Shown here piece after piece: positions 1-64,000 of a stretch of 64,000 nucleotides of DNA; within the stretch, counting starts at the first letter, position 1, and each line of letters begins with the position of its first letter. This stretch comes from Oceanicaulis sp. BBD 1991-10 (GTDB taxonomy: Bacteria; Pseudomonadota; Alphaproteobacteria; Caulobacterales; Maricaulaceae). A program made the position numbers and the translations under genes. The DNA lies in contig LYSW01000012.1 in assembly GCA_001657295.1 (NCBI GenBank), positions 2,572 through 66,571 of the forward strand. Direction: 5' to 3'. Under the pieces are notes generated by a model. The model was not told where the DNA came from. It worked only from the letters and a program-made list of their open reading frames with translations, and searched no databases.

Positions 1-130
1 CGCCATTCATCTGGAAGCCCTAAAGCTCTGGATGAAAGGGGCAAAATACCATTCCCGCCCGGAACCTCCCGGGCATCCCAGCACCGCGCGCGTGTCCGTT
101 TCGGACGTCGAACGCCTTGGTGGCGCGTAA
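1..130 (+). CDS. DUF1365 family protein, C-terminal fragment
   Basis: The window opens inside a plus-strand gene. Frame 2 reads AIHLEALKLWMKGAKYHSRP and ends in a TAA at 128-130. The IH-EALKLW-KG stretch is the usual C-terminal signature of DUF1365 proteins. These commonly lie directly upstream of cyclopropane-fatty-acid-synthase-like methyltransferases, as here with a 45-base gap, so the two are probably cotranscribed. The function of DUF1365 is not settled; a role in membrane lipid modification is inferred from context. The fragment is too short for the ORF track and its start lies outside the window. Confidence 0.7.
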   Translation, partial: AIHLEALKLWMKGAKYHSRPEPPGHPSTARVSVSDVERLGGA

Positions 131-175
131 AAACCCGACTACTATTCCTGAGACATGAAGCGACGGAGCCCCGTC

Positions 176-1419
176 ATGACCGATTTCGCCGACCCCTTCG
201 GCGCCCCGGCCGACGCCGCCTTGATTAATCGCCTGTCCGGTGTTCCCCGATCCTTCCGCTTCGCCCTGCATCGACTGCTGAAGCTTAAGGTGGGCGTTCT
301 GACCGTGGTCCTGCCCGATGGCCGCGCCTTGCGTTTCGAAGGCGATGAGGCGGGCAAGGAAGCGCGAATGGAGCTGGCGAATTTCGCCATCGTCCGCAAG
401 GTGCTGTCCGGCGGCGATGTCGGCTTTGCTGAAAGCTATATGGACGGCGACTGGGCGACGCCTGATCTGCCCGCGGTCCTGACGGTGTTCTCCGCCAATC
501 TCGACAGAATGGAAGGCATCACCGCCGGCAGCCCGTTCACCCGGATGCTCCATTGGCTCTATCACAAGCTGCGCGCGAACACGAAAGCCGGCGCCAAGCG
601 AAATATCGAAGCCCATTATGATCTGGGAAATGAGTTCTATACCCGGTGGCTTGACCCTTCGATGACCTATTCCTCGGCGCGCTTCTCCACGCCGGATCAG
701 AGCCTTGAAGACGCCCAGCGGGAGAAATACGCCGGCATCGCCCGGGCCATTCACCTGAAGCCCGACGACCATGTTCTGGAGATCGGATGCGGCTGGGGCG
801 GTTTCGCCGAGTACGCCGCCAAAGACGTCGGGGCGAGAGTCACCTGCCTGACATTGTCCCCGTCTCAGCGGGATTTCGCGCTCAAGCGCATGCACGAAAA
901 TCAGCTGTCCGATCGCGTCGAAATCAAACTTCAGGACTATCGCGACGAGTCCGGACGCTATGACTCGGTGGCCTCGATCGAAATGTTTGAAGCGGTCGGA
1001 CAGGAATACTGGCCCAGCTTCTTCTCCAAGGTCGCTGAAGTGCTCAAGCCCGGCGGCCGGGCGGGCCTTCAGATCATCACGATCCGCGAGGATTTGTTCG
1101 ATACCTATTCCAAGCGCGCCGATTTCATCCAGCGCTATATCTTCCCCGGCGGGGTTCTGCCCAGCATTCCCAAGCTTGAGGAGCAATTCGACGCGGCGGG
1201 TCTGGCCTATGACGGCGTCGAAGCCTTCGGCCAGGACTATGCGCAGACCCTGAACCGCTGGCTGCACAGCTTCAATGACGCCTGGGAGCAGATCAAACCG
1301 CTCGGCTTTGATACGCGTTTCAAGCGCATGTGGGATTTCTATCTGGCCTATTGCGAAGCGCCGGCTTCCGCACGGGACGCATTGATGTGGCGCAATTCGC
1401 GCTCAGCCGTCCCGCTTAA
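176..1419 (+). CDS. cfa: Cyclopropane-fatty-acyl-phospholipid synthase family methyltransferase, with frame break
   Basis: SAM-dependent methyltransferase acting on unsaturated phospholipid acyl chains. The SAM-binding loop EIGCGWGGFAEYA and the family block SIEMFEAVG are present. The ORF track shows a 561-residue protein, but the frame breaks after YLAYCEA near 1360. The canonical end of the family, GFRTGRIDVAQFALSRPA, is encoded in the next frame and stops at TAA 1417-1419. Removing one GC dinucleotide from gaagcgccggc restores EAGFR. The repaired protein is about 414 residues, normal for the family. I chose ATG 176, which has GGAG seven bases upstream; an in-frame ATG at 155 is the alternative. 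Some alphaproteobacterial relatives (UfaM type) make methylated or furan fatty acid precursors instead of cyclopropane lipids. Confidence 0.85.
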
Positions 1420-1438
1420 GCCTGGTGGAGCACGCCCC

Positions 1439-1840
1439 ATGACCGATGATGAGCTCCATCCCAGCATCGCGCTCATCAAACGGTTCGATCCCGGCAATCT
1501 CGATGCCGACCCCGGGCTGTTCGCGGACGATTTCGTCTTTCGCTATTTCAATCCCAAGCTGCCGGACCTCCAGGGCGAGCATGTCGGCGTGGCCGGTCTC
1601 AAAGCATTCTTCAGCAAGCTGGCCGACCGCACGAACGGCACCTTCCTGATCAATCCCGTCTCCGCGACGCCGGTCGGGGACGAGCTGCTCGTCATTCATG
1701 TCAGGAATAGTCTGACATTTGAGGAGCGGCCGGTCACAATCGACGCAGTCGTGGTCTGGCGGATCGTCGACGGGCGTCTGGCTGAGGCGTGGGACATCCC
1801 GGCCGTCAATGTGGAGGCGAGGCCGGACCCGGATTATTGA
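1439..1840 (+). CDS. SnoaL/NTF2-like domain protein
   Basis: A 133-residue protein starting MTDDELHPSIALIKRFD, with a GGAG eight bases before the ATG. Predicted mixed alpha/beta fold with the FADDFVFRYFNP and VVVWRIVDGRLAEAWDIPA stretches typical of SnoaL/NTF2-like small-ligand pockets. The ORF track joins it to the upstream methyltransferase only because of the frame break near 1360; its own ATG and ribosome site argue for a separate gene. It probably belongs to the same lipid/stress operon. Substrate and catalytic activity are unknown. The end overlaps the convergent SDR gene by seven bases. Confidence 0.75.
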   Translation: MTDDELHPSIALIKRFDPGNLDADPGLFADDFVFRYFNPKLPDLQGEHVGVAGLKAFFSKLADRTNGTFLINPVSATPVGDELLVIHVRNSLTFEERPVTIDAVVVWRIVDGRLAEAWDIPAVNVEARPDPDY

Positions 1841-2625
1841 TCCAAAGGCTTGTCCCACCCCGTCTGCTTGCGCACCAGCGGAATGCGCCAGGCGCGCGGC
1901 AGGGCGTAGATCAGCTTGAGCATCCATGTGAAACGGCGCGGGAAGGTGATTTCAAACCGTTTGGAGTCCAAGCCCGCAGCGATCCGCTGAGCGGCGGTGT
2001 CCGCGCTGACCATGAAGGGCTTGGGGAACTCATTGTCGTCTTGAGCCGGCGTTTCCACGAAGCCCGGGGTCACGCACTGGATCAGCACGCCGTGCCGGTG
2101 CAGTTCGATGCGCAAGCATTCCGCCATATTCACAAGCGCCGCCTTGGTCGCGCCATAGGCGGACGCCGTCGGCATGCCGCCGAATGCTGTGGCGGATGAG
2201 ACGATGGCGATTTGTCCGGAGCGGCGCGCGCTCATGCGCGGGGTCAGCGCCGTCAGACAGGCCGCTGTGCCGTTTAGATTGACCTCAAAAGTCTTGGCGT
2301 AGTCTTCAAATTTGGGATTGGCCGCATCGATCGTGATGTAGATGCCGGCGTTGAGCACGGCGCAGGCGATCGCCCCATGCTCCGCCTCAAGGCCCGCGAC
2401 GGCCGCTTCAACGGCGGAGGCGTCGGTGATGTCCACCGGCGCGGGAATGATCTGGTCCGGCGCCTCAGCGGCCAAGGCGTTGAGCTTCTCAGCATTGCGG
2501 GCGGAGATCGCGACGCGCCAGCCCTGTCTCACGAGGCGTCGCGTGAGCGCTTCGCCGATGCCGGAGCTGGCGCCGGTGATCCAGATGAGGCCGTCTTGCG
2601 GTTTTGCGGGCCGGGGGAGCGTCAT
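1834..2625 (-). CDS. SDR family NAD(P)-dependent oxidoreductase
   Basis: Classical short-chain dehydrogenase of 263 residues. The nucleotide-binding motif TGASSGIG lies near residue 20, NAG near 93, the catalytic serine in IVSSA and the YGATK catalytic Tyr/Lys near 160. The C-terminus is basic and hydrophobic, suggesting membrane association. The start codon overlaps the photolyase stop as ATGA, so translation is probably coupled. Last gene of the minus-strand ChrR-like/DUF6134/photolyase/SDR operon. An SDR next to photolyase and CFA-synthase genes recurs in alphaproteobacterial singlet-oxygen regulons, so a lipid-derived substrate is plausible but not shown. Confidence 0.88.
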   Translation of the reverse strand: MTLPRPAKPQDGLIWITGASSGIGEALTRRLVRQGWRVAISARNAEKLNALAAEAPDQIIPAPVDITDASAVEAAVAGLEAEHGAIACAVLNAGIYITIDAANPKFEDYAKTFEVNLNGTAACLTALTPRMSARRSGQIAIVSSATAFGGMPTASAYGATKAALVNMAECLRIELHRHGVLIQCVTPGFVETPAQDDNEFPKPFMVSADTAAQRIAAGLDSKRFEITFPRRFTWMLKLIYALPRAWRIPLVRKQTGWDKPLDQ

Positions 2626-4172
2626 GACGCCAGATCCTTCTGTGTGGCGATGCCGATCTCTCTGAAAAAGCGATCAGAGTCGGTGCGCACCGCGGATTTC
2701 TTGTCCTCCCCCATCCGGTCGAGCGTTTTGAAGATCATGCCCAAGCGGTGATTGCCCCGCAGCTGGTCCTCGTTCTCGATCAGGAAATTCCAGTAGAGAT
2801 AATTGAACGGGCAGGCCTGCGGTCCGTTCTTCTTGGTGACTGCATAGCTGCAGGACTTGCAGCTATCACTCATCTTATTGATGTAAGCCCCTGAAGCAGC
2901 GTAAGGCTTCGTCGCCATCAACCCGCCGTCCGCGAATAGCGCCATGCCATGAGTGTTGGGCGCTTCGACCCACTCAAACGCATCGGCGTAAACCGCCAGA
3001 TACCATGCATTCACTTCGGCCGGATCGATTCCGGCGAGCAATGCGAAATTGCCGGTCACCATCAGGCGCTGGATGTGGTGGGCGTAGGCGTGGCGCTTGG
3101 TCGTGAGCACGGCATCGCGCACGCAGGCCATCTTCGTCTCAGCCGTCCAATAGAACCCGGGCAGCGGCCGCCGGGCGTTCAGGGCGTTGCGTTCCAGATA
3201 TTCCGGCATGAAGCGCCAATAAACGCCGCGCACATATTCGCGCCAGCCGAGGATTTGCCGGATGAAGCCCTCTACGGCGTTCAAGGGCGCGGCGCCGCCG
3301 CGCCAGGCGGCTTCCGCGCGGCGGCAAACGCTCATCGGATCCAGAAGACCGGCATTGATGTAGAGGGACAGCACGGAGTGGAACAGGAAGGCTTCGCCCA
3401 GCTTCATGGCGTCCTGAAAATCGCCGAATTGAGGCAGAGCCGTTTCAATGAACCAGTCCAGGTGCGCCTGCGCGCCTTCGGCGGTGACCGCGAACCAGAA
3501 ATCGTCCAGATCGCCGAAATGGTCGGCGAAGCGGCTCTCCACCATCTCGATCACTTCCGCGGTGATCGCATCCGGTTCAATCCGGTTGCGCGCCGGCGCC
3601 TCGATCCCGGCCGGGAGGGTTTTGCGATTGTCGTGGTCGAAATTCCACCGCCCGCCGGCGGGCTCGTCGCCGTCCATCAACAGGCCGGTCTCGCGTCTCA
3701 GCTCGCGGTAGAAGTATTCCATGGTCAAACGCTTGCGGCCGTCCGCCCAGGCGTTGAATCGCTCATGGCTGGCGATGAAGCGGTCGTCGCGCCGGATTTC
3801 GACCGGAAGGCCGAGACGATCGGACCAGCCCGCCATGGCTCCTCGCAAACGGTATTCGCCGGGCTCGACGATGACGACGCGGTCGAATGCGCCAGACATC
3901 AGCGCGCGCGCCACCTCGCCTTCCAGCGAACCGGCATTCTCGGAGTCGTCGAGCCGGGTGTAGGCGACGTTCAGCCCCCTCGCCTCCAGCTCGGCCGCAA
4001 AATGGCGCATCGCCGAGAATAAAAACGCGATCTTCTTCTTGTGATGGCCGACATAGGTGGCCTCTTCGGACACCTCCGCCATCAGCACCAAATCGTCGCC
4101 GGCGCGAAAATCGCGCAGGCTCGCCAGCTCGGCGGTCAATTGATCGCCGAGCACCAATCGGAGCGTCGCCAT
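2622..4172 (-). CDS. Cryptochrome/photolyase family protein, iron-sulfur bacterial type
   Basis: 516-residue flavoprotein of the FeS bacterial cryptochrome/photolyase class (PhrB/CryB type), which repairs UV lesions such as (6-4) photoproducts with light. N-terminus LRLVLGDQL is typical of this class. The C-terminal part has the helix KRHAYAHHIQRLMVTGNF and the cysteine set: one Cys in KMACVRDA, then SCKSC and ACPFNYLYWNF, which fits the four ligands of the [4Fe-4S] cluster. It overlaps the SDR start by four bases and its own start overlaps the DUF6134 stop by one base (TAATG). Exact lesion specificity cannot be read from sequence. Confidence 0.92.
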   Translation of the reverse strand: MATLRLVLGDQLTAELASLRDFRAGDDLVLMAEVSEEATYVGHHKKKIAFLFSAMRHFAAELEARGLNVAYTRLDDSENAGSLEGEVARALMSGAFDRVVIVEPGEYRLRGAMAGWSDRLGLPVEIRRDDRFIASHERFNAWADGRKRLTMEYFYRELRRETGLLMDGDEPAGGRWNFDHDNRKTLPAGIEAPARNRIEPDAITAEVIEMVESRFADHFGDLDDFWFAVTAEGAQAHLDWFIETALPQFGDFQDAMKLGEAFLFHSVLSLYINAGLLDPMSVCRRAEAAWRGGAAPLNAVEGFIRQILGWREYVRGVYWRFMPEYLERNALNARRPLPGFYWTAETKMACVRDAVLTTKRHAYAHHIQRLMVTGNFALLAGIDPAEVNAWYLAVYADAFEWVEAPNTHGMALFADGGLMATKPYAASGAYINKMSDSCKSCSYAVTKKNGPQACPFNYLYWNFLIENEDQLRGNHRLGMIFKTLDRMGEDKKSAVRTDSDRFFREIGIATQKDLAS

Positions 4173-4852
4173 TAGATCGCCGCCGGGTCGGCTCGGCGCA
4201 CATAGCGGACCTGCTGGCCCCGCGCCTCAAATTCACACCCGGCCCAGCGGCCGTTCTCGTCGTAATACAGGTCCAGCACCAGGGAGCTGGTCAGGCGGTA
4301 GTGATCCACCAGGATGGCGCCGCCATCGCCTTCAATCTCGGTCTTGCCGAGATACTCGACCTGGGTGTCCATCACGGTGCCATGCTCAGTATTGAGCATG
4401 CGGGTCATTTCCGCCGGGTATCCATGCCAGTGCGAGGAGGTCAGCGTGGACGGCTCAAGCTCCAGCGCCACCGGCTGGAGCTCCGGATCGAGACCGGTCA
4501 CATCAATCATGCCGCCGGCATAGCGCGCATTGACCTCAAAGACTTCACCGTCTTTCAGAGTCCGTCCGGATAATCCCAAGAGGGCGCCGTCGCGCCAGCG
4601 CTCGATCGAGTCATGCTCGTACCGAAACAGCGTGACCGGACCGATCCCGGCGCGAAGGCGGATTCTGACATCGGCCAGAAGGTCTTCGCCATCCTGTCGA
4701 AAGCTGATTTCATGCACCCCGAACCGCGTGTCGCCGGCGCGGAAAACGTCAAATACAAGACGCTCGCCATCGCGCGGCTGAGGCGCAGGATCTGCGAATG
4801 CGGCGGCGCTCGCGACAAGCGAGGCGAACAGGCTGATGATCACTCGCAACAT
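4172..4852 (-). CDS. DUF6134 family secreted protein
   Basis: 226 residues with an N-terminal signal peptide (LFASLVASAAAFA) followed by RLVFDVFRAGDTRFGVHEISF, the typical opening of DUF6134 proteins. The rest is predicted beta-rich, in the manner of lipocalin- or LolA-like periplasmic proteins. It sits between the ChrR-like gene (38-base gap) and the photolyase (one-base overlap), so it is part of this operon. Families of this kind occur in alphaproteobacterial photooxidative-stress loci; no biochemical function is established, and a lipid-binding role is only a guess. Confidence 0.7.
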   Translation of the reverse strand: MLRVIISLFASLVASAAAFADPAPQPRDGERLVFDVFRAGDTRFGVHEISFRQDGEDLLADVRIRLRAGIGPVTLFRYEHDSIERWRDGALLGLSGRTLKDGEVFEVNARYAGGMIDVTGLDPELQPVALELEPSTLTSSHWHGYPAEMTRMLNTEHGTVMDTQVEYLGKTEIEGDGGAILVDHYRLTSSLVLDLYYDENGRWAGCEFEARGQQVRYVRRADPAAI

Positions 4853-4890
4853 GGCGGGTTTCCCAAAGTCAGCATGACCAATATAGGCGG

Positions 4891-5547
4891 TCAGAGGATT
4901 GAAATCATGCGGTTGGCCGCGGCCAGAGCCGGGTTGGTCGGCTTAAGCGAGCCCAACTCGACCGCAAAGCAGATGCATGCCTCTTCACCATCCACGCGCG
5001 GCGTGTGGATGGTATCGGCGTTCGCATAGCAGGCGTCGCCGCGCCCGTAACGCTCCTGCCCGTCATGGAAGGAGCCGGAAAGCACGAGGGTCAATTCCTC
5101 TCCCTCATGGCCGTGCTCCGGCGCGCCTTTGCCGGGCGGAATAGACAGAAGCCGCGCCTTGACGCCCGGCTCATTGAGGCTGTCGAGCACGATCTCGCTA
5201 TGGCCCCCAAACCGCCGGCGCCATTGTTTGGAGAGCGAAAGCGCCATCTCCCGCTTCAAAACCGCGGGGATGACGGGATCGCGATCCGCGACCGGTGCGG
5301 CCGCGGACGGCTGCGCGTCATCAAGCTGCGCCAGCGTGGACGCCAGGGCGTCCGCCCGCAGGCTGGCGACCGGGGCGGTCTCAAGCAGGGCGCCGAAGGC
5401 GGCCTCGGCGGCGCCCATGCGCGCGCCGGCCTCGGGACGGAGCTCGGCCTGGCAAGCGGCCAGCACGCGGATCGCGCGCGGCGCGGCGCCGGAAGCGGCG
5501 TCCAGGAGCCAGCCGTCGGAGAGAATATGTTCGTTTGCGTGTGTCAT
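4891..5547 (-). CDS. ChrR-like cupin anti-sigma factor, degenerate zinc site
   Basis: 218 residues resembling ChrR, the zinc anti-sigma factor that holds RpoE (ECF11) until singlet oxygen is sensed. The N-terminal domain aligns with ChrR (EHILSDGWLL, then a helix and SLRADALASTLAQLDD). The cupin domain keeps metal residues in PEHGHEGEELTLVLSG and TIHTPR. However, the ChrR HxxxCxxC zinc motif is replaced by AACQAELRPEA, so only one of the usual anti-sigma-domain ligands (His in NEHI) is evident. No ECF sigma gene is adjacent in the window. First gene of the operon with DUF6134, photolyase and SDR. It may be a regulon member or cupin sensor, not a functional anti-sigma factor. Confidence 0.75.
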   Translation of the reverse strand: MTHANEHILSDGWLLDAASGAAPRAIRVLAACQAELRPEAGARMGAAEAAFGALLETAPVASLRADALASTLAQLDDAQPSAAAPVADRDPVIPAVLKREMALSLSKQWRRRFGGHSEIVLDSLNEPGVKARLLSIPPGKGAPEHGHEGEELTLVLSGSFHDGQERYGRGDACYANADTIHTPRVDGEEACICFAVELGSLKPTNPALAAANRMISIL

Positions 5548-5553
5548 TGCAGG

Positions 5554-5583
5554 CTTATACGCAAGCGTTCGCTGAATGGATCA
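5554..5583 (-). promoter_or_regulatory. Candidate ECF (RpoE-type) promoter of the ChrR-like/photolyase operon
   Basis: On the minus strand TGATCC is followed after 18 bases by TATAAG. TGATCC is the known -35 element of RpoE/ECF11 promoters in Rhodobacter. The -10 ends only six bases before the ATG of the ChrR-like gene, so transcription would begin at or next to the start codon and give a leaderless mRNA. No Shine-Dalgarno sequence is visible upstream of that ATG, which fits. Confidence 0.55.
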
Positions 5584-5667
5584 CATTGGCGATATCCTCG
5601 GCGCACACCCGTTGCGCGCGAAGAAACAGGCGCCTAGCTTGCCGCCAAGCCAATTCAGGAGCTCGCC

Positions 5668-6672
5668 ATGGCCGCCCCCGCCCGCAGCGTGATCGATCTG
5701 ATCGGAAACACGCCTCTGCTTCGTCTCAACAAGCTGTCGGAAGAGACCGGGTGCGAAATCCTCGGCAAGGCGGAATTCCTCAATCCCGGCGGCTCCGTGA
5801 AGGATCGCGCCGCGCTCGGCATTATCCGCGACGCGGAACGCTCCGGCGCCTTGAAACCGGGCGGAACCATCGTCGAAGGCACCGCGGGCAATACCGGCAT
5901 CGGCCTGGCCATGGTGGGACGCGCGCTGGGTTATAAGGTCGTCATCGTCTTCCCGCGCACCCAATCGAAAGAAAAAGCCGACGCGATCCGCCTGATGGGC
6001 GCGGAGCTGATCCTGGTCGATGCGGTGCCGTACAAGAATCCGAACCATTATGCGCGCTATTCCGGACGGCTTGCTGAAGAGCTCAACGCGACCGAGCCCC
6101 ATGGCGCGATCTGGGCCAACCAATTCGACAACACCGCGAACCGGCGCGCCCATGCCGAAACCACCGGACCGGAGATCTGGGCGCAGACGGACGGCGCGGT
6201 CGACGCCTTTGTCGCCGCGGTCGGTTCGGGCGGGACGATCGCGGGCGTTTCCGACGCGCTGAAGGCGAAGAACAAGGACGTGAAGATCGCGCTCGCCGAT
6301 CCCGGCGGCGCGGCGCTGTATGGCTATTACGCCCATGGCGAGCTGAAAGCGGAAGGCGCCTCGATTACAGAAGGCATCGGACAGAGCCGCATCACGGCCA
6401 ATCTGGACGGGGCTGTGATCGACGACGCCTTCCGCATTCCGGACGAAGAAGCGCTGGAAATCCTCTATGACCTGGTGATGGAGGAGGGCCTGTGCCTGGG
6501 CGGTTCGGCCGGCATCAACATCGCCGGCGCGGCGCGCATGGCGCGCAAGCTGGGGCCGGGTCACACCATCGTCACCATTCTTTGCGACCACGGTTCGCGC
6601 TATCAGTCCAAGCTGTTCAACCCGGATTTCCTGCGCGAGAAAGGCCTGCCCACGCCGCCCTGGCTGGATTAG
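5668..6672 (+). CDS. cysK: Cysteine synthase A
   Basis: Pyridoxal-phosphate enzyme of 334 residues that makes L-cysteine from O-acetylserine and sulfide in the cytoplasm. The PLP lysine is in NPGGSVKDR near residue 45. The substrate loop EGTAGNTG, the phosphate-binding GSGGTIAG and the PLP-ring GGSAG are all present. AGGAG lies nine bases before the ATG. Divergent from the ChrR-like operon. The C-terminal PDFLREKGLP tail is usual for this alphaproteobacterial group. Length is normal. Confidence 0.93.
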   Translation: MAAPARSVIDLIGNTPLLRLNKLSEETGCEILGKAEFLNPGGSVKDRAALGIIRDAERSGALKPGGTIVEGTAGNTGIGLAMVGRALGYKVVIVFPRTQSKEKADAIRLMGAELILVDAVPYKNPNHYARYSGRLAEELNATEPHGAIWANQFDNTANRRAHAETTGPEIWAQTDGAVDAFVAAVGSGGTIAGVSDALKAKNKDVKIALADPGGAALYGYYAHGELKAEGASITEGIGQSRITANLDGAVIDDAFRIPDEEALEILYDLVMEEGLCLGGSAGINIAGAARMARKLGPGHTIVTILCDHGSRYQSKLFNPDFLREKGLPTPPWLD

Positions 6673-6675
6673 GGC

Positions 6676-7740
6676 CTAGCGGAAGGGCGGCGCGTAAAGC
6701 AGGCCGCCCTGCGTCCACTGGGCGTTCAGGCCGCGGCTTAAGCCCAGCGGGCTGTCATCACCCAGATTGCGATTGAAGATTTCACCGTAATTGCCGCGCG
6801 CTTCGATGGCGCGCACGGCGAAGTCCGCGTCCAGGCCGATGGCCTCGCCCTCCGCGCCCTCAGCGCCCAGAAGCCGCCGCACCTGCGGGCTGCGCGCCGT
6901 TTCAGCAGCTTCGGCGGCGCTGGCCGCGGTGACGCCGAATTCCTCCGCAGCGATGAGGGCGTACAGCACCCATTCGACCGCCTTGGCGAAGTCTGCGTCA
7001 GCGGAGGCCGTCACCGGTCCCAAGGGCTCCTTGGAAATGATGTCGGGCAGGATCACGTGACTGTCGGGGTCTTCAAGGCCTGCGCGCAGGCCGGCCAGGG
7101 CCGACACGTCGCTGGTGAAGGCTTCACACGCGCCCTGCAGATAGGCGCTCAGCCCCGCCGCGGGGGTCTCCACCAGGACCGTTTCAAAGCTCACCTGATA
7201 GGCCGCGCCATAATCTTCCAGATTGAGCGCCGTGGTGGTTTCTGGCTGGACGCAGATGCGCGCGCCGTCCAGCTCGCGCGCGCTGGTCACGCCCAGATCC
7301 GCCGGCGCCAGAAAGCCTTGGCCGTCAAAATAATAGGTTCCGGCGAAGTGCACCGGCAGCGCCGCGTCCCGTGAAAAGGTCCAGCTGGTGTTGCGCAGGA
7401 GGATGTCGATCCGTCCCTCCACGACCGCCTCAAGCCGGTCCGCCGTGGTCAGCGGCACGAAGCGGACGCGCTCGGCGTCGCCGAGGAAGGCGGCGGCGTA
7501 AGCGTGGCACAGATCAATCTCGAAACCGGTCCACACGCCGCTGCCGGCGTCCTGCACCGCGAAGCCGGCCAAACCGGTGTCGACCCCGCAGATCAGCTCG
7601 CCGCGATCGCGAATCTGGGCCAGGGCGGACCCGGCGGCGTCGATATCGCTCTGGGCCGCCGTGAAGCCAAGCGCGAACACCGCGGCCGCCCGCGCCAGGC
7701 GTCGCGGCGCCAGAATATCGAAAACCGCTGAAGCGCTCAC
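6676..7740 (-). CDS. Amino-acid ABC transporter periplasmic binding protein (AapJ/BztA-like)
   Basis: 354-residue periplasmic solute-binding protein (SBP family 3). After a signal-like N-terminus (RRLARAAAVFALGFTAA) come IRDRGELICGVDTGLAGFA and GFEIDLCHAYAAAFLGD, typical of general L-amino-acid receptors. The C-terminus ARGNYGEIFNRNLG is also typical of AapJ. The ORF start is a GTG without a clear ribosome site. No permease or ATPase gene is adjacent, so it is an orphan receptor here. It ends three bases past the convergent cysK stop and is divergent from the metC-like gene. Confidence 0.85.
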   Translation of the reverse strand: MSASAVFDILAPRRLARAAAVFALGFTAAQSDIDAAGSALAQIRDRGELICGVDTGLAGFAVQDAGSGVWTGFEIDLCHAYAAAFLGDAERVRFVPLTTADRLEAVVEGRIDILLRNTSWTFSRDAALPVHFAGTYYFDGQGFLAPADLGVTSARELDGARICVQPETTTALNLEDYGAAYQVSFETVLVETPAAGLSAYLQGACEAFTSDVSALAGLRAGLEDPDSHVILPDIISKEPLGPVTASADADFAKAVEWVLYALIAAEEFGVTAASAAEAAETARSPQVRRLLGAEGAEGEAIGLDADFAVRAIEARGNYGEIFNRNLGDDSPLGLSRGLNAQWTQGGLLYAPPFR

Positions 7741-7806
7741 GTTTTCACTGGTGTATTGCTCATGGATACCTTGTCTGGTGTAGCGAAAGCTGGATGCTGC
7801 GTCGAC

Positions 7807-8943
7807 ATGAAACGCGAAACTCGATTAATCCATTCCGGACGGCCCCAAGGCGATCAGGGCCTGGTCAACGCCGCGGTCGAACGCGCCTCCACCGTGCTGG
7901 CCCCGACGACCGCAGAGCTTTATCAGCCCACGCCGCCGCGCCGGCATTATGCAAGGGGCGGCCTGTCGCCGAACGCCGAGCTGCGCGAAGCGTTATGCGG
8001 GCTTTACGGGGCGGACCATTGCGCCCTCGCCTCTTCGGGACTGGCCGCCGTCGTGCTGGCCATGCGAACAGCGCTGGACGGCGCCGGCGAGGCCCTGATT
8101 TCAGACAGCGTCTATGGTCCGGTCCGGCGCTTCTGCGATGAGGAATTGCCGCGCCTCGGGGTTTCAGTGCGCTACTACGATCCGCGCATCGGCGCCGATA
8201 TCGCCGCGCTGATCACGCCGGACACCAGGCTGATCGCGTTGGAATCGCCCGGGTCGCTGACGATGGAGGTGCAGGACATTCCCGCCATCGCCGCGGCCGC
8301 GCGGGCGGCGGGCGCGAAGACGGTGATCGACGACACCTGGTCGGCGGGGATGTTGATGAACCCGCTTGAGCTGGGCGTGGATTTCGCCGCCCAATCCCTG
8401 ACCAAATATGTCGGCGGCCATTCCGATTTCCTCGCCGGCGCCGTCCTGGCGCGCGGCGCCGACGCGGGCAGGCTGAAATCGCGTGAAAGCCTCTATGGGC
8501 AACATGTTTCACCCGATGACGGCTTTTTGGCGCTGCGCGGCCTGCGCACGCTCAGCCTGCGCCTTGAACGATCGGGCGCCAGCGCGCTGACGCTGGCGAA
8601 ACGGCTGGAGAACCACAAGAAAATCGCCCGCGTCTTGCATCCCGCCCTGCCCGGCAATCCCGACCACGCGATTTTCCAGCGTGACTTCTCCGGCGCCGCA
8701 GGGTGTTTCTCCGTCATTCTCGACGGGGTCGGCGCGCGTGACGGGGAAGCCGTCGCCGAACGCCTGACACTGTTCGGCCTCGGATTCTCCTGGGGCGGCT
8801 ATGAAAGCCTGGTCCTGCCCTGCGACCGCCAGATCCGGCGCACGGCGACGCCTTGGCGGGCCGAAGGCTGCCTGATCCGCTTCTCCATCGGGCTGGAGGA
8901 TGTCGACGATTTATGGGCCGACCTTCAATCAGCCCTGGCTTAG
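7807..8943 (+). CDS. metC: Cystathionine beta-lyase (Cys/Met metabolism PLP enzyme)
   Basis: Cys/Met metabolism PLP-dependent enzyme, 378 residues from ATG 7807 (MKRETRLIHSGR), the family start; the ORF track start at 7756 adds a non-homologous leader. The PLP lysine lies in SLTKYVGGHSD and the DDTWSAG motif precedes it. The C-terminus FSWGGYESLVLP is characteristic of cystathionine beta-lyases, which convert cystathionine to homocysteine. Neighbouring cysK gives a sulfur-amino-acid context. The stop overlaps that of the convergent ABC permease by two bases. Confidence 0.9.
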   Translation: MKRETRLIHSGRPQGDQGLVNAAVERASTVLAPTTAELYQPTPPRRHYARGGLSPNAELREALCGLYGADHCALASSGLAAVVLAMRTALDGAGEALISDSVYGPVRRFCDEELPRLGVSVRYYDPRIGADIAALITPDTRLIALESPGSLTMEVQDIPAIAAAARAAGAKTVIDDTWSAGMLMNPLELGVDFAAQSLTKYVGGHSDFLAGAVLARGADAGRLKSRESLYGQHVSPDDGFLALRGLRTLSLRLERSGASALTLAKRLENHKKIARVLHPALPGNPDHAIFQRDFSGAAGCFSVILDGVGARDGEAVAERLTLFGLGFSWGGYESLVLPCDRQIRRTATPWRAEGCLIRFSIGLEDVDDLWADLQSALA

Positions 8944-10118
8944 CCGTGCACGGCCAGCAGCGGTGCATTGGCCGCCCGGATCGCCGGCACGAAGCCGCCG
9001 AAAAAGCCCACGATCAACGCCAGCGCCATGCCCGACACGATGGAAGCCGGCGTCACGGCGAAGGAGAACACCACCTGGGTGAAGGAGGCGCCGCCCAGCG
9101 TCGAGGCGCTGATCCCATTGAACACGAAATAGGTGAAGACCGCGCCGATCACGCCGCCGATCAACGCCAGCATGACTGATTCCACCATTGTGCCGACGAA
9201 AGCGGGAAAGCCCGCGAAGCCGATGGCCCGCAAGGTCGCAATCTCCCGCAGGCGCGCATCGACGGACGCGTACATGGCGTTCCACGCGCCGGCGAACGCG
9301 CCCACCGCCATGATGATGGCCAAGGGCCAGCCCACGAACATGATCAGATCCTGCGTGCCGCCCACGCTCTGGGCGAAGTATTCGCGCTCATTATTCACAT
9401 CGAGATCCAGGCGCGGTTCATTCTCCACATAGGCGCGCAGCTCTTCGATCGCCTCCGGACGGGTCAGACGCACGCGCATGGACTGAAACGCATTGCCGCG
9501 CTGATAAAGGTTCTGAATGACGCCGACATCGGCCCAGATTTCAGAATCGAACACCGACCCGCCGGTCGAAAAGACGCCGACGACATTCCATTCATTCTGT
9601 CCCAGGCGGATGGTCTGGCCCAGATCAAAGCCTTCATATTCGCGGATCACGCCTTCGCCGACGACCAGCTCGTTGGAGCCTTCCGCGAACATGCGTCCGC
9701 CCAGCAGAGTGAAGCCGTCGCGCAGGCGGGCCGCTTCGGCGCCGACGCCGCGCAGGGGCAGGTTTGCGTCCGTTCCGCTGGCGCGCCGTCGCCCGTCGGC
9801 GATGACATAGAGTTCCGCTGACAGCAGCGGACGGTCGTCCTCGGTCTGCGCGATGCCCGGCGCGGTTTCGATCAGGCGCACCGTGTCACGCCCGAAGCCG
9901 GAATTAAGCTCCGCCTGCGCGCCGCTGCGCAGCATGATCGCGATGTCGTCCGCGCCGGAGCCGTTGATGGTCGCCCGAAAGCCGTTGGCCATGGACAAAA
10001 AGCCCAAAAGCACCACGACGACGAGCGCGATAGAGAAGATGGTCGCCAGCGACATGCCCCAACGCTGGGGAATGGATCGCAGATTGATCATCGTGACTGC
10101 GCCGATTTGAGCGATCAT
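8940..10118 (-). CDS. ABC transporter permease, FtsX/MacB type (second permease)
   Basis: 392-residue inner membrane protein with the MacB/FtsX layout: one N-terminal transmembrane helix (LATIFSIALVVVVLLGFLSM), a large periplasmic MacB_PCD-like domain, then three C-terminal helices. DARLREIATLRAIGF is the cytoplasmic coupling motif of this family. Last gene of a minus-strand operon, four bases after the first permease. Two dissimilar permeases suggest a heterodimer, unlike MacB, which is a homodimer fused to its ATPase. Substrate unknown. Confidence 0.88.
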   Translation of the reverse strand: MIAQIGAVTMINLRSIPQRWGMSLATIFSIALVVVVLLGFLSMANGFRATINGSGADDIAIMLRSGAQAELNSGFGRDTVRLIETAPGIAQTEDDRPLLSAELYVIADGRRRASGTDANLPLRGVGAEAARLRDGFTLLGGRMFAEGSNELVVGEGVIREYEGFDLGQTIRLGQNEWNVVGVFSTGGSVFDSEIWADVGVIQNLYQRGNAFQSMRVRLTRPEAIEELRAYVENEPRLDLDVNNEREYFAQSVGGTQDLIMFVGWPLAIIMAVGAFAGAWNAMYASVDARLREIATLRAIGFAGFPAFVGTMVESVMLALIGGVIGAVFTYFVFNGISASTLGGASFTQVVFSFAVTPASIVSGMALALIVGFFGGFVPAIRAANAPLLAVHG

Positions 10119-10122
10119 GGGA

Positions 10123-11280
10123 TCAGTCCTTGCTTAAGCCGTCGACGATGTTGAGACGCATGGCGTTGAGCGCGGGCGCCAGCCCGGTCACCACGCCGAA
10201 GCCGACCATGATCAACGCGCCGTAGATCAGTATATCGGCCGGCATGGCGAGCCCCGGGAAGCTGCCGGACAACGCTTCAGCGGCCAGGAAGATGAGGCCG
10301 GAGGCCAGGCCCAGTCCGAGCAAGCCGCCAATGAGGCTTAAAAGCACGGTTTCACCGATCACATGGCCGAAAATGCGGGGCGCGGAGAAACCCAGCGTCT
10401 TCATCACCGCGACATCGCGCCGTCGCTCATTGCCCGCCATGATCATGGTGGTGCCCACGATCATCAGGATCGTCGCAAAAGCCGCGCCCACCGCCAGGGT
10501 GACGATCAGGGCGATATTGCCGAATTGCTCCACGAAGGCGGCGCTGAACGCCGCTTCCGTCGTCGTTTCGGTTTCCGCACGCGAGTTTGCGAACAGAAAG
10601 TCGATCTCCTGGGACACCGCGTCATTGATTTCCGGATTGCCGGTGCGCAGAATCATCCAGCCGATATCGTCCTGCCCGAAGGCCCGGCTTTCATTGAAGT
10701 ATTCATAGTCGAGCAGCAGGAAATTGGTGGGCGCGGAGACCGTTTCGGACTCAAAGATCGCGCACACATCCACCTCCCAGGCGAAGGTTCCGTCCGTGCG
10801 TTGCCAGATATTCGAACTTAGCGGGAAGCGCTGTCCCAGCGTGAAATCATATTGGTCCGCCAGCGCCCGGCCGACCGCCACGCACTCGCGGCGCTCCAGC
10901 GCCTCCGCCAGACTGCCTTCGGCCACCGTCAATTCGTCATAGACGACGAAATAGCGTTCGATATTGACGGCGAAGGCCTGAACGAAATTGACCGGCTCCT
11001 GATAATAGCCGCCGAACCAGCTGGCGTGCGCGATGCTCTGCACGCCTTCAAGCGCGCCGATCCGGTCGTAATAGGCATATGGCATGGACAGGGTGAAGTT
11101 GATCTTGTTGACCGTCACCAGACGGTCCGCCGCCGCGCTGTCGGCGCCCGCTGTGAAGACCCGTGAGAACGACCCCAGCAGACCGAAGATCAGGAACGCC
11201 GTCATGATCGAAAGGATCAGAAGAATGGCCCGCGTCTTCTTGCGAAACAGGCTTTTTCGAACCAGCGTGCCGTCATTCAT
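10123..11280 (-). CDS. ABC transporter permease, FtsX/MacB type (first permease)
   Basis: 385-residue FtsX-type permease: N-terminal helix ILLILSIMTAFLIFGLLGSF, periplasmic domain, and C-terminal helices preceded by ERRRDVAVMKTLGFS, the coupling motif. Start codon overlaps the stop of the ATPase gene by four bases, so translational coupling is likely. Paired with the permease immediately downstream as the probable membrane half of one transporter. The family usually moves lipids, peptides or drugs, or transmits mechanical force; the cargo cannot be read here. Confidence 0.88.
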   Translation of the reverse strand: MNDGTLVRKSLFRKKTRAILLILSIMTAFLIFGLLGSFSRVFTAGADSAAADRLVTVNKINFTLSMPYAYYDRIGALEGVQSIAHASWFGGYYQEPVNFVQAFAVNIERYFVVYDELTVAEGSLAEALERRECVAVGRALADQYDFTLGQRFPLSSNIWQRTDGTFAWEVDVCAIFESETVSAPTNFLLLDYEYFNESRAFGQDDIGWMILRTGNPEINDAVSQEIDFLFANSRAETETTTEAAFSAAFVEQFGNIALIVTLAVGAAFATILMIVGTTMIMAGNERRRDVAVMKTLGFSAPRIFGHVIGETVLLSLIGGLLGLGLASGLIFLAAEALSGSFPGLAMPADILIYGALIMVGFGVVTGLAPALNAMRLNIVDGLSKD

Positions 11281-11969
11281 GCCACGCCCTCCCGCTCCAG
11301 GAAGCGACCCTTGTCGAGATGCAATGCGCGCTCTGCGTATCTCGCCGCGGCCGGGTCGTGGGTGACCATGACGATCGTTTTGCCCAGCTCGCGATTGAGC
11401 AGCTGCAGCGTCTCAAGAATTTCGTCCGCCGTTTCGCGGTCAAGATCGCCCGTGGGCTCATCGCAAAGCAGGACTTTGGGGTCCGCCACGATCGCCCGGG
11501 CGATGGCCACCCGTTGCTGCTGGCCGCCGGAGAGCTGGCGGGGGTAATGCTTGGCGCGATCAGAGAGTTTCACGATGTCCAGCGCGGTCTGGACCCGGCG
11601 CTTTCGCTCCTTCGGTTTCAGCTTGGTGAGCAGAAGCGGCAATTCCACATTCTGAGCCGCCGAAAGCGTGGGCATCAGATTGTAGAACTGGAAAATGAAG
11701 CCGACATTGGCCGCGCGCCATTTGGCGAGCTGGCCCTGGCTCATATTGTCGATCCGGACGCCGTCGCAGACCACGCTGCCCGAGGACGGTTTGTCGATCC
11801 CGCCTAAAAGATTGAGCAAGGTCGTCTTGCCCGATCCGGACGGTCCCATGATGGAGATGAAATCGCCCGGGGCGATCTCCATGGTCAGATCGGAAAAGAT
11901 GGTGATCGACTCCTTGCCGCGCGTATAGCGCTTGGACAGGTCGGTCAGCTGGTAAAGGGCGTCGCTCAT
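11277..11969 (-). CDS. ABC transporter ATP-binding protein, LolD/MacB family
   Basis: ATPase of about 230 residues. Walker A GPSGSGKTT, Q-loop FIFQFYNLMP, signature LSGGQQQRVAIARAI, Walker B VLLCDEPTGDLD and switch His in VMVTHD are all intact. The ORF track begins at a TTG (11978), but AGGAG sits nine bases before ATG 11969, which I prefer. FQFYNLMPTLSAAQNVELPL is typical of the LolD/MacB/FtsE group, matching the FtsX-type permeases that follow. Confidence 0.93.
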   Translation of the reverse strand: MSDALYQLTDLSKRYTRGKESITIFSDLTMEIAPGDFISIMGPSGSGKTTLLNLLGGIDKPSSGSVVCDGVRIDNMSQGQLAKWRAANVGFIFQFYNLMPTLSAAQNVELPLLLTKLKPKERKRRVQTALDIVKLSDRAKHYPRQLSGGQQQRVAIARAIVADPKVLLCDEPTGDLDRETADEILETLQLLNRELGKTIVMVTHDPAAARYAERALHLDKGRFLEREGVA

Positions 11970-12008
11970 TTTGCTCAACTCCTGGCCGGGCCGCTCGCCG
12001 GTCCGTCC

Positions 12009-13028
12009 TCAATCTTCGTCCAGAAAGGTCACGCGCGCAGCCATGTCGGGCAGGATGCGCGCATCGCGTTCATTCAAAGCCACGCGCACCTGAATGGTCG
12101 CGCGCGCCCGGTCCGCGGTCGGAATGATGGCTTCAACCCGCGCCGGTATGGTCCAGTCGGGATAGGCGTCCAGGATGGCCTCAACCGATTGGCCGGCCGA
12201 GACCCGCTGGATCTGACCCTCATTGACGTCGACCTCCAGCTCAAGGCTCTCCATGTCCACCAGGGTCGCGATGCCGGTCCGGGTGAAGCCGCCGCCGGCT
12301 GAAACCGGTGAGAGGATTTCACCGACCTGAGCGTTTTTTGCGATCACCACGCCGCCGAACGGCGCGCGCACGACATGGCGGTCGATGAAGTCCACTTGGC
12401 TGTCCACCCGGGCCTGCGCGGCCGCAGCATCGGCGCGCGCGGCGCTAAGCTGGGCGGTCAGGCTGTCGCGCTGAGCCTGGTCGGCGGTCAAAGACGCCTC
12501 GCTCGCAAAGCCGCGCTCGACCAGAGCCTGGGTGCGCTCCAGATCGACCACCGCCTCTTGACGCTGCGCCGCGAGCGAGCGCACGCGCTGCCGGGCGGAG
12601 GCGAGCTGGGCGTTGAGAAGGGCCAAGTCCAGCTGGGCGCGTTCATCATCCAGGCGGGCCAGAATCTCACCTTCGGCGACCACGGCGCCTTCTTCGATCA
12701 GCACTTCGCGAATTCGGCCGGTGATTTCCGCCGACACCGTCGCTTGACGGCGCGCCACCACATAGCCGGACGCCACCAGGCCCGAGCCGCGCGCGGCCGG
12801 CCGCAGCGAATCGGCGTTTCCACCTTCCGCCGCGCTGGGCGCTTCAACGGTTTCAGTAATGATGACCGGCTCCGGCGCCGGGCGCAGAAACCAGACCGCC
12901 GCCGCGGCCGCCGCGGCCGCGATCACCATGGCGATGATCAACGCGATCCAGCCGGGGCCGGAGCCGGCGCCGCCTTCACCGCGATCAATCGATAATGAAT
13001 GTAAGGCGCTTGTGCGCTCGTCGGACAT
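12009..13028 (-). CDS. Periplasmic adaptor (membrane fusion) protein, MacA/HlyD family
   Basis: 339-residue adaptor. A single N-terminal transmembrane segment (IALIIAMVIAAAAAAAAVWFL) anchors it to the inner membrane. The biotinyl-lipoyl-like half-motifs flank a coiled-coil hairpin rich in Ala/Gln/Arg (NAQLASARQRVRSLAAQRQE), followed by VVRAPFGGVVIAKNAQVGE and a beta-barrel domain. Heads the operon with ATPase and two permeases; 39 bases separate it from the ATPase. Together they look like a MacAB-type tripartite pump, with the outer membrane channel encoded elsewhere. Confidence 0.88.
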   Translation of the reverse strand: MSDERTSALHSLSIDRGEGGAGSGPGWIALIIAMVIAAAAAAAAVWFLRPAPEPVIITETVEAPSAAEGGNADSLRPAARGSGLVASGYVVARRQATVSAEITGRIREVLIEEGAVVAEGEILARLDDERAQLDLALLNAQLASARQRVRSLAAQRQEAVVDLERTQALVERGFASEASLTADQAQRDSLTAQLSAARADAAAAQARVDSQVDFIDRHVVRAPFGGVVIAKNAQVGEILSPVSAGGGFTRTGIATLVDMESLELEVDVNEGQIQRVSAGQSVEAILDAYPDWTIPARVEAIIPTADRARATIQVRVALNERDARILPDMAARVTFLDED

Positions 13029-13095
13029 GAACCGCCCCCGTGTCTGCCCGGTCAGCTAACCGCCCCTCAATGAGACGAGAAAGTGCCCTTTGTCA

Positions 13096-13118
13096 TGTCC
13101 CGACATTAATTCAGGACA
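13096..13118. promoter_or_regulatory. Palindromic operator candidate upstream of the efflux operon
   Basis: TGTCCCGA-N7-TCAGGACA is an inverted repeat with seven of eight arm positions matching, about 70-90 bases upstream of the adaptor gene ATG. Another GGACA half site follows at 13122-13126. The layout suits a dimeric repressor or activator controlling the MacA-like operon. No cognate regulator gene is adjacent. Confidence 0.35.
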
Positions 13119-13208
13119 CTCGGACAATCAGCTGAAAAAACACAAAATATTTGGGGCTTTTGGGCGCAGTATGGCGAAGCCTCGACCGCGCCGGCGGCAG
13201 GACAGGAC

Positions 13209-13285
13209 TGGCGACCCAGGCAGGACTCGAACCTGCAACCGTCGGATTAGAAGTCCGGTGCTCTATCCAGTTGAGCTACTGGGCC
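13209..13285 (-). tRNA. tRNA-Arg (TCT)
   Basis: Full cloverleaf on the minus strand: acceptor GGCCCAG pairs with CTGGGTC (one G-U), anticodon loop CTTCTAA gives TCT, T-loop GGTTCGAGTCC, and CCA is encoded at the 3' end. 77 bases. It reads AGA codons. Confidence 0.95.
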
Positions 13286-13306
13286 GTGTTCGGCGCCGGG
13301 CGCGGA

Positions 13307-13612
13307 TTAATGCGACCAGGGCTCCTTGCGCGCATACGCGAAATTATCGGCATAGGCCTTGATTTTCCGCGGGGTTTCGCGCGCTTCAATGACCTGGAAG
13401 GCGATGCCGTGGCGCTGAGCGTAGGCGACCGCCTCGTCTTTGGTGTCGAAATTCAGCTTCACCTGGCGGCGCGTGTCCCCGGTGCTCGCCCAGCCCATCA
13501 GCGGATCGGGACGCTTGGCCATGGCCGGTTCGAACTCCAGCATCCAGTGCTGGGACTTGGCCCGGCCCGACTGCATCGCGGTCTTCGACGGGCGATAAAT
13601 GCGCGCGAACAT
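13307..13612 (-). CDS. NADH dehydrogenase accessory subunit, NDUFS4 family
   Basis: 101-residue protein MFARIYRPSKTAMQSG with WMLEFEP, DPLMGW and the end YADNFAYARKEPWSH. This is the ETC complex I subunit (NDUFS4, 18 kDa) family found in mitochondria and alphaproteobacteria, and it binds the peripheral arm of complex I. Full length for bacterial members. Lies between two minus-strand tRNAs as a single gene. The 234 bases between its start and tRNA-Pro hold nothing I recognise. Confidence 0.9.
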   Translation of the reverse strand: MFARIYRPSKTAMQSGRAKSQHWMLEFEPAMAKRPDPLMGWASTGDTRRQVKLNFDTKDEAVAYAQRHGIAFQVIEARETPRKIKAYADNFAYARKEPWSH

Positions 13613-13846
13613 TTTTAGTCTCCGGCGTCGGACGACGCGTTCTTCATCTGCTGCTCGAAACCGCCGGGATCTAACCTGGCGGCGCCGAAGGGATCAGCCA
13701 ATCCAATAGACGCTTTCGCCCCGGTCGAACAAGCTTGATCTACGCGAGCCGAGCGTTCCGGAGCCGAACGACGCCACAGCGCCTAATTCCGGGCGGTTTC
13801 GAGCGCGCGATGACGCACGCGGCGGACGACGCCCGAAAAAGAGAAG

Positions 13847-13923
13847 TGGTCGGGGCGGCTGGATTTGAACCAACGACCCTCTGCTCCCAAAGCAGATGCG
13901 CTACCAGGCTGCGCTACGCCCCG
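13847..13923 (-). tRNA. tRNA-Pro (TGG)
   Basis: Minus-strand cloverleaf: acceptor CGGGGCG pairs with CGCCCCG, anticodon loop CTTTGGG gives TGG, T-arm GTTGGTTCAAATCCAGC, discriminator A and encoded CCA. 77 bases. Confidence 0.95.
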
Positions 13924-13967
13924 ACAGGCTGTTCGTTTAGGACCGGCGCTGTATCAGCGCAAGCGGT

Positions 13968-14556
13968 TCAACCGCCATCGCCTGCAGGCTGCTCAGGTTC
14001 CGCTTCAGAGTCGGCGTCGCCATCCGTGTCGCCGGCTTCCGCCGGCGCGGCCTGTTCGGCGGTTCCAAACAGAGAATGGCGGACCAGATCCCCTGGCGTG
14101 ATGCCCAGCTCGGCGCTGCGTCCGCCCGCAATCTCCAGCACGGAGATCACCGGAAAATCCGAATACATCGGACGCAGCGAATAGGGCACGGCGTTGGCGA
14201 CGATTTTCGCGATCGTGCCGTCGGCGCGGATATAAATGATGTCGAGCGGAATGCGGGTGTTGCGCATCCAGATCGAGATCACCTGCTCGGCTTCAAAATC
14301 GAACAGCATGCCGGCATCCGGCGCCAGGCTGTCGCGATGCATCATGCCGCGCGTGCGCGCATCCTGGGTGTCGGCCACCTCGACCGTGAAAGCCACCGGT
14401 CCGCCGTCCGTCTCAATCACCAGCGGATCGTCCGCCGTATTCGACCACCGCGTCCGGTTCGGTCGGATCAAAGGCGGTCTGGGCGATCGCGCCGGCCGAG
14501 AATGCCAGGCCGGCCAGGAGCGCGGCGAAGACGGTGATATAACGCTGGATCATCAT
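13968..14556 (-). CDS. DUF192 family exported protein, with frame break after the signal peptide
   Basis: The conserved body DPLVIETDGGPVAFTVEVAD, ARTRGMMHRDSLAPDAGMLFDF and ISIWMRNTRIPLDIIYI is clearly DUF192, a small exported family of unknown function. The ORF track starts it at an unlikely TTG. Upstream, in another frame, ATG 14553 or 14556 begins MIQRYITVFAALLAGLAFSA, a good signal peptide, which runs into TGA at 14413-14415. Deleting one base in tacggcggacg would read VVEYADDPLVIET and join the two parts. So the gene is frame-shifted in this assembly near 14437. The C-terminus is acidic and low complexity. Confidence 0.78.
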
Positions 14557-14722
14557 GAGCGGCACGCTAACTCCCTCCCTCCAGGCATGCAATCGGGTAG
14601 AGCGGCCTTAGACCATTCGCTGACTGTCATTGGCGGGCCCGCGCGTACAAAAAGCGCTTGCGTCAAGCGGGCGAAGCCGGTTCCTACGCCCTCACACGCC
14701 GACCCAGACGAAGGACATCGCC

Positions 14723-15250
14723 ATGCGCATCGACAAAATCTCTGCCGGACACAATCCCCCGGAAGACATTAATGTGATCGTGGAAGTGCCCGTCGGCGGC
14801 CAGCCGGTGAAGTATGAGCTGGAAAAGGACGCGGGCACCGTGTTCGTCGACCGCTTCCTTCACACGCCGATGCGCTATCCGTGCAATTACGGCTTCATGC
14901 CGCACACTCTTTCGGATGACGGCGATCCGATCGATGTGATGGTGCTGGGTCAGACCGAGTTGATTCCCGGCTGCGTCGTCCGTGCCCGCCCCGTCGGCGT
15001 GCTGCTGATGGAGGATGAAAGCGGCCAGGATGAAAAAATCCTGGCGGCGCCGCATCCCAAGCTGACGCCCTTTTATGACAGCATCCAGGACTATAAGGAC
15101 GTGCACGAAGCCCAGCTGGCGCGCATTACGCATTTCTTTGAGCACTATAAGGATCTCGAGCCGCGCAAATGGGTGAAGGTCCAGGGCTGGGAAGGCGCTG
15201 CGCGCGCGCACGAACTCATTGTCGAGGCCATCGAGCGCGCCAAGGGCTGA
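14723..15250 (+). CDS. ppa: Inorganic pyrophosphatase
   Basis: Soluble family I pyrophosphatase of 175 residues, hydrolysing PPi to phosphate in the cytoplasm. True start is ATG 14723 ([13 protein letters not shown]); the ORF track start lies 93 bases upstream. Metal-binding signature [11 protein letters not shown] and the [18 protein letters not shown] block are intact, as are later lysine and tyrosine residues ([10 protein letters not shown]). Monocistronic; four bases separate it from the convergent CPBP gene. Confidence 0.95.
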
Positions 15251-15254
15251 TCCC

Positions 15255-15884
15255 TCACCCCGCCACGAAGGCCATGATCGGGTAGCCGATCGCATTGCCC
15301 AGGCCATGGATCATCCAGCCTGGCGCGATAGAGCCATTGCCCAGCCGTTCATTGGCGAAGCCCATCAGCCAACCGGCCGCGCCGGGCAAAAGGAAGATGA
15401 GGACGCCGAGCGTCGGCGTGAAATCCGGTCCGCCGGGAACCAGGAAAATCAGCCAGTGCACGGCGCCGAACAGCGCCGCCTGGAGCGTGTTGCCGATCCA
15501 GAAACCTGAAAGATTGATCAAGCGCTTGCCGATCAGGCCGCGGAAGAAAATCTCCTCGGTCAGCCCGGTCTTGAAGATTGCGAGGATCAGGATCAGTGCG
15601 GCCGTGTCGCCGCTGAAGCCCTCCGCACGGATCCGGCCTGCGACCGTGCCCTCGGCCGAGGCCAGGGCGACAAAATCCGGCAGCAGATAAATCAGCGCCG
15701 TCACCGCCGACCAGATCACGAAGATCAACAGCGCCCATCCCATCGAGCGAAGCGTCGGTGCGGTCAGGCCAAGCCAAGCCCGGAAGCCCGCTCGCTTTCT
15801 CGCGAAGATGAGCCAGGCCAGACCGGCGACGATCAGCACGACAGAGAGCTGGACGACGGTGTTGATGACTTCCTGTAGGATCAT
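15255..15884 (-). CDS. CPBP family intramembrane glutamic protease
   Basis: 209-residue polytopic membrane protein (about six hydrophobic segments) of the CAAX protease/bacteriocin-processing family. Catalytic motif TEEIFFRGLIGKRL carries EExxxR, followed by the membrane FGAVHWLIF histidine and a second His in WMIHGLGNAIGY. Divergent from a MarR regulator, with a palindrome in the 66-base gap, so MarR control is likely. Substrate unknown. Confidence 0.87.
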   Translation of the reverse strand: MILQEVINTVVQLSVVLIVAGLAWLIFARKRAGFRAWLGLTAPTLRSMGWALLIFVIWSAVTALIYLLPDFVALASAEGTVAGRIRAEGFSGDTAALILILAIFKTGLTEEIFFRGLIGKRLINLSGFWIGNTLQAALFGAVHWLIFLVPGGPDFTPTLGVLIFLLPGAAGWLMGFANERLGNGSIAPGWMIHGLGNAIGYPIMAFVAG

Positions 15885-15901
15885 CCTCGCGCCTTCATAT
15901 A

Positions 15902-15919
15902 AATCTTTATGTAAAGATT
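15902..15919. promoter_or_regulatory. Perfect palindrome, probable MarR operator
   Basis: AATCTTTA-TG-TAAAGATT: eight-base arms with no mismatch, in the only AT-rich stretch of the 66-base divergent gap between the CPBP protease and the MarR gene. Symmetric 16-20 base operators in such gaps are the norm for MarR autoregulation. Confidence 0.65.
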
Positions 15920-15950
15920 ATTGGCGAGGATGGAGCGATTGGCAAGTTAA

Positions 15951-16454
15951 ATGGCGAAACCGACCCAAAGCATTGACCTTGTGGATGAAATCGTCGCCGC
16001 CTTTGGCCGGGAGCGCGCCGACGTGCAGCCTCACCTGCTGGAATTGGCGAGCCGGCTGATTGTCGTCGGCCGTTTGCTCGAAGGCCGGGGCGCCCGTCTG
16101 ATCACGGCGCTGGGCGGCCATTACACCGATTATGACGTGCTGGGCATGTTGCGCACCGCCGGTCCCCCTTTCGAAATGACGCCGGCCTTGTTGATGCGGC
16201 GGGTCATGCTGAGCTCCGGGGCTATGACGGCCTGCCTGAAGCGCATGGAGCGCCAGGATCTGGTCACCCGCCGCACCGACGAGACCGACCGGCGCGTCAA
16301 ACATGTCCGACTGACTCCCAAAGGCGCGGCGATCGCGGAGGAGGCCCTCACCCGCCGCTATGCCGATCTGGAGCAGGTCTTGGGCGGCCTGACGCGCGCG
16401 GAGGCCGACCGGCTCATCGGGTTGCTGCGCAAGACCGGCGCGCTCTTGTCATGA
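15951..16454 (+). CDS. MarR family transcriptional regulator
   Basis: 167 residues with the winged-helix MarR layout: dimerisation helices at both ends, recognition helix around LSSGAMTACLKRMERQDLV, wing RRTDETDRRVKHVRLTPKG. Likely binds the palindrome upstream and controls itself, the ACT-domain gene coupled to it by an ATGA overlap, and the divergent protease. The long N-terminal helix is typical of regulators that bind small phenolic or other ligands; the ligand is not known. Confidence 0.92.
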   Translation: MAKPTQSIDLVDEIVAAFGRERADVQPHLLELASRLIVVGRLLEGRGARLITALGGHYTDYDVLGMLRTAGPPFEMTPALLMRRVMLSSGAMTACLKRMERQDLVTRRTDETDRRVKHVRLTPKGAAIAEEALTRRYADLEQVLGGLTRAEADRLIGLLRKTGALLS

Positions 16455-16852
16455 CCGGCGAACGTGATCTGAAGCGCCTTCTGGCTGAGCTCGATCCATG
16501 GCTCGACCCGGACATCTATGTCTTCGCCTCGACCACGGGCGCGGCGCCGACGCAGCGCGTCTCGCCCTTGATGCAGTTTCACGAAGCGGAAGGACTGACC
16601 CTGATCCTGACGCAGGCCGATGCTGCGCGGGCCGGCCTTGGCGGCGTCTTCCCCTGCCGGCGCATCACTTTGCGGGTCCATTCCGCCCTCGATGCGGTGG
16701 GCCTGATCGCCGCTGTCTCCGCCGCCTTGAGCGAAGCCGGGATCTCAACCAACCCGGTCTCCGGCTTTTTCCACGACCATGTCTTCGTGGCGGAAAAGGA
16801 CGCGGACAGGGCTATGGACGTGCTGCGCGCACTGGCGATCCAGCCTCGCTGA
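16451..16852 (+). CDS. ACT domain-containing protein
   Basis: 133 residues that resemble YkfA/DUF4081-like double ACT domain proteins: N-terminal LDPDIYVFASTTG, then HEAEGLTLILTQADAARAG, and a C-terminal ACT unit LDAVGLIAAVSAALSEAGISTNPVSGFFHDHVFV. ACT domains usually bind amino acids. The start overlaps the MarR stop as ATGA, so the pair is cotranslated. Whether it relays a ligand signal to MarR is inference. Confidence 0.82.
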   Translation: MTGERDLKRLLAELDPWLDPDIYVFASTTGAAPTQRVSPLMQFHEAEGLTLILTQADAARAGLGGVFPCRRITLRVHSALDAVGLIAAVSAALSEAGISTNPVSGFFHDHVFVAEKDADRAMDVLRALAIQPR

Positions 16853-16887
16853 GGCGCGTCAATTCGATTTCGGGGGATCAACACCGA

Positions 16888-16962
16888 TGGCAGGCCCTAG
16901 GGGAATCGAACCCCTCTTTCCAGGTTGAAAACCTGGCGTCCTAACCGATAGACGAAGGGCCC
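16888..16962 (-). tRNA. tRNA-Glu (TTC)
   Basis: Minus-strand cloverleaf: acceptor GGGCCCT pairs with AGGGCCT, anticodon stem CCAGG/CCTGG around TTTTCAA gives TTC, T-loop GGTTCGATTCC, discriminator G and encoded CCA. 75 bases. Confidence 0.95.
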
Positions 16963-17059
16963 GCATCGGTGTGGAGCGGTGATATACGCAAGCGGCCGGG
17001 CCGATGCAAGCGCGCGAGTGCGCTTTCTTCAGGAATAGGCAGCGCGACACGCGGCGGTC

Positions 17060-18850
17060 TCAGCCGCCCGCCTCCGCCAGATCCTCGAGATGGAAATCGG
17101 CGCGTTTGCCGAAGCGGCTGTCATCGGCCTTCAGCTTGCCTGCGGCATGGAAAACGGCCTCGCCGCCTTGCAGCAGCGCCTGGCCCATCGCTTCGTCGGC
17201 GCAGCGAAAGGCGATGCCGTTCACCCGCTCGCCGGTGCGCGCTTCCAGGGTGAAGCGGACATGGTCTGAACCGACCCGCTGGGCGAAGGTGCGCCGCACA
17301 TCGCTGAAGGCGAAACGCGGTTCAGGATTGCCTTGACCGAAAGGCGCGGCGGCGGAGAGCTGATCGGCGAACTCGAAGCTGACGGCGGCTGGATGCACCA
17401 CCGCGTCCACGGCATATTCCCGCGCGGCGTCCGCGGCGCGCCAGCTTGCCGCCAAAGTCTCGGTTAGAAACGCCGTCAATTCCGTGATCTTCTCCGTCGT
17501 CACGGTGAGCCCGCAGGCCATGGCGTGCCCGCCCCCGGCGATCAGCAATCCGGCCTCACGCGCCGCTGCGACCGCCGAGCCCAGATCCACCCCGGTGCAG
17601 GATCGTCCCGACCCTTTCCCCAGCCCGGTCTTAGGATCTATCCCGATGATGATGGCGGGCCTGTTGAACCGCTCTTTGATGCGCCCCGCGGCGATTCCGA
17701 TCACCCCGGGATGCCAGTGCTCGCCCGACGCGATCAGGACGGGCGCGTCATCGTCGACGCCGGCCGCTTCGAGCTTGGCGCTCGCGGCGTCGAGCACCTC
17801 GGATTCGATGGCCCGGCGTTCGGCGTTGAGCTGATCGAGCTCCTCGGCGATCCGGCGCGCCTCGGCGGGGTCGTCGGTCGTCAGGAGCCGGGCGCCGAGA
17901 TTTGATTTGCCGATGCGCCCGCCGGCATTGATGCGCGGCCCTAAAAGAAAGCCGGCGTGGTAGGGCGTGGCCGGGCCGGTGACGCCGGCGATGTCGGCCA
18001 GCGCCTTCAAACCCGTCCGCGACCAGCGGCTCATCACCTTCAGCCCCTGGGCGGCGATCGCCCGGTTGACGCCCGTCAGCGCGACGACGTCGCAAATCGT
18101 GCCCAGCGCCGCAAGGTCGGCGAGCGCGAGCACGTCCGGCTCGGCGCGCGCCTTGAACCGGCCCCGCCGGCGTCCTTCCCGGTTCAGGGCCGCGAGCAAG
18201 ACGAAAGTCACTCCCGCCGCCGCCATATGCCCGCAGCCGGACACGTCGCCGGGCTGGTTGGGATTGACCAACGCGGCTGCGGGCGGCGCTTCGCCCTCCA
18301 TCAAATGATGGTCCACCACCGCCACGGTCAGGTCCATGGCGCGCGCCGCCTCGAGCGGCTGCACGGACGCCGCGCCGCAATCGAGCGTGATCACCAGCTC
18401 GGCGCCCTGGTCCTTCAGCTGCGCGAGCGCTGGGGCGTTCGGCCCGTACCCCTCTTCGATCCGGTCCGGCACATAGATCAGAGGCGGCTCGGAAACCTCG
18501 CTCAGCCAGGCGTGCAGCTGGGCGGCCGAGCTGGCGCCGTCGACATCATAGTCGGCGAAGAGCGCGATCTTCGCGCCGCGCTCGATGGTGTCCCAAATCA
18601 GGCTCGCGGCCGCGTCCATGCCGGTGAAGCTGGACGGGTCTGGAAAGCTGTCGCGCAGGCGCGGGTCAAGAAAGCCGCCGGCGGTCTGTGCGCTCTCGCC
18701 GCGCGCCGCCAGCAGGCGGGCCAGCGCATCCGACACGCCATGGCGTTGCGCGATCTCGCGCGCCGTTGCGTCGTCGGCGGATTTCAACACCCACCGGCGT
18801 CCACGCAACGAGCGGCGGACGCCGAACAGCGGCTCGGCCGCCGCGCTCAC
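17060..18850 (-). CDS. recJ: Single-stranded-DNA-specific exonuclease RecJ
   Basis: 596-residue DHH-family 5'-3' exonuclease for recombination and mismatch repair. The catalytic metal motifs FADYDVDGASS and VVDHHLMEGE are near residues 100 and 160; DHHA1 domain includes GGHAMACGLTV; a C-terminal OB domain follows. Starts with GTG that overlaps the glpX stop (GTGA), so it is translated after glpX. The glpX-recJ pairing is common in alphaproteobacteria. Length is usual. Confidence 0.94.
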   Translation of the reverse strand: MSAAAEPLFGVRRSLRGRRWVLKSADDATAREIAQRHGVSDALARLLAARGESAQTAGGFLDPRLRDSFPDPSSFTGMDAAASLIWDTIERGAKIALFADYDVDGASSAAQLHAWLSEVSEPPLIYVPDRIEEGYGPNAPALAQLKDQGAELVITLDCGAASVQPLEAARAMDLTVAVVDHHLMEGEAPPAAALVNPNQPGDVSGCGHMAAAGVTFVLLAALNREGRRRGRFKARAEPDVLALADLAALGTICDVVALTGVNRAIAAQGLKVMSRWSRTGLKALADIAGVTGPATPYHAGFLLGPRINAGGRIGKSNLGARLLTTDDPAEARRIAEELDQLNAERRAIESEVLDAASAKLEAAGVDDDAPVLIASGEHWHPGVIGIAAGRIKERFNRPAIIIGIDPKTGLGKGSGRSCTGVDLGSAVAAAREAGLLIAGGGHAMACGLTVTTEKITELTAFLTETLAASWRAADAAREYAVDAVVHPAAVSFEFADQLSAAAPFGQGNPEPRFAFSDVRRTFAQRVGSDHVRFTLEARTGERVNGIAFRCADEAMGQALLQGGEAVFHAAGKLKADDSRFGKRADFHLEDLAEAGG

Positions 18851-19821
18851 CGAGCGGCCGGCCGGCGCGTCGAGATTTTCCGCCGCAGGCCCGTCACGGA
18901 GGAAAACAGCAGGGTCTGGGTCTCCACATAACCCTCGCCATGGCGCACGCCGTCCACCAGATCGCCTTCGGTCACGCCGGCCGCGATGAAGAGGCAGTGT
19001 TCAGCCGCCATCTCGGTCAGGTCGTATTTGCGGTCAAGGTCGGTGATGCCGGTGCGGCGCGCACGCTCACGCTCGTCATCATTGCGGAAAAAGAGCCGGG
19101 TCTGCATCTGACCGCCCAGGCAGCGCAGCGCCGCCGCCCCCAGAACGCCCTCCGGCGCCCCGCCCTGCCCGACATAAAGATCGGCGCCGCCATCCGGATC
19201 TGCTGCGGCGATCACGCCGGCGACATCGCCGTCCGCGATGAATTCGATCCGCGCGCCGGTGGACCGGATCGACTCCACGATGCCTTCATGGCGTTCGCGC
19301 TTGAGCACGCAGACCGTGATGTCGGCGGCGGTGACGGCTTTGGCCTTGGCGAGCGCGCGCACATTCTCCGCCGGGCTGGCGTCCAGATCGATCACACCAG
19401 CCGGGAGGCCGGGCCCGCAGGCGATCTTGTCCATATAGGTGTCGGGCGCATGCAGCAGACCGCCGCGCGGCGCCAGGGCGAGCACGGCCAGGGCGTTATT
19501 CATCCCGTCGGCGGTCAGCTGAGTGCCCTCCAGCGGGTCGAGGGCGATGTCGATCTCCGGCCCCTCGCCGCTGCCGACTTCTTCACCGATATAGAGCATC
19601 GGCGCTTCGTCGCGTTCGCCTTCGCCGATCACGATCCGGCCCTTCATGGCCATGGCGTTAAGGCCCGTGCGCATGGCGTCTACGGCGGCCTGGTCGGCGG
19701 CGATTTTATCGCCCCGCCCGGCCAGGGCGAAGGCGGCGATGGCGGCGCGTTCCGCCGCGTCGACGGCGTGGTTGGCGAGCAGTTCGAGGGCTTGGCCCTG
19801 GGACATCTCAGACCCTTTCAA
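18847..19821 (-). CDS. glpX: Class II fructose-1,6-bisphosphatase
   Basis: 324-residue GlpX enzyme of gluconeogenesis, removing the 1-phosphate of fructose-1,6-bisphosphate. Metal and phosphate motifs VIGEGERDEAPMLYIGEEVG and DIALDPLEGTQLTADG are intact, as is the later GQGGAPEGVLGAAALRCLGG. Preceded by a small lipoprotein-like gene (51-base gap) and coupled to recJ. The C-terminal end SSVTGLRRKIST is normal. Confidence 0.94.
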   Translation of the reverse strand: MKGSEMSQGQALELLANHAVDAAERAAIAAFALAGRGDKIAADQAAVDAMRTGLNAMAMKGRIVIGEGERDEAPMLYIGEEVGSGEGPEIDIALDPLEGTQLTADGMNNALAVLALAPRGGLLHAPDTYMDKIACGPGLPAGVIDLDASPAENVRALAKAKAVTAADITVCVLKRERHEGIVESIRSTGARIEFIADGDVAGVIAAADPDGGADLYVGQGGAPEGVLGAAALRCLGGQMQTRLFFRNDDERERARRTGITDLDRKYDLTEMAAEHCLFIAAGVTEGDLVDGVRHGEGYVETQTLLFSSVTGLRRKISTRRPAAR

Positions 19822-19872
19822 TTCGGTGTATCTGGTCGGTTCGAGAATATGGCTGCGGCGTCGCGCCCAGCG

Positions 19873-20193
19873 CTAACGGGATTCGGGCGGGCGGGCGCGC
19901 TCCCGGGCGCGCTCGGCGAAGTCTTCAGTGTCAGTGGGAACGTCCGGGACGTCGCCCGCGGCGTCCTGAACAGCGTCGCGCCGCTCAATAAGCGTGCGCT
20001 GATGGCCTTGAATGGCCCCCAGCTCCGCGCGATCGAGGCGCTCTTCCGGGATGAATTGGGGTGTCTGGCTGGGGGGAGCCTCACTGAGCTGGGCGTCGGT
20101 CCAGCTGGGCGCCGCGGTCTCGGGCGCATAGGCGCACGCGCCGGCCGTCGCGGCGGCGGCCGCCAGAAGAAGAAATCGGTGTGCGCGCAACAT
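19873..20193 (-). CDS. Small exported hypothetical protein, possible lipoprotein
   Basis: 106 residues. N-terminus MLRAHRFLLLAAAAATAGACAYAP is a signal peptide with a weak lipobox (AGAC). The remainder is hydrophilic, rich in Ala, Pro, Glu and Arg, with QTPQFIPEERLDRAEL and no domain I recognise. Lies 51 bases upstream of glpX on the same strand and divergent from phaC. Codon usage fits the neighbours, so it is probably real. Function unknown. Confidence 0.6.
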   Translation of the reverse strand: MLRAHRFLLLAAAAATAGACAYAPETAAPSWTDAQLSEAPPSQTPQFIPEERLDRAELGAIQGHQRTLIERRDAVQDAAGDVPDVPTDTEDFAERARERARPPESR

Positions 20194-20282
20194 GAAGAGC
20201 GACCTCCTGACCGGTGGACGCGGTCATCGCTTTGTATACGGTTTGCTTCGCCGGTGTCACGCCCTTCAAGGAGTTCCAGCCC

Positions 20283-22289
20283 ATGGCTGAGGAAAAGCCC
20301 CGCCGCCCGCGCAAGACCAAAGCCGCCGCTGGCAAGACAGCGGCGCGCAAAAAGGCGCCGGCCAAGCCGAAACCGGCGGCCGCCAAGGCCAAACCGAAAC
20401 CAGAGGCGCCGAGCAATACGCCGATGCCGAATTCGCCGCCTGAAACCGCCGGCGCGACGCCGCCGGCGTCCGGCATGCTCGATCTGGAAAAGCTGAACCC
20501 GATGGACCCGGCGGATCTGGAACGGCTGGAGGAGGCGTCGCGCAATGTCATGCAGACGGCGCTGAAGAGCCAGAAGCTGATGAGCGATGTCATGCGCCGC
20601 TCGCTGGAGGGCGACATCTCGCTTCTGCCCCAGGCCGACCCGCTGCACGCCGCGCCGGAATTGCTGCAGACCTGGGAGCAGGTCTTATCCGACCCCGAAT
20701 TGCTGCTGCAGGCTCAGGCCGATCTTTACCGCGGCTATTTGGATTTGTGGTCCGGGGCCACCAAGCGTGTGGTCTCCGGGGAAGTTCCCGACCCCGCCAT
20801 CGCGCCGCAGAAAGGCGATAAGCGCTGGCGGTCCAAGGCCTGGAGCGAGCACCCGATGTTTGACGCCATGAAGCAGAGCTATCTGCTCAATCAGCGGTTC
20901 ATGATGGGGCTGATCTCCGGCGCGAAAAACATCGATGAAAAAACCCGCCGCAAGGTGGAGTTCGTCACCCGCCAGATGACCGACGCGATGGCGCCGACGA
21001 ATTTCGCGCTGACCAATCCGGACGTGCTGGAAGAAACGATGAAGTCCAAAGGTGAGAATCTCACCCGCGGCCTGATGCATCTGATGAGCGATCTGGAGGC
21101 CGGCGACGGGCGTCTGGCGCTCTCCCAGACCGATATGGAAGGCTTTGAAGTCGGAAAGGATCTGGCCGCCACGCCGGGCGAAGTGATCTTCCGCAACGAG
21201 GTGATGGAGCTGATCCAGTATTCGCCGACCACGCCGGACGTGCGCAAACGTCCGCTCCTGATCGCACCGCCCTGGATCAATAAATTCTACATTCTCGACA
21301 TGCGCCCGCAGTCTTCGATGATCAGCTGGCTGGTCGATCAGGGCGTCACCGTCTTCCTGATCAGCTGGGTCAATCCGGACGCCAGCTTAAAGGACGCCAC
21401 CTTTGAGGATTATATCCGCAAGGGCCTGGGCGCCGCCCTCACCGCGGTCGAGGACAGCACCGGCGAACGCCAGGTTGATACGGTGGGCTATTGCATCGGC
21501 GGCACGATGCTCGGCACCGCGCTCGCCCTGATGGCGAAGGAGGACGATGACCGCATCGCCTCGGCCACCTTCTTCGCCGCCCAGCATGATTTCACCCTGG
21601 CGGGCGAGCTTTTGGTCTTCATCGACGAAGAGTGGTTCAAGGAGATCGAGCGGCTGATGGACGCCCAGGGCGGCGTGCTGGACGGCCGGACCATGGCCGA
21701 CACCTTCAACATGCTGCGCTCCAACGATCTGATCTGGTCGTTCGTCATCAATAATTATCTGCTTGGCAAGCAGCCCCAGGCCTTCGATCTTTTGTATTGG
21801 AACGCCGATCAGACGCGCATGCCGAAGACGCTGCACTTGTATTATCTCGACACTTTCTATCGCAAAAACATGCTGTCGAAGGGCCAGCTGGAGCTCGGCG
21901 GTCACCGCCTGTCCCTGGGCGATGTGACCATCCCGATCTTCATGCAGGCCTCAAAGGAAGACCATATCGCGCCGGCCGACAGCGTGTATCGCTCGGCCCG
22001 GCAATTCGGCGGGCCGGTGCAATACATGATGGCCGGCTCCGGCCATATCGCCGGCGTGGTGAACCATCCCGACGCCAACAAATATCAGCACTGGATCAAC
22101 ACCGAGCTGCCCGATACGCGTGAGGAATGGCTGGACGGCGCGGTGGAGCATCCCGGCAGCTGGTGGAATCACTGGAAAGCCTGGCTCTACGCCATGGAAG
22201 ACGAGATGGTCCCCGCCCGCGAGCCGGGCGGCGGCGCGCTCAAGCCGATCTGCCCGGCGCCGGGGGAATATGTGAAGGTGCGCAGCTGA
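20283..22289 (+). CDS. phaC: Class I poly(3-hydroxyalkanoate) synthase with Lys/Ala/Pro-rich N-terminal tail
   Basis: 668 residues from ATG 20283, which has AAGGAG nine bases upstream; the ORF track start adds 23 residues. Polymerises hydroxyacyl-CoA at the granule surface. PhaC N-terminal domain is followed by an alpha/beta hydrolase fold with nucleophile box VGYCIGGTML (catalytic Cys), Asp in ASKEDHIAPADS and His in GSGHIAGVVNHP. The end WNHWKAWLYAMED fits class I enzymes. The first about 65 residues (AAAGKTAARKKAPAKPKPAAAK) are strongly basic and low complexity, unusual for the family; it may bind DNA or the granule surface. No phasin, phaA/B or phaR nearby. Confidence 0.93.
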   Translation: MAEEKPRRPRKTKAAAGKTAARKKAPAKPKPAAAKAKPKPEAPSNTPMPNSPPETAGATPPASGMLDLEKLNPMDPADLERLEEASRNVMQTALKSQKLMSDVMRRSLEGDISLLPQADPLHAAPELLQTWEQVLSDPELLLQAQADLYRGYLDLWSGATKRVVSGEVPDPAIAPQKGDKRWRSKAWSEHPMFDAMKQSYLLNQRFMMGLISGAKNIDEKTRRKVEFVTRQMTDAMAPTNFALTNPDVLEETMKSKGENLTRGLMHLMSDLEAGDGRLALSQTDMEGFEVGKDLAATPGEVIFRNEVMELIQYSPTTPDVRKRPLLIAPPWINKFYILDMRPQSSMISWLVDQGVTVFLISWVNPDASLKDATFEDYIRKGLGAALTAVEDSTGERQVDTVGYCIGGTMLGTALALMAKEDDDRIASATFFAAQHDFTLAGELLVFIDEEWFKEIERLMDAQGGVLDGRTMADTFNMLRSNDLIWSFVINNYLLGKQPQAFDLLYWNADQTRMPKTLHLYYLDTFYRKNMLSKGQLELGGHRLSLGDVTIPIFMQASKEDHIAPADSVYRSARQFGGPVQYMMAGSGHIAGVVNHPDANKYQHWINTELPDTREEWLDGAVEHPGSWWNHWKAWLYAMEDEMVPAREPGGGALKPICPAPGEYVKVRS

Positions 22290-22312
22290 TCGAACCGTCC
22301 AGCGTCTATCGG

Positions 22313-22774
22313 ATGCGGATGCGTCTGGGGCGCGGGCCGGACGCCTTGATCGCAGCGCCGGCCGGCTTCTTGTGGACGGCGTTTGAGCCGTCCACGCACC
22401 CGCCGCTCGCCCGGGACCTTCTGAACCGGGCCTATGCCGACGGGGGCGCCGCCGTACGTGCAGGGCGGGACTGGTGGCGGGAGACCGAAGCGGACCCGGA
22501 ATACGATCCAAAGCTCTGCTTCATCGCTGTCGAGGCCGGCTCCGGCCGGCTGGCCGCCTTCGCGCAGTGCTGGACATCCGGCTTCATCAAGGACATCGCG
22601 GTCGCGGACACGCATCGGGGCAAGGGATTAGGCGCTGCGCTGATGCGCCGGATATTTCAAACCTTTCAGGCCCGCGGCTGCGCCCATGTCGACCTTAAGG
22701 TTCAAGTCGACAATCCCAGCGGCGCCGTGCATTTCTACAAATCACTGGGCATGACCGTCGTGGAAGAACTCTAG
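22313..22774 (+). CDS. GNAT family N-acetyltransferase
   Basis: About 154 residues from ATG 22313 (another ATG at 22319); the ORF track version runs back into phaC. GNAT core: FIKDIAVADTHRGKGLGAALM is the acetyl-CoA binding motif A (RGKGLG), followed by LKVQVDNPSGAVHFYKSLGM, motif B. It begins 23 bases after phaC, so it may be cotranscribed. Substrate unknown. Confidence 0.85.
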   Translation: MRMRLGRGPDALIAAPAGFLWTAFEPSTHPPLARDLLNRAYADGGAAVRAGRDWWRETEADPEYDPKLCFIAVEAGSGRLAAFAQCWTSGFIKDIAVADTHRGKGLGAALMRRIFQTFQARGCAHVDLKVQVDNPSGAVHFYKSLGMTVVEEL

Positions 22775-22898
22775 AAAAAAAACGGTCAGGCGGCGGATTC
22801 GCCCGCGCTGTCGGGTTGCTTTCGTGTCGTTTCGGCTTGGTGTCGTGGCGCCGGGGAGACCTTTGGTGATCATCGAGATCACAGTGATGGAGACGAAG

Positions 22899-23381
22899 AT
22901 GAGCGTTCAATCCCTGCGCCGCGGCAAGGGCTGGTCCCAAGAGGATCTGGCGCTGCATGCCGGGGTGAGCGCACGCACCATTCAGCGGATCGAGGCGGGA
23001 CACGCCGCCAGTCTGGAAACGCTGAAATGTCTCGCCGCTGTGTTGGAGACCTCCGTCTCCGACCTGATCACGGAGAGCGACGCCATGAACACCACGCCCG
23101 AAAAGGACGCCGCCGCGCGGCTGTCCACGCAGGAAGCTTCAGCCATCAGCTGGGTGAAGAATCTGCGCGCTTTTCACCTGCATTGGATCAGCTATCCGCC
23201 CGTCATGGGCATCTTGCTGATCCTCAACCACATCCTGATCCAGGAGATGGACATCATCATTCTGATCGGCTCGGTCTGGGCGGGCGCGATCGTCCTGCAC
23301 GCGGCCATTCTGTTCGGGTTTTTCGGACTGTTCGGCGCGCAATGGGAGCAGCGCGAATTCAGGAAACGGCTGGGACGATAG
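22899..23381 (+). CDS. XRE-type HTH protein with C-terminal 2TM domain
   Basis: 160 residues from ATG 22899 (GGAG six bases upstream). N-terminal Cro/C1 HTH: LRRGKGWSQEDLALHAGVS-ARTIQRIEAG, then a linker and two transmembrane helices (PPVMGILLILNHILIQ and WAGAIVLHAAILFGFFGLFG) forming a 2TM domain. A membrane-tethered DNA-binding protein is implied. A second protein of the same plan is encoded at 46835-47281. No obvious partner gene; the 124 bases upstream have no clear promoter. Confidence 0.82.
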   Translation: MSVQSLRRGKGWSQEDLALHAGVSARTIQRIEAGHAASLETLKCLAAVLETSVSDLITESDAMNTTPEKDAAARLSTQEASAISWVKNLRAFHLHWISYPPVMGILLILNHILIQEMDIIILIGSVWAGAIVLHAAILFGFFGLFGAQWEQREFRKRLGR

Positions 23382-23406
23382 CCCCGCGCGCGCGCCGTCG
23401 GCCGCC

Positions 23407-23919
23407 TTAACGCCCCGCCGGCGCGATCCGCGCCAGGTCCGGCTCCAGCGCGTAATCGGGATCACCGACCTGTTCGAAGCGGCGTGCGGCTTCGGTCTCA
23501 AACCGGTCGATCAGAAAACGGATCGCGCGATTGCGGTTGGTGTCGACCAGCATCTGCAACAACGGGTTGCCGAAATGGTATTTGATCCAGAAATCCACCA
23601 GGGTCGATCCGTCCGAGAGCGCGTGGAAGCGCCATTGATTGGCGAGCTCCTGAAACGGCCCGGAGAGATATTCGACGTCGATCTGGCGGTTGGGCCTGCT
23701 GAGCGTGACGCGCGTTGAAAACCGCTCGCGCACAAAGCGGAAGCGCACCCGGGCTTCCGCATCCATCACGCCGACGCCGTCTTTGACATGGTCGCGGGTG
23801 ACCCGCATCGCCGTGATCAGCGGGATGAATTTGGGGTAGGCGCGCACATCGCTGACCAGGTCGAACAGATCGTCCGGCTTGTAGCGCAGGCGCAGGCGTT
23901 CGACATGATCCGCCGACAT
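23407..23919 (-). CDS. Type II toxin-antitoxin RatA-like / coenzyme Q-binding COQ10 START-domain protein
   Basis: About 171 residues from ATG 23919 (MSADHVERLRL). SRPBCC fold: YKPDDLFDLVSDVRAYPKFIPL is the typical opening of COQ10/RatA proteins, and LVDFWIKYHFGNPLLQMLV the C-terminal helix. In alphaproteobacteria this gene regularly follows lipA, as here with seven bases between them. COQ10 homologues bind ubiquinone and help respiration; the RatA name comes from an E. coli ribosome-binding protein, so a toxin role should not be assumed. Confidence 0.88.
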   Translation of the reverse strand: MSADHVERLRLRYKPDDLFDLVSDVRAYPKFIPLITAMRVTRDHVKDGVGVMDAEARVRFRFVRERFSTRVTLSRPNRQIDVEYLSGPFQELANQWRFHALSDGSTLVDFWIKYHFGNPLLQMLVDTNRNRAIRFLIDRFETEAARRFEQVGDPDYALEPDLARIAPAGR

Positions 23920-23926
23920 GAAGCGA

Positions 23927-24895
23927 TCAGGCCCGGAGTCCGGCCGCCAGCGCCGCTTCGCGGGCGGCGCGCAGCTGTTTGAAATCATCGCCGGCATGAT
24001 AGCTGGAGCGGGTCAGCGGCGTCGCCGAAACCATCAAGAAGCCCTTGGCGCGGGCGATGGTCTCATAGCCTTTAAACTCGTCCGGCGTGACATAGCGGTC
24101 GACGGCCGCGTGCTTGCGGGTCGGCTGGAGATATTGACCGATGGTCAGGAAGTCGACGCCGGCGGAGCGCATATCGTCCATCACCTGCATCACCTCTTCC
24201 TTGGTCTCGCCCAGGCCGACCATGATCCCCGATTTGGTGAACTGGCTGGGATCGCGTTCCTTGACCCGCTCTAAAAGGCGCAGCGAATGGTAATAGCGCG
24301 CGCCCGGGCGGATCGAGAAATAAAGCCGCGGCACGGTCTCCAGATTATGGTTGAAGACGTCCGGCTTGGCGTCGATGACGATCTCGGCCGCGCCGTCCTT
24401 GCGCAAAAAGTCCGGGGTTAAAATCTCAATCGTCGTCTTGGGATTATGCGCCCGGATTTGACGGATCACCTCGGCGAAATGCTCCGCGCCGCCGTCTTCC
24501 AGATCGTCGCGATCGACCGAGGTGATGACGACGTGCTCGAGCTCCATGGCGGCGGTGGCTTCCGCGACCCGGCGCGGCTCGTCGGCGTCCAGGGCGCCTG
24601 GCAGGCCGGTCTTCACATTGCAGAAGCTGCACGCCCGGGTGCAGGTGTCGCCCATGATCATGAAGGTCGCGTGTTTTTGCGACCAGCATTCACCGATATT
24701 GGGACAGCCCGCCTCTTCGCACACGGTGACGAGATTATTCTCCTTCACCGTCTTGCGGGTCTCGGCGAAGACGCCGCCGGCGGGCGCTTTGACGCGGATC
24801 CAATCGGGCTTGCGCTGGACCGGCGTGTCGGGGCGCTTTTGCTTTTCCGGATGCCGGGCCGCACGCGCGGACTTCATATCGAGCAAGGTAGCCAT
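23927..24895 (-). CDS. lipA: Lipoyl synthase
   Basis: 322 residues from ATG 24895; the ORF track adds 39 residues upstream. Radical SAM enzyme that inserts two sulfurs into octanoyl groups on 2-oxoacid dehydrogenases. The radical SAM cluster motif [13 protein letters not shown] and the auxiliary cluster [13 protein letters not shown] are intact, and the Arg-Ser-Ser-Tyr tail [11 protein letters not shown] carries the serine ligand. Followed at seven bases by the COQ10-like gene. Confidence 0.96.
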
Positions 24896-25173
24896 GGGCG
24901 CACATATGAACCTGTCCGGCGCTGGGTTCAAGCTGGAGGGTGCGCGCGTTTTTCTGGTCTCCTTCGCCTCCGCTCTGTCGGGGCCTCGCTTGCCGCGAGC
25001 CAGCTCGCTCATGCTGCGGGCGGCGGTTCGCGTTGCGAGCGCTCCGCGCCCGGTCAGGAGCGTCCTGCTCCCTCAGCGCCGCAAAAGCTTCGCGATGGTC
25101 TCCAGCGGTCACGGCTTGCTGCGGGGGCGGACATCGCGCCCGACCGAACGGATGTGAGGCGGGACTAAGCAGA
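24896..25173. other. Non-coding gap between lipA and the beta-repeat membrane protein
   Basis: About 280 GC-rich bases. Several open frames cross it, but none has family signal or a ribosome site. It should contain the lipA promoter at its left end and ends in the terminator of the minus-strand gene to the right. I see nothing else. Confidence 0.6.
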
Positions 25174-25208
25174 ATCAAAACCCCGGCGGGCTGGAAAGCC
25201 CGCCGGGG
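25174..25208 (-). terminator. Rho-independent terminator after the 25245-26489 gene
   Basis: On the minus strand CCCCGGCGGGCT-TTCC-AGCCCGCCGGGG forms a perfect 12-bp stem followed by TTTTGATT. It lies 37 bases beyond the stop of the beta-repeat membrane protein. Confidence 0.85.
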
Positions 25209-25244
25209 CGAGATTGAGGCTAAGCCGTCGGCTTGGGGAGCGCG

Positions 25245-26489
25245 TTAAACGGCGCCAGCCTCGAGGGGTTCCGCATTCGGGCGGTGCCGGTCGAAGATCG
25301 CCAGCGCCCAGGCGCCGAAGCCCAGGAAGGTGACGATCAGCCCCACCAGCAGCCCGATCGGGGGCACCACGTGCAGGGCCGCGATCACCAGCAGCACGGC
25401 GAGCAGAGAGCCGATGCGGATCAGCAGGCCGGCCCGGTCGCCGGAGCGGTTGAAGATCATGTCGCCGACCACCACGCCGCCGAAGATGTAGGCGAGGAAG
25501 TAGACGAAGGGGATCGCCAGGATCACGAAGGGCGTCAGCAATGCGCCGATGATGGTGATCGCCAGCAGCACGGCCAAGGTCAGCAGCAGCATCCACATGG
25601 TCGCCCACAGGATCAGGCCCAGACCCGCCGACACCCAAGGCCGCGCGCGGAACCGGTTGGACATCCGTGCCAGCGAACGCGGGAAGAGCAGCGCGATGAA
25701 CAGGCCCAGGATGAAGGCCGCCGAGCCATAGAGCGCGCCCACCGCCCAGAAGCCGGGAAAGATATCGACCGGGACATCGAAATCATGGTCGATCCGGCTC
25801 TCGTCGAAGCGCTCTTCGATATACTCGATCTCCGGCACCTGGGCGCCCGCTTCAATGACCGGCGCGTTCGGGCCGCGCACCGTGATCGGGCCGACGATCA
25901 CGGCGTCCGGGCCGATCGTCACGTCGCGGGCGTAAACCTCGACCCGGCCGTCAAACACGCCGCCCAGAACCAATTCGTCCGCGGCGATGTCGACCGGGCC
26001 GACAAAGCGGCCTTCGGCCAGCACGGCGTCGCCCTGAAGCGTCGCCGGCCCGTTGACCACTGCGGTGCGCTCGACATGAACGACGGCGCCGGCGGATTCC
26101 AGCTCGCCGCCGATCAGGCCGGTGATGTTCACATCCGCGCCGAAGGCGGCCAGATCGCCCATCACATTGGCGCCCACCGACACGTCGGCGCCGGCGGTGG
26201 CCGCATCGCCCATGATGTCGCCGTTCAGGGTGATGTCGGCGCCGAAGGCTGCGACGTCGTTGCCCGCATCGACATTGATGTCGATATCGGCCGCGAACAC
26301 GGCCAGATCGCCGCCGACACGCCCGGTCACATTGGCTTCGGCCGCAAACACGGCCTGGTCGCTATTGGTGTCCAGATTGATGTCGACTTCGCCGCCGAAA
26401 TACTGCGCGCTTGCGCCAGCGGCCGCGAGGCCGGTCAGGCTGGCCGCGGCCAACGCCGCCGTGAAGATCGAATTGAGTTTCCTGAACAT
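25245..26489 (-). CDS. Exported bactofilin-like beta-repeat protein with C-terminal membrane domain
   Basis: 414 residues from ATG 26489 (MFRKLNSIFTAALAA, signal peptide ending ASAQ). Residues about 30-210 are a polymer-forming repeat: units such as DVAAFGADITLNGDIMGD and DLAAFGADVNITGLIGGE recur about every 18 residues, as in right-handed beta-solenoids of bactofilin type. The C-terminal half has about five hydrophobic helices (ALYGSAAFILGLFIALLF onward). So the solenoid is predicted periplasmic with an inner membrane anchor, unlike cytoplasmic bactofilins. Four bases downstream of a lipoprotein of the same repeat type, so one operon. Function unknown. Confidence 0.8.
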   Translation of the reverse strand: MFRKLNSIFTAALAAASLTGLAAAGASAQYFGGEVDINLDTNSDQAVFAAEANVTGRVGGDLAVFAADIDINVDAGNDVAAFGADITLNGDIMGDAATAGADVSVGANVMGDLAAFGADVNITGLIGGELESAGAVVHVERTAVVNGPATLQGDAVLAEGRFVGPVDIAADELVLGGVFDGRVEVYARDVTIGPDAVIVGPITVRGPNAPVIEAGAQVPEIEYIEERFDESRIDHDFDVPVDIFPGFWAVGALYGSAAFILGLFIALLFPRSLARMSNRFRARPWVSAGLGLILWATMWMLLLTLAVLLAITIIGALLTPFVILAIPFVYFLAYIFGGVVVGDMIFNRSGDRAGLLIRIGSLLAVLLVIAALHVVPPIGLLVGLIVTFLGFGAWALAIFDRHRPNAEPLEAGAV

Positions 26490-26493
26490 GGCT

Positions 26494-27324
26494 CTAGCCC
26501 TCCCAGCCGCGTTCGCACCGTTCGCCATTGCGGGCGGTGAATTGGATGTCGGCGGCTGATCCGCCTTGAATTTCAGGCTCTGCATCGGCGGTGAGGGCCA
26601 ACGGCCCGGTCACCTGCCCTGTGATGACGACGGTGCGCGCGCAGATGCGCCCGCCGCCAATTCGGCCGTTGATCTCCACCAGCCCGTCCTCGGCGTTCCA
26701 GGGCCGCCGGCCCGGATCGACCGACAGGCGAACTTCGCCGTCGACATCGCCGTTAAGCTTGGCCGTCCGGGCGCTCAGCGTCAGATCGCCGCCGACCCTG
26801 CCGTCATGAATGAAGTCGGCCGCAGCAGCCTCCAGCGAGCCGGAGATTTCCGCGTTCCGGGTGATCTCGACATCAGCGGCGCTGATATCGATTTCGGTGA
26901 ACCGTCCCGACAGCTCCGCGTCTGCGGACTGGGCGGAAAAGCGACCGCCGACGCTGCCGTCAAACACAAGATCGGCGGCCGCGATCTCCACGTCGCCGCC
27001 GACCGGACCCTCCCAGCGCACATCAGCGCCGGCGATCTCCACGTCGCGGTCCACAGCGCCGGTGAAGCGCACATCCGCGGCGGCGACCGACAGGCTGCCC
27101 GCCTGCAGGTCATTGGCGCGGAAGTCCGCACTGACCACGCTGACTTCGCCGCCGGCGCGTCCGGACGCGGTGATGTCCGCGCCCACCAGGCTGGCGTCGC
27201 CATCGGTGCTCAGCACCGAATCTCCAGAGGCGAAATAACCGCCGCCTCCGCCTGCTCTGACTTCAATACATCCACCGAGCATGACGGCGGTCGCCGCGGC
27301 GGTGGTGAGGAGGAATCGTCTCAT
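26494..27324 (-). CDS. Bactofilin-like beta-repeat lipoprotein
   Basis: 276 residues. Signal peptide with a good lipobox (MLGGC), then a Gly-rich linker (GGGGGYF) and about 190 residues of short repeats: DVEIAGADVRWEGPVGGD, DVEIAAADLVFDGSVGG. These alternate VEIxxAD with xGxVGG and fit a beta-solenoid. A C-terminal unit has two cysteines (GGGRICARTVVITGQV and GERCERGW). The same end pattern occurs in the 27522-28208 protein, so they are paralogues. Likely periplasmic, membrane-anchored. The promoter region holds an array of palindromes. Confidence 0.78.
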   Translation of the reverse strand: MRRFLLTTAAATAVMLGGCIEVRAGGGGGYFASGDSVLSTDGDASLVGADITASGRAGGEVSVVSADFRANDLQAGSLSVAAADVRFTGAVDRDVEIAGADVRWEGPVGGDVEIAAADLVFDGSVGGRFSAQSADAELSGRFTEIDISAADVEITRNAEISGSLEAAAADFIHDGRVGGDLTLSARTAKLNGDVDGEVRLSVDPGRRPWNAEDGLVEINGRIGGGRICARTVVITGQVTGPLALTADAEPEIQGGSAADIQFTARNGERCERGWEG

Positions 27325-27347
27325 CGGGTTTTGTCTCCCGTTTTTCT

Positions 27348-27423
27348 ATATGGGACCAACCATATCGAAACTCGATATCATATCGAAACTCGATAACAAA
27401 CACTTTTTTTCGATTTTCGATAA
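27348..27423. promoter_or_regulatory. Operator array: repeated TATCGA-N3-TCGATA palindromes
   Basis: ATATCGA-AAC-TCGATAT at 27362-27378 is a perfect 7-bp palindrome. It recurs 18 bases on (27380-27396, last base changed), and a degenerate third copy TTTCGA-TTT-TCGATA is at 27408-27422. ATATGG-N6-CCATAT at 27348-27365 overlaps the first. The array lies 24-99 bases upstream of the lipoprotein ATG in AT-rich DNA, so it should control the two-gene operon 27324-25245. The regulator is not in the window. Confidence 0.6.
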
Positions 27424-27465
27424 ATTTATTCCGCTGATCGATAAGGCGATACGCCTCTGAAACAC

Positions 27466-27496
27466 GAAAAAGGCCCGCGTTTTCAACGCGGGCCTT
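27466..27496 (-). terminator. Rho-independent terminator after the 27522-28208 gene
   Basis: AAGGCCCGCGTT-N3-AACGCGGGCCTT, a perfect 12-bp stem; on the minus strand it is followed by a run of T (CCTTTTTCG). It sits 25 bases past the stop of the lipoprotein gene and separates it from the downstream operon. Confidence 0.85.
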
Positions 27497-27521
27497 GCCT
27501 TTGAGGGGAGGAAATGGAGCG

Positions 27522-28208
27522 TTACACTTCGTCGCAGCGTTCGCCGTCTCTCGGGCGGTAGTCGACCAGGCTGGAGTCGAATCCGTCGCGGTAGCGCGGG
27601 GCTTCGTCCGCGATGACCGTCACCGATTCGCCGAGAACCGCGTCCCGCCCGAAGGTGACTTCGTGGGCGCAGATCTGACCGCCGGCGGCCAATTCGCCAT
27701 AGATTCGCACTTCAGATCGGTCCGAGCGCTCCCGGCCGAACATGGTGCGCGTGCGGCCCGATCCGGCGATTTCGACCGGCCCGTCGGCGCGGCCGCGAAA
27801 TTCGATCGAGCCGCCATTGGCCCGCAAGCCGGAAGCGAACTCGCCGCGAAACTCGATCGAGCCGCCATTGACATAGACATCGCCGGCGTATTCGCCGGTG
27901 AGGCTCACAGCGCCGCCATTGGCTTCGCTGTCGCCGCCCACGGAGCCGCGGATCTCAACGGCGCCGCCATTGGCTTCCAGGTCGCCGCCGATATCGGCGT
28001 CGACATCGACCGACGCGCCGTTCATTTCGACCCATCCGCCGACCCGTCCGCGCAGCGTGATCGCCGCCCCGTTCATGGCGACATTCCCGTCGGTGTCGAC
28101 CGTCCGGCTGCCAGCCAGGCCGTCGAACGTCGTCGTCGGCCCGTCCTGCGCCTGAACACAGGCTGTGGCCAGCAAAGCGGCGCTCGCCGCCGTCATCAGG
28201 GGTCTCAT
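27522..28208 (-). CDS. Bactofilin-like beta-repeat lipoprotein, paralogue
   Basis: 228 residues. N-terminus MRPLMTAASAALLATACVQA is a signal peptide with lipobox LATAC. The central part repeats ANGGAVEIRGSVGGDSE, ANGGAVSLTGEYAGDVY, VNGGSIEFRGEFASGLR and ANGGSIEFRGRADGPVE, about 19 residues per unit, a regular beta-solenoid pattern. The C-terminal block GGQICAHEVTFGRDAVLGE and final GERCDEV resemble the end of the 26494-27324 protein, with the same two cysteines. Has its own terminator and probably its own promoter. Function unknown. Confidence 0.78.
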   Translation of the reverse strand: MRPLMTAASAALLATACVQAQDGPTTTFDGLAGSRTVDTDGNVAMNGAAITLRGRVGGWVEMNGASVDVDADIGGDLEANGGAVEIRGSVGGDSEANGGAVSLTGEYAGDVYVNGGSIEFRGEFASGLRANGGSIEFRGRADGPVEIAGSGRTRTMFGRERSDRSEVRIYGELAAGGQICAHEVTFGRDAVLGESVTVIADEAPRYRDGFDSSLVDYRPRDGERCDEV

Positions 28209-28486
28209 CGTCTGTTATCTCCCAACCTCAGCCGGGCGCAACGCCACAGCTTTGAGCGTAAAGATGCGCGCCGCGCTTTGCGCGGATGCATCCAGCAGAT
28301 GAATTTTTGGTAAGGTTGAAGGCGCAAGCCGCCCGGCGCTCCGCGGTGGCGAAGCCGCAGCGGCTTCATCTTTTCCGTGTCACAGCCCGGTTCATCCGGA
28401 CCGCCTTGCCGGTCGGTCCAACGGCGCGCCATCGGTCCTCAGACAGGCCAGGGATGACAGGCGCCGGCGGATCGCCGTGCAAAGGG
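28209..28486. other. Intergenic region between the beta-repeat lipoprotein and lpdA
   Basis: 278 bases with no credible gene. It holds the upstream region of the 28208 gene and the downstream region of lpdA. A short GGACCG...CGGTCC inverted repeat near 28400 could be a weak lpdA terminator but lacks a T-run. Confidence 0.5.
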
Positions 28487-29902
28487 CTAGTAGTGGATGA
28501 CCTGCCCGTACGCGTCGAGCACGCTTTCATGCATCATTTCGCTCAAGGTCGGATGCGGGAAGATGGTGTGCATCAATTCCGCTTCCGTGGTCTCCAGCGT
28601 CTTGCCCACGACATAGCCTTGAATCAGCTCGGTGACCTCCGCGCCGACCATATGGGCGCCGATCAGCTCGCCGGTCTCGGCGTCGAATATCGTCTTGATC
28701 AGGCCCTGGTCTTCGCCCAGCGCGATCGCCTTGCCGTTGCCGACGAAGGGGAAGCGGCCGACCTTGATCTTGCGCCCCGCCTCCTTGGCCCTGGCCTCGG
28801 TGAGGCCCACCGAGGCGACCTGCGGGTGGCAATAGGTGCAGCCGGGGATATTCTCTTTGACGATCGGATGCGGGTTCTTGCCGGCGATCGCCTCCACGCA
28901 GATCACGCCCTCATGACTGGCCTTGTGGGCGAGCCAGGGCGCGCCGGTGACGTCGCCGATGGCGTAGAGCCCCGGCACGCCGGTGCGGCCATAGCCGTCG
29001 GCGACCACATGACCGCGATCAATCTTCACGCCCAAGGCCTCCAACCCCAGACCTTCCACATTGCCGGTGATGCCGATGGCGAGGATGACCTTGTCGACGC
29101 TCACGGTTTCCGTCTTGCCGGATTTGAGCGCGATGCCGGCTTTCACGCCGGAAGCGGACTTCTCCAGTCCTTTGACCTGAGCTTCGGTGTGTAAGGTCAG
29201 ACCGCGCTTCTTGAAGACCTTGGCGGCGAAGGCGGAAATCTCTTCATCCTCCGCCGGCAGGATGCGGTCGACCATTTCAACGACCGTCACGTCCGCGCCC
29301 ATGGCGGCGTAAAAGCTGGCGAACTCCATGCCGATCGCGCCCGATCCGATCACCAAAAGGGATTTCGGCATGGCGTCCGGCGTCATGGCTTCCTTATAGG
29401 TCCAGACATGCTGGCCATCGGCCTCCAGGCCGGCCGAAGGAATGGTCCGCGCCCTTGCGCCGGTGGCGAGGATGACATGCTTGGCGGCATAGCCCGTGTC
29501 CTTGCCGTCCTTGCCTTTGACGATGACTTTCGGAGCCGCAGCCCCCGTCTCCAGGCGCGCTTCGCCGTCGATGACGGCGATCTTGTTTTTCTTCATCAGC
29601 CCGGTGACGCCGGAGGACAAACGCCCCGCCACCTTGCGCGAGCGCTTGACGACCTTGTCGAGATCAAAGCCGATATTGTCGGCCTTCAGCCCGAATTCCT
29701 CGGCGCGGTGGAACAGCTCGTAGATATCGGCCGTGCGCAGCAGCGCCTTGGTCGGGATGCAGCCCCAGTTCAGGCAGATGCCGCCCATATGCTCGCGTTC
29801 GACCACGGCGGTCTTCATGCCCAGCTGCGCGGCGCGGATCGCCGCCACATAGCCGCCCGGCCCGCCGCCGATGACGATGAGATCAAACTGTGTCGCAGAC
29901 AT
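28487..29902 (-). CDS. lpdA: Dihydrolipoyl dehydrogenase (E3)
   Basis: 471-residue FAD enzyme that reoxidises lipoamide in 2-oxoacid dehydrogenase complexes. FAD site VIGGGPGGYVAAIRAAQLG at the N-terminus, redox-active disulfide GGICLNWGCIPTKALL, NAD site VIGSGAIGMEFA, second FAD motif YAIGDVTGAPWLAHKASHEG, and the C-terminal HTIFPHPTLSEMMHE with the catalytic His-Glu. In many alphaproteobacteria lpdA is followed directly by lipA; here the three beta-repeat genes lie between them. No pdh genes in the window. Confidence 0.95.
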   Translation of the reverse strand: MSATQFDLIVIGGGPGGYVAAIRAAQLGMKTAVVEREHMGGICLNWGCIPTKALLRTADIYELFHRAEEFGLKADNIGFDLDKVVKRSRKVAGRLSSGVTGLMKKNKIAVIDGEARLETGAAAPKVIVKGKDGKDTGYAAKHVILATGARARTIPSAGLEADGQHVWTYKEAMTPDAMPKSLLVIGSGAIGMEFASFYAAMGADVTVVEMVDRILPAEDEEISAFAAKVFKKRGLTLHTEAQVKGLEKSASGVKAGIALKSGKTETVSVDKVILAIGITGNVEGLGLEALGVKIDRGHVVADGYGRTGVPGLYAIGDVTGAPWLAHKASHEGVICVEAIAGKNPHPIVKENIPGCTYCHPQVASVGLTEARAKEAGRKIKVGRFPFVGNGKAIALGEDQGLIKTIFDAETGELIGAHMVGAEVTELIQGYVVGKTLETTEAELMHTIFPHPTLSEMMHESVLDAYGQVIHY

Positions 29903-30036
29903 GAAACGCGCTCCGCTGAAGCCAGGCTGTGCGCCCGTCTTAGCGTGCGCGCGCCATATCCGCCACCGCGTTCACGCATGGCTTCCCTGCAGCGCGCGCA
30001 AGCGCCATGCTGCGGGCGACCAAGGAGATCCGCACC

Positions 30037-30936
30037 ATGCCCGTCAAATCCCTGCGCACGCCCGAAGATCGGTTCGAAAACCTGCCGGATTGGGGCTATC
30101 AACCCAACTATATCGACGATCTGCCCGGCTATGAGGGCTTGCGCCTGGCCTATGTGGACGAGGGCCCGAAGCAGGGCGCGCCGACCTTTCTGTGCCTGCA
30201 CGGAGAGCCGAGCTGGGGCTTTCTTTATCGCAAGATGGCGCCGGTTTTTCTCGCGGCGGGCGCCCGCGTGGTCATTCCGGACCTGTTGGGCTTTGGACGC
30301 TCGGACAAGCCGGTGGAGGACGCCGTCTACACCTTTGATTGGCACCGCAATTATCTCAAAGCCTTCCTGGAGCGCATGGATCTGAGGGATGTCTGCCTGG
30401 TCTGCCAGGACTGGGGCGGACTGCTCGGATTGACCTTGCCGATGGATCACCCCGACCGCTTTACGCGGCTCTTGGTGATGAACACCGCCATCGGCGTCGG
30501 CAAGGGCGCCAGTGAAGGCTTCATCGCCTGGCGCGACTTCATGGCGAACACGCCTGATCTGGACGTGGCGGGCCTGATGAAGCGCGCCACGCCGATCCTG
30601 TCGGACGAAGAAGCGGCCGCCTACGCCGCCCCCTTCCCCACCGCCGAACACAAGGCGGGCGTGCGCCGCTTTCCGGCTCTGGTGCCGATCACGCCGGATA
30701 TGGAAGGGGTCGAGACCGGTCTGAAGGCGGTGGAGTTCTGGTCGCAGCGCTGGACCGGCGACAGCTTCATGGCCATCGGCATGCAGGACCCGGTGCTCGG
30801 TCCGGACACCATGGCCTGGCTGCGCTCGGTCATCAAAGGATGCCCCGAACCCCTGAAAATCGCCGAGGGCGGCCACTTCGTTCAGGAATGGGGCGAGCCG
30901 ATCGCGAAGGCGGCGCTGGAACGGTTCGGGCTCTAA
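30037..30936 (+). CDS. Haloalkane dehalogenase, subfamily HLD-I
   Basis: 299 residues from ATG 30037, which has AAGGAG nine bases upstream. Alpha/beta hydrolase that cleaves carbon-halogen bonds by nucleophilic substitution. HGEPSWGFLYRKM gives the oxyanion/Glu site; nucleophile Asp about 125 with the halide-binding Trp next to it in CQDWGG; Asp in GMQDPVLGPD; His in EGGHFVQEWG. This arrangement is DhlA-like HLD-I. Divergent from lpdA; the stop overlaps the convergent GT39 gene by four bases. Natural substrate not predictable; a marine halogenated compound is possible. Confidence 0.88.
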   Translation: MPVKSLRTPEDRFENLPDWGYQPNYIDDLPGYEGLRLAYVDEGPKQGAPTFLCLHGEPSWGFLYRKMAPVFLAAGARVVIPDLLGFGRSDKPVEDAVYTFDWHRNYLKAFLERMDLRDVCLVCQDWGGLLGLTLPMDHPDRFTRLLVMNTAIGVGKGASEGFIAWRDFMANTPDLDVAGLMKRATPILSDEEAAAYAAPFPTAEHKAGVRRFPALVPITPDMEGVETGLKAVEFWSQRWTGDSFMAIGMQDPVLGPDTMAWLRSVIKGCPEPLKIAEGGHFVQEWGEPIAKAALERFGL

Positions 30937-32639
30937 CGCGCCGGGGCGGTCAGGCCGGAGCCGTCAAGCGTGTAAAATGTCAGCGATAAATCATCGCCCT
31001 TCACCGAGTTGTAGCCGTTCATGCGGGCCAGCGCGGTGAGTTCGGCGCCGGCGGCGCTGGTCACGGCGAGAAAGGCCTCCTGCTCCGCCGCATCGACGAT
31101 GGCGAGGCCGCACGCGCGGTGCTCCAGCAGGAATTCCGCGGCATCGGTTCCGCTATGGGCGAGCCAGGTGGCGGTGCCCAGATTAAAGGCGTTGGACGGC
31201 TCGCGATAACCCGCGATTGTGCGATGCTGCACTTCGCAGCCTTCAAAGCTGTTGGCGATCTGGGCGACGCGGTGGGAGCTCCACAAAGGATCGATCGCCG
31301 GGATCGCGACGGCGAAGGCGCAGGCGTACAGCGCCGCCGCCGACACGCCGACGCCTAAGAGGCGCTTCAGGCTGGGCCGCAGCAAAAGCGCCAGGATCGC
31401 GACCGCCGCCACTGCGCCGAAGCCGATCGTGATCCACGCGGCGAGGTCCGGTTCCCGGCCCAGCTCGCGATTGGCGATCACCGGAGCGGCGGACAAAACC
31501 AGCGCGACCATGATGGCCACTGCGCCCAGCGCCCAATGGGCCGCGCGCTGCCAGAGCCCGCTCAGCAAGGACTGGGCGTTCACCAGCCCGAAACCGATCA
31601 GCATCGCCATCGCCGGAAAGGCGGGCAGGGTGTAGTGCGGCAGCTTGGTCGCGACGAATTCAAACACGATATAGACCGGGATGATCCAGCTGATCAGGAA
31701 TTTGATCCGGTCATCGCTTCGGTGCGCCCAGGCCGCCAACACGCCCAGCGCCAGCAGCGCCACGCCCGGCCACAGCGTCACCGCCGTCAAACCGATATGA
31801 AAACCGAGCGGGCCGGAGTGCGCCTCCTGCGCCTCGCCGACCTTGTCCAGCATGGAATGGCCGACCGCCTCGTAATAAAACGCCCAGTCGGTCTCCAGAT
31901 TGATGGCGATGAACCAGGGCCCGAAGATCAACAGCGCGAGCGGGACGCCGAATTCAGGGCGCAGCTTGAGCAATAGCTTGGGATCGCGCTTCCAGGCCGT
32001 GAAGGCGATCGCGGTCAGCGCGGTGACCATGAAGAAGATCGGCCCCTTCACCAACAGCGTGAGCCCGATCGCCCCCCACATCACCGCCGGCCAGCCGATG
32101 AATTTGGGCCGCGCCTCCTTGACCTGGAGCATCAAAACCATGAGCGAGGCCTGGGCGATCATCCCGAAACCCAGCAGGATCGCGTCGGTTTTCGCCGTGC
32201 GCGCCTCCACCGACAAGGTCAGGCAGATCGCCAGCACGATCCCGGCGGCGAGGCCCACGGGCGGGCTGAAAAAGCGCGCGCCCATCCACGCGGTGATCGC
32301 CACGGCCAGAAGCGCGAACAAAAATCCCGGCAGGCGGTGGGCGCCGATCGGCGCGTCCGCGCCGCCAAATGGCGCGGCGGCCACCGTCTGCAGCCAGTAG
32401 GAGCCGGCCGGCTGCTTGTGCCGGTCATACTCCTGGAAATTGATATTGAGATAGTCGCCCGATTCCATCATCTGGCGGGCCGCCTGGGCGTAGCGGGACT
32501 CGTCGCGGTCCATGGGCGGCACGGAGAAGATGCCGGTCGACAGCGTCACCGCGGCCAGAAGCATCAGCACGATCCAGGCCGGCCGGGTCAGGCCGCCCGT
32601 CGGCGAGCTTTCGGTGATGCGCTGAAGGAATGCGTCCAT
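30933..32639 (-). CDS. Glycosyltransferase family 39 (ArnT-like) membrane protein
   Basis: 568 residues with about 12 transmembrane helices. The GT-C signature PPMDRDESRYAQAARQM places the catalytic Asp in the first periplasmic loop, and KQPAGSYWLQ is the second conserved site seen in ArnT. These enzymes move a sugar from undecaprenyl phosphate to lipid A or another acceptor on the periplasmic side. Six bases downstream of a DPM1/ArnC-like GT2 that would make the lipid-linked donor, so the pair is a functional unit. Acceptor unknown. Confidence 0.87.
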   Translation of the reverse strand: MDAFLQRITESSPTGGLTRPAWIVLMLLAAVTLSTGIFSVPPMDRDESRYAQAARQMMESGDYLNINFQEYDRHKQPAGSYWLQTVAAAPFGGADAPIGAHRLPGFLFALLAVAITAWMGARFFSPPVGLAAGIVLAICLTLSVEARTAKTDAILLGFGMIAQASLMVLMLQVKEARPKFIGWPAVMWGAIGLTLLVKGPIFFMVTALTAIAFTAWKRDPKLLLKLRPEFGVPLALLIFGPWFIAINLETDWAFYYEAVGHSMLDKVGEAQEAHSGPLGFHIGLTAVTLWPGVALLALGVLAAWAHRSDDRIKFLISWIIPVYIVFEFVATKLPHYTLPAFPAMAMLIGFGLVNAQSLLSGLWQRAAHWALGAVAIMVALVLSAAPVIANRELGREPDLAAWITIGFGAVAAVAILALLLRPSLKRLLGVGVSAAALYACAFAVAIPAIDPLWSSHRVAQIANSFEGCEVQHRTIAGYREPSNAFNLGTATWLAHSGTDAAEFLLEHRACGLAIVDAAEQEAFLAVTSAAGAELTALARMNGYNSVKGDDLSLTFYTLDGSGLTAPAR

Positions 32640-32645
32640 GTCCGC

Positions 32646-33404
32646 TCAGCTCCGCTCGGGCCGGCGCAGCAATTCCGGGCCCGGCGTATGGGTGCGCCGC
32701 ATGAGCCAGATCACGCCGAGAAGATCAAACAGGCCCGCCGCCGCCCGGCCCAGATTGGTGTATTTGGATTGTCCGGCCGCCCTTGCCCGGTTGACCACGG
32801 GCACGTTGACGATCTCATAGCCCAGATGCCGCGTCAGCGCCGGCAGATAGCGGTGCAGCGCGTCAAAAAACGGCATCGCCAGAAACACGTCGCGCACGAT
32901 CAGCTTCAGGCCGCAGGCGGTGTCCGGGCAATCATCGTTGAGCAGGCTGCGGCGCAGGCCATTGGCCAGGCGAGACGCGAATTTGCGATTGGCGCCGTCG
33001 GTCCGGTTGGTCCGATTGCCCGCAACCAGCCCCACCTCGCCGACCGTGGACAGGTCCACCGCCTTGGCCATGTCGACGACCGAGCGCGGATCATCCTGAC
33101 CGTCTCCATCCATGGTCGCGGCCCAGATCGCGCGGGCGTGCAGCATGCCGGTGCGCAGCGCCGCGCTCTTGCCGGAGCGTTGCCGGTGGCGCACCACGCG
33201 CACGCGCCGATCTTCGCCGGCCAGCTCGGACAACGCGCCGGCGGTGTCGTCCGCGCTGCCGTCGTCAATCACGATGATTTCAAAGCTGGAGAACGCCTCG
33301 TCGAACACGCTGATCGCCTCGCGCACCACAGCCACGATGCTCTCCGCCTCATTATAGGCCGGGATCACAACGGAGATGTCTGGGGCGATGTCGGTCGCGG
33401 CCAT
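32646..33404 (-). CDS. Polyprenyl-phosphate glycosyltransferase, GT2 (DPM1-like)
   Basis: 252-residue GT2 enzyme. VVIPAYNEAESIVAVV opens the GT-A fold, VIDDGSADDTAGAL is the nucleotide-sugar site, and TMDGDGQDDPRSV carries the metal-binding acidic residues; ALRTGMLHARAIW is typical. Dolichol- or undecaprenyl-phosphate sugar synthase family without C-terminal membrane helices, so cytosolic and peripheral. Coupled closely (six bases) to the GT39 gene as its donor-making partner. Confidence 0.88.
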   Translation of the reverse strand: MAATDIAPDISVVIPAYNEAESIVAVVREAISVFDEAFSSFEIIVIDDGSADDTAGALSELAGEDRRVRVVRHRQRSGKSAALRTGMLHARAIWAATMDGDGQDDPRSVVDMAKAVDLSTVGEVGLVAGNRTNRTDGANRKFASRLANGLRRSLLNDDCPDTACGLKLIVRDVFLAMPFFDALHRYLPALTRHLGYEIVNVPVVNRARAAGQSKYTNLGRAAAGLFDLLGVIWLMRRTHTPGPELLRRPERS

Positions 33405-33488
33405 GGCTTGGGTCCGGGGTCAGCTCGGACGTCTGTTAGCGCGAAGCGCGGCCTGCGGGCAATGATCGAGCGCGGCGAGGCGCGCCGA

Positions 33489-34595
33489 TCACGCCGGGCG
33501 CCGGCGATTGGCGGCGAAGGCGCGCCGCAGGACCGGCAGCAGGCGGGCGTCCTCGCTGGCCGTCATCGCGCCCTCGCGGGCTTCATAGACCGACCAGCCG
33601 CTGGTCCAGCGAAAGGCCGCCCAATTCGCCCCCGCCGCCTCCCAGCGCGCAATCCGGCGGGCCAGATAGGCGTCCGGCCCGGGCGCATGGCGCACGGCGC
33701 CGAATTCCAGCACCGCCCAGTCCCCGGTCAACGCATCATAGGCGTCCAGGCCGGCATCGCGATCCGCCAGAGCGACGCCCTGCCCCGGCGCCTGATGGGT
33801 ATAGGCCCAAGGCTCATAGGAATGCAGCACCAAGACCGCGTCTTCGCCGACCGCGGCGCGCAGGTCCGCCGCCGCTTCCCGACGGGCCCATCGATCGGGG
33901 CTCAACAGGAGCGGCGTGTCCGCATCCAGCGCGTCACCGCGCACCCGGTCGAGGATTTGGCGCGCTAGAGACAGGCTGGCTTGGGGCCGCCCCAGATCGG
34001 CGGCGTTGGGCTCTTCAACCGCGACGATCCCCGCCAGCGCCGGATGGCCGCCGAAATGAGCGAAGGTCTCGGCCACCATGTCCGCCCAGGCGGCCTGTTT
34101 CTCCCGATCCGACCATAGGCTGGAATCATAGAGCTCAGCCGGATACCAGTCCTCGCCCGGATGAAAGGCGAAGGCGCTGCGCCCTGGTCCGGACCGGCAG
34201 CATAACGTGGTGAACAACCCGCGCGCGCGGCATCGGTCGAGCCAGTCGCCGATATGATCCCGCACCTGTCCATCCAGCGCAAAGCCGCCGCGCTCCGCAT
34301 ATAATCCGGGGCCCGACCAGCTGGCGAGATTGCCGCCGGCCTCCGCCAGCCGGTCAAGCGCCTGGTCCGTGATCGGAGGTCCGATCAAGTCGGAGCCGAG
34401 AAACTGCGGACCGTCCAAGGCCGGATAGACCCGGCGCACCGCGAACACCGCGCCGCGAAGATGCGGTCCCGTCGACCGGTCCCACAAGGCGCGCTTTCCC
34501 GAACTCAGGCGAAGACCTGCGGGGGCGAATGCGCTTGCGGCGGCGCTCGCGCCCAGGGCGAGCGCCGCGCGCCGGCTGAGCCCGGACCGGCTCAC
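33489..34595 (-). CDS. Tat-exported GH5-like (cellulase family) glycoside hydrolase
   Basis: 368 residues if started at GTG 34595, which overlaps the stop of the upstream gene (GTGA); the ORF track start lies deep in that gene. N-terminus SRSGLSRRAALALGASAAAS is a Tat signal (SRRAAL). The body fits a TIM-barrel of the GH5 type: VAVEEPNAADLG would carry the acid/base Glu, LHSYEPWAYTHQAPG is a typical GH5 segment, and VLEFGAVRH the nucleophile Glu. The first motif reads EEPN and not NEPN, so activity should be tested. It sits within a glycan locus and is probably a periplasmic trimming enzyme. Confidence 0.75.
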   Translation of the reverse strand: MSRSGLSRRAALALGASAAASAFAPAGLRLSSGKRALWDRSTGPHLRGAVFAVRRVYPALDGPQFLGSDLIGPPITDQALDRLAEAGGNLASWSGPGLYAERGGFALDGQVRDHIGDWLDRCRARGLFTTLCCRSGPGRSAFAFHPGEDWYPAELYDSSLWSDREKQAAWADMVAETFAHFGGHPALAGIVAVEEPNAADLGRPQASLSLARQILDRVRGDALDADTPLLLSPDRWARREAAADLRAAVGEDAVLVLHSYEPWAYTHQAPGQGVALADRDAGLDAYDALTGDWAVLEFGAVRHAPGPDAYLARRIARWEAAGANWAAFRWTSGWSVYEAREGAMTASEDARLLPVLRRAFAANRRRPA

Positions 34596-35680
34596 GCGGC
34601 GCGAAAACCGGCGATCAGATCGATGCGCCGGAACGCCTTGCCGGGCAGGCGCGAAACCGGCCCCAGCGGAAGCCCGGCCGCCCGCGTCTCCAAAGCGCTC
34701 GCGGCGCGGCGCAAGATCGCGGCGGGTCCGCCCAGGGCGACATAGCCGCGCGTCAGCGGAATCTGCCAGGAACCCAGCGCGGATTTGTAGCGGTATTCGC
34801 CGGGGCCCAGATGCACTTCGCCGACCCCGAGCTCGCACAACGCCTCGAGCAAATGATCCAGCAGCGCATTGCCCGGCGCCAGCCTGGCCAGGCCCGCGTC
34901 ATAGGCCGGGAACCAGTAATGCAGCGCCCGATCACCCAAAATGCCGAAATGAATGGCGGCGAGCCGGCCGTCCACCTCCAGGCTGGACACAAGGCCGCGC
35001 ACGCCGGCGGCGCCGTCAAGGGCGCATAATTCCTCGACCAGGTCTTTCGTCCAACCTTTTGAAAAGACGTCGAAATGTCCGGTCGCCTGATATTGCGCCG
35101 ACTTCCAGGCGAACATCTGTTCGAGCGTTTCAGGCCTCTGGTCATCAGGGGTGAAACGCACATGGTGGCCGGCTTCGGTGAGCTTGCGCCGGGCGGCGAA
35201 TATCGTGCGGAAGGTGTTTCCGCCGATCTTCTTCTGCCGCGCCTTGAAGGCGTCGAGCCCGTCGGTGAGATCGACGACCCAGGAACCGTCGCGATAATCC
35301 CCGTGGCGGCCGATATCGCCGCGATCTCCCGTCCAGCCGAAAAAGTCGAACACCTGCAGACCGGCGGCGCGCAGCACGGCCTCCAGATCAACCGGCGCGG
35401 CCGGATCAGCGATCACGCCATGATGATCGCCCAGCGGCCCGGCCAGCGGGCGGGCATGCCCGATGCTGTCGAGCTGTAGCGGCAGGAAGAGGTCCGGCGC
35501 GCCGTCCCGGGAGCGCACGACGACCCGCACATCCCGGCGCACAGAAGCGACGGCGTCGAAAAATCCCAGCGCGAAATACGGACTCGCCAGGTTGGCGTCA
35601 GCCGCCTGGAACGCCATCCAGGCCTCCCGTTCGGCGCGGGACAACGCCTCAGGGCGTTTCAGTTCGACATGGACCGTCAT
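34592..35680 (-). CDS. FemAB/GNAT-type acyltransferase of a polysaccharide locus (HfsK/CelD-like)
   Basis: 362 residues from ATG 35680 (MTVHVELKRPE), with AGGAG about ten bases upstream; the ORF track starts earlier at 35824. FemAB-like double-GNAT fold: KIGGNTFRTIFAARRKLTEAGHHV and, in the second half, LEVDGRLAAIHFGILGDRALHYWFPAYD, LGPGEYRYKSALGSWQIPLTRG, the usual core of CelD/BcsL proteins. Related HfsK modifies holdfast polysaccharide in Caulobacter. Divergent from the flippase gene (142-base gap), translationally coupled to the GH5-like gene. Likely N-acylates a glycan precursor in the cytoplasm. Confidence 0.8.
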   Translation of the reverse strand: MTVHVELKRPEALSRAEREAWMAFQAADANLASPYFALGFFDAVASVRRDVRVVVRSRDGAPDLFLPLQLDSIGHARPLAGPLGDHHGVIADPAAPVDLEAVLRAAGLQVFDFFGWTGDRGDIGRHGDYRDGSWVVDLTDGLDAFKARQKKIGGNTFRTIFAARRKLTEAGHHVRFTPDDQRPETLEQMFAWKSAQYQATGHFDVFSKGWTKDLVEELCALDGAAGVRGLVSSLEVDGRLAAIHFGILGDRALHYWFPAYDAGLARLAPGNALLDHLLEALCELGVGEVHLGPGEYRYKSALGSWQIPLTRGYVALGGPAAILRRAASALETRAAGLPLGPVSRLPGKAFRRIDLIAGFRAA

Positions 35681-35822
35681 CTGATCCTGTCTCCTTCTGG
35701 GTCGAAACACTGATAAATCAAAGGCGTTAAAGCGGTCTTCAGGGCTTTTCTGCATGATCCGTTCCGCCTGCGCGCCCGGCCCGAGCCTTGCACGCGGCTT
35801 ACGAGTTGAGTCCGGACGCCCC

Positions 35823-37274
35823 ATGCTGAACCGCCATCTGATCGCCTATTTGCCGGTCTATCTCGCCCAGGCCCTTGTCGGCTTCGGGTCGGTGGCGGTG
35901 TTCACGCGCATCCTCTCGCCGGACGAATATGGCCGCTATGTTCTGATCCTGGCGGGCGCGTCGCTGGCGGCCACGCTGGTCTTCACCTGGCTGGACGCGG
36001 CGGTGGCGCGCCACCATGCGCGCTCGGACGCGCGCGGCTGGCTGCCCGGGCATTTGTGGACCGCCTGGCGTCTCTTCGGCGGTCTCGCGCTGTGCGCCGG
36101 TCTGGCCGCGAGCCTGGCGATCTGGCTGGTCCCGATGACCGGCGAATTGAAGCTGGCGATCAGCTTCGCCATCGCATCGACCATCATCCGATCCGGGTTG
36201 TCCGTCGCGCTGGAGACCCGCCGTGCGGCCGGGCAATCCTGGCGCTACAGCCTTATTGAGACCTTCACGCTGTCCGGAGGCTTCGCCCTGGGCATCGTAT
36301 TCATTCTCGCCGGCGGCCTGGGCGCGGCCGGGCCGTTCGCCGGCCTGGCGCTGGCGTCGGTGATCGCGCTGGCGATTGATGCGCCGATTTTATTGAGCAA
36401 GGCGAAACGCGACCGCGCCGACGCCACGCGCGCCATGGCCTTCTTCGCCTATGGCGCGCCGGTCGCCGTCTCATTGATCTTCGAACACTTGCTTTCGGTC
36501 GGCGATCGCTTCGTGATCGCGGCCTTTCTGGGCGAAGCCGCCACCGGCGCCTACGCCGCCGGCTACGGCGTCGCGGACCGCTCCCTTTCGATCATCTTTT
36601 TATGGCTCGGCGCCGCCACCGGCCCGCTGATGATCAAAGCGCTGGAACATCATGGTCGCGCCGCGGCTCAAGACGTCGGGCGCAAGACCGCAGGATTGAT
36701 GGCGCTGATCGGTTTTCCGGCGGCGGCGGGCCTCGCCCTGGTGGCGGAACCGGCGGCCCGGGTATTGATCGGGCCTGAAATCGCGCTCGCCGCAGCCAGC
36801 GTCATGCCTTTCATCGCCGTCTCCGGGCTGATGAACGGGATCATGACCCATTATTTCCATGAAGCCTTCGTGCTGGGCCGCCGCCCCAAGGTCATGGCCG
36901 GGGTGATGCTCGTCGCGGCTGCGGCCAATCTGGCCTTGAACCTGATCCTGATCCCGCGCCTGGGCATCACCGGGGCGGCGCTGTCGACCATGCTCGCCTA
37001 TGGCGCGGCGCTGGTCGCCTGCGTCCTGATCGGACGGCGCATCTTCGTCCTGCCGGTGCCCCTCGGGGACTGGGCGCGCGCAGCGATCGCGACCGCCGCC
37101 ATGGCCCTCGCCATCCTGGCGCTGCCGCAATTGGATCTCGCGCTCGCCGAACTGGCCTTGACCGTGACCACCGGCGCTTTGGTCTACGGCGCCCTCGCAC
37201 TGGCGTTGAATATTGCAGGCTGCCGCGCCTTCATCGGCCAGCTGCGCCTCAGCTTGATGGAGGCGCGCGCATGA
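35823..37274 (+). CDS. Polysaccharide flippase (Wzx/MATE-like oligosaccharide transporter)
   Basis: 483 residues from ATG 35823 (MLNRHLIAYLPVYLAQ) with about 12-14 transmembrane helices. LAYLPVYLAQALVGFGSVAVF-like start and TRILSPDEYGRYVLILAG are typical of Wzx-type flippases, which move lipid-linked repeat units across the inner membrane. Starts a plus-strand operon: flippase, GT2, deacetylase, GT2, each overlapping the next. Corresponds in position to hfsF in holdfast loci; a general EPS flippase is the alternative. Confidence 0.88.
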   Translation: MLNRHLIAYLPVYLAQALVGFGSVAVFTRILSPDEYGRYVLILAGASLAATLVFTWLDAAVARHHARSDARGWLPGHLWTAWRLFGGLALCAGLAASLAIWLVPMTGELKLAISFAIASTIIRSGLSVALETRRAAGQSWRYSLIETFTLSGGFALGIVFILAGGLGAAGPFAGLALASVIALAIDAPILLSKAKRDRADATRAMAFFAYGAPVAVSLIFEHLLSVGDRFVIAAFLGEAATGAYAAGYGVADRSLSIIFLWLGAATGPLMIKALEHHGRAAAQDVGRKTAGLMALIGFPAAAGLALVAEPAARVLIGPEIALAAASVMPFIAVSGLMNGIMTHYFHEAFVLGRRPKVMAGVMLVAAAANLALNLILIPRLGITGAALSTMLAYGAALVACVLIGRRIFVLPVPLGDWARAAIATAAMALAILALPQLDLALAELALTVTTGALVYGALALALNIAGCRAFIGQLRLSLMEARA

Positions 37275-38198
37275 CCCAGTCAGCGACCCGGCGCCTGGAC
37301 AATGCGGCCGCCAAATCGAGCGCGGCGCCGCGCATGTCCGTCCTGATCCCGTTTCATCGCGACGACCCGTGCGCCTTGATTCAGGCCTTGAGCGAAACCG
37401 GGCTGGGTCAGGTTGAGGTCATCGCCTTTGATGACGGCGCGCCGGACACGGCGCTGAACGCGGCGGTCGCGGCGGCTGTCGAGCGCGCGGCGATCCCCGT
37501 CAGCCTGGTCACATCCAGGATCAATCGTGGCCGTTCGGGCGCTCGAAACCGCCTCGCCCAGGCCGCGCGCGGCGGCTGGCTGCTCTTCCTGGATGCGGAT
37601 ATGGAGATCGATCCTGATTTCCTGACCACATGGATCACCCATGTGGAAACCAGCGCGGCGGACGCCCTGTTCGGCGGCTTCACGCCGGGGGCGCCGACGC
37701 GGAAAACTGCGGTCCACGCCGCTCTGGCCGGCCGACGCTTCCGATGTGCGGCCGGCCGGCGAGCGTGAAAGAGTCGGGCCGACCGCATTTTGCTCGTCCA
37801 ATCTGGCCGTGCGCGCGGACTGCTTCGCGGCGGCGCCCTTCGATGAAGCCTATTGCGGCTGGGGATGGGAGGATGTGGATTGGGCGCTGACCGCCGCTCA
37901 GCGCTTCACCCTCGCCCATGTCGATAATCCAGTCCGCCATGGCGGACTGGAGACCGTCGACCGCCTGCTGGCGAAATTCGCGCAGTCCGGCCCCAATTTC
38001 GCGCGCCTGCTCGCCCGGCATCCCAGCTATGAGGACCGCCCCGGCGCGCGCCTGGCGCGGACCGTGAAAAGACACCACGCGGGATGGCTGGCGAAGCTCG
38101 CCGGCGGTCTGGCTGCACGCATCCGCTATTTGCCGATCCGGTGGCGCGTATTGGGCCTGAAGCTGTTTCGGGCCGGCGTCGCGGCGAAGGCTCTGTGA
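37271..38198 (+). CDS. GT2 family glycosyltransferase with frame break
   Basis: Start overlaps the flippase stop (ATGA). The first half (MSVLIPFHRDDPCALIQAL, IAFDDGAPD, NRGRSGARNRLAQAARGGWLLFLDADME) is a GT2 N-terminal domain but stops early at 37768. The second half continues in another frame: ADASDVRPAGERERVGPTAF, CSSNLAVRADCFAAAPFDE, YCGWGWEDVDWALTAAQR, with the ED metal/base motif of GT2. Deleting one C in ggccggccgac near 37732 joins both to a 309-residue protein of normal length. The end overlaps the deacetylase start as TGATG. Possible HfsG counterpart. Confidence 0.82.
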
Positions 38199-38962
38199 TG
38201 GGCGTTGAGGCTTACATCCCGTCCGGCGGCCTGATCGGCAAGCTGAAGCGTCAGGCGGTGCGCCGGCTGGCGAAGTCGCCTCTGGCGATCTCGCTGGAAC
38301 GCACCCTGGTGAGCTTCAGCTTTGATGATTTTCCAAGGTCCGCCGCCATGGCGGGCGCGGACATTCTGGAACGCCATGGCTGGCGCGGCACGTTTTTCGC
38401 GGGCGGCGGTTTCGCCGGCGGCGAAAACCATCTCGGCAAGATGTTCGATATCGCGGACCTTAAGCGTCTTCATGGCGACGGCCACGAGATCGCCTGTCAC
38501 ACCTATTCCCATATCGACATCGCCAAGACGCCGATCACCGATGTCGAGGCCGAGATCGACCGCAATCGCGCCTTTCTGGACGCCTGCGGCTTTGATGCGC
38601 CATTCCAGACCTTCGCCTATCCTTATGGCGAGGCGAGCCTCGCGGCCAAGCGCGCGCTGACCCGCCGCTTCAACGTGCTGCGCGGGGTCAGGCCCGGCAT
38701 CAATCGCGGGATCGCAGACCGCGCCCTCCTGTTCGCCGTGCCCCTCGATGGCGGCGAGCGCGGCCTCCGGCGCGCCTTGCAATGGATCGAAAACGCCAGG
38801 CGCAATCCGGGCTGGCTGATCTTTTATGGCCATGACGTCCGCGAACAGCCGGGGCCGTGGGGCTGCACTCCGCAATTCCTCGAAACAGTATGCCTGGCGG
38901 TCGCGGACGCCGGTTTCGATGTGGACACGATCGCCGGCGCCTATGAAAGGCTGACCCGATGA
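38198..38962 (+). CDS. Polysaccharide deacetylase (NodB/CE4 family)
   Basis: 254 residues from ATG 38198; the ORF track version starts inside the preceding gene. NodB motifs: SFSFDDFPRS (motif 1 Asp pair), HTYSHIDIAKT (metal His pair), FAYPYGEAS (motif 3) and IFYGHDVRE (motif 5 His). Removes N-acetyl groups from a GlcNAc-type glycan. No signal peptide is evident, like cytosolic HfsH of Caulobacter, which deacetylates holdfast polysaccharide. Overlaps both neighbours, so it is in the flippase operon. Confidence 0.87.
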   Translation: MGVEAYIPSGGLIGKLKRQAVRRLAKSPLAISLERTLVSFSFDDFPRSAAMAGADILERHGWRGTFFAGGGFAGGENHLGKMFDIADLKRLHGDGHEIACHTYSHIDIAKTPITDVEAEIDRNRAFLDACGFDAPFQTFAYPYGEASLAAKRALTRRFNVLRGVRPGINRGIADRALLFAVPLDGGERGLRRALQWIENARRNPGWLIFYGHDVREQPGPWGCTPQFLETVCLAVADAGFDVDTIAGAYERLTR

Positions 38963-39894
38963 ACCTCGCGGTCCTGATCCCGACATTTCGCCGCAATGCC
39001 GGGCTGGAGAGGGCGCTCAACAGCGTGTTCGCTCAAGAGCTTCATCCCGATGAGATCATCATCTCGGACAATTCACCCGAAGCCGGCGCGCGTGATCTCG
39101 TTGATGCAATGCGCCTCGGCGCGCCCTGCCCGCTGGTCTATGTCCATGCGTCCGTGCCTGGCGTCGCCAATGCCCGCAACGCCGGCTTCGCGGCCACCAA
39201 AGCGCAGCGCATCGCGCAGCTTGATGATGATGAGAGCGCGGCGCCGGATTGGCTGGCCTCGCTGGTCGCCATGTCGGACCAAACCGGCGCGGCCGTGGTA
39301 TTCGGCCCGGTGCGGGCGGCGCGCGGCGAAAGCACGGCCGATGCCGTCGCGATGGCCTGGGCCGATCGGCTATACGCCCGCACGCCGGTCCTGGACGATG
39401 GATTGATCGACGCGCCCTGGGGCTGCGGCAATTCGCTGATCGACCGGAGCGCATGCGCTCTGCCCGACCCGGTGTTCGACCTTCAGACCAATGATATCGG
39501 CGGCGAGGATGATCTCTTATTCGCCGACATCGCCCGACGCGGCGGCCGCCTCGCCTGGGCGGGCGATGCGCTGGTCTACGAACATGTCGACCCGGCGCGG
39601 CTGACCCGCGCCGCCCTGTTCCGGCGCAGCTTCGCTTTCGGCCAGGGCCCCAGCCAGACCGCCGCCGATCAGAAACGCTGGCATGGCGTCGCGATGTGGA
39701 TGGCCGTCGGCGCTCTGCAAGCCGCCGCTTTCGGACCTGCGGCCTGTTTGATGGACGCGGCCGGTCTGGGGCCGTCGCGCTTGCGCGCCCAGCTGCTTGA
39801 TCGCGCCAGCCAGGGCGTCGGCAAGCTGGCCTGGCTGAACCGGTTTGCGCCGCGCCTTTACGGCGCCGCGCTCGCCAAGGCCGATCAGCCCTGA
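38959..39894 (+). CDS. GT2 family glycosyltransferase
   Basis: 311 residues; start overlaps the deacetylase stop (ATGA). LAVLIPTFRRNAGLERALNSVFAQ opens the GT-A fold; IISDNSPEAGAR, GVANARNAGFAA and IAQLDDDESAAPDWL hold the nucleotide and DxD-like metal sites; GGEDDLLFADIARRGGRLAW is the catalytic ED region. A hydrophobic C-terminal part suggests membrane contact. Last gene of the operon; its end overlaps the convergent rhodanese gene by ten bases. Possible HfsL/HfsG-type enzyme. Confidence 0.87.
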   Translation: MNLAVLIPTFRRNAGLERALNSVFAQELHPDEIIISDNSPEAGARDLVDAMRLGAPCPLVYVHASVPGVANARNAGFAATKAQRIAQLDDDESAAPDWLASLVAMSDQTGAAVVFGPVRAARGESTADAVAMAWADRLYARTPVLDDGLIDAPWGCGNSLIDRSACALPDPVFDLQTNDIGGEDDLLFADIARRGGRLAWAGDALVYEHVDPARLTRAALFRRSFAFGQGPSQTAADQKRWHGVAMWMAVGALQAAAFGPAACLMDAAGLGPSRLRAQLLDRASQGVGKLAWLNRFAPRLYGAALAKADQP

Positions 39895-40229
39895 AGATGC
39901 ATTTGGCCGGTCGCCGGGTCGATGCGCCAATGGGGCAGGCCCGCCTCGATCCATTCGGTGATGCCGCCGGCCAGATGGGCGTCGACGTCCACGCCATCGG
40001 CCTGGCACGCCTCGATCGCGCGCGCGGACCGTCCGCCGGCTTTACAATGCAGAACAACCTTGCGCCCATGCCCGGTCGGCATGGCGGCAGGATCGAACGT
40101 GGACAACGGCATCAGCAAGGCTCCGGGAATGCGCGCTTCGTGATATTCGCCCGCTTCGCGCACGTCCACGAGGATGATTTCGCCTTTTTCCAGCGCCTCG
40201 GCGGTTTGTTGCACCGTCCAGTTTTCCAT
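39885..40229 (-). CDS. Rhodanese-like domain protein
   Basis: 114-residue single-domain rhodanese. ILVDVREAGEYHEARIPGALLMPL is the family core and the persulfide-forming Cys lies in VLHCKAGGRSARA. Cytosolic, no signal. Divergent from a persulfide-dioxygenase-like MBL hydrolase, with which rhodaneses often work to handle sulfane sulfur or sulfide. The 76-base gap between them could carry shared control. Confidence 0.9.
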   Translation of the reverse strand: MENWTVQQTAEALEKGEIILVDVREAGEYHEARIPGALLMPLSTFDPAAMPTGHGRKVVLHCKAGGRSARAIEACQADGVDVDAHLAGGITEWIEAGLPHWRIDPATGQMHLQG

Positions 40230-40305
40230 TTATATGCTCCCGCGTTCGGTCTGCGCCGCGTTTGGCGCGCTGACCGTCATGTAAGGGCTCAATGAGACGA
40301 ACACC

Positions 40306-41172
40306 ATGCTGCGTCCAGATGTTCACGCCGTTTTTGACCCGCAGAGCAACACCATCAGCTATGTGGTGGCCTGTCCGGACACTAAAGCCTGCGCCATCAT
40401 CGATCCGGTGCTCGATTTCGATCTTGCGAGCGGGCGGACCGGCCAGGACAGCGCGAAAAAGCTGATCGGCCTGATCGAGGATCACGGTCTGAAGCCGGAG
40501 ATGATCCTGGAGACGCATGTCCATGCCGACCACATTTCGGCCGCGCCCTGGCTGAAGCAGCGCTTCGGCTGTCCCATCGTGATCGGCGACGCGATCAGCG
40601 AGACCCAGAAGGCCTTCGCCCCCGTCTATGCGCTGGAATCGGAAATCTCCGGCTCCGGTGCGGAATTTGACCGGCTGCTGGCGGACGAAGAAGGCTTCAC
40701 GATCGGCGCGCTGGACTGCCGGGCGCTTCATACGCCCGGCCACACGCCGGCCTGCATGACCTATATCATCGGCGACGCCGGCTTTGTCGGCGACACGCTG
40801 TTCATGCCCGACTTCGGCACCGCGCGCTGCGATTTTCCCGGCGGTTGCGCGCGCGAGCTTTACCGCTCGATCCAGAAAATCTTCGCCCTGCCCGATGAGA
40901 CGCGCTTGTTCATGTGCCATGACTACAAAGCGCCCGGCCGGGCCGATTTCGCCTGGGAGACCACGGTGGGCGAGCAGCGCGCGCGCAATGTCCATGTCGG
41001 CGGATCTGTAAGCGAAGACGCGTTCGTCGCCATGCGCACGAGCCGCGACGCCAAGCTGGGCACGCCCAAGCTGATGCTGCCCTCGGTCCAGACCAATATC
41101 CGCGCCGGCCAGCTGCCGGGCGCCGATGACCAGGGCCGCGTCTTCCTCAAGCTTCCCATCGACGCGCTTTAG
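40306..41172 (+). CDS. MBL-fold hydrolase, persulfide dioxygenase (ETHE1/Blh)-like
   Basis: 288 residues. Metal motif THVHADHISAAPWLKQ, then HTPGHTPACM and FVGDTLFMPDFGTARCDFPGG, with a final metal His in MCHDYKAPGR. This set is typical of the ETHE1/Blh branch of MBL proteins, non-heme iron enzymes that oxidise persulfides such as glutathione persulfide. Longer than human ETHE1 through a C-terminal QTNIRAGQLPGADDQGRVFLKLP tail, common in bacterial Blh. Context with rhodanese supports sulfur detoxification. Confidence 0.88.
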   Translation: MLRPDVHAVFDPQSNTISYVVACPDTKACAIIDPVLDFDLASGRTGQDSAKKLIGLIEDHGLKPEMILETHVHADHISAAPWLKQRFGCPIVIGDAISETQKAFAPVYALESEISGSGAEFDRLLADEEGFTIGALDCRALHTPGHTPACMTYIIGDAGFVGDTLFMPDFGTARCDFPGGCARELYRSIQKIFALPDETRLFMCHDYKAPGRADFAWETTVGEQRARNVHVGGSVSEDAFVAMRTSRDAKLGTPKLMLPSVQTNIRAGQLPGADDQGRVFLKLPIDAL

Positions 41173-41233
41173 CCCGAACCCCATTTCGGTTCCGTGTTAA
41201 GCTCCCGCGGGCGCATGCAGGGAGACATGAGTG

Positions 41234-41587
41234 ATGAGCTATGTGGAAGGCTTCGTCCTGCCGATCTCAAAGGACAACAAGCAGGCCTATATCGATCATG
41301 CGCTGTATTGCGCGGATGTGTTCAAGGAATACGGCATGACCGCCATGGTCGAGTGCTGGGGCGATGACGTGCCGGACGGCAAGATCAACTCCATGCGCAC
41401 CGCGGTGCTGCTGGAAGAGGGTGAGACCGTCGTGTTTTCCTGGATGACCTGGCCGGACAAGGCGACGCGGGATGCCGGCTGGGAGAAGATCATGGCCGAT
41501 CCGCGCATGGCGCCCGGCGCCGTCGAGATTCCATTTGACGGCAAGCGCATGATTTTCGGGGGATTTGTGCCAATCGTCGAGATCTAG
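41234..41587 (+). CDS. DUF1428 family protein
   Basis: 117 residues from ATG 41234 (MSYVEGFVLPISKDNKQAY), the usual start of DUF1428; the ORF track uses the GTG one codon earlier. MVECWGDDVPDGKINSMRTAV and VVFSWMTWPDKATRD are family blocks. Predicted dimeric alpha/beta-barrel (ferredoxin-like) fold. Function unknown; it may be an NTF2- or ABM-like oxidoreductase. Confidence 0.9.
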   Translation: MSYVEGFVLPISKDNKQAYIDHALYCADVFKEYGMTAMVECWGDDVPDGKINSMRTAVLLEEGETVVFSWMTWPDKATRDAGWEKIMADPRMAPGAVEIPFDGKRMIFGGFVPIVEI

Positions 41588-41819
41588 GCCCGCCGCCTTG
41601 GCGATCGGCGATGTTTGCCTGGACGCCTTTGATCCGGTCCCGGCCGATCTGAGAGACGTCGGGACCGGCCGTCTTCGTTTCGATGATCAGGACAAGATGC
41701 GTCCGGCGGTCCGGCCTTGCGGCCGAGCCTTGGCCGGGACCGGACGCTGGGCGGCTTTTTGATGACGCGCTGACCGCCAGCCATTAGCGTCTTCGCGTCT
41801 TGAACGAAGGAGCGCCGCC

Positions 41820-42797
41820 ATGGCCGTCGAAGACCAGGTCCCCACCCAGTCCGGATTTCCCGCCAAATCCACCGGCGCCGAAGTGCTTGAGGGCGTCGAC
41901 CTGACGGGCCAGACCGCGATCGTCACCGGGGGTTATAGCGGGATCGGTCTGGAGACGGTGCGGGCTCTCCTGGACCGCGGCGCATCGGTCATCGTGCCCG
42001 TGCGGTCCCCGGAGAAAGCCGCCGAGGCGCTATCAGGCCTGAACGGCGACGTGTCCACCGCCGTGATGGATCTGGGGGATCTGACGTCGGTGCGCGCCTT
42101 CGTGGAGGAGATGACCGGCGCCCTCTCCCGCCTTGATCTTCTGATCAACAACGCCGGCATCATGGCCTGTCCGGAGGCGCGGGTCGGTCCGGGATGGGAA
42201 AGCCAGTTCGGGATCAATCATATGGGCCATTTCGCGCTGACCGCCGGATTGACGCCGCTGCTGCAGCGCACAGAGAACGCCCGCGTGGTGGCCCTGTCCT
42301 CCACCGCCCACAAGATGTCCGACATCCTGTGGGACGACATCCAGTATCAGCGCACGCCATACGACAAGTGGCGGGCCTATGGTCAGGCGAAGACCGCCAA
42401 CGCCCTGTTTGCAAACGGCTTGTCGCGCCGGCTGAAGCCGAGCGGCGGGCTGGCGTTCGCGGTCCATCCCGGCGGCATCTTCACGCCGCTGCAGCGTCAT
42501 TTGCCCAAAGAAGAGCAGATCGCTCTGGGCTGGCTTGGCCCGGATGGAGCGCCCTCGGAACAGGCGCGCGCGCTTTTCAAAACGCCCGAGCAAGGCTGCT
42601 CGACAACGCTATGGGCGGCCAGCTCGCCACTGCTTGCGGGCAAGCCGGGCGTGTATTGCGAAGATTGCGACATCGCGCCGCCGACCGATCCGGAAAGCCC
42701 GGCTGCGCGCTATCAGGGCGTCAACGCCCATGCCTGCAGCGACGAGAGCGCCGAGCGGCTCTGGGAGATCAGCGAAGACTTGCTGGCGCAGGCTTAA
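41820..42797 (+). CDS. SDR family oxidoreductase (retinol dehydrogenase-like)
   Basis: 325 residues. Nucleotide motif VTGGYSGIGLETVRAL, LLINNAGIM, catalytic Ser in VALSSTAHKM and YGQAKTANALFANGL with the active Tyr/Lys pair. The long form with VHPGGIFTPLQRHLP and a C-terminal extension is typical of WW-oxidoreductase/retinol-dehydrogenase-like SDRs. AAGGAG lies about eight bases before the ATG. The 232 bases upstream contain only a 9-bp GC hairpin (41634-41668). Substrate unknown. Confidence 0.88.
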   Translation: MAVEDQVPTQSGFPAKSTGAEVLEGVDLTGQTAIVTGGYSGIGLETVRALLDRGASVIVPVRSPEKAAEALSGLNGDVSTAVMDLGDLTSVRAFVEEMTGALSRLDLLINNAGIMACPEARVGPGWESQFGINHMGHFALTAGLTPLLQRTENARVVALSSTAHKMSDILWDDIQYQRTPYDKWRAYGQAKTANALFANGLSRRLKPSGGLAFAVHPGGIFTPLQRHLPKEEQIALGWLGPDGAPSEQARALFKTPEQGCSTTLWAASSPLLAGKPGVYCEDCDIAPPTDPESPAARYQGVNAHACSDESAERLWEISEDLLAQA

Positions 42798-42800
42798 ACG

Positions 42801-43547
42801 TCAGAAGCGGAAGCGTCCGCGCACGCCGAAATAGCCCGTGACGCCTTCGCCCACTTCAACCTCGTGGGAGGTGGCGCTGCTCAATTCGGTGTTGACCTCA
42901 TAGCCGCCCTGAATCTGGGCGCCGCCGTAAAAACCCCAGCGGAAATCATCAAACCGGCATTCCGGCCTGTCCCATTCCACGGCCAGGTCGAATCCGCCGG
43001 CCGGGACGAGTTCGGTCCCCGATTCAGAGCGGGTATAGCTGCCCGCGACGTCGAGATCCCAGCTCGAGACCCGCCCGCCGGCATAGCCGCGGCCGATGAC
43101 CTGCATGCCCGCGGCGCGCCAGAGAATGTGCTCATAGCCCAAGAAGCCCGACACATCATTCGGGTTCAACTTGAACCGCGTCTCCACCGAACTGCATCCG
43201 GAGGACTGACAGACTTCGACATCAACAGACGCCCCCGGCGCCGCCCAGATTCCGGCGAAGAACCGGCCGCGCCCATCGCCGATCGGCGGAAAGGACACGA
43301 AGGCGTCGATCCCGGGATCGGTGCTGTTCACGCTCACCGTATCGGAATAGCGGCCGCCGCCATAATCGGTGTTCACGGTGACATCCACGCCGTAATAGCG
43401 GATCTCCGTGCCCAGACCGAAGCGAAAGCGCGGCTCCGTCCCGTTCGGCTGCGCCAGCGCGGGCGACGCGCCGACTAAAAAGAGCGCCAGAACGCAGGCG
43501 GTTTTGTTTGCGGATTTCCGGAGGAAAAACGATCGATCCACCATCAA
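42801..43547 (-). CDS. Hypothetical exported protein, likely outer membrane beta-barrel
   Basis: 248 residues: signal peptide (TACVLALFLVGASPALAQ), then alternating hydrophobic/polar strands such as FRFGLGTEIRYYGVDVTV and a final GYFGVRGRFRF ending in Phe, the C-terminal signature recognised by the BAM machinery. Two Cys pairs (CQSSGC) may form disulfides. No family recognised. Convergent with the SDR gene (three-base gap). About 200 bases between its start and mrp hold no gene. Confidence 0.65.
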   Translation of the reverse strand: MMVDRSFFLRKSANKTACVLALFLVGASPALAQPNGTEPRFRFGLGTEIRYYGVDVTVNTDYGGGRYSDTVSVNSTDPGIDAFVSFPPIGDGRGRFFAGIWAAPGASVDVEVCQSSGCSSVETRFKLNPNDVSGFLGYEHILWRAAGMQVIGRGYAGGRVSSWDLDVAGSYTRSESGTELVPAGGFDLAVEWDRPECRFDDFRWGFYGGAQIQGGYEVNTELSSATSHEVEVGEGVTGYFGVRGRFRF

Positions 43548-43749
43548 GACACATGCCCCTTATGCCAATTCGATAACAACCGTTCATTGAACGTAGCACA
43601 GAAGAATGTCCGCACCAAATTTATGGGTATTGGATCAGCCCGGCGCCCCGTCGCGCCTCCTGGCGCGAACCCTCACCTCACAGCTCTAAGACAGGCTCGG
43701 CGCATTGCTTGTTCGGCGGGACGCCGCTGACGCGGACTGGCCGGGACCT

Positions 43750-44832
43750 TTAGTCTTCGAAGACAATGTCCGGCGCAGGCCGGTTGGCGATGGCGGCCTG
43801 ATGCAGCATGGCGTCGGCGGCGCGTTCAAACGCCTTGGCCACCGGCCCCTCCCCGGCGGCCACCAGGTGGCCCGCGTCGCTCGCTTCGCGCAATTCGGGA
43901 TGCAGCGGGATTTCGCCCAGGAAAGGCGCGCCGATCAGCTCGGCCTCGGCCCGCGCGCCGCCCCGGCCGAAAATCTCGCTGGGTTCGCCGCAATGGGGGC
44001 AGAGGAAGAAGCTCATATTCTCCACCATGCCCAGAATGGGGATGGCGGTGCGGTCAAACAGCGCCGCGGCCTTCTTGGCGTCGTCCAGCGCCAGGTTTTG
44101 AGGCGTAGACACGATGACCACGCCGGAAATCGGCGCGCCCTGGGCGACCGCCAATTGCACGTCGCCGGTGCCCGGCGGCATGTCGATGATCAGAATGTCG
44201 AGATCGCCCCAATTCACCTCGCCCAAGAATTGACGGACCGCGCCGGTGACCATGGGCGCGCGCCAGACCACGGGATCGCGCTCGCCGACCAGAAAGCCCA
44301 TGGAGACCAGCTTCACGCCATGGGCCTCAAGCGGCTCGATGCCCGCCTTGGTCTTCTGGAGCCCGGGCGCCTCGGTCAGGCCGAACAGGCGCGGCGCGCT
44401 GGGTCCGTAAATGTCCGCATCCATCAGCCCGGTCTTCAGCCCGAGCTTGACGCAGGCGGCGGCGAGATTGGCCGCCACGGTGGACTTGCCCACACCGCCC
44501 TTGCCCGAGGCCACGGCGACGACGAAGCGCGCCGGCGGGGCCAGCGGTTGGCTGGACGCCGGCTGAGGCTTGGAGGCGCCGCGCGCGAGCGTGGTTTCAA
44601 TGATGACGCGCGTGCGCTCCACTTCGGCCAGCGCGGTGAGCGCCGCGTCGACCGCCGCGCGCAGGGCCGTGATGTCCTCGCCCTCCTGGCCGGGTTTGAG
44701 CACCAGCGTGGCGACGCCGTCCTTCAAATCGATGGCGTCGATGCGGCCGGACGTCGACAGCGGCGCGCCGCTGGACGGGTCGGCGACGGCGGATAAGGCT
44801 TGGTGCAGTGCGTCGGTCATGACCGATGACAT
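43750..44832 (-). CDS. mrp: Mrp/ApbC family iron-sulfur cluster carrier ATPase
   Basis: 360 residues. N-terminal MIP18/DUF59 domain (about 1-90), then the P-loop ATPase: deviant Walker A VASGKGGVGKSTVAANLA, DIDIYGPS-like block MDADIYGPSAPRLFGL, IIDMPPGTGDVQL and the cluster-binding CPHC in SFFLCPHCGEPSEIFG. Transfers [4Fe-4S] clusters to apoproteins in the cytosol. Single gene upstream of tRNA-Ser. Confidence 0.94.
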   Translation of the reverse strand: MSSVMTDALHQALSAVADPSSGAPLSTSGRIDAIDLKDGVATLVLKPGQEGEDITALRAAVDAALTALAEVERTRVIIETTLARGASKPQPASSQPLAPPARFVVAVASGKGGVGKSTVAANLAAACVKLGLKTGLMDADIYGPSAPRLFGLTEAPGLQKTKAGIEPLEAHGVKLVSMGFLVGERDPVVWRAPMVTGAVRQFLGEVNWGDLDILIIDMPPGTGDVQLAVAQGAPISGVVIVSTPQNLALDDAKKAAALFDRTAIPILGMVENMSFFLCPHCGEPSEIFGRGGARAEAELIGAPFLGEIPLHPELREASDAGHLVAAGEGPVAKAFERAADAMLHQAAIANRPAPDIVFED

Positions 44833-44935
44833 AGGCGAGCGCGGCGCCTTTCGAAAGCCCGCTGCGCGCCAACTGCAGCGCCAAGCGCTTAAGACGCCTT
44901 GATTGCGCCAAGCCTTCGCGGCTACACCGGTAAAT

Positions 44936-45026
44936 GGAGACGTGGCCGAGTGGTCGAAGGCGCTCCCCTGCTAAGGGAGTATACCTCAAAAGGGTATCGA
45001 GGGTTCGAATCCCTTCGTCTCCGCCA
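44936..45026 (+). tRNA. tRNA-Ser (GCT)
   Basis: Class II tRNA of 91 bases: acceptor GGAGACG pairs with CGTCTCC, anticodon stem CTCCC/GGGAG around CTGCTAA gives GCT, long variable arm TACCTCAAAAGGGTA, T-loop GGTTCGAATCC and encoded CCA. Confidence 0.95.
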
Positions 45027-45067
45027 GATCTTTCCTGTTTGACGCGCGCCCTGCTTGATGCCTGGGC

Positions 45068-45937
45068 CTAACGGCCCAGCGTCTCCTCGCGCACGCGCTC
45101 AGCGAACAGATCCGGCATCTCCATCAAGCTGAGAGCCATATACATCACAGCCCGGCGATGATCAGTCTCGGAGACCGGGACCACGATCCGTCCCTGCGTC
45201 GGAGAATTACGGCCAAAATCGATCCGTCCGATCAGCGCGCCGTCCTGGGTGATGGTGTATCCCTCGACGGAGCGCGCGCCCATCATCCCCGCGTCTCGAA
45301 AACCGGCCGGCAGAGCTTGGAAGCTTTGGCCGTCAAAGACCATGTCCGCTCGAAGAAGCCGGCGCTGCTCCGCGATATCTTCCGTATTAAACGAGACCGA
45401 AAACCCTCCAAAGCGCGCACCGCTTTCCGCAAAGGCGGGGAGAGCGACTTCCAGGGCGATATCATTGCCCTCGGGCGTATCAGCCTGGCAGGCGTAGAGC
45501 TGTAGGGTTTGATTGGCGAAATCATACCCGGCGATCGAGCTGCCTTCGGCTCGAAGGCTGCATTGTCCGGCGATGTCTCGGGCCTCTTCCCCATCGGAGA
45601 AGGCGTAGTTGATTCTCACAGTCGATCGCGTTCGCCCGAATATCCGGCTTCGCTGCGTCGATTGGCGCGCGGAATAAGAATACTCGCTCGCCTCGATCGT
45701 GCGCCGCATCAATCCTCTGGCTCTAAGCTCGATGGTCTCGGTGGCGACGCTGTAGAGGGCGAATTGTTGCAACACCGCCGCCGGCGCGGACTCGTCGCCT
45801 GACGCCTCCCGTGACTCTTCGCCCTCCTGGGCGCCGGGCTGGTCCACGTCGCCGCTCGCATTTTGCGCGGCGGACGGAGTCGAAAGCAGCAGGACGCCCG
45901 CAATGACGGCCACCACCTTTAGTGCTAAATCGGCCAT
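45068..45937 (-). CDS. Hypothetical exported protein
   Basis: 289 residues. Signal peptide (VVAVIAGVLLLSTPSAAQ) followed by an acidic low-complexity linker (GAQEGEESREASGDESAP), then a predicted beta-rich domain (SYSARQSTQRSRIFGRTRST; VRINYAFSDGEEARDIAGQC). Two Cys (GQC..., LYACQ) may pair. No family recognised. It lies just past tRNA-Ser, on the opposite strand, and is preceded by an unusually AT-rich 246-base region. Function unknown. Confidence 0.65.
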   Translation of the reverse strand: MADLALKVVAVIAGVLLLSTPSAAQNASGDVDQPGAQEGEESREASGDESAPAAVLQQFALYSVATETIELRARGLMRRTIEASEYSYSARQSTQRSRIFGRTRSTVRINYAFSDGEEARDIAGQCSLRAEGSSIAGYDFANQTLQLYACQADTPEGNDIALEVALPAFAESGARFGGFSVSFNTEDIAEQRRLLRADMVFDGQSFQALPAGFRDAGMMGARSVEGYTITQDGALIGRIDFGRNSPTQGRIVVPVSETDHRRAVMYMALSLMEMPDLFAERVREETLGR

Positions 45938-46183
45938 ACTATCCCCCCTGTATTTTTGCTTTTATATCATCTGTGAATAATCCGAGCTAATTTTGAATTG
46001 AAGAACATATTCTGGCTCCGCCAGAATTGCGCCCTTGTTTGCGCTAACATATTATTTTATATGTATAATCACAAACTCAGACAGATTTGATCTACACTCA
46101 GATACGACTTTAAGTATATTTTGGCGCATGCTTGAAGCGCATCTGCAGCCACCGCCCAATAAGGCACCTTAGACGGCGCCGCT
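45938..46183. other. AT-rich intergenic region
   Basis: 246 bases clearly richer in A/T than the rest (for example tattattttatatgtataa near 46050). It holds the promoter region of the 45068 gene and the 3' flank of the DUF998 gene. ATTCTGGC-TCC-GCCAGAAT at 46009-46027 is a perfect 8-bp hairpin. No gene is supported. Confidence 0.6.
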
Positions 46184-46798
46184 TCACGGTTCGCTGAAAC
46201 GCGAGAGCCAGAGCCCGAACGCGATCAGACATCCATAGATCACAGATTCCAGGCCCCGCTGGATCAAGCCGACCTGCGGATGCTCCGGCGCCAGCGAAAG
46301 AAAGAGCGCCAAGCCGACGGCCCCGCACGCAATCCCGGCGATCATGAGCCGCCGCGCGCCCAAGCGTCCGACAGCAACGGCCAGCAGCGCGATCCCGGTC
46401 AGACCGCTGAGATAAGCCACGGCGCCAGCCAGCATGTGGATCCGGTGCGTCGCACTTGGATCGACCGGCCGGCAATCCGTGTCACAAGGCGCCAGCGCGC
46501 CGATGATCAGGCCGAGGGCGTAGACCGCCAACACAGAAAGCCCGGCCAGCGCCAGTCCACGGCGGCGCATCGCCGCCGCCGCCAGGCAGAGAAATGCGAG
46601 CAACAAAAGTTCGGCCGGGATGAATCCGAATCCGTTCATCGCCCAGGCGCCGGACGTCCCCGTCGCGCCGAGCTCGCTCATGAATTGCGCGCTATGGCTA
46701 TAGCCCGGCCGCAGCGCGCCCGCGATCAGAACTGAGGCGGCGAGCCAGATTGCGCTCGCGATGGGCAGGAGCGCCGTGAGGCGGCGGGACAAGGTCAT
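46184..46798 (-). CDS. DUF998 family membrane protein
   Basis: 204 residues with six or seven hydrophobic helices. GYSHSAQFMSELGATGTSGAWAMN is the DUF998 hallmark (SelGa motif), followed by FGFIPAELLLLAF and APCDTDC. Integral inner membrane protein of unknown function. It is 36 bases downstream of an XRE-2TM gene and probably cotranscribed. Confidence 0.85.
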   Translation of the reverse strand: MTLSRRLTALLPIASAIWLAASVLIAGALRPGYSHSAQFMSELGATGTSGAWAMNGFGFIPAELLLLAFLCLAAAAMRRRGLALAGLSVLAVYALGLIIGALAPCDTDCRPVDPSATHRIHMLAGAVAYLSGLTGIALLAVAVGRLGARRLMIAGIACGAVGLALFLSLAPEHPQVGLIQRGLESVIYGCLIAFGLWLSRFSEP

Positions 46799-46834
46799 GC
46801 ACGTCCTGTCTTGAAAGGATGAACGCCGAACGTG

Positions 46835-47281
46835 TCAGACTCTCTGAAAGCGCGCGACCGCCTCGACGATGCCCAGCGCGGCGCCATGGGCGGCGAGCCC
46901 CACCGTCCACCAGAGCATCGGCCATTTCATGATGAAGCTGTCTCCGCCCATCCCCAGGCTGATCGCGAGAAAAGTGACCATGCCGACGCCATAGCCGGCC
47001 AGATGGATGTAGAAGGACAGATGGACGCCCGCCCGCGCCTTCGACATGCGCCCTTTCGCCAGCGCCGCCACTTCCGCCTCCACGTCAACGCTGAGCGCCA
47101 TGACCTCGACATCGAAGGCCGACGCCAACGCCATCATCGAGTCCTGGGACGCCGGTTCGCCCTTTTCGATGCGCTGCACGGTGCGCAGCCCGAGGCCGGC
47201 CAGCTCGGCCAGGTGCTCCTGAGACCACTGCCGCTCCTCGCGCCAGCGTTTGATCTTTGCAGCGTCTGCTTTGAAAGCCAT
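46835..47281 (-). CDS. XRE-type HTH protein with C-terminal 2TM domain
   Basis: 148 residues from ATG 47281 (MAFKADAAKIKRWREER); the ORF track extends into non-homologous sequence. HTH: REERQWSQEHLAELAGLGLRTVQRIEKGEPASQDSMMALASAF. C-terminus has two hydrophobic helices (HLAGYGVGMVTFLAISLGM, WPMLWWTVGLAAHGAALGI). Same plan as the 22899-23381 protein, so a membrane-tethered regulator is plausible. Followed by a DUF998 membrane protein gene; divergent from a GT2-GtrA gene. Confidence 0.82.
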   Translation of the reverse strand: MAFKADAAKIKRWREERQWSQEHLAELAGLGLRTVQRIEKGEPASQDSMMALASAFDVEVMALSVDVEAEVAALAKGRMSKARAGVHLSFYIHLAGYGVGMVTFLAISLGMGGDSFIMKWPMLWWTVGLAAHGAALGIVEAVARFQRV

Positions 47282-47505
47282 GGGTGTCTCCTGTGCGAAA
47301 GATGTACTCCATTCGCCTTCAGACACCAGAGGCCGCACGTACGCGCCACGCCAGGCCTGCGCCACACACCCGCCACTCGCCCGCCAGTCGCGCGCCAAAG
47401 GGCCGCCAGCGCTGGCGCATACCCCGTCGGCATTGCCCCGCGCCGGGGCGCAGACTACAGCTTTGATCCGTCTGCGTGCTATCGCGCCCCGTTTGCCGAA
47501 GCTGA

Positions 47506-48657
47506 ATGCCCGTCGTTTCAATCCCGTCCTCGCCGCCCGCCGTCAGCGTGATCGTGCCGACCTATAAGGAAGGCGAGAATATCCCGCATCTGATCGAGCG
47601 CGTGGCGCAGATGCGCCAGGCGACCGGGCTGACGCTGGAACTGATCTTCATGGATGACGGCAGCGAGGACGGCAGCGTCGAAGCGGTCGAAGCGGCCGGG
47701 CTGGATTGGGTGCAAATCGTCGTCCGCTCGGGCGAGCGGGGCTTAAGCGCCGCGGTCATCGAGGGCTTTGAGCGCGCGAAACACCCGATCCTGGTATGCA
47801 TGGACGGCGATCTCAGCCATCCGCCCGAAGCCGTTCCCCGCCTGGTCAAAGTGCTGGAAAGCGGTCAGGAATTCGCCATCGGCTCACGCTATATCAAGGG
47901 CGGCTCGACGGACCGGGATTGGGGCTTTTGGCGATGGCTGAACAGCCGGATCGCCACCGCGCTCGCCTATCCCCTGACCCGCATCGTCGATCCCCTTTCC
48001 GGCTTTTTCGCCCTGCATAAATCCGACTTCGACGCCGCCGGCGATCTTGATCCCGTCGGCTATAAGATCGGTCTCGAGCTGATCGTTAAATGCGGCTTTG
48101 AAAATGTCGGCGAAGTGCCGATCCATTTCAGCGACCGGCGGTGGGGCGACAGCAAGCTGACCGTTCAGGAGCAGCTCAACTATATCCGCCACATCCGCCG
48201 CCTTTACGTCCATCGCTTCGGCAACGCGATGTATTTTCTTCAGTTTCTCGCGGTGGGCGCATCCGGCGTCCTGGTCAATCTTTCAATGCTGACCATGTTG
48301 TTGTGGATCGGCGCGCCAGAGCCGGCGGCGCTGGCGGGCGGGATCGCCACCAGCGTGGTCACCAATTTTCTGCTCAACCGCCGCTTCACCTTCTCCTATG
48401 CCCGCGACCGCAATCCCTACAAGCAGTTCGGCGGCTTCGTCATCGCGTCTGCGGCGGGCATGACGGTCAACTTCCTGACCGCTGTGACCATGCGGACCAT
48501 GGTTCTGCCCGACACCCAGGGCGCCATCTATCTCGCCGCGCTGTGCGGCGTGGCGGCGGGGGTGACGTTTAATTTCCTCGGCAACCGCTTCGTGGTGTTC
48601 CGCAAGCGGCATGTGCCCGGTAGCGAAATCGATCAGGATCGGCACAATCGCGAATGA
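47506..48657 (+). CDS. Polyprenyl-phosphate glycosyltransferase fused to GtrA domain
   Basis: 383 residues. N-terminal GT2 (about 1-240): VSVIVPTYKEGENIPHLIER, FMDDGSEDGS, CMDGDLSHPPEAV and IGSRYIKGGSTDRDWG, as in dolichyl-phosphate mannose synthases. C-terminal GtrA-like domain with four helices from FLQFLAVGASGVLVNLSML to VTFNFLGNRFVVFRKRH. Makes a lipid-linked sugar and may flip it. The stop overlaps the start of a GT39 gene (ATGA), its likely user. Unlike the 32646 enzyme, it is membrane-fused. Confidence 0.88.
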   Translation: MPVVSIPSSPPAVSVIVPTYKEGENIPHLIERVAQMRQATGLTLELIFMDDGSEDGSVEAVEAAGLDWVQIVVRSGERGLSAAVIEGFERAKHPILVCMDGDLSHPPEAVPRLVKVLESGQEFAIGSRYIKGGSTDRDWGFWRWLNSRIATALAYPLTRIVDPLSGFFALHKSDFDAAGDLDPVGYKIGLELIVKCGFENVGEVPIHFSDRRWGDSKLTVQEQLNYIRHIRRLYVHRFGNAMYFLQFLAVGASGVLVNLSMLTMLLWIGAPEPAALAGGIATSVVTNFLLNRRFTFSYARDRNPYKQFGGFVIASAAGMTVNFLTAVTMRTMVLPDTQGAIYLAALCGVAAGVTFNFLGNRFVVFRKRHVPGSEIDQDRHNRE

Positions 48658-50603
48658 CAGGCGGCTTGGGCTTGGGGGCGGAAGACATGACGGACCGCAA
48701 TCTGCGGAGCTGGTTCTGGCTGGCGATCGGCGTGTCGGTCCTGAGCGCGCTGTGGACGCTTTTTCTCGCCGGAATCGCCAATGAGATCTGGGAAGAAGCC
48801 CATTTCCGCGTCGCCGGACAGCAGGCGGAATGGGGCTATCCCGACACGCCCGCCGGGGCGCCGCTCTGGGCGGCTTGGTCATCGGCGATCTTCGGCGAGA
48901 CCAGGCTTGGGCCGCGCGCGCTGAGCTGGCTGGTCTCCTCGCTCTTCCCGCTCGCGGTCTGGTTTCTGGCTGCGGCCGTGACCACGCCCCGGCATGCGCT
49001 GATCGCCGCGGCGCTGGGCGCCATCATTCCGGTCTTCGTCGTGACCGGCGCCTTCGCCTATCCAGAAGCGCCGATGCAGACCCTGGTCGTCGCCTTCATG
49101 GGTTTTCTGGTCCGGGCGACCCGATCCGACAGGCTGCACTGGTGGATCGGCGCCGGCGTGATCTGCGCGCTCGGCGTGGCGTATTATTACCGTTTCTGGT
49201 TCGCCCCTTTCGGCGTCCTGATCTTTCTCATCGCCACGGCGCAGGGCCGCGCGCTTTGGGCGAGGCGCAACGCCTGGATCGGCGGCGCCCTCGCGCTTCT
49301 CGGGCTCGCGCCCAGCCTGATCGATAACATGCTAGAAGACTGGCGGCCGATCCTGTTTCACCTGGCCGGCCGCCAGGATTGGGCCTTCTGGCCGCGCGGC
49401 GCGCTATACCCGCTGGAGCAGGCCATGCTCGCCACGCCGGTGATCTTCGCCTTCATCCTGGGCGGCGCCTGGATCGCTTACGGACGTTGGCGAGCGCGAT
49501 CAGACGCCGCGGCCGCCCTGATCCTGATCACCGCCGGCGTTTTGTCGCTGCCCTATTTCCTGATCGCCTTTTTCGACAAGGATTATCTGCTGCACTGGCC
49601 GATCCTGGCGTGGGCGTTGTTGCTGGTCTACACGCCCCAGGCCATGGCCCGCTTCGTGACCGTGATGAGCGGCCGCGGCTGGAGACTGCCGTCGCTGGCC
49701 GTGGTCGCGCTCGCCCCTGTCCTGGCGCTCGGCGGCGCCGTCGCCAACGGGACGATGCTGGTGCTGTGGCGCTATCCAGCGCCGCTGATCGAAGCCGGTC
49801 GGCAAGACCTGCTGGTCGGCGGCGATTTTGAGGATTGGAGCGTGCTTCGGCCCGCCCTTGAACAAGCGTTCGCCGATGCAGGGCCTGACGCCGTCCTGAT
49901 TGGCGGCGACCACACCACGACCGCCCGGATCCAGACGGCTGCACGACTGACCCAGCCGGTGGTCGTGCTCGATCATCCTGAAGACCGGTCACGCAGCTTC
50001 CAGCTCTACCGGCGTATGCGCGGGGAAGGCGAAGCCGAGCTCGCCGACTACGCCGGGCGCAGCGCCGTCATCGTGCTGCGCGAGCCCAGCTATCTGTATC
50101 GCGAGATCGAACGGGTGGAGATGCGCGAACGTTTGTGCGCCGCGCTCTCTCATGCCGTTATGGTCGAACAAATCGTCCTGGAACCGGGCCGTAAGCGGGC
50201 CTCGATCTTCCTCGCCAGGGTGCGCGCCGGCGAGGAGACCGGGCTGGTCCCCGGCGCATGTCCTTTGCTGCCCTTCGGCGTGATCGAGCAACCGGTGGCG
50301 GGCGAATCCGTGCCGAAGGCCGTGATCAATGTCTACGGGCCGGCGGCCCACCCCGACGGCGTCGCGCAGGTCACGGTCCGGCTCGACGGCGACGAGATCG
50401 CGGCGATCACCACGCTCAACGATTTGCCCGGCTATCGTTTCCCGGACACGCTCAGCTTTGACCCGGCCTATCCGAACGTGTTCTGGGGCGCGCGGCCGGA
50501 CCTTTCGGCCTATGAGGCCGGGCGTTATGAAATGTCTTTGTCGATCGTGACCGGCGCAGGCGAAGAAGTGCTGCTGGAGACCCGGCCGATTTTCATCCGG
50601 TAG
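48654..50603 (+). CDS. Glycosyltransferase family 39 membrane protein with C-terminal soluble domain
   Basis: 649 residues from ATG 48654, coupled to the GT2-GtrA stop; ATG 48687 (after GGAAG) is an alternative. About ten transmembrane helices in residues 20-370, with EIWEEAHFRVAGQQAEWGYP in the first loop in place of the usual DE motif (acidic EE pair) and KDYLLHWPILAW later. Residues about 390-649 are soluble and periplasmic, with no family recognised. Probably transfers the sugar from the polyprenyl donor made by its partner to an unknown acceptor. Confidence 0.82.
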   Translation: MTGGLGLGAEDMTDRNLRSWFWLAIGVSVLSALWTLFLAGIANEIWEEAHFRVAGQQAEWGYPDTPAGAPLWAAWSSAIFGETRLGPRALSWLVSSLFPLAVWFLAAAVTTPRHALIAAALGAIIPVFVVTGAFAYPEAPMQTLVVAFMGFLVRATRSDRLHWWIGAGVICALGVAYYYRFWFAPFGVLIFLIATAQGRALWARRNAWIGGALALLGLAPSLIDNMLEDWRPILFHLAGRQDWAFWPRGALYPLEQAMLATPVIFAFILGGAWIAYGRWRARSDAAAALILITAGVLSLPYFLIAFFDKDYLLHWPILAWALLLVYTPQAMARFVTVMSGRGWRLPSLAVVALAPVLALGGAVANGTMLVLWRYPAPLIEAGRQDLLVGGDFEDWSVLRPALEQAFADAGPDAVLIGGDHTTTARIQTAARLTQPVVVLDHPEDRSRSFQLYRRMRGEGEAELADYAGRSAVIVLREPSYLYREIERVEMRERLCAALSHAVMVEQIVLEPGRKRASIFLARVRAGEETGLVPGACPLLPFGVIEQPVAGESVPKAVINVYGPAAHPDGVAQVTVRLDGDEIAAITTLNDLPGYRFPDTLSFDPAYPNVFWGARPDLSAYEAGRYEMSLSIVTGAGEEVLLETRPIFIR

Positions 50604-50618
50604 CCGGGCTGACCGATG

Positions 50619-50660
50619 TGTGACCTGCGATGACAGGGCTGTGACCCGCCGTGATCGCTC
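50619..50660. repeat. Imperfect 21-base direct repeat
   Basis: Two adjacent units starting TGTGACC (50619 and 50640) match at about 14 of 21 positions. They lie 50-90 bases upstream of the thioredoxin-like gene and could be tandem regulator sites. Weak evidence. Confidence 0.25.
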
Positions 50661-50710
50661 CGCCTGTTAGGATTTCGGGCCTCACAGTCTGAACCTTCAG
50701 GAGCGCCCGC

Positions 50711-51112
50711 GTGATCAAGTCCGTCTTCCTCGCCGTCATACTCTCTGTCCTGCCCGCCTCGGCCTTCGCCGAGGACGAGGCGCGCCTGGCCGCGGTGTTG
50801 AGCTATGCAGACTGGTGCGCCAGCTGCCAGGTGCTCGATCCGAAGCTGGAGGAGGTGCGCGCGGCCGGCCCGATCGAGGGCGTGCGCTTCGTGCGGCTCG
50901 ACTATACCGACCGCACCAGCGCGAATTATTTCGCCCAGGCCGACGAAGCAGGCGTCGGGTCCGCCGTGCGAGGTCATTTCCAGCGCGGCGTTCGCACCGG
51001 AATGCTGCTCCTTATCGATCTGGACGACGGCGAGGTCGTGGGCGACGTGCGCCGCACGGCCACGGTGGAAGAGATCCAGGCCGCCTTGCGTTCCGCCGCT
51101 GCGGACGCCTGA
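50711..51112 (+). CDS. Exported thioredoxin-like protein
   Basis: 133 residues, GTG start with AGGAG eight bases upstream. Signal peptide SVFLAVILSVLPASAFA, then the thioredoxin active site YADWCASCQVLDPKLEEV (CxxC), IEGVRFVRLDYTDRTSANYF and a C-terminal helix. Periplasmic thiol-disulfide oxidoreductase, similar to DsbD-gamma or thioredoxin_7 proteins. The usual cis-Pro region reads RTGMLLLIDLDDG, lacking an obvious cis-proline, which is odd. Followed by a strong terminator. Confidence 0.8.
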   Translation: MIKSVFLAVILSVLPASAFAEDEARLAAVLSYADWCASCQVLDPKLEEVRAAGPIEGVRFVRLDYTDRTSANYFAQADEAGVGSAVRGHFQRGVRTGMLLLIDLDDGEVVGDVRRTATVEEIQAALRSAAADA

Positions 51113-51137
51113 CCGAGCTGCCCCCGAGCTCGACCGG

Positions 51138-51175
51138 AGAGGCCCTGCACGGCGACGTGCGGGGCCTCTTCTTTT
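51138..51175 (+). terminator. Rho-independent terminator after the thioredoxin-like gene
   Basis: AGAGGCCCTGCACG-GCGA-CGTGCGGGGCCTCT: 14-bp stem with one G-U pair, GNRA-like loop, then TCTTTT. Lies 26 bases past the stop. Confidence 0.85.
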
Positions 51176-51223
51176 ACACGCCGCGCCGCGACGGATGCCG
51201 CCGGTCTCTGCTAAGAGGCGCGG

Positions 51224-52345
51224 ATGAGCCGTCTTGAAATCTTCCTCGTGGCGCCGCCGGGACTTGAACCCATGCTCGAAGCGGAAGCGCGGCGGCACGG
51301 CCTCGCGGTCGCCGGGCGGACCGCGGGCGGCGTGTTCGTCTCAGGGGACTGGGCCGACGTCTGGACAGCCAATCTGATGCTGCGCGGCGCCACACGCGTT
51401 CTGGTCCGCCTGGCGGAATTCCGCGTCAGCCACCTCGCCCAGCTCGACAAGCGCGCCCGCGGCGTGGATTGGGCGCGCTGGCTCCAGCCGGATACGCCGG
51501 TCCGGGTCGACGCCGTCTGCCGCAAGTCGAAAATCTACCATTCCGGCGCAGCCGCCGAGCGCATCGCCCGCGCCATCCAGGAGACCAGCGGCGCGCCGAC
51601 GCAAGACGACGCGCCCGTGCGCATTCAGGCGCGGCTGGACCATGATGTTTGCACGCTCAGCCTCGACAGCTCCGGCGAGCCTTTGCACAAGCGCGGCCGC
51701 AAGCCCGCCGTCGCCAAAGCGCCGATGCGCGAGACATTGGCGGCGCTGTTTCTGCGCGCATGCGAGTATTCCGGCGACGAACCGCTGATCGATCCCATGT
51801 GCGGGTCAGGCACCTTTCTCCTGGAATCGGCGGAAATCGCCGCCGGCCTGCCGCCGGGCCGCGACCGCCCCTTCGCCTTCGAGCAGCTCGCCAATTTTGA
51901 TGAGGCGGCCTGGCGGGCATTGCGCGCAGACGCCGTGGCCCGCGCCACAAAACCGGCCTCACCCATCCTGGGATTTGACCGCGACCCTGGCGCGGTGCGC
52001 GCCGCAACCGAGAACGCCCAGCGGGCCGGCCTCGCCGATTTCGTCGAGATCAGGCGCCGCGGCGTCGCGGACTTGACCGCCCCTCCCGGCCCCGCGGGTC
52101 TGGTCATCGTTAATCCGCCATACGGCGCCCGGATCGGCGATCAGGCCGCTCTTCGCCGTCTTTATCGGACGCTGGGCCAGCGCCTCAAGTCGGGATTCAA
52201 CGGTTGGCGAGTCGGCCTGATCACCAGCGTGCCCGGTCTGGCGAAAGCGACCGGACTGCGCTTGCGCGCGGGGCCGCCGATCGACCATGGCGGGCTTAAA
52301 GTGCGGCTCTATCAGACATCGATCCCACCCGCGCCGCAGGCCTGA
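51224..52345 (+). CDS. THUMP-domain class I RNA methyltransferase (RlmL/YcbY N-terminal type)
   Basis: 373 residues. N-terminal THUMP domain (VDAVCRKSKIYHSGAAAERIARAI), then a SAM methyltransferase domain with PLIDPMCGSGTFLLESA, ILGFDRDPGAVRAATENAQRAG and the catalytic NPPYG. This layout is the N2-guanine methyltransferase of 23S rRNA G2445 (RlmL first half). It lacks the RlmK half found in the E. coli fusion, as usual in alphaproteobacteria. Confidence 0.9.
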   Translation: MSRLEIFLVAPPGLEPMLEAEARRHGLAVAGRTAGGVFVSGDWADVWTANLMLRGATRVLVRLAEFRVSHLAQLDKRARGVDWARWLQPDTPVRVDAVCRKSKIYHSGAAAERIARAIQETSGAPTQDDAPVRIQARLDHDVCTLSLDSSGEPLHKRGRKPAVAKAPMRETLAALFLRACEYSGDEPLIDPMCGSGTFLLESAEIAAGLPPGRDRPFAFEQLANFDEAAWRALRADAVARATKPASPILGFDRDPGAVRAATENAQRAGLADFVEIRRRGVADLTAPPGPAGLVIVNPPYGARIGDQAALRRLYRTLGQRLKSGFNGWRVGLITSVPGLAKATGLRLRAGPPIDHGGLKVRLYQTSIPPAPQA

Positions 52346-52417
52346 CCGCGGCCGCTGCGCCTTGACCAGTCTGCGGCGCGCCGAGCAGACTATGGCCTTC
52401 TCTGGGAGGGGCGGAGC

Positions 52418-54484
52418 ATGGCATTGGCAATCGGACTTTTCGCAGCAGCGTTTCTGAACGCTGCGGTCGCGCAGGAAGCCCCTGGCGAGCAGACCCTGTT
52501 GCAGGAGGTGCAGGAGCCCGCACCGGTCCTGCGCCAGGTCGATCCGCAAGCGACATCCCTGATCTGCCCGTTCCGCGGCGCGATCGACTATGAGCCGGGC
52601 GATATCGAGTGCGGCCGGATCACCGTGCCGGAAAACCGCGAACGTTCTGACGGCCGCCTGATCCAGCTTCACTATGTCCGCATCGCCGCATGGGGTGAGG
52701 ACGACACCGAGCACAGAAGCGATCCGGTTCTCTATCTGACCGGCGGGCCTGGCGTGGGCGTTGAGAGCTATGTCGGCCGTCTGAGAGATCATGACGTCGC
52801 CGAACATCGCGATCTCTACATTCTCGAACAGCGCGGAATCGGAAGCAGCACGGATTTCTGCGAACAATACGCCGCTCTCGCGCCGGAGATCTCCCACGCC
52901 GTCTCGATGGAGGAAATGGCGATCGCCGGGGCTGAGCGCATGCGGCTTTGCTTCCGGGAAGCCGCCGCTCAGGGCATTGATCTGAGCGGTTATAACACGG
53001 TTGAGAATGCTCGCGACGTTCAAGCTTTGCGTGAGGCGCTAGGGCTTGAATCTTGGAATGTTTGGGGAATTTCGTATGGCTCTCACCTCGGTCAGATGCT
53101 GTTGGACGTCGACCCGGAGGGGACCCGCGCCATCGTGCTCGACGCGATCGTGCCGAACGACCTGGCAGGCCTGTTCGACTATGACCGCATCTTCCAGCAG
53201 CTGATCACGAATATCGCCGAGACCTGCACCAGCGGGCCTCAATGCGACGATCTGGAGGCGCGCCTGTGGCGCGCGATGGAGTCGCTGCGCGATGATCCTG
53301 TCATCCTCGAGATCGACGAGAGCGAAGTCTATCCTCGCGGCCAGCAATGGATTCCGCCCGCCATCGCGGCTTTCTTGCCCTTCTCCATGGCCTATGAACA
53401 GGACGAGCATCCCGCCATGGTCGCGGTGATCAACGCCGTCGCAGAATTCGCCGAGACGCGCGACGCCGACGTCATCGCCGGGCTGGAGGCGATTCTGGCC
53501 TCGTCGGAGGGTACGGACGACGACGGCGTTTCAATCTCACAGGGCATGAGCGACGCGATCCGCTGCAATGACGGCTATGTCCATGCCGTGCTCGCAGATT
53601 ACGACGAGACCGAGCCGGGGCGCTGGTCAGGATTTCTCGGCACGCGCGCAGGGGCGGCCTATGCCGCTCAGGTCTGTGAAGACGAAGGCCTGGCGCCGCG
53701 GGACCGGGCTGAGTACGCGCTTGTGCAGACCGATGTCCCGACCCTGATCGTCAACGGCGCCTGGGATCCGGTCACGCCGCCATGGCTGGCGGAATACATC
53801 CACCAAAACATGCCCGGCTCGCGCCTGATCATCACGCCCTTCGCCGGCCACGGACCGACCCGCTCCATGCCGGATTGCGCCGGACCGGTGATGACCGCGT
53901 TTTTCGATGATCCCGACGTTGAAGCGTTGGACGCGACCTGCCTGGAAGAGGGCCTCGACCCGCCCGTCTATGTCGGCTTGATGGAGACCCGCGCGCCCTT
54001 TATCGCAGCGGGACTGGTGGCCGACGCGCCGGCCAGTTTCGTCGGCCCGGGGCTCTGGCTGGCTGGATCGGTGCTGCCCCTCTTGATCGGCGCCGTGATG
54101 ATCCCGCTGGGCTTTTTCGGCCGCATCATCGACCGCACGCCGGTCAGCGTCATCGGCGCCGACACCGGCGGGGCCCGCTTCACCGGATGGCTGGCGGCGA
54201 TAGCGGGCCTGGGCGGCCTCAGCCTTATCGGTTACGGGGCCTATGCGGCGTCGGAGATCTCGCAGGCCGCCATCCTGGTCGGCTTCGCCAAACCGGCGGG
54301 CTACGGCGCCTGGATGGTGCTTGTCTCCGGCTTGCTCGGCGCCGCCAGCCTCGGCTTTCTGGTCCGCGCCTTCCTTGGAGAAGAGCGGATCCGGATCGGC
54401 ACTCTGCTGGGCTTCTTCCTGCTCAGCATTGGCGCTTTGTCATTGACAGCCTTCGCCTTTGTCTGGGATTTGACGCCGCTGTGA
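52418..54484 (+). CDS. Exported alpha/beta hydrolase (TAP/proline iminopeptidase-like) with C-terminal membrane tail
   Basis: 688 residues. Signal peptide MALAIGLFAAAFLNAAVAQ. Residues about 60-510 are an S33-type hydrolase: oxyanion LYLTGGPGVGVESYVG, nucleophile elbow VWGISYGSHLGQ, Asp in VNGAWDPVTPPW and His in PFAGHGPTRSMPDC, with a TAP-like C-terminal subdomain. Residues about 520-688 form four hydrophobic helices (LWLAGSVLPLLIGAVMIPLGFF to IGALSLTAFAFVWDL). The tail is unusual for the soluble family and would tether the catalytic domain to the membrane on the periplasmic side. Peptidase or esterase activity undetermined. Confidence 0.84.
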   Translation: MALAIGLFAAAFLNAAVAQEAPGEQTLLQEVQEPAPVLRQVDPQATSLICPFRGAIDYEPGDIECGRITVPENRERSDGRLIQLHYVRIAAWGEDDTEHRSDPVLYLTGGPGVGVESYVGRLRDHDVAEHRDLYILEQRGIGSSTDFCEQYAALAPEISHAVSMEEMAIAGAERMRLCFREAAAQGIDLSGYNTVENARDVQALREALGLESWNVWGISYGSHLGQMLLDVDPEGTRAIVLDAIVPNDLAGLFDYDRIFQQLITNIAETCTSGPQCDDLEARLWRAMESLRDDPVILEIDESEVYPRGQQWIPPAIAAFLPFSMAYEQDEHPAMVAVINAVAEFAETRDADVIAGLEAILASSEGTDDDGVSISQGMSDAIRCNDGYVHAVLADYDETEPGRWSGFLGTRAGAAYAAQVCEDEGLAPRDRAEYALVQTDVPTLIVNGAWDPVTPPWLAEYIHQNMPGSRLIITPFAGHGPTRSMPDCAGPVMTAFFDDPDVEALDATCLEEGLDPPVYVGLMETRAPFIAAGLVADAPASFVGPGLWLAGSVLPLLIGAVMIPLGFFGRIIDRTPVSVIGADTGGARFTGWLAAIAGLGGLSLIGYGAYAASEISQAAILVGFAKPAGYGAWMVLVSGLLGAASLGFLVRAFLGEERIRIGTLLGFFLLSIGALSLTAFAFVWDLTPL

Positions 54485-54507
54485 CCAAACGGCGCGGGTG
54501 ACTCAAT

Positions 54508-55515
54508 ATGGACGTGACACTGGATTTTCTCGGCCGCTTTGCGAGCCAATTCCAGTCGCCCGCCCTCGCCTTTCTGATCGGCGGGATGGTGATCGCCGCC
54601 TTTCGCAGCAATCTGACCATTCCCGACGCGATCTATAAATTCGCGGTCTTTGTCCTGCTGATGCGCATCGGCATGAAGGCGGGGCTGGAGCTGCGCGAAG
54701 CGGATCTGACCGCGATGCTTCTGCCGGCGCTGATCGCGGTGGTGGTCGGCCTCGCCGCCGTCGTCATCGGACGCTATTCACTGGCGCTGCTGCCGAATGT
54801 GAAGACCGAGGACGGCATTGCGACCGCCGGCCTGTTCGGCGCGGTCAGCGCCTCCACGCTCGCGGCGGCCATGGTGCTGATGGATGAGGGCGCGATCGCC
54901 TATGAGGCCTGGGCGCCGGCGCTTTATCCCTTCATGGACATTCCCGCCCTGGTGCTCGCCATCGTGCTGGCGAATATCCACCACACCAAGGTCAAGGAAG
55001 GCGGCGACACGGAAGTGCGCCTGTGGCCGATCATCAAGGACAGCCTGCGCGGGTCCGCGCTCAGCGCGCTGCTTCTGGGCATGGCGCTGGGCCTTTTCAC
55101 CCGGCCCGATCCGGTGTTCGACAGCTTTTACGACCCGCTTTTCCGCGGGCTTTTGTCGATCATCATGCTGATCATGGGCATGGAGGCCTATGCCCGCCTG
55201 CGCGAGCTGGCGAGCGTGGCGCACTGGTATCTTGTCTATGCGATCGCAGCGCCCCTCACCCACGGCCTGATCGCGTTCGGCCTTGGCTATATCGCCCACG
55301 TGCTGACCGGCTTCTCGCCGGGCGGCGTGATCATTCTGGCGGTGATGGCGGGGTCCAGCTCGGACATTTCCGGCCCGCCGACGCTGCGCGCCGGCATCCC
55401 CAGCGCCAATCCGTCCGCCTATATCGGCTCGTCGACCAGCATCGGCACGCCGGTGGCGATCGCCATCGGCATTCCGCTTTACATGACTTTGGCTGAGCTG
55501 GTGTTCAGGCTCTAG
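54508..55515 (+). CDS. sbtA: SbtA-type sodium-dependent bicarbonate transporter
   Basis: 335 residues with about ten transmembrane helices. Family blocks: GLFGAVSASTLAAAMVLM and GSSSDISGPPTLRAG, PSANPSAYIGSSTSIGTPVA, IAIGIPLY, which line the HCO3-/Na+ sites in SbtA. Imports bicarbonate. The stop codon overlaps that of a convergent SbtB-like PII gene within the palindrome CTAG, which strongly supports the SbtA call. No carboxysome or RuBisCO genes here, so bicarbonate may feed anaplerosis or pH balance. Confidence 0.9.
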   Translation: MDVTLDFLGRFASQFQSPALAFLIGGMVIAAFRSNLTIPDAIYKFAVFVLLMRIGMKAGLELREADLTAMLLPALIAVVVGLAAVVIGRYSLALLPNVKTEDGIATAGLFGAVSASTLAAAMVLMDEGAIAYEAWAPALYPFMDIPALVLAIVLANIHHTKVKEGGDTEVRLWPIIKDSLRGSALSALLLGMALGLFTRPDPVFDSFYDPLFRGLLSIIMLIMGMEAYARLRELASVAHWYLVYAIAAPLTHGLIAFGLGYIAHVLTGFSPGGVIILAVMAGSSSDISGPPTLRAGIPSANPSAYIGSSTSIGTPVAIAIGIPLYMTLAELVFRL

Positions 55516-55850
55516 GATTCGTCGCGCGAGAACTTGCCGGGACGCAGGATCTCGACCTCTTCCAGATAGGTGATGCCGGAATAATTCTTAAAGTATCGCG
55601 CCGAGACATTCTCCGCGATCGTCTCGGCCTGCTCTCTGGAGCTGCAGATCACTTCGATCTTCACATTGCGAAGCGCATCGACCACCTGCGCCCGGCTTTG
55701 CGTGCGCACGCCGCGGCTGCCTTTGCCGGCCGCATTGACCATGGTGTAACCCGTCGCGCCGGCCGCTTCGATCACCTCAATGACGCCATTGACGATGACT
55801 TTTTCGGTGATGATGACGATTTTGACGGCGGTGTGGGTCATGGCGCGCAC
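55512..55850 (-). CDS. sbtB: SbtB-like PII signalling protein
   Basis: 112 residues. KIVIITEKVIVNGVIEVIEAAGATGYTMV matches the PII ferredoxin-like core; AAGKGSRGVRT is the SbtB T-loop segment; KYFxDYxGI-like RYFKNYSGITYLEEVEIL is the second core block. Cyanobacterial SbtB binds adenine nucleotides including cAMP and gates SbtA. The C-terminal CGPEGC redox loop of cyanobacterial SbtB is absent (it ends LRPGKFSRDES). ORF start 55850 or ATG 55841 (MTHTAVK). Convergent with sbtA, so expressed from its own promoter. Confidence 0.85.
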   Translation of the reverse strand: MRAMTHTAVKIVIITEKVIVNGVIEVIEAAGATGYTMVNAAGKGSRGVRTQSRAQVVDALRNVKIEVICSSREQAETIAENVSARYFKNYSGITYLEEVEILRPGKFSRDES

Positions 55851-55921
55851 TCTTCATGGACGAATGACGAGCTAGACCCAGCCAGCGCCATTGGTCAACC
55901 AGACGCCGGCGCCGATGCTCC

Positions 55922-55965
55922 GGCGAAAAGAGCGCCGCTCCAGCCGGACCGGCGCTCTTTTCGCC
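55922..55965 (-). terminator. Strong terminator after the TonB receptor gene
   Basis: GGCGAAAAGAGCGCCG-N12-CGGCGCTCTTTTCGCC is a perfect 16-bp inverted repeat with a T-run in each strand's distal arm. It lies 15 bases past the receptor stop and upstream of the sbtB start; it could act in both directions. Confidence 0.8.
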
Positions 55966-55979
55966 TGTGACGGACCGGC

Positions 55980-58193
55980 CTAGTTCAAGTCGGTGCGAAG
56001 GCTGATCCCCCAGATCCGCGGATCGTTGACGAAGCCGGTGTTGTTGTTGAAGTCGATGCCGCCGACCAGATTGTCTTCATCGGTTATGTTGCGCACGAAG
56101 AAGGCCGCTTCCCAGTCGCGGCCATCGGCGACGCCGGCATAGCCGACGCGCAACCCGCATTCGAAATTGCCGTCGGAGAAATACTCCTCGGACTCATAAA
56201 GGAAGAGATTGGTGCGCCCTTGCCAGAACCAGTCGGTGTAGACGAACCACTCCCCGCCCATATCCGAAGGGATCGCATATCGGGCCGTCAGGCTCAGGAT
56301 GTAATCCGGCGCCTGGGGAAAGGGGTTGCCGTCGACTTCCACAAAGCCGTCATTGTCCGCGTCCGGATCGGTCGGCGTGCACTGCCCTGAACCGCAGGGC
56401 GCCACCTCCAGATCAGGATCCTGGAGCTCCGTCTCATTCCAGCTGAAGCCCGCCGTGACCAGGAAATTGTCGGTGACGAGAAATTCTGAATCGATCTCGA
56501 CGCCGTAACCGACGCCTTCATCGGCGTTGACCAGCTGGATCAGGTTGCCGGCGCCGCCCACCGCTGAGAGCTGAAGGTCCTCAACGGTGTAGTAAAACGC
56601 GGTCGCATTGATCCGCGCGCGTCCGCCCAGCGGTTCTGAATTCAGGCCCGCCTCCCAGGACAGCACGGTTTCGCTGTCGGCCACTGAGGGGGATCCGAAA
56701 AACGCGACGTCACGCGCCTGAATCGTCGGGCCCCGGAAACCGCGGGCCACGCGGGCGAAGACGGAAACCTCGTCATTCACGTCATAGATCGCGGAGATGT
56801 CCCAGCTGACCTGTTCGTCAGAGACGTTCACCGGCGCCTGCGGCACGACGGACACCGGGACCGACAGGTCTTTTTCGTCGCTCGTGTAGCGAAGCCCGCC
56901 GGAAATCTCGAGCTGGTCGGAGAGCCGGTGGCTGGCCTGACCGAAGATCGACCAGAGATCATTTTGGTGATTGACCGTCGTGGGCGGCGGGAAGCCGCCG
57001 TTCGGCCCGAGCGTCGTGATGGTGAAATCGGAGGTGAAATAATAGGCGCCGAGCTGCCAGCGGGTCGCGCCGTCGCCGTCCGATGCGACGCGGAATTCCT
57101 GGGTGAACTGGTCGAGATCATCAATCCCGTCCTGCGTTTCCGACGGGAAGGCAATGATACCCGGCCCATTAAAATTGCCGCCGTCGATATCGCCGAGGCT
57201 GAAGCCTTCCGCCGTTTCATAGCCGGAGATCGATGTGATGACGAAGCCCGGACGATAGACATTCGCTTTCAGACTGGCGCCCCAGCTATCGTATTCCTGA
57301 GGGTTGTTGAACGCGGAGTCGAAGAAGACCCGTCCTCGATCATAATTCGCATTCAAATCATTCGACCCCGTGCTCAAGATATTGGCGCGAAACAGCGCTG
57401 ACGTGCCCTCCAGGCTGCGGCCGTGGATGTTGAACAATGCATCGAAGCGGTCGTCGGGCTCGAACAGGACCTGCACCCGCCCGGCCAGCTCGTTAAACCC
57501 GCCCAGCGAATTCGGCGCGCCCAGAAAATCATTGTCGATCCAGTCATCGCGGTTCTGGCTGAGCAGAGATACGCGGGTCGAAACCGTGTCAGACAACGGG
57601 ACCGTGTATGCGCCTTCCGCATTCATGGTGCCCAGCGAGCCATAGGCGCCGCTGAGATATCCGCCGCGCTCGCCGTCGGGACGCACGGAATCAAATTTGA
57701 CGATGCCTGCGGTGGTGTTGCGCCCGAACAGCGTGCCCTGAGGCCCGCGGGAGACCTCAACCTGCGCGATGTCGAAAAGCGGAAAGCTTTTCAGGATGAC
57801 GTTTTCCTGGACGATATCGTCCATGACCACCGAGACCGGCTGTGAGGCGGCCAGATCGAAATCGGTGTTGCCGAGGCCGCGAATATAAAAGCGCGGGGCG
57901 ATGCGGCCGTTGGAGCTTTCGGCGTAGAAGCTGGGAATGCGCGCGGCCAGGCTGAGAATGTCTCCCCCGGCCTCGGTGATCGCGTCGAGATTTTCAGACG
58001 GCACCGCGGTCACCGAACCGGCGATGTCCTGGATATTCTCCTCGCGGCGCGTCGTCGTCACGATAATCGTATCGACACGCGCTTCATCGCTGGTCTGCTG
58101 AGCAAGGGATGGCGCGGACAAGCCGGCGGCGAGCGCAATGGCGCTGACGGAGCTGGCGGCGAGAATGGAAATGGAAGAAGCAATTCGAGACAC
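55980..58193 (-). CDS. TonB-dependent outer membrane receptor
   Basis: 737 residues. Signal peptide ILAASSVSAIALAAGLSAPSLAQ; TonB box-like DTIIVTTTRREENIQDI; plug domain with FYIRGLGNTDFDL and VSRGPQGTLFGRNTTAGIV; a 22-strand barrel follows, ending WGISLRTDLN. The plug sequences fit the large alphaproteobacterial receptor group used for glycans, siderophores or aromatics; no substrate genes sit beside it. TTTGATTG-N13-CAATCAAA lies about 110-140 bases upstream. The 200 bases upstream hold no gene and no cobalamin riboswitch box that I can see. Confidence 0.92.
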   Translation of the reverse strand: MSRIASSISILAASSVSAIALAAGLSAPSLAQQTSDEARVDTIIVTTTRREENIQDIAGSVTAVPSENLDAITEAGGDILSLAARIPSFYAESSNGRIAPRFYIRGLGNTDFDLAASQPVSVVMDDIVQENVILKSFPLFDIAQVEVSRGPQGTLFGRNTTAGIVKFDSVRPDGERGGYLSGAYGSLGTMNAEGAYTVPLSDTVSTRVSLLSQNRDDWIDNDFLGAPNSLGGFNELAGRVQVLFEPDDRFDALFNIHGRSLEGTSALFRANILSTGSNDLNANYDRGRVFFDSAFNNPQEYDSWGASLKANVYRPGFVITSISGYETAEGFSLGDIDGGNFNGPGIIAFPSETQDGIDDLDQFTQEFRVASDGDGATRWQLGAYYFTSDFTITTLGPNGGFPPPTTVNHQNDLWSIFGQASHRLSDQLEISGGLRYTSDEKDLSVPVSVVPQAPVNVSDEQVSWDISAIYDVNDEVSVFARVARGFRGPTIQARDVAFFGSPSVADSETVLSWEAGLNSEPLGGRARINATAFYYTVEDLQLSAVGGAGNLIQLVNADEGVGYGVEIDSEFLVTDNFLVTAGFSWNETELQDPDLEVAPCGSGQCTPTDPDADNDGFVEVDGNPFPQAPDYILSLTARYAIPSDMGGEWFVYTDWFWQGRTNLFLYESEEYFSDGNFECGLRVGYAGVADGRDWEAAFFVRNITDEDNLVGGIDFNNNTGFVNDPRIWGISLRTDLN

Positions 58194-58393
58194 GGCGCTA
58201 GTCCTTTGGCTCGTGGACGGGGAGAAGGTTTAAAGGCGCCCATCGCGCGTGACGGAGGGCGGCGCTATTTCGTTAAGCAAGCCTGGCGGTTTCGCGAAGG
58301 CTTTTGATTGCTGCGGCGCAACTCAATCAAAGTGTGTGGACAATAAGTCACAGATTTTTCATCTGTAGACGGATGTTCGTTAACCCAATTGGA

Positions 58394-59830
58394 TCAGCCG
58401 TCGATCTGGTCCATGTCGATCTCAATGGTGGGATCGACGCGCGCCGCCAGAGGGCCGGGATCCTCTAAATGCAGGTCCAGCAAGGCGCGATAGCGGCGAA
58501 TATTGCGGACATATTGCACCGGCTCATGGCCGCGGGCGTAGCCATGACGGACCGTGGTGTAATATTCGCGCTGGCTAAGAAGCGGGAGCGTTTGACGCAA
58601 GGACGGCCACCGGTCCGGGTCGAGCCCCTGACGGCGCGCGAGCCGGCGCGCATCATAAAGATGGCCCATGCCGACATTATAGGCGGCGAAGGCCTTGAAG
58701 AGCTGGTCCTCGCCATCCACGCCTTCCGGGATCCGGTCGAACAGGCGGCGCAGATAAAGCGCACCGCCCTCGATGGATTGCACCGGATCCGTACGGTCTT
58801 CGACCCCGACCTCCCGCGCCGTCGGCAGGGTCAGCATCATGACGCCGCGCACGCCGGTGGCGCTGACCGCATCGGGATCCCAGTGAGATTCCTGATAGGC
58901 TTGCGCCGCCAGCCAGCGCCAATCGATGCCGTGCTCGATCGCCGCGGCCTCGAAATGCGGCCGGAGGGCCGGCAGACGCGCGTCGATCCGGCGCACGAAG
59001 CGCGCCACGTCGACATAGTCGAAGCGCCGGGTATAGCCGTACCAGCGCTCGTCCAGCTCCTCGAGCAGGCCGTCATCGTGGGCCAGCTCGAACCAGCGTT
59101 CCAGCGGTTCGGCGAGCTGCGGCGCCGCCTCAGCCCGGATCCAGGCATGGCTGCGTTCCTCACTGAGCGTCAGCGGCGTTAAAAGCTCGGGAAATTGCAG
59201 GCGGGCATGGGCGATCAGATTGCTGTCAGCCACGGTGCAGTCGAGTTGCTCCTCCTGCACCTGTCTCAGCAAGGGCATCGCCGAAGGCGCTTCAAGCGCC
59301 CCCCAGCTCAGCTCCGGATGAGCCGCCTGGAGACCGGCAAGCGTCTCGGCATAGCTCGAGCCGCCGACCACGGCGAGCGAAACCGCGCTTAAGTCCTCAA
59401 CCGCGCGAATGCGGGCGCCGGCGCGCCGGCAGGCGACCTGCTCGACCACCGCCTTATAGGCCGGCCCGAACTCGAAAATCTCCGAACGGTCTTCGGTGAC
59501 CGTGATCCCCGCGGCCGCAATATGCCCCTCGCCGGCGGAAACCGCGTCCAGGACGGCCTGCAGATCTTCGCGCACGTCAAATTCGGCCGCCAGGCCCTGG
59601 CTTTGCGCGAAAGCGCGGGCCAGCTCGACCTCATAGCCGCTGACCGCACCGCTTTCATCGATGAAGTGGCTGGTGGGCCCAGGAGCGATCAACACGACAA
59701 GCCGCCCCTCCTCCAGCGCTGTCGCCAAAGTCTCGACGGGATCGGGCGGCGGCGGCGGTGGCGGCTCCGGCCGGCCGCACGCGGCCAGGCAGGCTGTCAG
59801 ACAAAGAAGAAAGCCCCAGCGTTTCAACAT
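58394..59830 (-). CDS. mltF: MltF-like membrane-bound lytic murein transglycosylase
   Basis: 478 residues from ATG 59830 (MLKRWGFLLCLTACLAACG, lipobox LAAC); the ORF track starts 41 codons earlier. An SBP-3-like regulatory domain (about 35-270: GYEVELARAFAQSQGLAAEF) precedes the SLT domain: WLAAQAYQESHWDPDAVS holds the catalytic Glu, followed by GVRGVMMLTLPTAREVG and AFAAYNVGMGHLYDAR. Cleaves peptidoglycan glycan strands at the outer membrane. Proline-rich linker PPPPPPPD after the lipid anchor. Confidence 0.92.
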   Translation of the reverse strand: MLKRWGFLLCLTACLAACGRPEPPPPPPPDPVETLATALEEGRLVVLIAPGPTSHFIDESGAVSGYEVELARAFAQSQGLAAEFDVREDLQAVLDAVSAGEGHIAAAGITVTEDRSEIFEFGPAYKAVVEQVACRRAGARIRAVEDLSAVSLAVVGGSSYAETLAGLQAAHPELSWGALEAPSAMPLLRQVQEEQLDCTVADSNLIAHARLQFPELLTPLTLSEERSHAWIRAEAAPQLAEPLERWFELAHDDGLLEELDERWYGYTRRFDYVDVARFVRRIDARLPALRPHFEAAAIEHGIDWRWLAAQAYQESHWDPDAVSATGVRGVMMLTLPTAREVGVEDRTDPVQSIEGGALYLRRLFDRIPEGVDGEDQLFKAFAAYNVGMGHLYDARRLARRQGLDPDRWPSLRQTLPLLSQREYYTTVRHGYARGHEPVQYVRNIRRYRALLDLHLEDPGPLAARVDPTIEIDMDQIDG

Positions 59831-59867
59831 CACGCTTGAGGATAGTGGAGCCGCGCGCCCTGTCCAA

Positions 59868-60620
59868 TCAGGGTTGATTGAGCGCCCAGTCATATGCGTG
59901 TCCGGCGATGTTCGGATTGGATTCGATCGCGGCGGCCAGCTCCGGCTCGGCATAGGTCAGAAGATGCGCGACCACGCCCGCTTCGCTGCCTCCGAAATCG
60001 ACGCGGAACCAGCGATAGATGCGCGATACGACAAGACCGCGCTCGGTCACCGTGACACCGCGCGGATGATTCACATACGCCCGCGCCATGGCGTCTAGCT
60101 CATCGTTAAGCGTCTCGCCGCGCCAGGCCGTCGCCTTGAGATTCGGACAGCCGATGGACGCGCAGTTCACCGCATAGTGCACCAGAGCCGCCTGATAGCG
60201 CGGGCGCATGATGTCATGCTCGATATCGTCCAGCGAAAGCGGCTCGCCCTCCACCGTGACGCGATCGACGCCCCAGGGGCCGATCGACCAGGGCCGCGGC
60301 CGAATCTGGCGGATCGAGCGCTCCGGCGCCGCCTCAACGATCAGGCGCACAGTCACGGCGTTATAGAGATTGGCCCAGAAGGCGAAGGCGTCGTCTTCAT
60401 TCATGGCGGACGGCCGCGCCGCCTCGAGTGCTGCGATATAGCCGTTGAGCGCCGCCACATCCGCCTCGGAGGCCCGCAATGCGTCATAGTCGAAGCGCGC
60501 CACGCCGTCGGGATGATCGCTCAGATGGCGCGCCAGCAAGCCGTCCCAAGGCGTGTGCAGATCCTCCGCCAGCGCGGGCGCAGGCAAAAGCAAAGCGAAA
60601 AGACAAGCGACCAGGCGCAT
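59868..60620 (-). CDS. DUF547 domain exported protein
   Basis: 250 residues with signal peptide LVACLFALLLPAPALA. DUF547 hallmarks: FDYDALRAS, AFWANLYNAVTVRLIV and HYAVNCASIGCPNL. Family is secreted or cytosolic and glutaredoxin-linked in some genomes; function unknown. Lies 37 bases upstream of the mltF gene on the same strand, so they may be cotranscribed. Confidence 0.88.
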   Translation of the reverse strand: MRLVACLFALLLPAPALAEDLHTPWDGLLARHLSDHPDGVARFDYDALRASEADVAALNGYIAALEAARPSAMNEDDAFAFWANLYNAVTVRLIVEAAPERSIRQIRPRPWSIGPWGVDRVTVEGEPLSLDDIEHDIMRPRYQAALVHYAVNCASIGCPNLKATAWRGETLNDELDAMARAYVNHPRGVTVTERGLVVSRIYRWFRVDFGGSEAGVVAHLLTYAEPELAAAIESNPNIAGHAYDWALNQP

Positions 60621-60718
60621 GGGCGATCTCCACTTGTGTGAATTTCAACATGTGTCGCATGGCGTCGGGCGCCAGTGCGGCGCTTGCTCAAATCGCAAAT
60701 CTCGCCAGTTTGTGATCC

Positions 60719-61585
60719 ATGCTTTCATCCGCCCTCCCCGAGCCCGTGCGCGCCACGATTAATCTGTCTGACGGCGAGATGGCGCTTCTCACCTGGCCGA
60801 GGCCCGGCGCGCCGCGCCTGGTTTTCGCGCACGCCAACGGGTTTTGCGCCTCCGCCTACCGCCAGATGCTGGGCGCGCTGGCCGATCGCTTCGACATCGT
60901 CGCGCCGGATCTGCGCGGCCATGGGAGAAGCACGCTGCCGGCCGATCCGCATCACCACCGCAGCTGGAACATATATGCGCGCGATCTTGTCGCCTTGAAC
61001 GCCGCCTTGGATCGCCCGGCCGATCTGGCGGTCGGCCACTCCATGGGCGGCACGTGCTGGGTGCTGGCCGCGGCGTTGATGGAGGCGCCGCCGCCCCTGG
61101 TGTTGATTGATCCGGCCATGCTTCCAGGCATGGGCTATCGCCTGTTCCGCTCGCCGCTGCGCCCGGCGATCGCGCGCCATGTGCCCATCGCCAAACAGGC
61201 CCGGCGGCGCACCAAATACTGGCCGGACCGGGCGGCGGCGCTGGGCCGCTATACCGGCAAGTCGCCCTTTAGCCGGTGGGCGCCGGGCGTGTTGGAGGAT
61301 TATTTGCTGGATGGCCTGACCCGCGCCGGCGACGGCGTGCGCCTGTCCTGTGAACCGGACTGGGAAGCGGCCAATTTTGAAGCCCATGGCCACGACCTGC
61401 CCCGCGCCGGGCGCAAAGTCGCGCCGCTTATCCGGCTGGCGAAGTCCGAGCATGGGTCGGTCGCCATGTATGCGGCCAGCCTCGCCCGCAAGGGCGCGCG
61501 GGTGGAGACGCTTGAAGGATCGGGTCATCTCGCGCCGATGGAAGAGCCGGCGCGGATAGCAGCGTGGATCGCCGACAGCGCCTAG
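60719..61585 (+). CDS. Alpha/beta hydrolase
   Basis: 288-residue cytosolic hydrolase. FAHANGFCASAYRQML is the oxyanion region, APDLRGHGRS, nucleophile elbow VGHSMGGTCWVLA, and His in EGSGHLAPMEEP with Asp/Glu upstream. Typical small esterase/lipase fold. Divergent from the DUF547 gene over 98 bases. The 160 bases downstream carry no gene. Substrate unknown. Confidence 0.87.
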   Translation: MLSSALPEPVRATINLSDGEMALLTWPRPGAPRLVFAHANGFCASAYRQMLGALADRFDIVAPDLRGHGRSTLPADPHHHRSWNIYARDLVALNAALDRPADLAVGHSMGGTCWVLAAALMEAPPPLVLIDPAMLPGMGYRLFRSPLRPAIARHVPIAKQARRRTKYWPDRAAALGRYTGKSPFSRWAPGVLEDYLLDGLTRAGDGVRLSCEPDWEAANFEAHGHDLPRAGRKVAPLIRLAKSEHGSVAMYAASLARKGARVETLEGSGHLAPMEEPARIAAWIADSA

Positions 61586-61745
61586 ATTCTGTCCCCGCCC
61601 AGGCGAACCGTGGGACCACGGACGCGTCGCCGGCGGATCCCGGCGCTCCCGCTGGTCGGCCGGCACGCAGACAGCGGGCCTTAGCGCCCTTTGAGGGCGC
61701 GCCGCCGGCGCGCTAGCCTTCTCGCCAGACACTTTGGAGCCCGCC

Positions 61746-62507
61746 ATGTCCGTCCTGACCGAAACCAATGGTCCGATCCTGACCGTCACCCTCAATCGTC
61801 CCGAACGCCGCAACGCCGTGGATCGCGCGACCGCCGAGGCGCTGGCGGCGGCGTTCCGCGCCTTCAACGCGGATGAGGCCCTGTCGGTCGCCGTCCTGAC
61901 CGGCGCCGGCGGGCAGTTTTGCGCGGGAGCGGATCTGAAGGCCATCGCCGAGGGCGACGCCAATCGCGTGGAGCTGGACGGCGACGGTCCCATGGGCCCG
62001 ACCCGCATGGCGCTCTCCAAACCGGTCATCGCCGCGGTGGAAGGCCACGCCGTCGCCGGCGGGCTGGAATTGGCGCTGTGGTGTGATCTGCGCGTGGCGG
62101 CGAAGAGCGCGATCTTCGGCGTCTATTGCCGCCGCTTCGGGGTGCCGCTGATCGATGGCGGCACAGTGCGCCTGCCGCGCCTGATCGGGATGAGCCGGGC
62201 GATGGACATGATCCTCACCGGCCGGCCCGTCGGCGCGCAGGAGGCGCTGGAGTTCGGCCTCGCCAACCGGACCTGTGCGGACGGCGAAGCGCTCGCGACG
62301 GCTTTGGCGCTCGCCGAGCAGATCGCCGCTTTCCCCCAGACCTGCCTGCGCAATGACCGGCTGAGCGCCTATGGCGCAACGGCGAAAAGCGAATCCGACG
62401 CGCTCGTCGAAGAAACCCGGCGCGGTATCGATACGTTGAAAAGCGGCGAAACCCTGGACGGCGCGGCGCGCTTTTCAGGCGGCGAAGGCCGGGGCGGAGC
62501 GTTTTAG
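61746..62507 (+). CDS. Crotonase/enoyl-CoA hydratase family protein
   Basis: 253 residues from ATG 61746 (MSVLTETNGPILTVTLNRP), with GGAG seven bases upstream; the ORF track adds four codons. Oxyanion-hole motifs GAGGQFCAGADLKAI and GHAVAGGLELALWCDLRVA are present. The residue pair used for hydration reads FGVYCRRFGVPLIDGGT, where the usual second catalytic Glu is replaced, so it may be a hydratase-like protein of altered chemistry. Confidence 0.88.
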   Translation: MSVLTETNGPILTVTLNRPERRNAVDRATAEALAAAFRAFNADEALSVAVLTGAGGQFCAGADLKAIAEGDANRVELDGDGPMGPTRMALSKPVIAAVEGHAVAGGLELALWCDLRVAAKSAIFGVYCRRFGVPLIDGGTVRLPRLIGMSRAMDMILTGRPVGAQEALEFGLANRTCADGEALATALALAEQIAAFPQTCLRNDRLSAYGATAKSESDALVEETRRGIDTLKSGETLDGAARFSGGEGRGGAF

Positions 62508-62571
62508 CGTCGCCCGACCCCACAAATTCCCGTCATCCCCCGGCGAGTTCGGACAGGACGATGCGGGCCTG

Positions 62572-64000
62572 TCATCCCCACCACTTCTCCGGCTTGGCGG
62601 TGAAGCCCGCCGCCTTTTCCAGCGCGCCGGCCACTGTGAACATGGCCGCTTCGTCCAGCGCCGGTGCGATCACCTGAAGACCCAGCGGCAAGCCCTGCTT
62701 GTCGAGCCCCGCCGGCACCGAGATCGCGGGCACGCCGGCGATGTTTGCGGTCACAGTGAAGATGTCGTTGAGATACATCTCGATGGGGTCGGCTTCCGCT
62801 TTTGAACCGATGCCGAAGGCCGCGCTCGGCGTCGTCGGGGTCAGGATGGCGTCGACCGTTTCGAAGGCCTGGTTGAAGTCTTCGAAGATTTTCCGGCGCA
62901 CTTTCAGGGCCTTGACATAGTAGGCGTCATAATACCCGGCGGACAGCACATAGGTGCCGATCAGAACCCGGCGCTGAACTTCCGGGCCGAAGCCGGCGGC
63001 GCGGGTCTTTTCATAGGTGTCGGTGAGATCCTCGCCCTCCACGCGCACGCCGTAGCGCATGCCGTCATAGCGCGCGAGGTTCGAGGAGGCCTCCGCGGGC
63101 GCGATGATGTAATAGGCCGGAAGGGCGTATTTGGTCATCGGCAGGGAGATGTCGACGATCTCCGCGCCGGCGGCTCTGAGCCATTCAGCGCCCTTCGACC
63201 ACAAGGTCTCGATCTCGCCCGGCATGCCGTCCATGCGGTATTCCTTGGGCACGCCGATCTTCATGCCCTTGACCGACTTGCCGACCGCTTCGACCCAGTC
63301 AGGCACCTCGCCGGGATAGGAGGTTGAATCCTTAGGGTCATGGCCGGCCATGACCTGCATCAACAGCGCCGTATCCTTCACCGTTTTGCCGAACGGTCCG
63401 GGATGGTCCAGCGAAGAGGCGAAGGCCACAACGCCCCAGCGCGAGCAGCGGCCATAGGTGGGCTTGGCGCCGACCAGGCCGGTGAAAGCCGCCGGCTGGC
63501 GGATCGATCCACCGGTGTCGGTGCCGGTCGCGCCATAGCTGATCCCCGCCGCCAGCGCCGAGGCGGACCCGCCGGACGAGCCGCCCGGCACCAGCTTCTC
63601 GGTGGAGCCGTTGGCGCGCCAGGGATTGACCACGGGTCCGGTCGCGGCGGTCTCGTTGGACGAGCCCATGGCGAACTCGTCCATGCTGGTCTTGGCGAAG
63701 AAGACCGCGCCTTGATTCCACAAATTGCCGCTGACGGTGGATTCATAGGCCGGCTTGAAGCCTTTCAGGATGTTGGAGGAGGCGGTGGTCTCCACGCCTT
63801 CCACCGCAAACAAATCCTTCATGGCGACCGGCGCGCCGTCCAGAATGAGCGCTTCGCCCTTGGCCCGGCGCGCGTCGGAGGAGCTCGCCATCTCGCGGGC
63901 GCGATCTCCGTCGATCACCGTGAAGCAGTTGAGATGATCCTGCGCCGCTTCGGCGGCCGCGACGGTGGCGTCGGCCAGTTCGACGGCGGAAAACTCTTTC
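62572..64000 (-). CDS. gatA: Aspartyl/glutamyl-tRNA amidotransferase subunit A, N-terminus cut
   Basis: Amidase of the GatCAB complex, which converts Glu-tRNA(Gln) and Asp-tRNA(Asn) to the correct aminoacyl-tRNAs. The Lys-Ser-Ser triad is visible: MKDLF Lys, [10 protein letters not shown] Ser pair and [15 protein letters not shown] loop. The ORF track begins at 63918, but the frame stays open to the window edge ([20 protein letters not shown]), so the real start is beyond 64000. The C-terminal [22 protein letters not shown] is typical of GatA. gatC would be expected just outside. Confidence 0.93.

Follow-up and report, generated by a model that had tools for sequence, protein, structure and literature searches.

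Exported bactofilin-like beta-solenoid proteins encoded between lpd and lipA in Oceanicaulis and related Alphaproteobacteria

Organization of the locus

Within the window, i.e. the entire 64,000-nucleotide stretch of Oceanicaulis sp. BBD 1991-10 DNA analyzed here, three adjacent genes on the minus strand encode P0001 (25245..26489), P0002 (26494..27324), and P0003 (27522..28208), in agreement with the positions given in the original prediction. P0001 comprises a signal peptide, a bactofilin-like beta-solenoid predicted to be periplasmic, a linker, five transmembrane (TM) helices, and a predicted cytoplasmic C-terminus. Its start codon lies most likely at 26489 (MFRKLNSIFT...) rather than at the start chosen by the ORF finder, 26585. 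P0002 and P0003 are predicted lipoproteins: the former combines an LGGC lipobox (Cys19) with a bactofilin-like solenoid and a C-terminal cysteine pair (Cys228/Cys270), the latter an ATAC lipobox (Cys17) with a beta-solenoid and the pair Cys180/Cys225.

The genes are bordered by two conserved neighbors on the same strand, both named from their own sequences: lpd (dihydrolipoamide dehydrogenase, 28487..29902, minus strand) upstream and lipA (lipoyl synthase, 23927..25012, minus strand) downstream. The order lpd-[P0003-P0002]-P0001-lipA recurs across the Maricaulaceae, with genes for an M1 peptidase and a DUF6702 protein intervening ahead of lipA in some genomes of the family. Two hairpins resembling intrinsic terminators, each recognized by consensus match only, are found on the minus strand. 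The one 3' of P0003 (27470..27496) parts lpd/P0003 from P0002-P0001, the other follows P0001 at its 3' end (25180..25209).

Relationship to bactofilins and the solenoid fold

P0002 matches the bactofilin family PF04519 with 30.4 bits, above the Pfam cut-off of 27.9, and the same family is matched by all of its homologues (12/12). P0001 scores 25.4 bits, just under that cut-off, and 14 of its 15 homologues match at E<=0.1 (best 7e-11). P0003 itself gives no Pfam bactofilin match; among its aligned members, PF04519 is matched by 7 of 11. Searched as a profile against the PDB, P0001 retrieved BacA (2n3d, E=5e-4) and the Thermus bactofilin (6ria, E=7e-4). For P0003, a similarity to nanobodies in the PDB sequence search was regarded as an artefact of composition. 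In a tree of the solenoids, which is approximate because repeats were aligned, P0002 and P0003 form one clade (support 0.996) with P0001 outside; by this sequence comparison, the two lipoproteins are a paralogous pair.

Residue identity by lag revealed a repeat period of 17 residues in each protein (identity at lags 17/34: P0001, 0.25/0.23; P0002, 0.22/0.17; P0003, 0.30/0.26), and in all three the lag-17 identity is higher than that at any lag in any of 1000 shuffles. The repeats assumed to be shared among the three proteins are thus present; their length, proposed as 18-19 residues, has to be corrected to 17. AlphaFold modeling of P0001, based on an alignment of 17 sequences, placed strands over residues 30-225 with a pLDDT of ~82-97 across 31-230, and P0003 was modeled as a beta-solenoid with a mean pLDDT of 87 and a pTM of 0.79. 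Structure prediction, suggested at the outset as a check, hence yields solenoids for both proteins. The top Foldseek match of P0001 is a bactofilin (6rib, probability 0.93, with a non-significant E of 0.35), and the models of P0001 and P0003 show a beta-solenoid core of the bactofilin type.

For P0003, the closest solved fold is the beta-helix of the HxuA secretion domain (probability 0.90, with E=0.064 likewise not significant). This weak likeness could indicate ordinary secreted beta-helix adhesins or autotransporter-like surface proteins, an explanation that is highly improbable: a translocator partner was not seen beside the genes, neither P0001-P0003 nor the scanned neighbors gave a Pfam match at cut-off to an adhesin/TPS domain or a translocator, and P0001 is predicted to be anchored in the inner membrane by its TM helices.

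Cytoplasmic location without an export signal, a hallmark of bactofilins, is not predicted here: sequence prediction assigns export signals to all three proteins, and these are kept in their relatives. Taken with the profile matches to PF04519 and PDB entries and with the AlphaFold folds, they substantiate the original view of exported bactofilin-like beta-solenoids. The same genome additionally encodes one strong bactofilin (94.7 bits; L001 on contig C30, MFTKKD...) without a signal peptide, whose gene adjoins an M23-peptidase-like gene. In Hyphomonas, a bactofilin is described as acting together with an M23 endopeptidase (PMC10945521). Since a separate, ordinary cytoplasmic bactofilin is encoded, the trio is not simply the bactofilin of this organism.

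Export, topology, and membrane domain of P0001

The signal peptide of P0001 (approximately residues 1-28) consists of a basic and then a hydrophobic stretch ending in GASA-Q (AxA-Q). Across 15 homologues, A28 at the cleavage site does not vary and A26 hardly does. The AlphaFold model contains TM helices at 247-268, 284-311, 313-346, 355-372, and 376-402, supporting the view that one member of the trio carries a multi-helix membrane domain. The helix at 270-282 is a charged stretch, RSLARMSNRFRARP, so five TM helices are counted. According to the positive-inside rule, positively charged loops face the cytoplasm. The basic loops of P0001 (270-284 and 347-358) share one side with its C-terminal tail, which places the solenoid in the periplasm. 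For export, fold, and topology alike, the predictions give good support. P0001 contains no cysteine.

For the membrane domain, scanning of P0001 and its homologues gave no accepted Pfam match; a similarity of the TM part to Acyl_transf_3 (20.6 vs 31 bits) was dismissed as sub-threshold. Prolines and glycines of this domain are conserved across the class (P284, G291, G315, P376, G379, G390, and G392), a pattern that would suit P0001 being a membrane protein acting solo, i.e. a channel, a transporter partner, or a sensor, with the solenoid as lid or receptor and P0002/P0003 as minor accessories. P0001 is moreover the sole constant part of the module and the sole part detected in other families. 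Such a function is nevertheless rather doubtful, because a class-wide catalytic or ion-binding pattern is not evident in the TM domain, and the lipoproteins, where present, retain their invariant cysteines and synteny.

The lipoproteins P0002 and P0003

Besides the lipobox cysteine, P0002 and P0003 each contain exactly two cysteines, the C-terminal pairs named above, which are invariant in 12 aligned P0002 and 11 aligned P0003 sequences. The description of two lipobox proteins with a common cysteine-bearing end is thereby borne out. As judged from this conservation, the pair probably forms a disulfide that, in an oxidizing compartment, would seal the solenoid end. In some relatives (L099, L101, L104, and L105), an ordinary signal-peptidase-I site replaces the P0003 lipobox, so lipidation of the P0003 member is not universal. 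In Escherichia coli, the residue at position +2 governs lipoprotein sorting, and residues such as those of P0002 (Ile) and P0003 (Val) direct lipoproteins to the outer membrane. By extrapolation of this rule, both proteins are probably destined for the outer membrane.

These features bear on whether the proteins form, as had been imagined originally, a periplasmic or surface polymer held by inner as well as outer anchors, in which the solenoids would stack end to end into filaments or a lattice. Bactofilin-family sequence signals and the fold would fit such an arrangement, and bactofilins polymerize without nucleotides (PMC12448750). However, the invariant cysteine pair at the end of both lipoproteins, likely a cap, argues mildly against filaments, the P0001 solenoid leads into a TM domain, and the members are unequal in length and are lost individually. 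With capped lipoproteins and a P0001 solenoid that enters the membrane domain, end-to-end filaments in the manner of bactofilins become less likely, and the polymer as a whole is regarded as distinctly unlikely; a filament of P0001 solenoids is possible.

Distribution and genomic neighborhood

All 15 genomes sampled from the genus encode P0001, as do 7 of the 19 sampled Maricaulaceae genera; records retrieved by name belong to Oceanicaulis, Alkalicaulis, Glycocaulis, Maricaulis, and Hyphobacterium. The full trio is present in 11 of 22 P0001-bearing genomes of the family, P0001 alone in 7, and P0001 with P0002 in 1. The other 3 (G002, G009, and G010) harbor P0001, P0003, and only an eroded P0002, which in G002 has lost its solenoid and retains the lipobox and the terminal NGERC. 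With P0002 eroded in three genomes and P0003 absent elsewhere, a strict three-part machine is unlikely, and the retention of P0001 alone in seven genomes supports its role as the core. The notion of a trio therefore applies to half of these genomes, with P0001 as its only constant member; a survey of presence and absence, proposed as a check, shows this core in every sampled genome of the genus and the lipoproteins often lost.

At the level of the class, 39 of the 385 alphaproteobacterial genomes in the sample (the genome studied here included) encode the architecture of P0001, defined as a profile match over solenoid and TM part; beyond the class, a P0001-like protein was detected in a single sampled genome (G455). 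P0002 and P0003 are confined to the Maricaulaceae among the sampled genomes; outside this family, P0001-like genes lacked a lipoprotein partner within 1.5 kb. A contig scan with the P0001 sequence alone as query returned no loci; with the P0001 alignment as query, 20 loci were obtained, all from Maricaulaceae or alphaproteobacterial MAGs.

The position between lpd and lipA, overlooked in the original prediction, is partly kept in other families. Lone P0001-like genes directly precede a lipA-type radical-SAM gene at four loci from two other families (L185, L202, L203, and L209), with an lpd-type gene also upstream at L209, and P0001-like genes lie beside lipB at three loci from two further families (L199, L206, and L208). 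Lipoylation genes are thus neighbors at 7 of the 35 P0001-like loci examined; apart from them, no clearly recurring partner was seen in other families. For a few neighbors in a genome of 3000 genes, 7/35 would be far above chance, a comparison to be read with the caveat that the loci are non-independent and lipB was noticed post hoc. It is conceivable that a module within an lpd-lipA cluster links the envelope to lipoylation or to acyl metabolism by way of lipoate or pyruvate dehydrogenase supply, as the gene order in the family and the lipA/lipB neighbors at the seven outside loci would suggest. This link is very unlikely, since 28/35 P0001-like loci have unrelated neighbors, a membrane or periplasmic scaffold has no obvious lipoylation step, and inherited operon position alone would suffice as an explanation. 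The adjacency to lpd and lipA may reflect inherited position instead of shared function; it could also mark a tie to central metabolism, or mean nothing at all.

A tandem operator upstream of P0002-P0001

Two perfect palindromes of the sequence TATCGAAACTCGATA lie between the P0003-side hairpin and P0002, with 0 expected in shuffles. Copy 1 (27363..27377) is located ~39 bp upstream of the P0002 start codon, and the identical copy 2 (27381..27395) follows at a pitch of 18 bp. A degenerate third site, TTATCGAAAATCGAAAA (27407..27423), takes an imperfect form in most relatives. This tandem operator was a further feature missed in the original prediction. It occurs at the locus in 15/15 genomes of the genus, in tandem in 14 and as a single copy in one, and stands before P0002 or, where P0002 is absent, before P0001. 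Elsewhere in these 15 genomes, exact TATCGAAACTCGATA sites number few per genome, and the reversed control gave almost none. The block TATCGAGTTTCGATATGnTATCGAGTTTCGATAnGGTTGGTC is nearly invariant with varying flanks across 16 genomes from 4 genera; the copies in Maricaulis are exact or deviate by one mismatch, and a single exact one is present in Hyphobacterium.

A sigma-70 consensus promoter was not found, and the short distance to the P0002 start codon suggests that operator and promoter overlap. With this arrangement, a protein binding the operator would most likely be a repressor of P0002-P0001. PadR was rejected as the binding regulator, as two tandem-operator genomes (G009 and G013, completeness at least 94%) lack a PadR match at E<=0.001. 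The XRE protein P0004, encoded next to another occurrence of the motif, was likewise discarded as a general regulator, being absent from this genome, which gives only weak HTH matches to it, and literature matches to the string TATCGA turned out to be cloning primers. A similar site, TTATCGANNNTCGATAA, precedes the gene of a small membrane protein of the superinfection-immunity type (60 residues; PF14373, 4e-20), which adjoins an acyl-CoA synthetase gene here and in related genomes.

Proposed function and comparison with known systems

The favored, still tentative reading, held with somewhat less than even confidence, is that P0001 forms the core of a module that faces the periplasm and acts as a docking scaffold or senses the envelope state, with optional lipoprotein partners and under control of an operator switch. 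The signal peptide would carry the P0001 solenoid to the periplasm, where the five-helix inner-membrane domain would hold it. P0002 and P0003, as lipid-anchored paralogous solenoids closed by their cysteine pairs, would be delivered to the outer membrane and could dock on the P0001 solenoid; they would be optional, with P0001 able to act alone. A DNA-binding protein, most likely a repressor, would occupy the two palindromes at the promoter and thereby switch P0002-P0001, and the module would serve as an inducible envelope-maintenance response, which suits the motif held in common with the Imm_superinfect gene. A more elaborate version, in which bactofilin-type solenoids were recruited to the periplasm as a novel class of envelope scaffold, with an inner-membrane core widespread in Alphaproteobacteria and joined in the Maricaulaceae by outer-membrane lipoprotein partners that bridge the membranes under a dedicated operator, is considered unlikely.

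With bactofilins (PF04519; e.g. Caulobacter BacA and Thermus ThBac), the trio has the repeat pattern, the beta-solenoid fold, and profile similarity in common. Canonical bactofilins are cytoplasmic and bear a short N-terminal membrane-targeting peptide (PMC12448750), whereas the members of the trio are exported by prediction, with signal peptide or lipobox, and possess a putative cysteine cap or a C-terminal TM domain. Transmembrane bactofilins, e.g. CcmA of Proteus mirabilis, account for ~3.2% of bactofilins; in the known examples the TM helices sit at the N-terminus, and a recent survey treats membrane-bound forms only as cytoplasmic-membrane proteins and as polymers there (PMC12448750). They combine a bactofilin domain with membrane segments as P0001 does, but in P0001 the five-helix domain is C-terminal and the solenoid is predicted to lie outside.

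The Toastrack/LiaF-LiaG proteins (DUF2154, DUF4097, DUF2807; PMC11237479) resemble the module in combining a beta-helix with multiple TM segments and in being linked to membrane stress and the control of transcription. For Toastrack, an intracellular location has been argued (PMC11237479). Membership was rejected, as P0003 reaches 11.1 vs 24.2 bits for DUF2807 and P0001 and P0002 do not match; PspC, LiaI-LiaF-TM, or PadR-HAAS partners were not seen at the locus. Database entries for such proteins, e.g. a match on a Peptoclostridium plasmid, bear the default name "polymer-forming cytoskeletal protein", which implies cytoplasmic polymers and is contradicted by the export signals of the trio. No description of the system was found in the open literature searched, consistent with its designation as undescribed.

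Bactofilins are studied as scaffolds inside the cell. P0001 represents a signal-peptide-bearing branch, predicted to face the periplasm, with an unnamed membrane domain in ~10% of the sampled alphaproteobacterial genomes, and for many proteins the label "polymer-forming cytoskeletal protein" may be misleading. With three genes, one operator, and culturable Oceanicaulis and Maricaulis, the system is tractable, and the trio makes it possible to examine whether extracytoplasmic structures, too, are built with the bactofilin fold.

Genomic neighborhood and solenoid loss

Genes resembling P0001, the predicted inner-membrane core of the trio, adjoin lipA or lipB in other alphaproteobacterial families (L185, L202, L203, L209, L199, L206, and L208), matching the arrangement of P0001 in the window. 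This adjacency possibly reflects an ancient link, or else a position that was inherited. Several relatives (L094, L095, L098, L100, and L101) carry an insertion immediately 3' of P0001 that encodes a DUF6702 protein and an M1-peptidase-like protein about 813 aa long. Three consecutive exported proteins of about 200 aa each adjoin lpd at L093:3447-5303, L096:10564-12385, L097:3234-5075, and L100:12988-14844; the only one of them scanned (L093:3447-4055) harbors a phage tail-collar domain (PF07484).

The predicted lipoprotein P0002 lacks its solenoid in three relatives (L092:8186-8668, L096:7703-8194, and L097:7523-7825). These remnants still carry a signal sequence and a lipobox, and the one at L092 also retains the C-terminal NGERC. 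The sole strong canonical bactofilin of the source genome (L001, contig C30) adjoins an M23-peptidase-like gene.

Candidate regulation

At window 22824-23381, a 2TM domain is joined to a Cro/CI-type HTH in one protein, possibly a membrane-tethered regulator, of which no homologue was found in the sampled trio loci.

The palindrome TATCGANNNTCGATA is present in tandem upstream of the trio (window 27360-27396) and as a single copy at L114:1501-1515 (contig C41), the latter preceding a gene for a 60-aa membrane protein of the superinfection-immunity type (PF14373). The trio and this gene are proposed to constitute a putative, tiny regulon that shares the palindrome.
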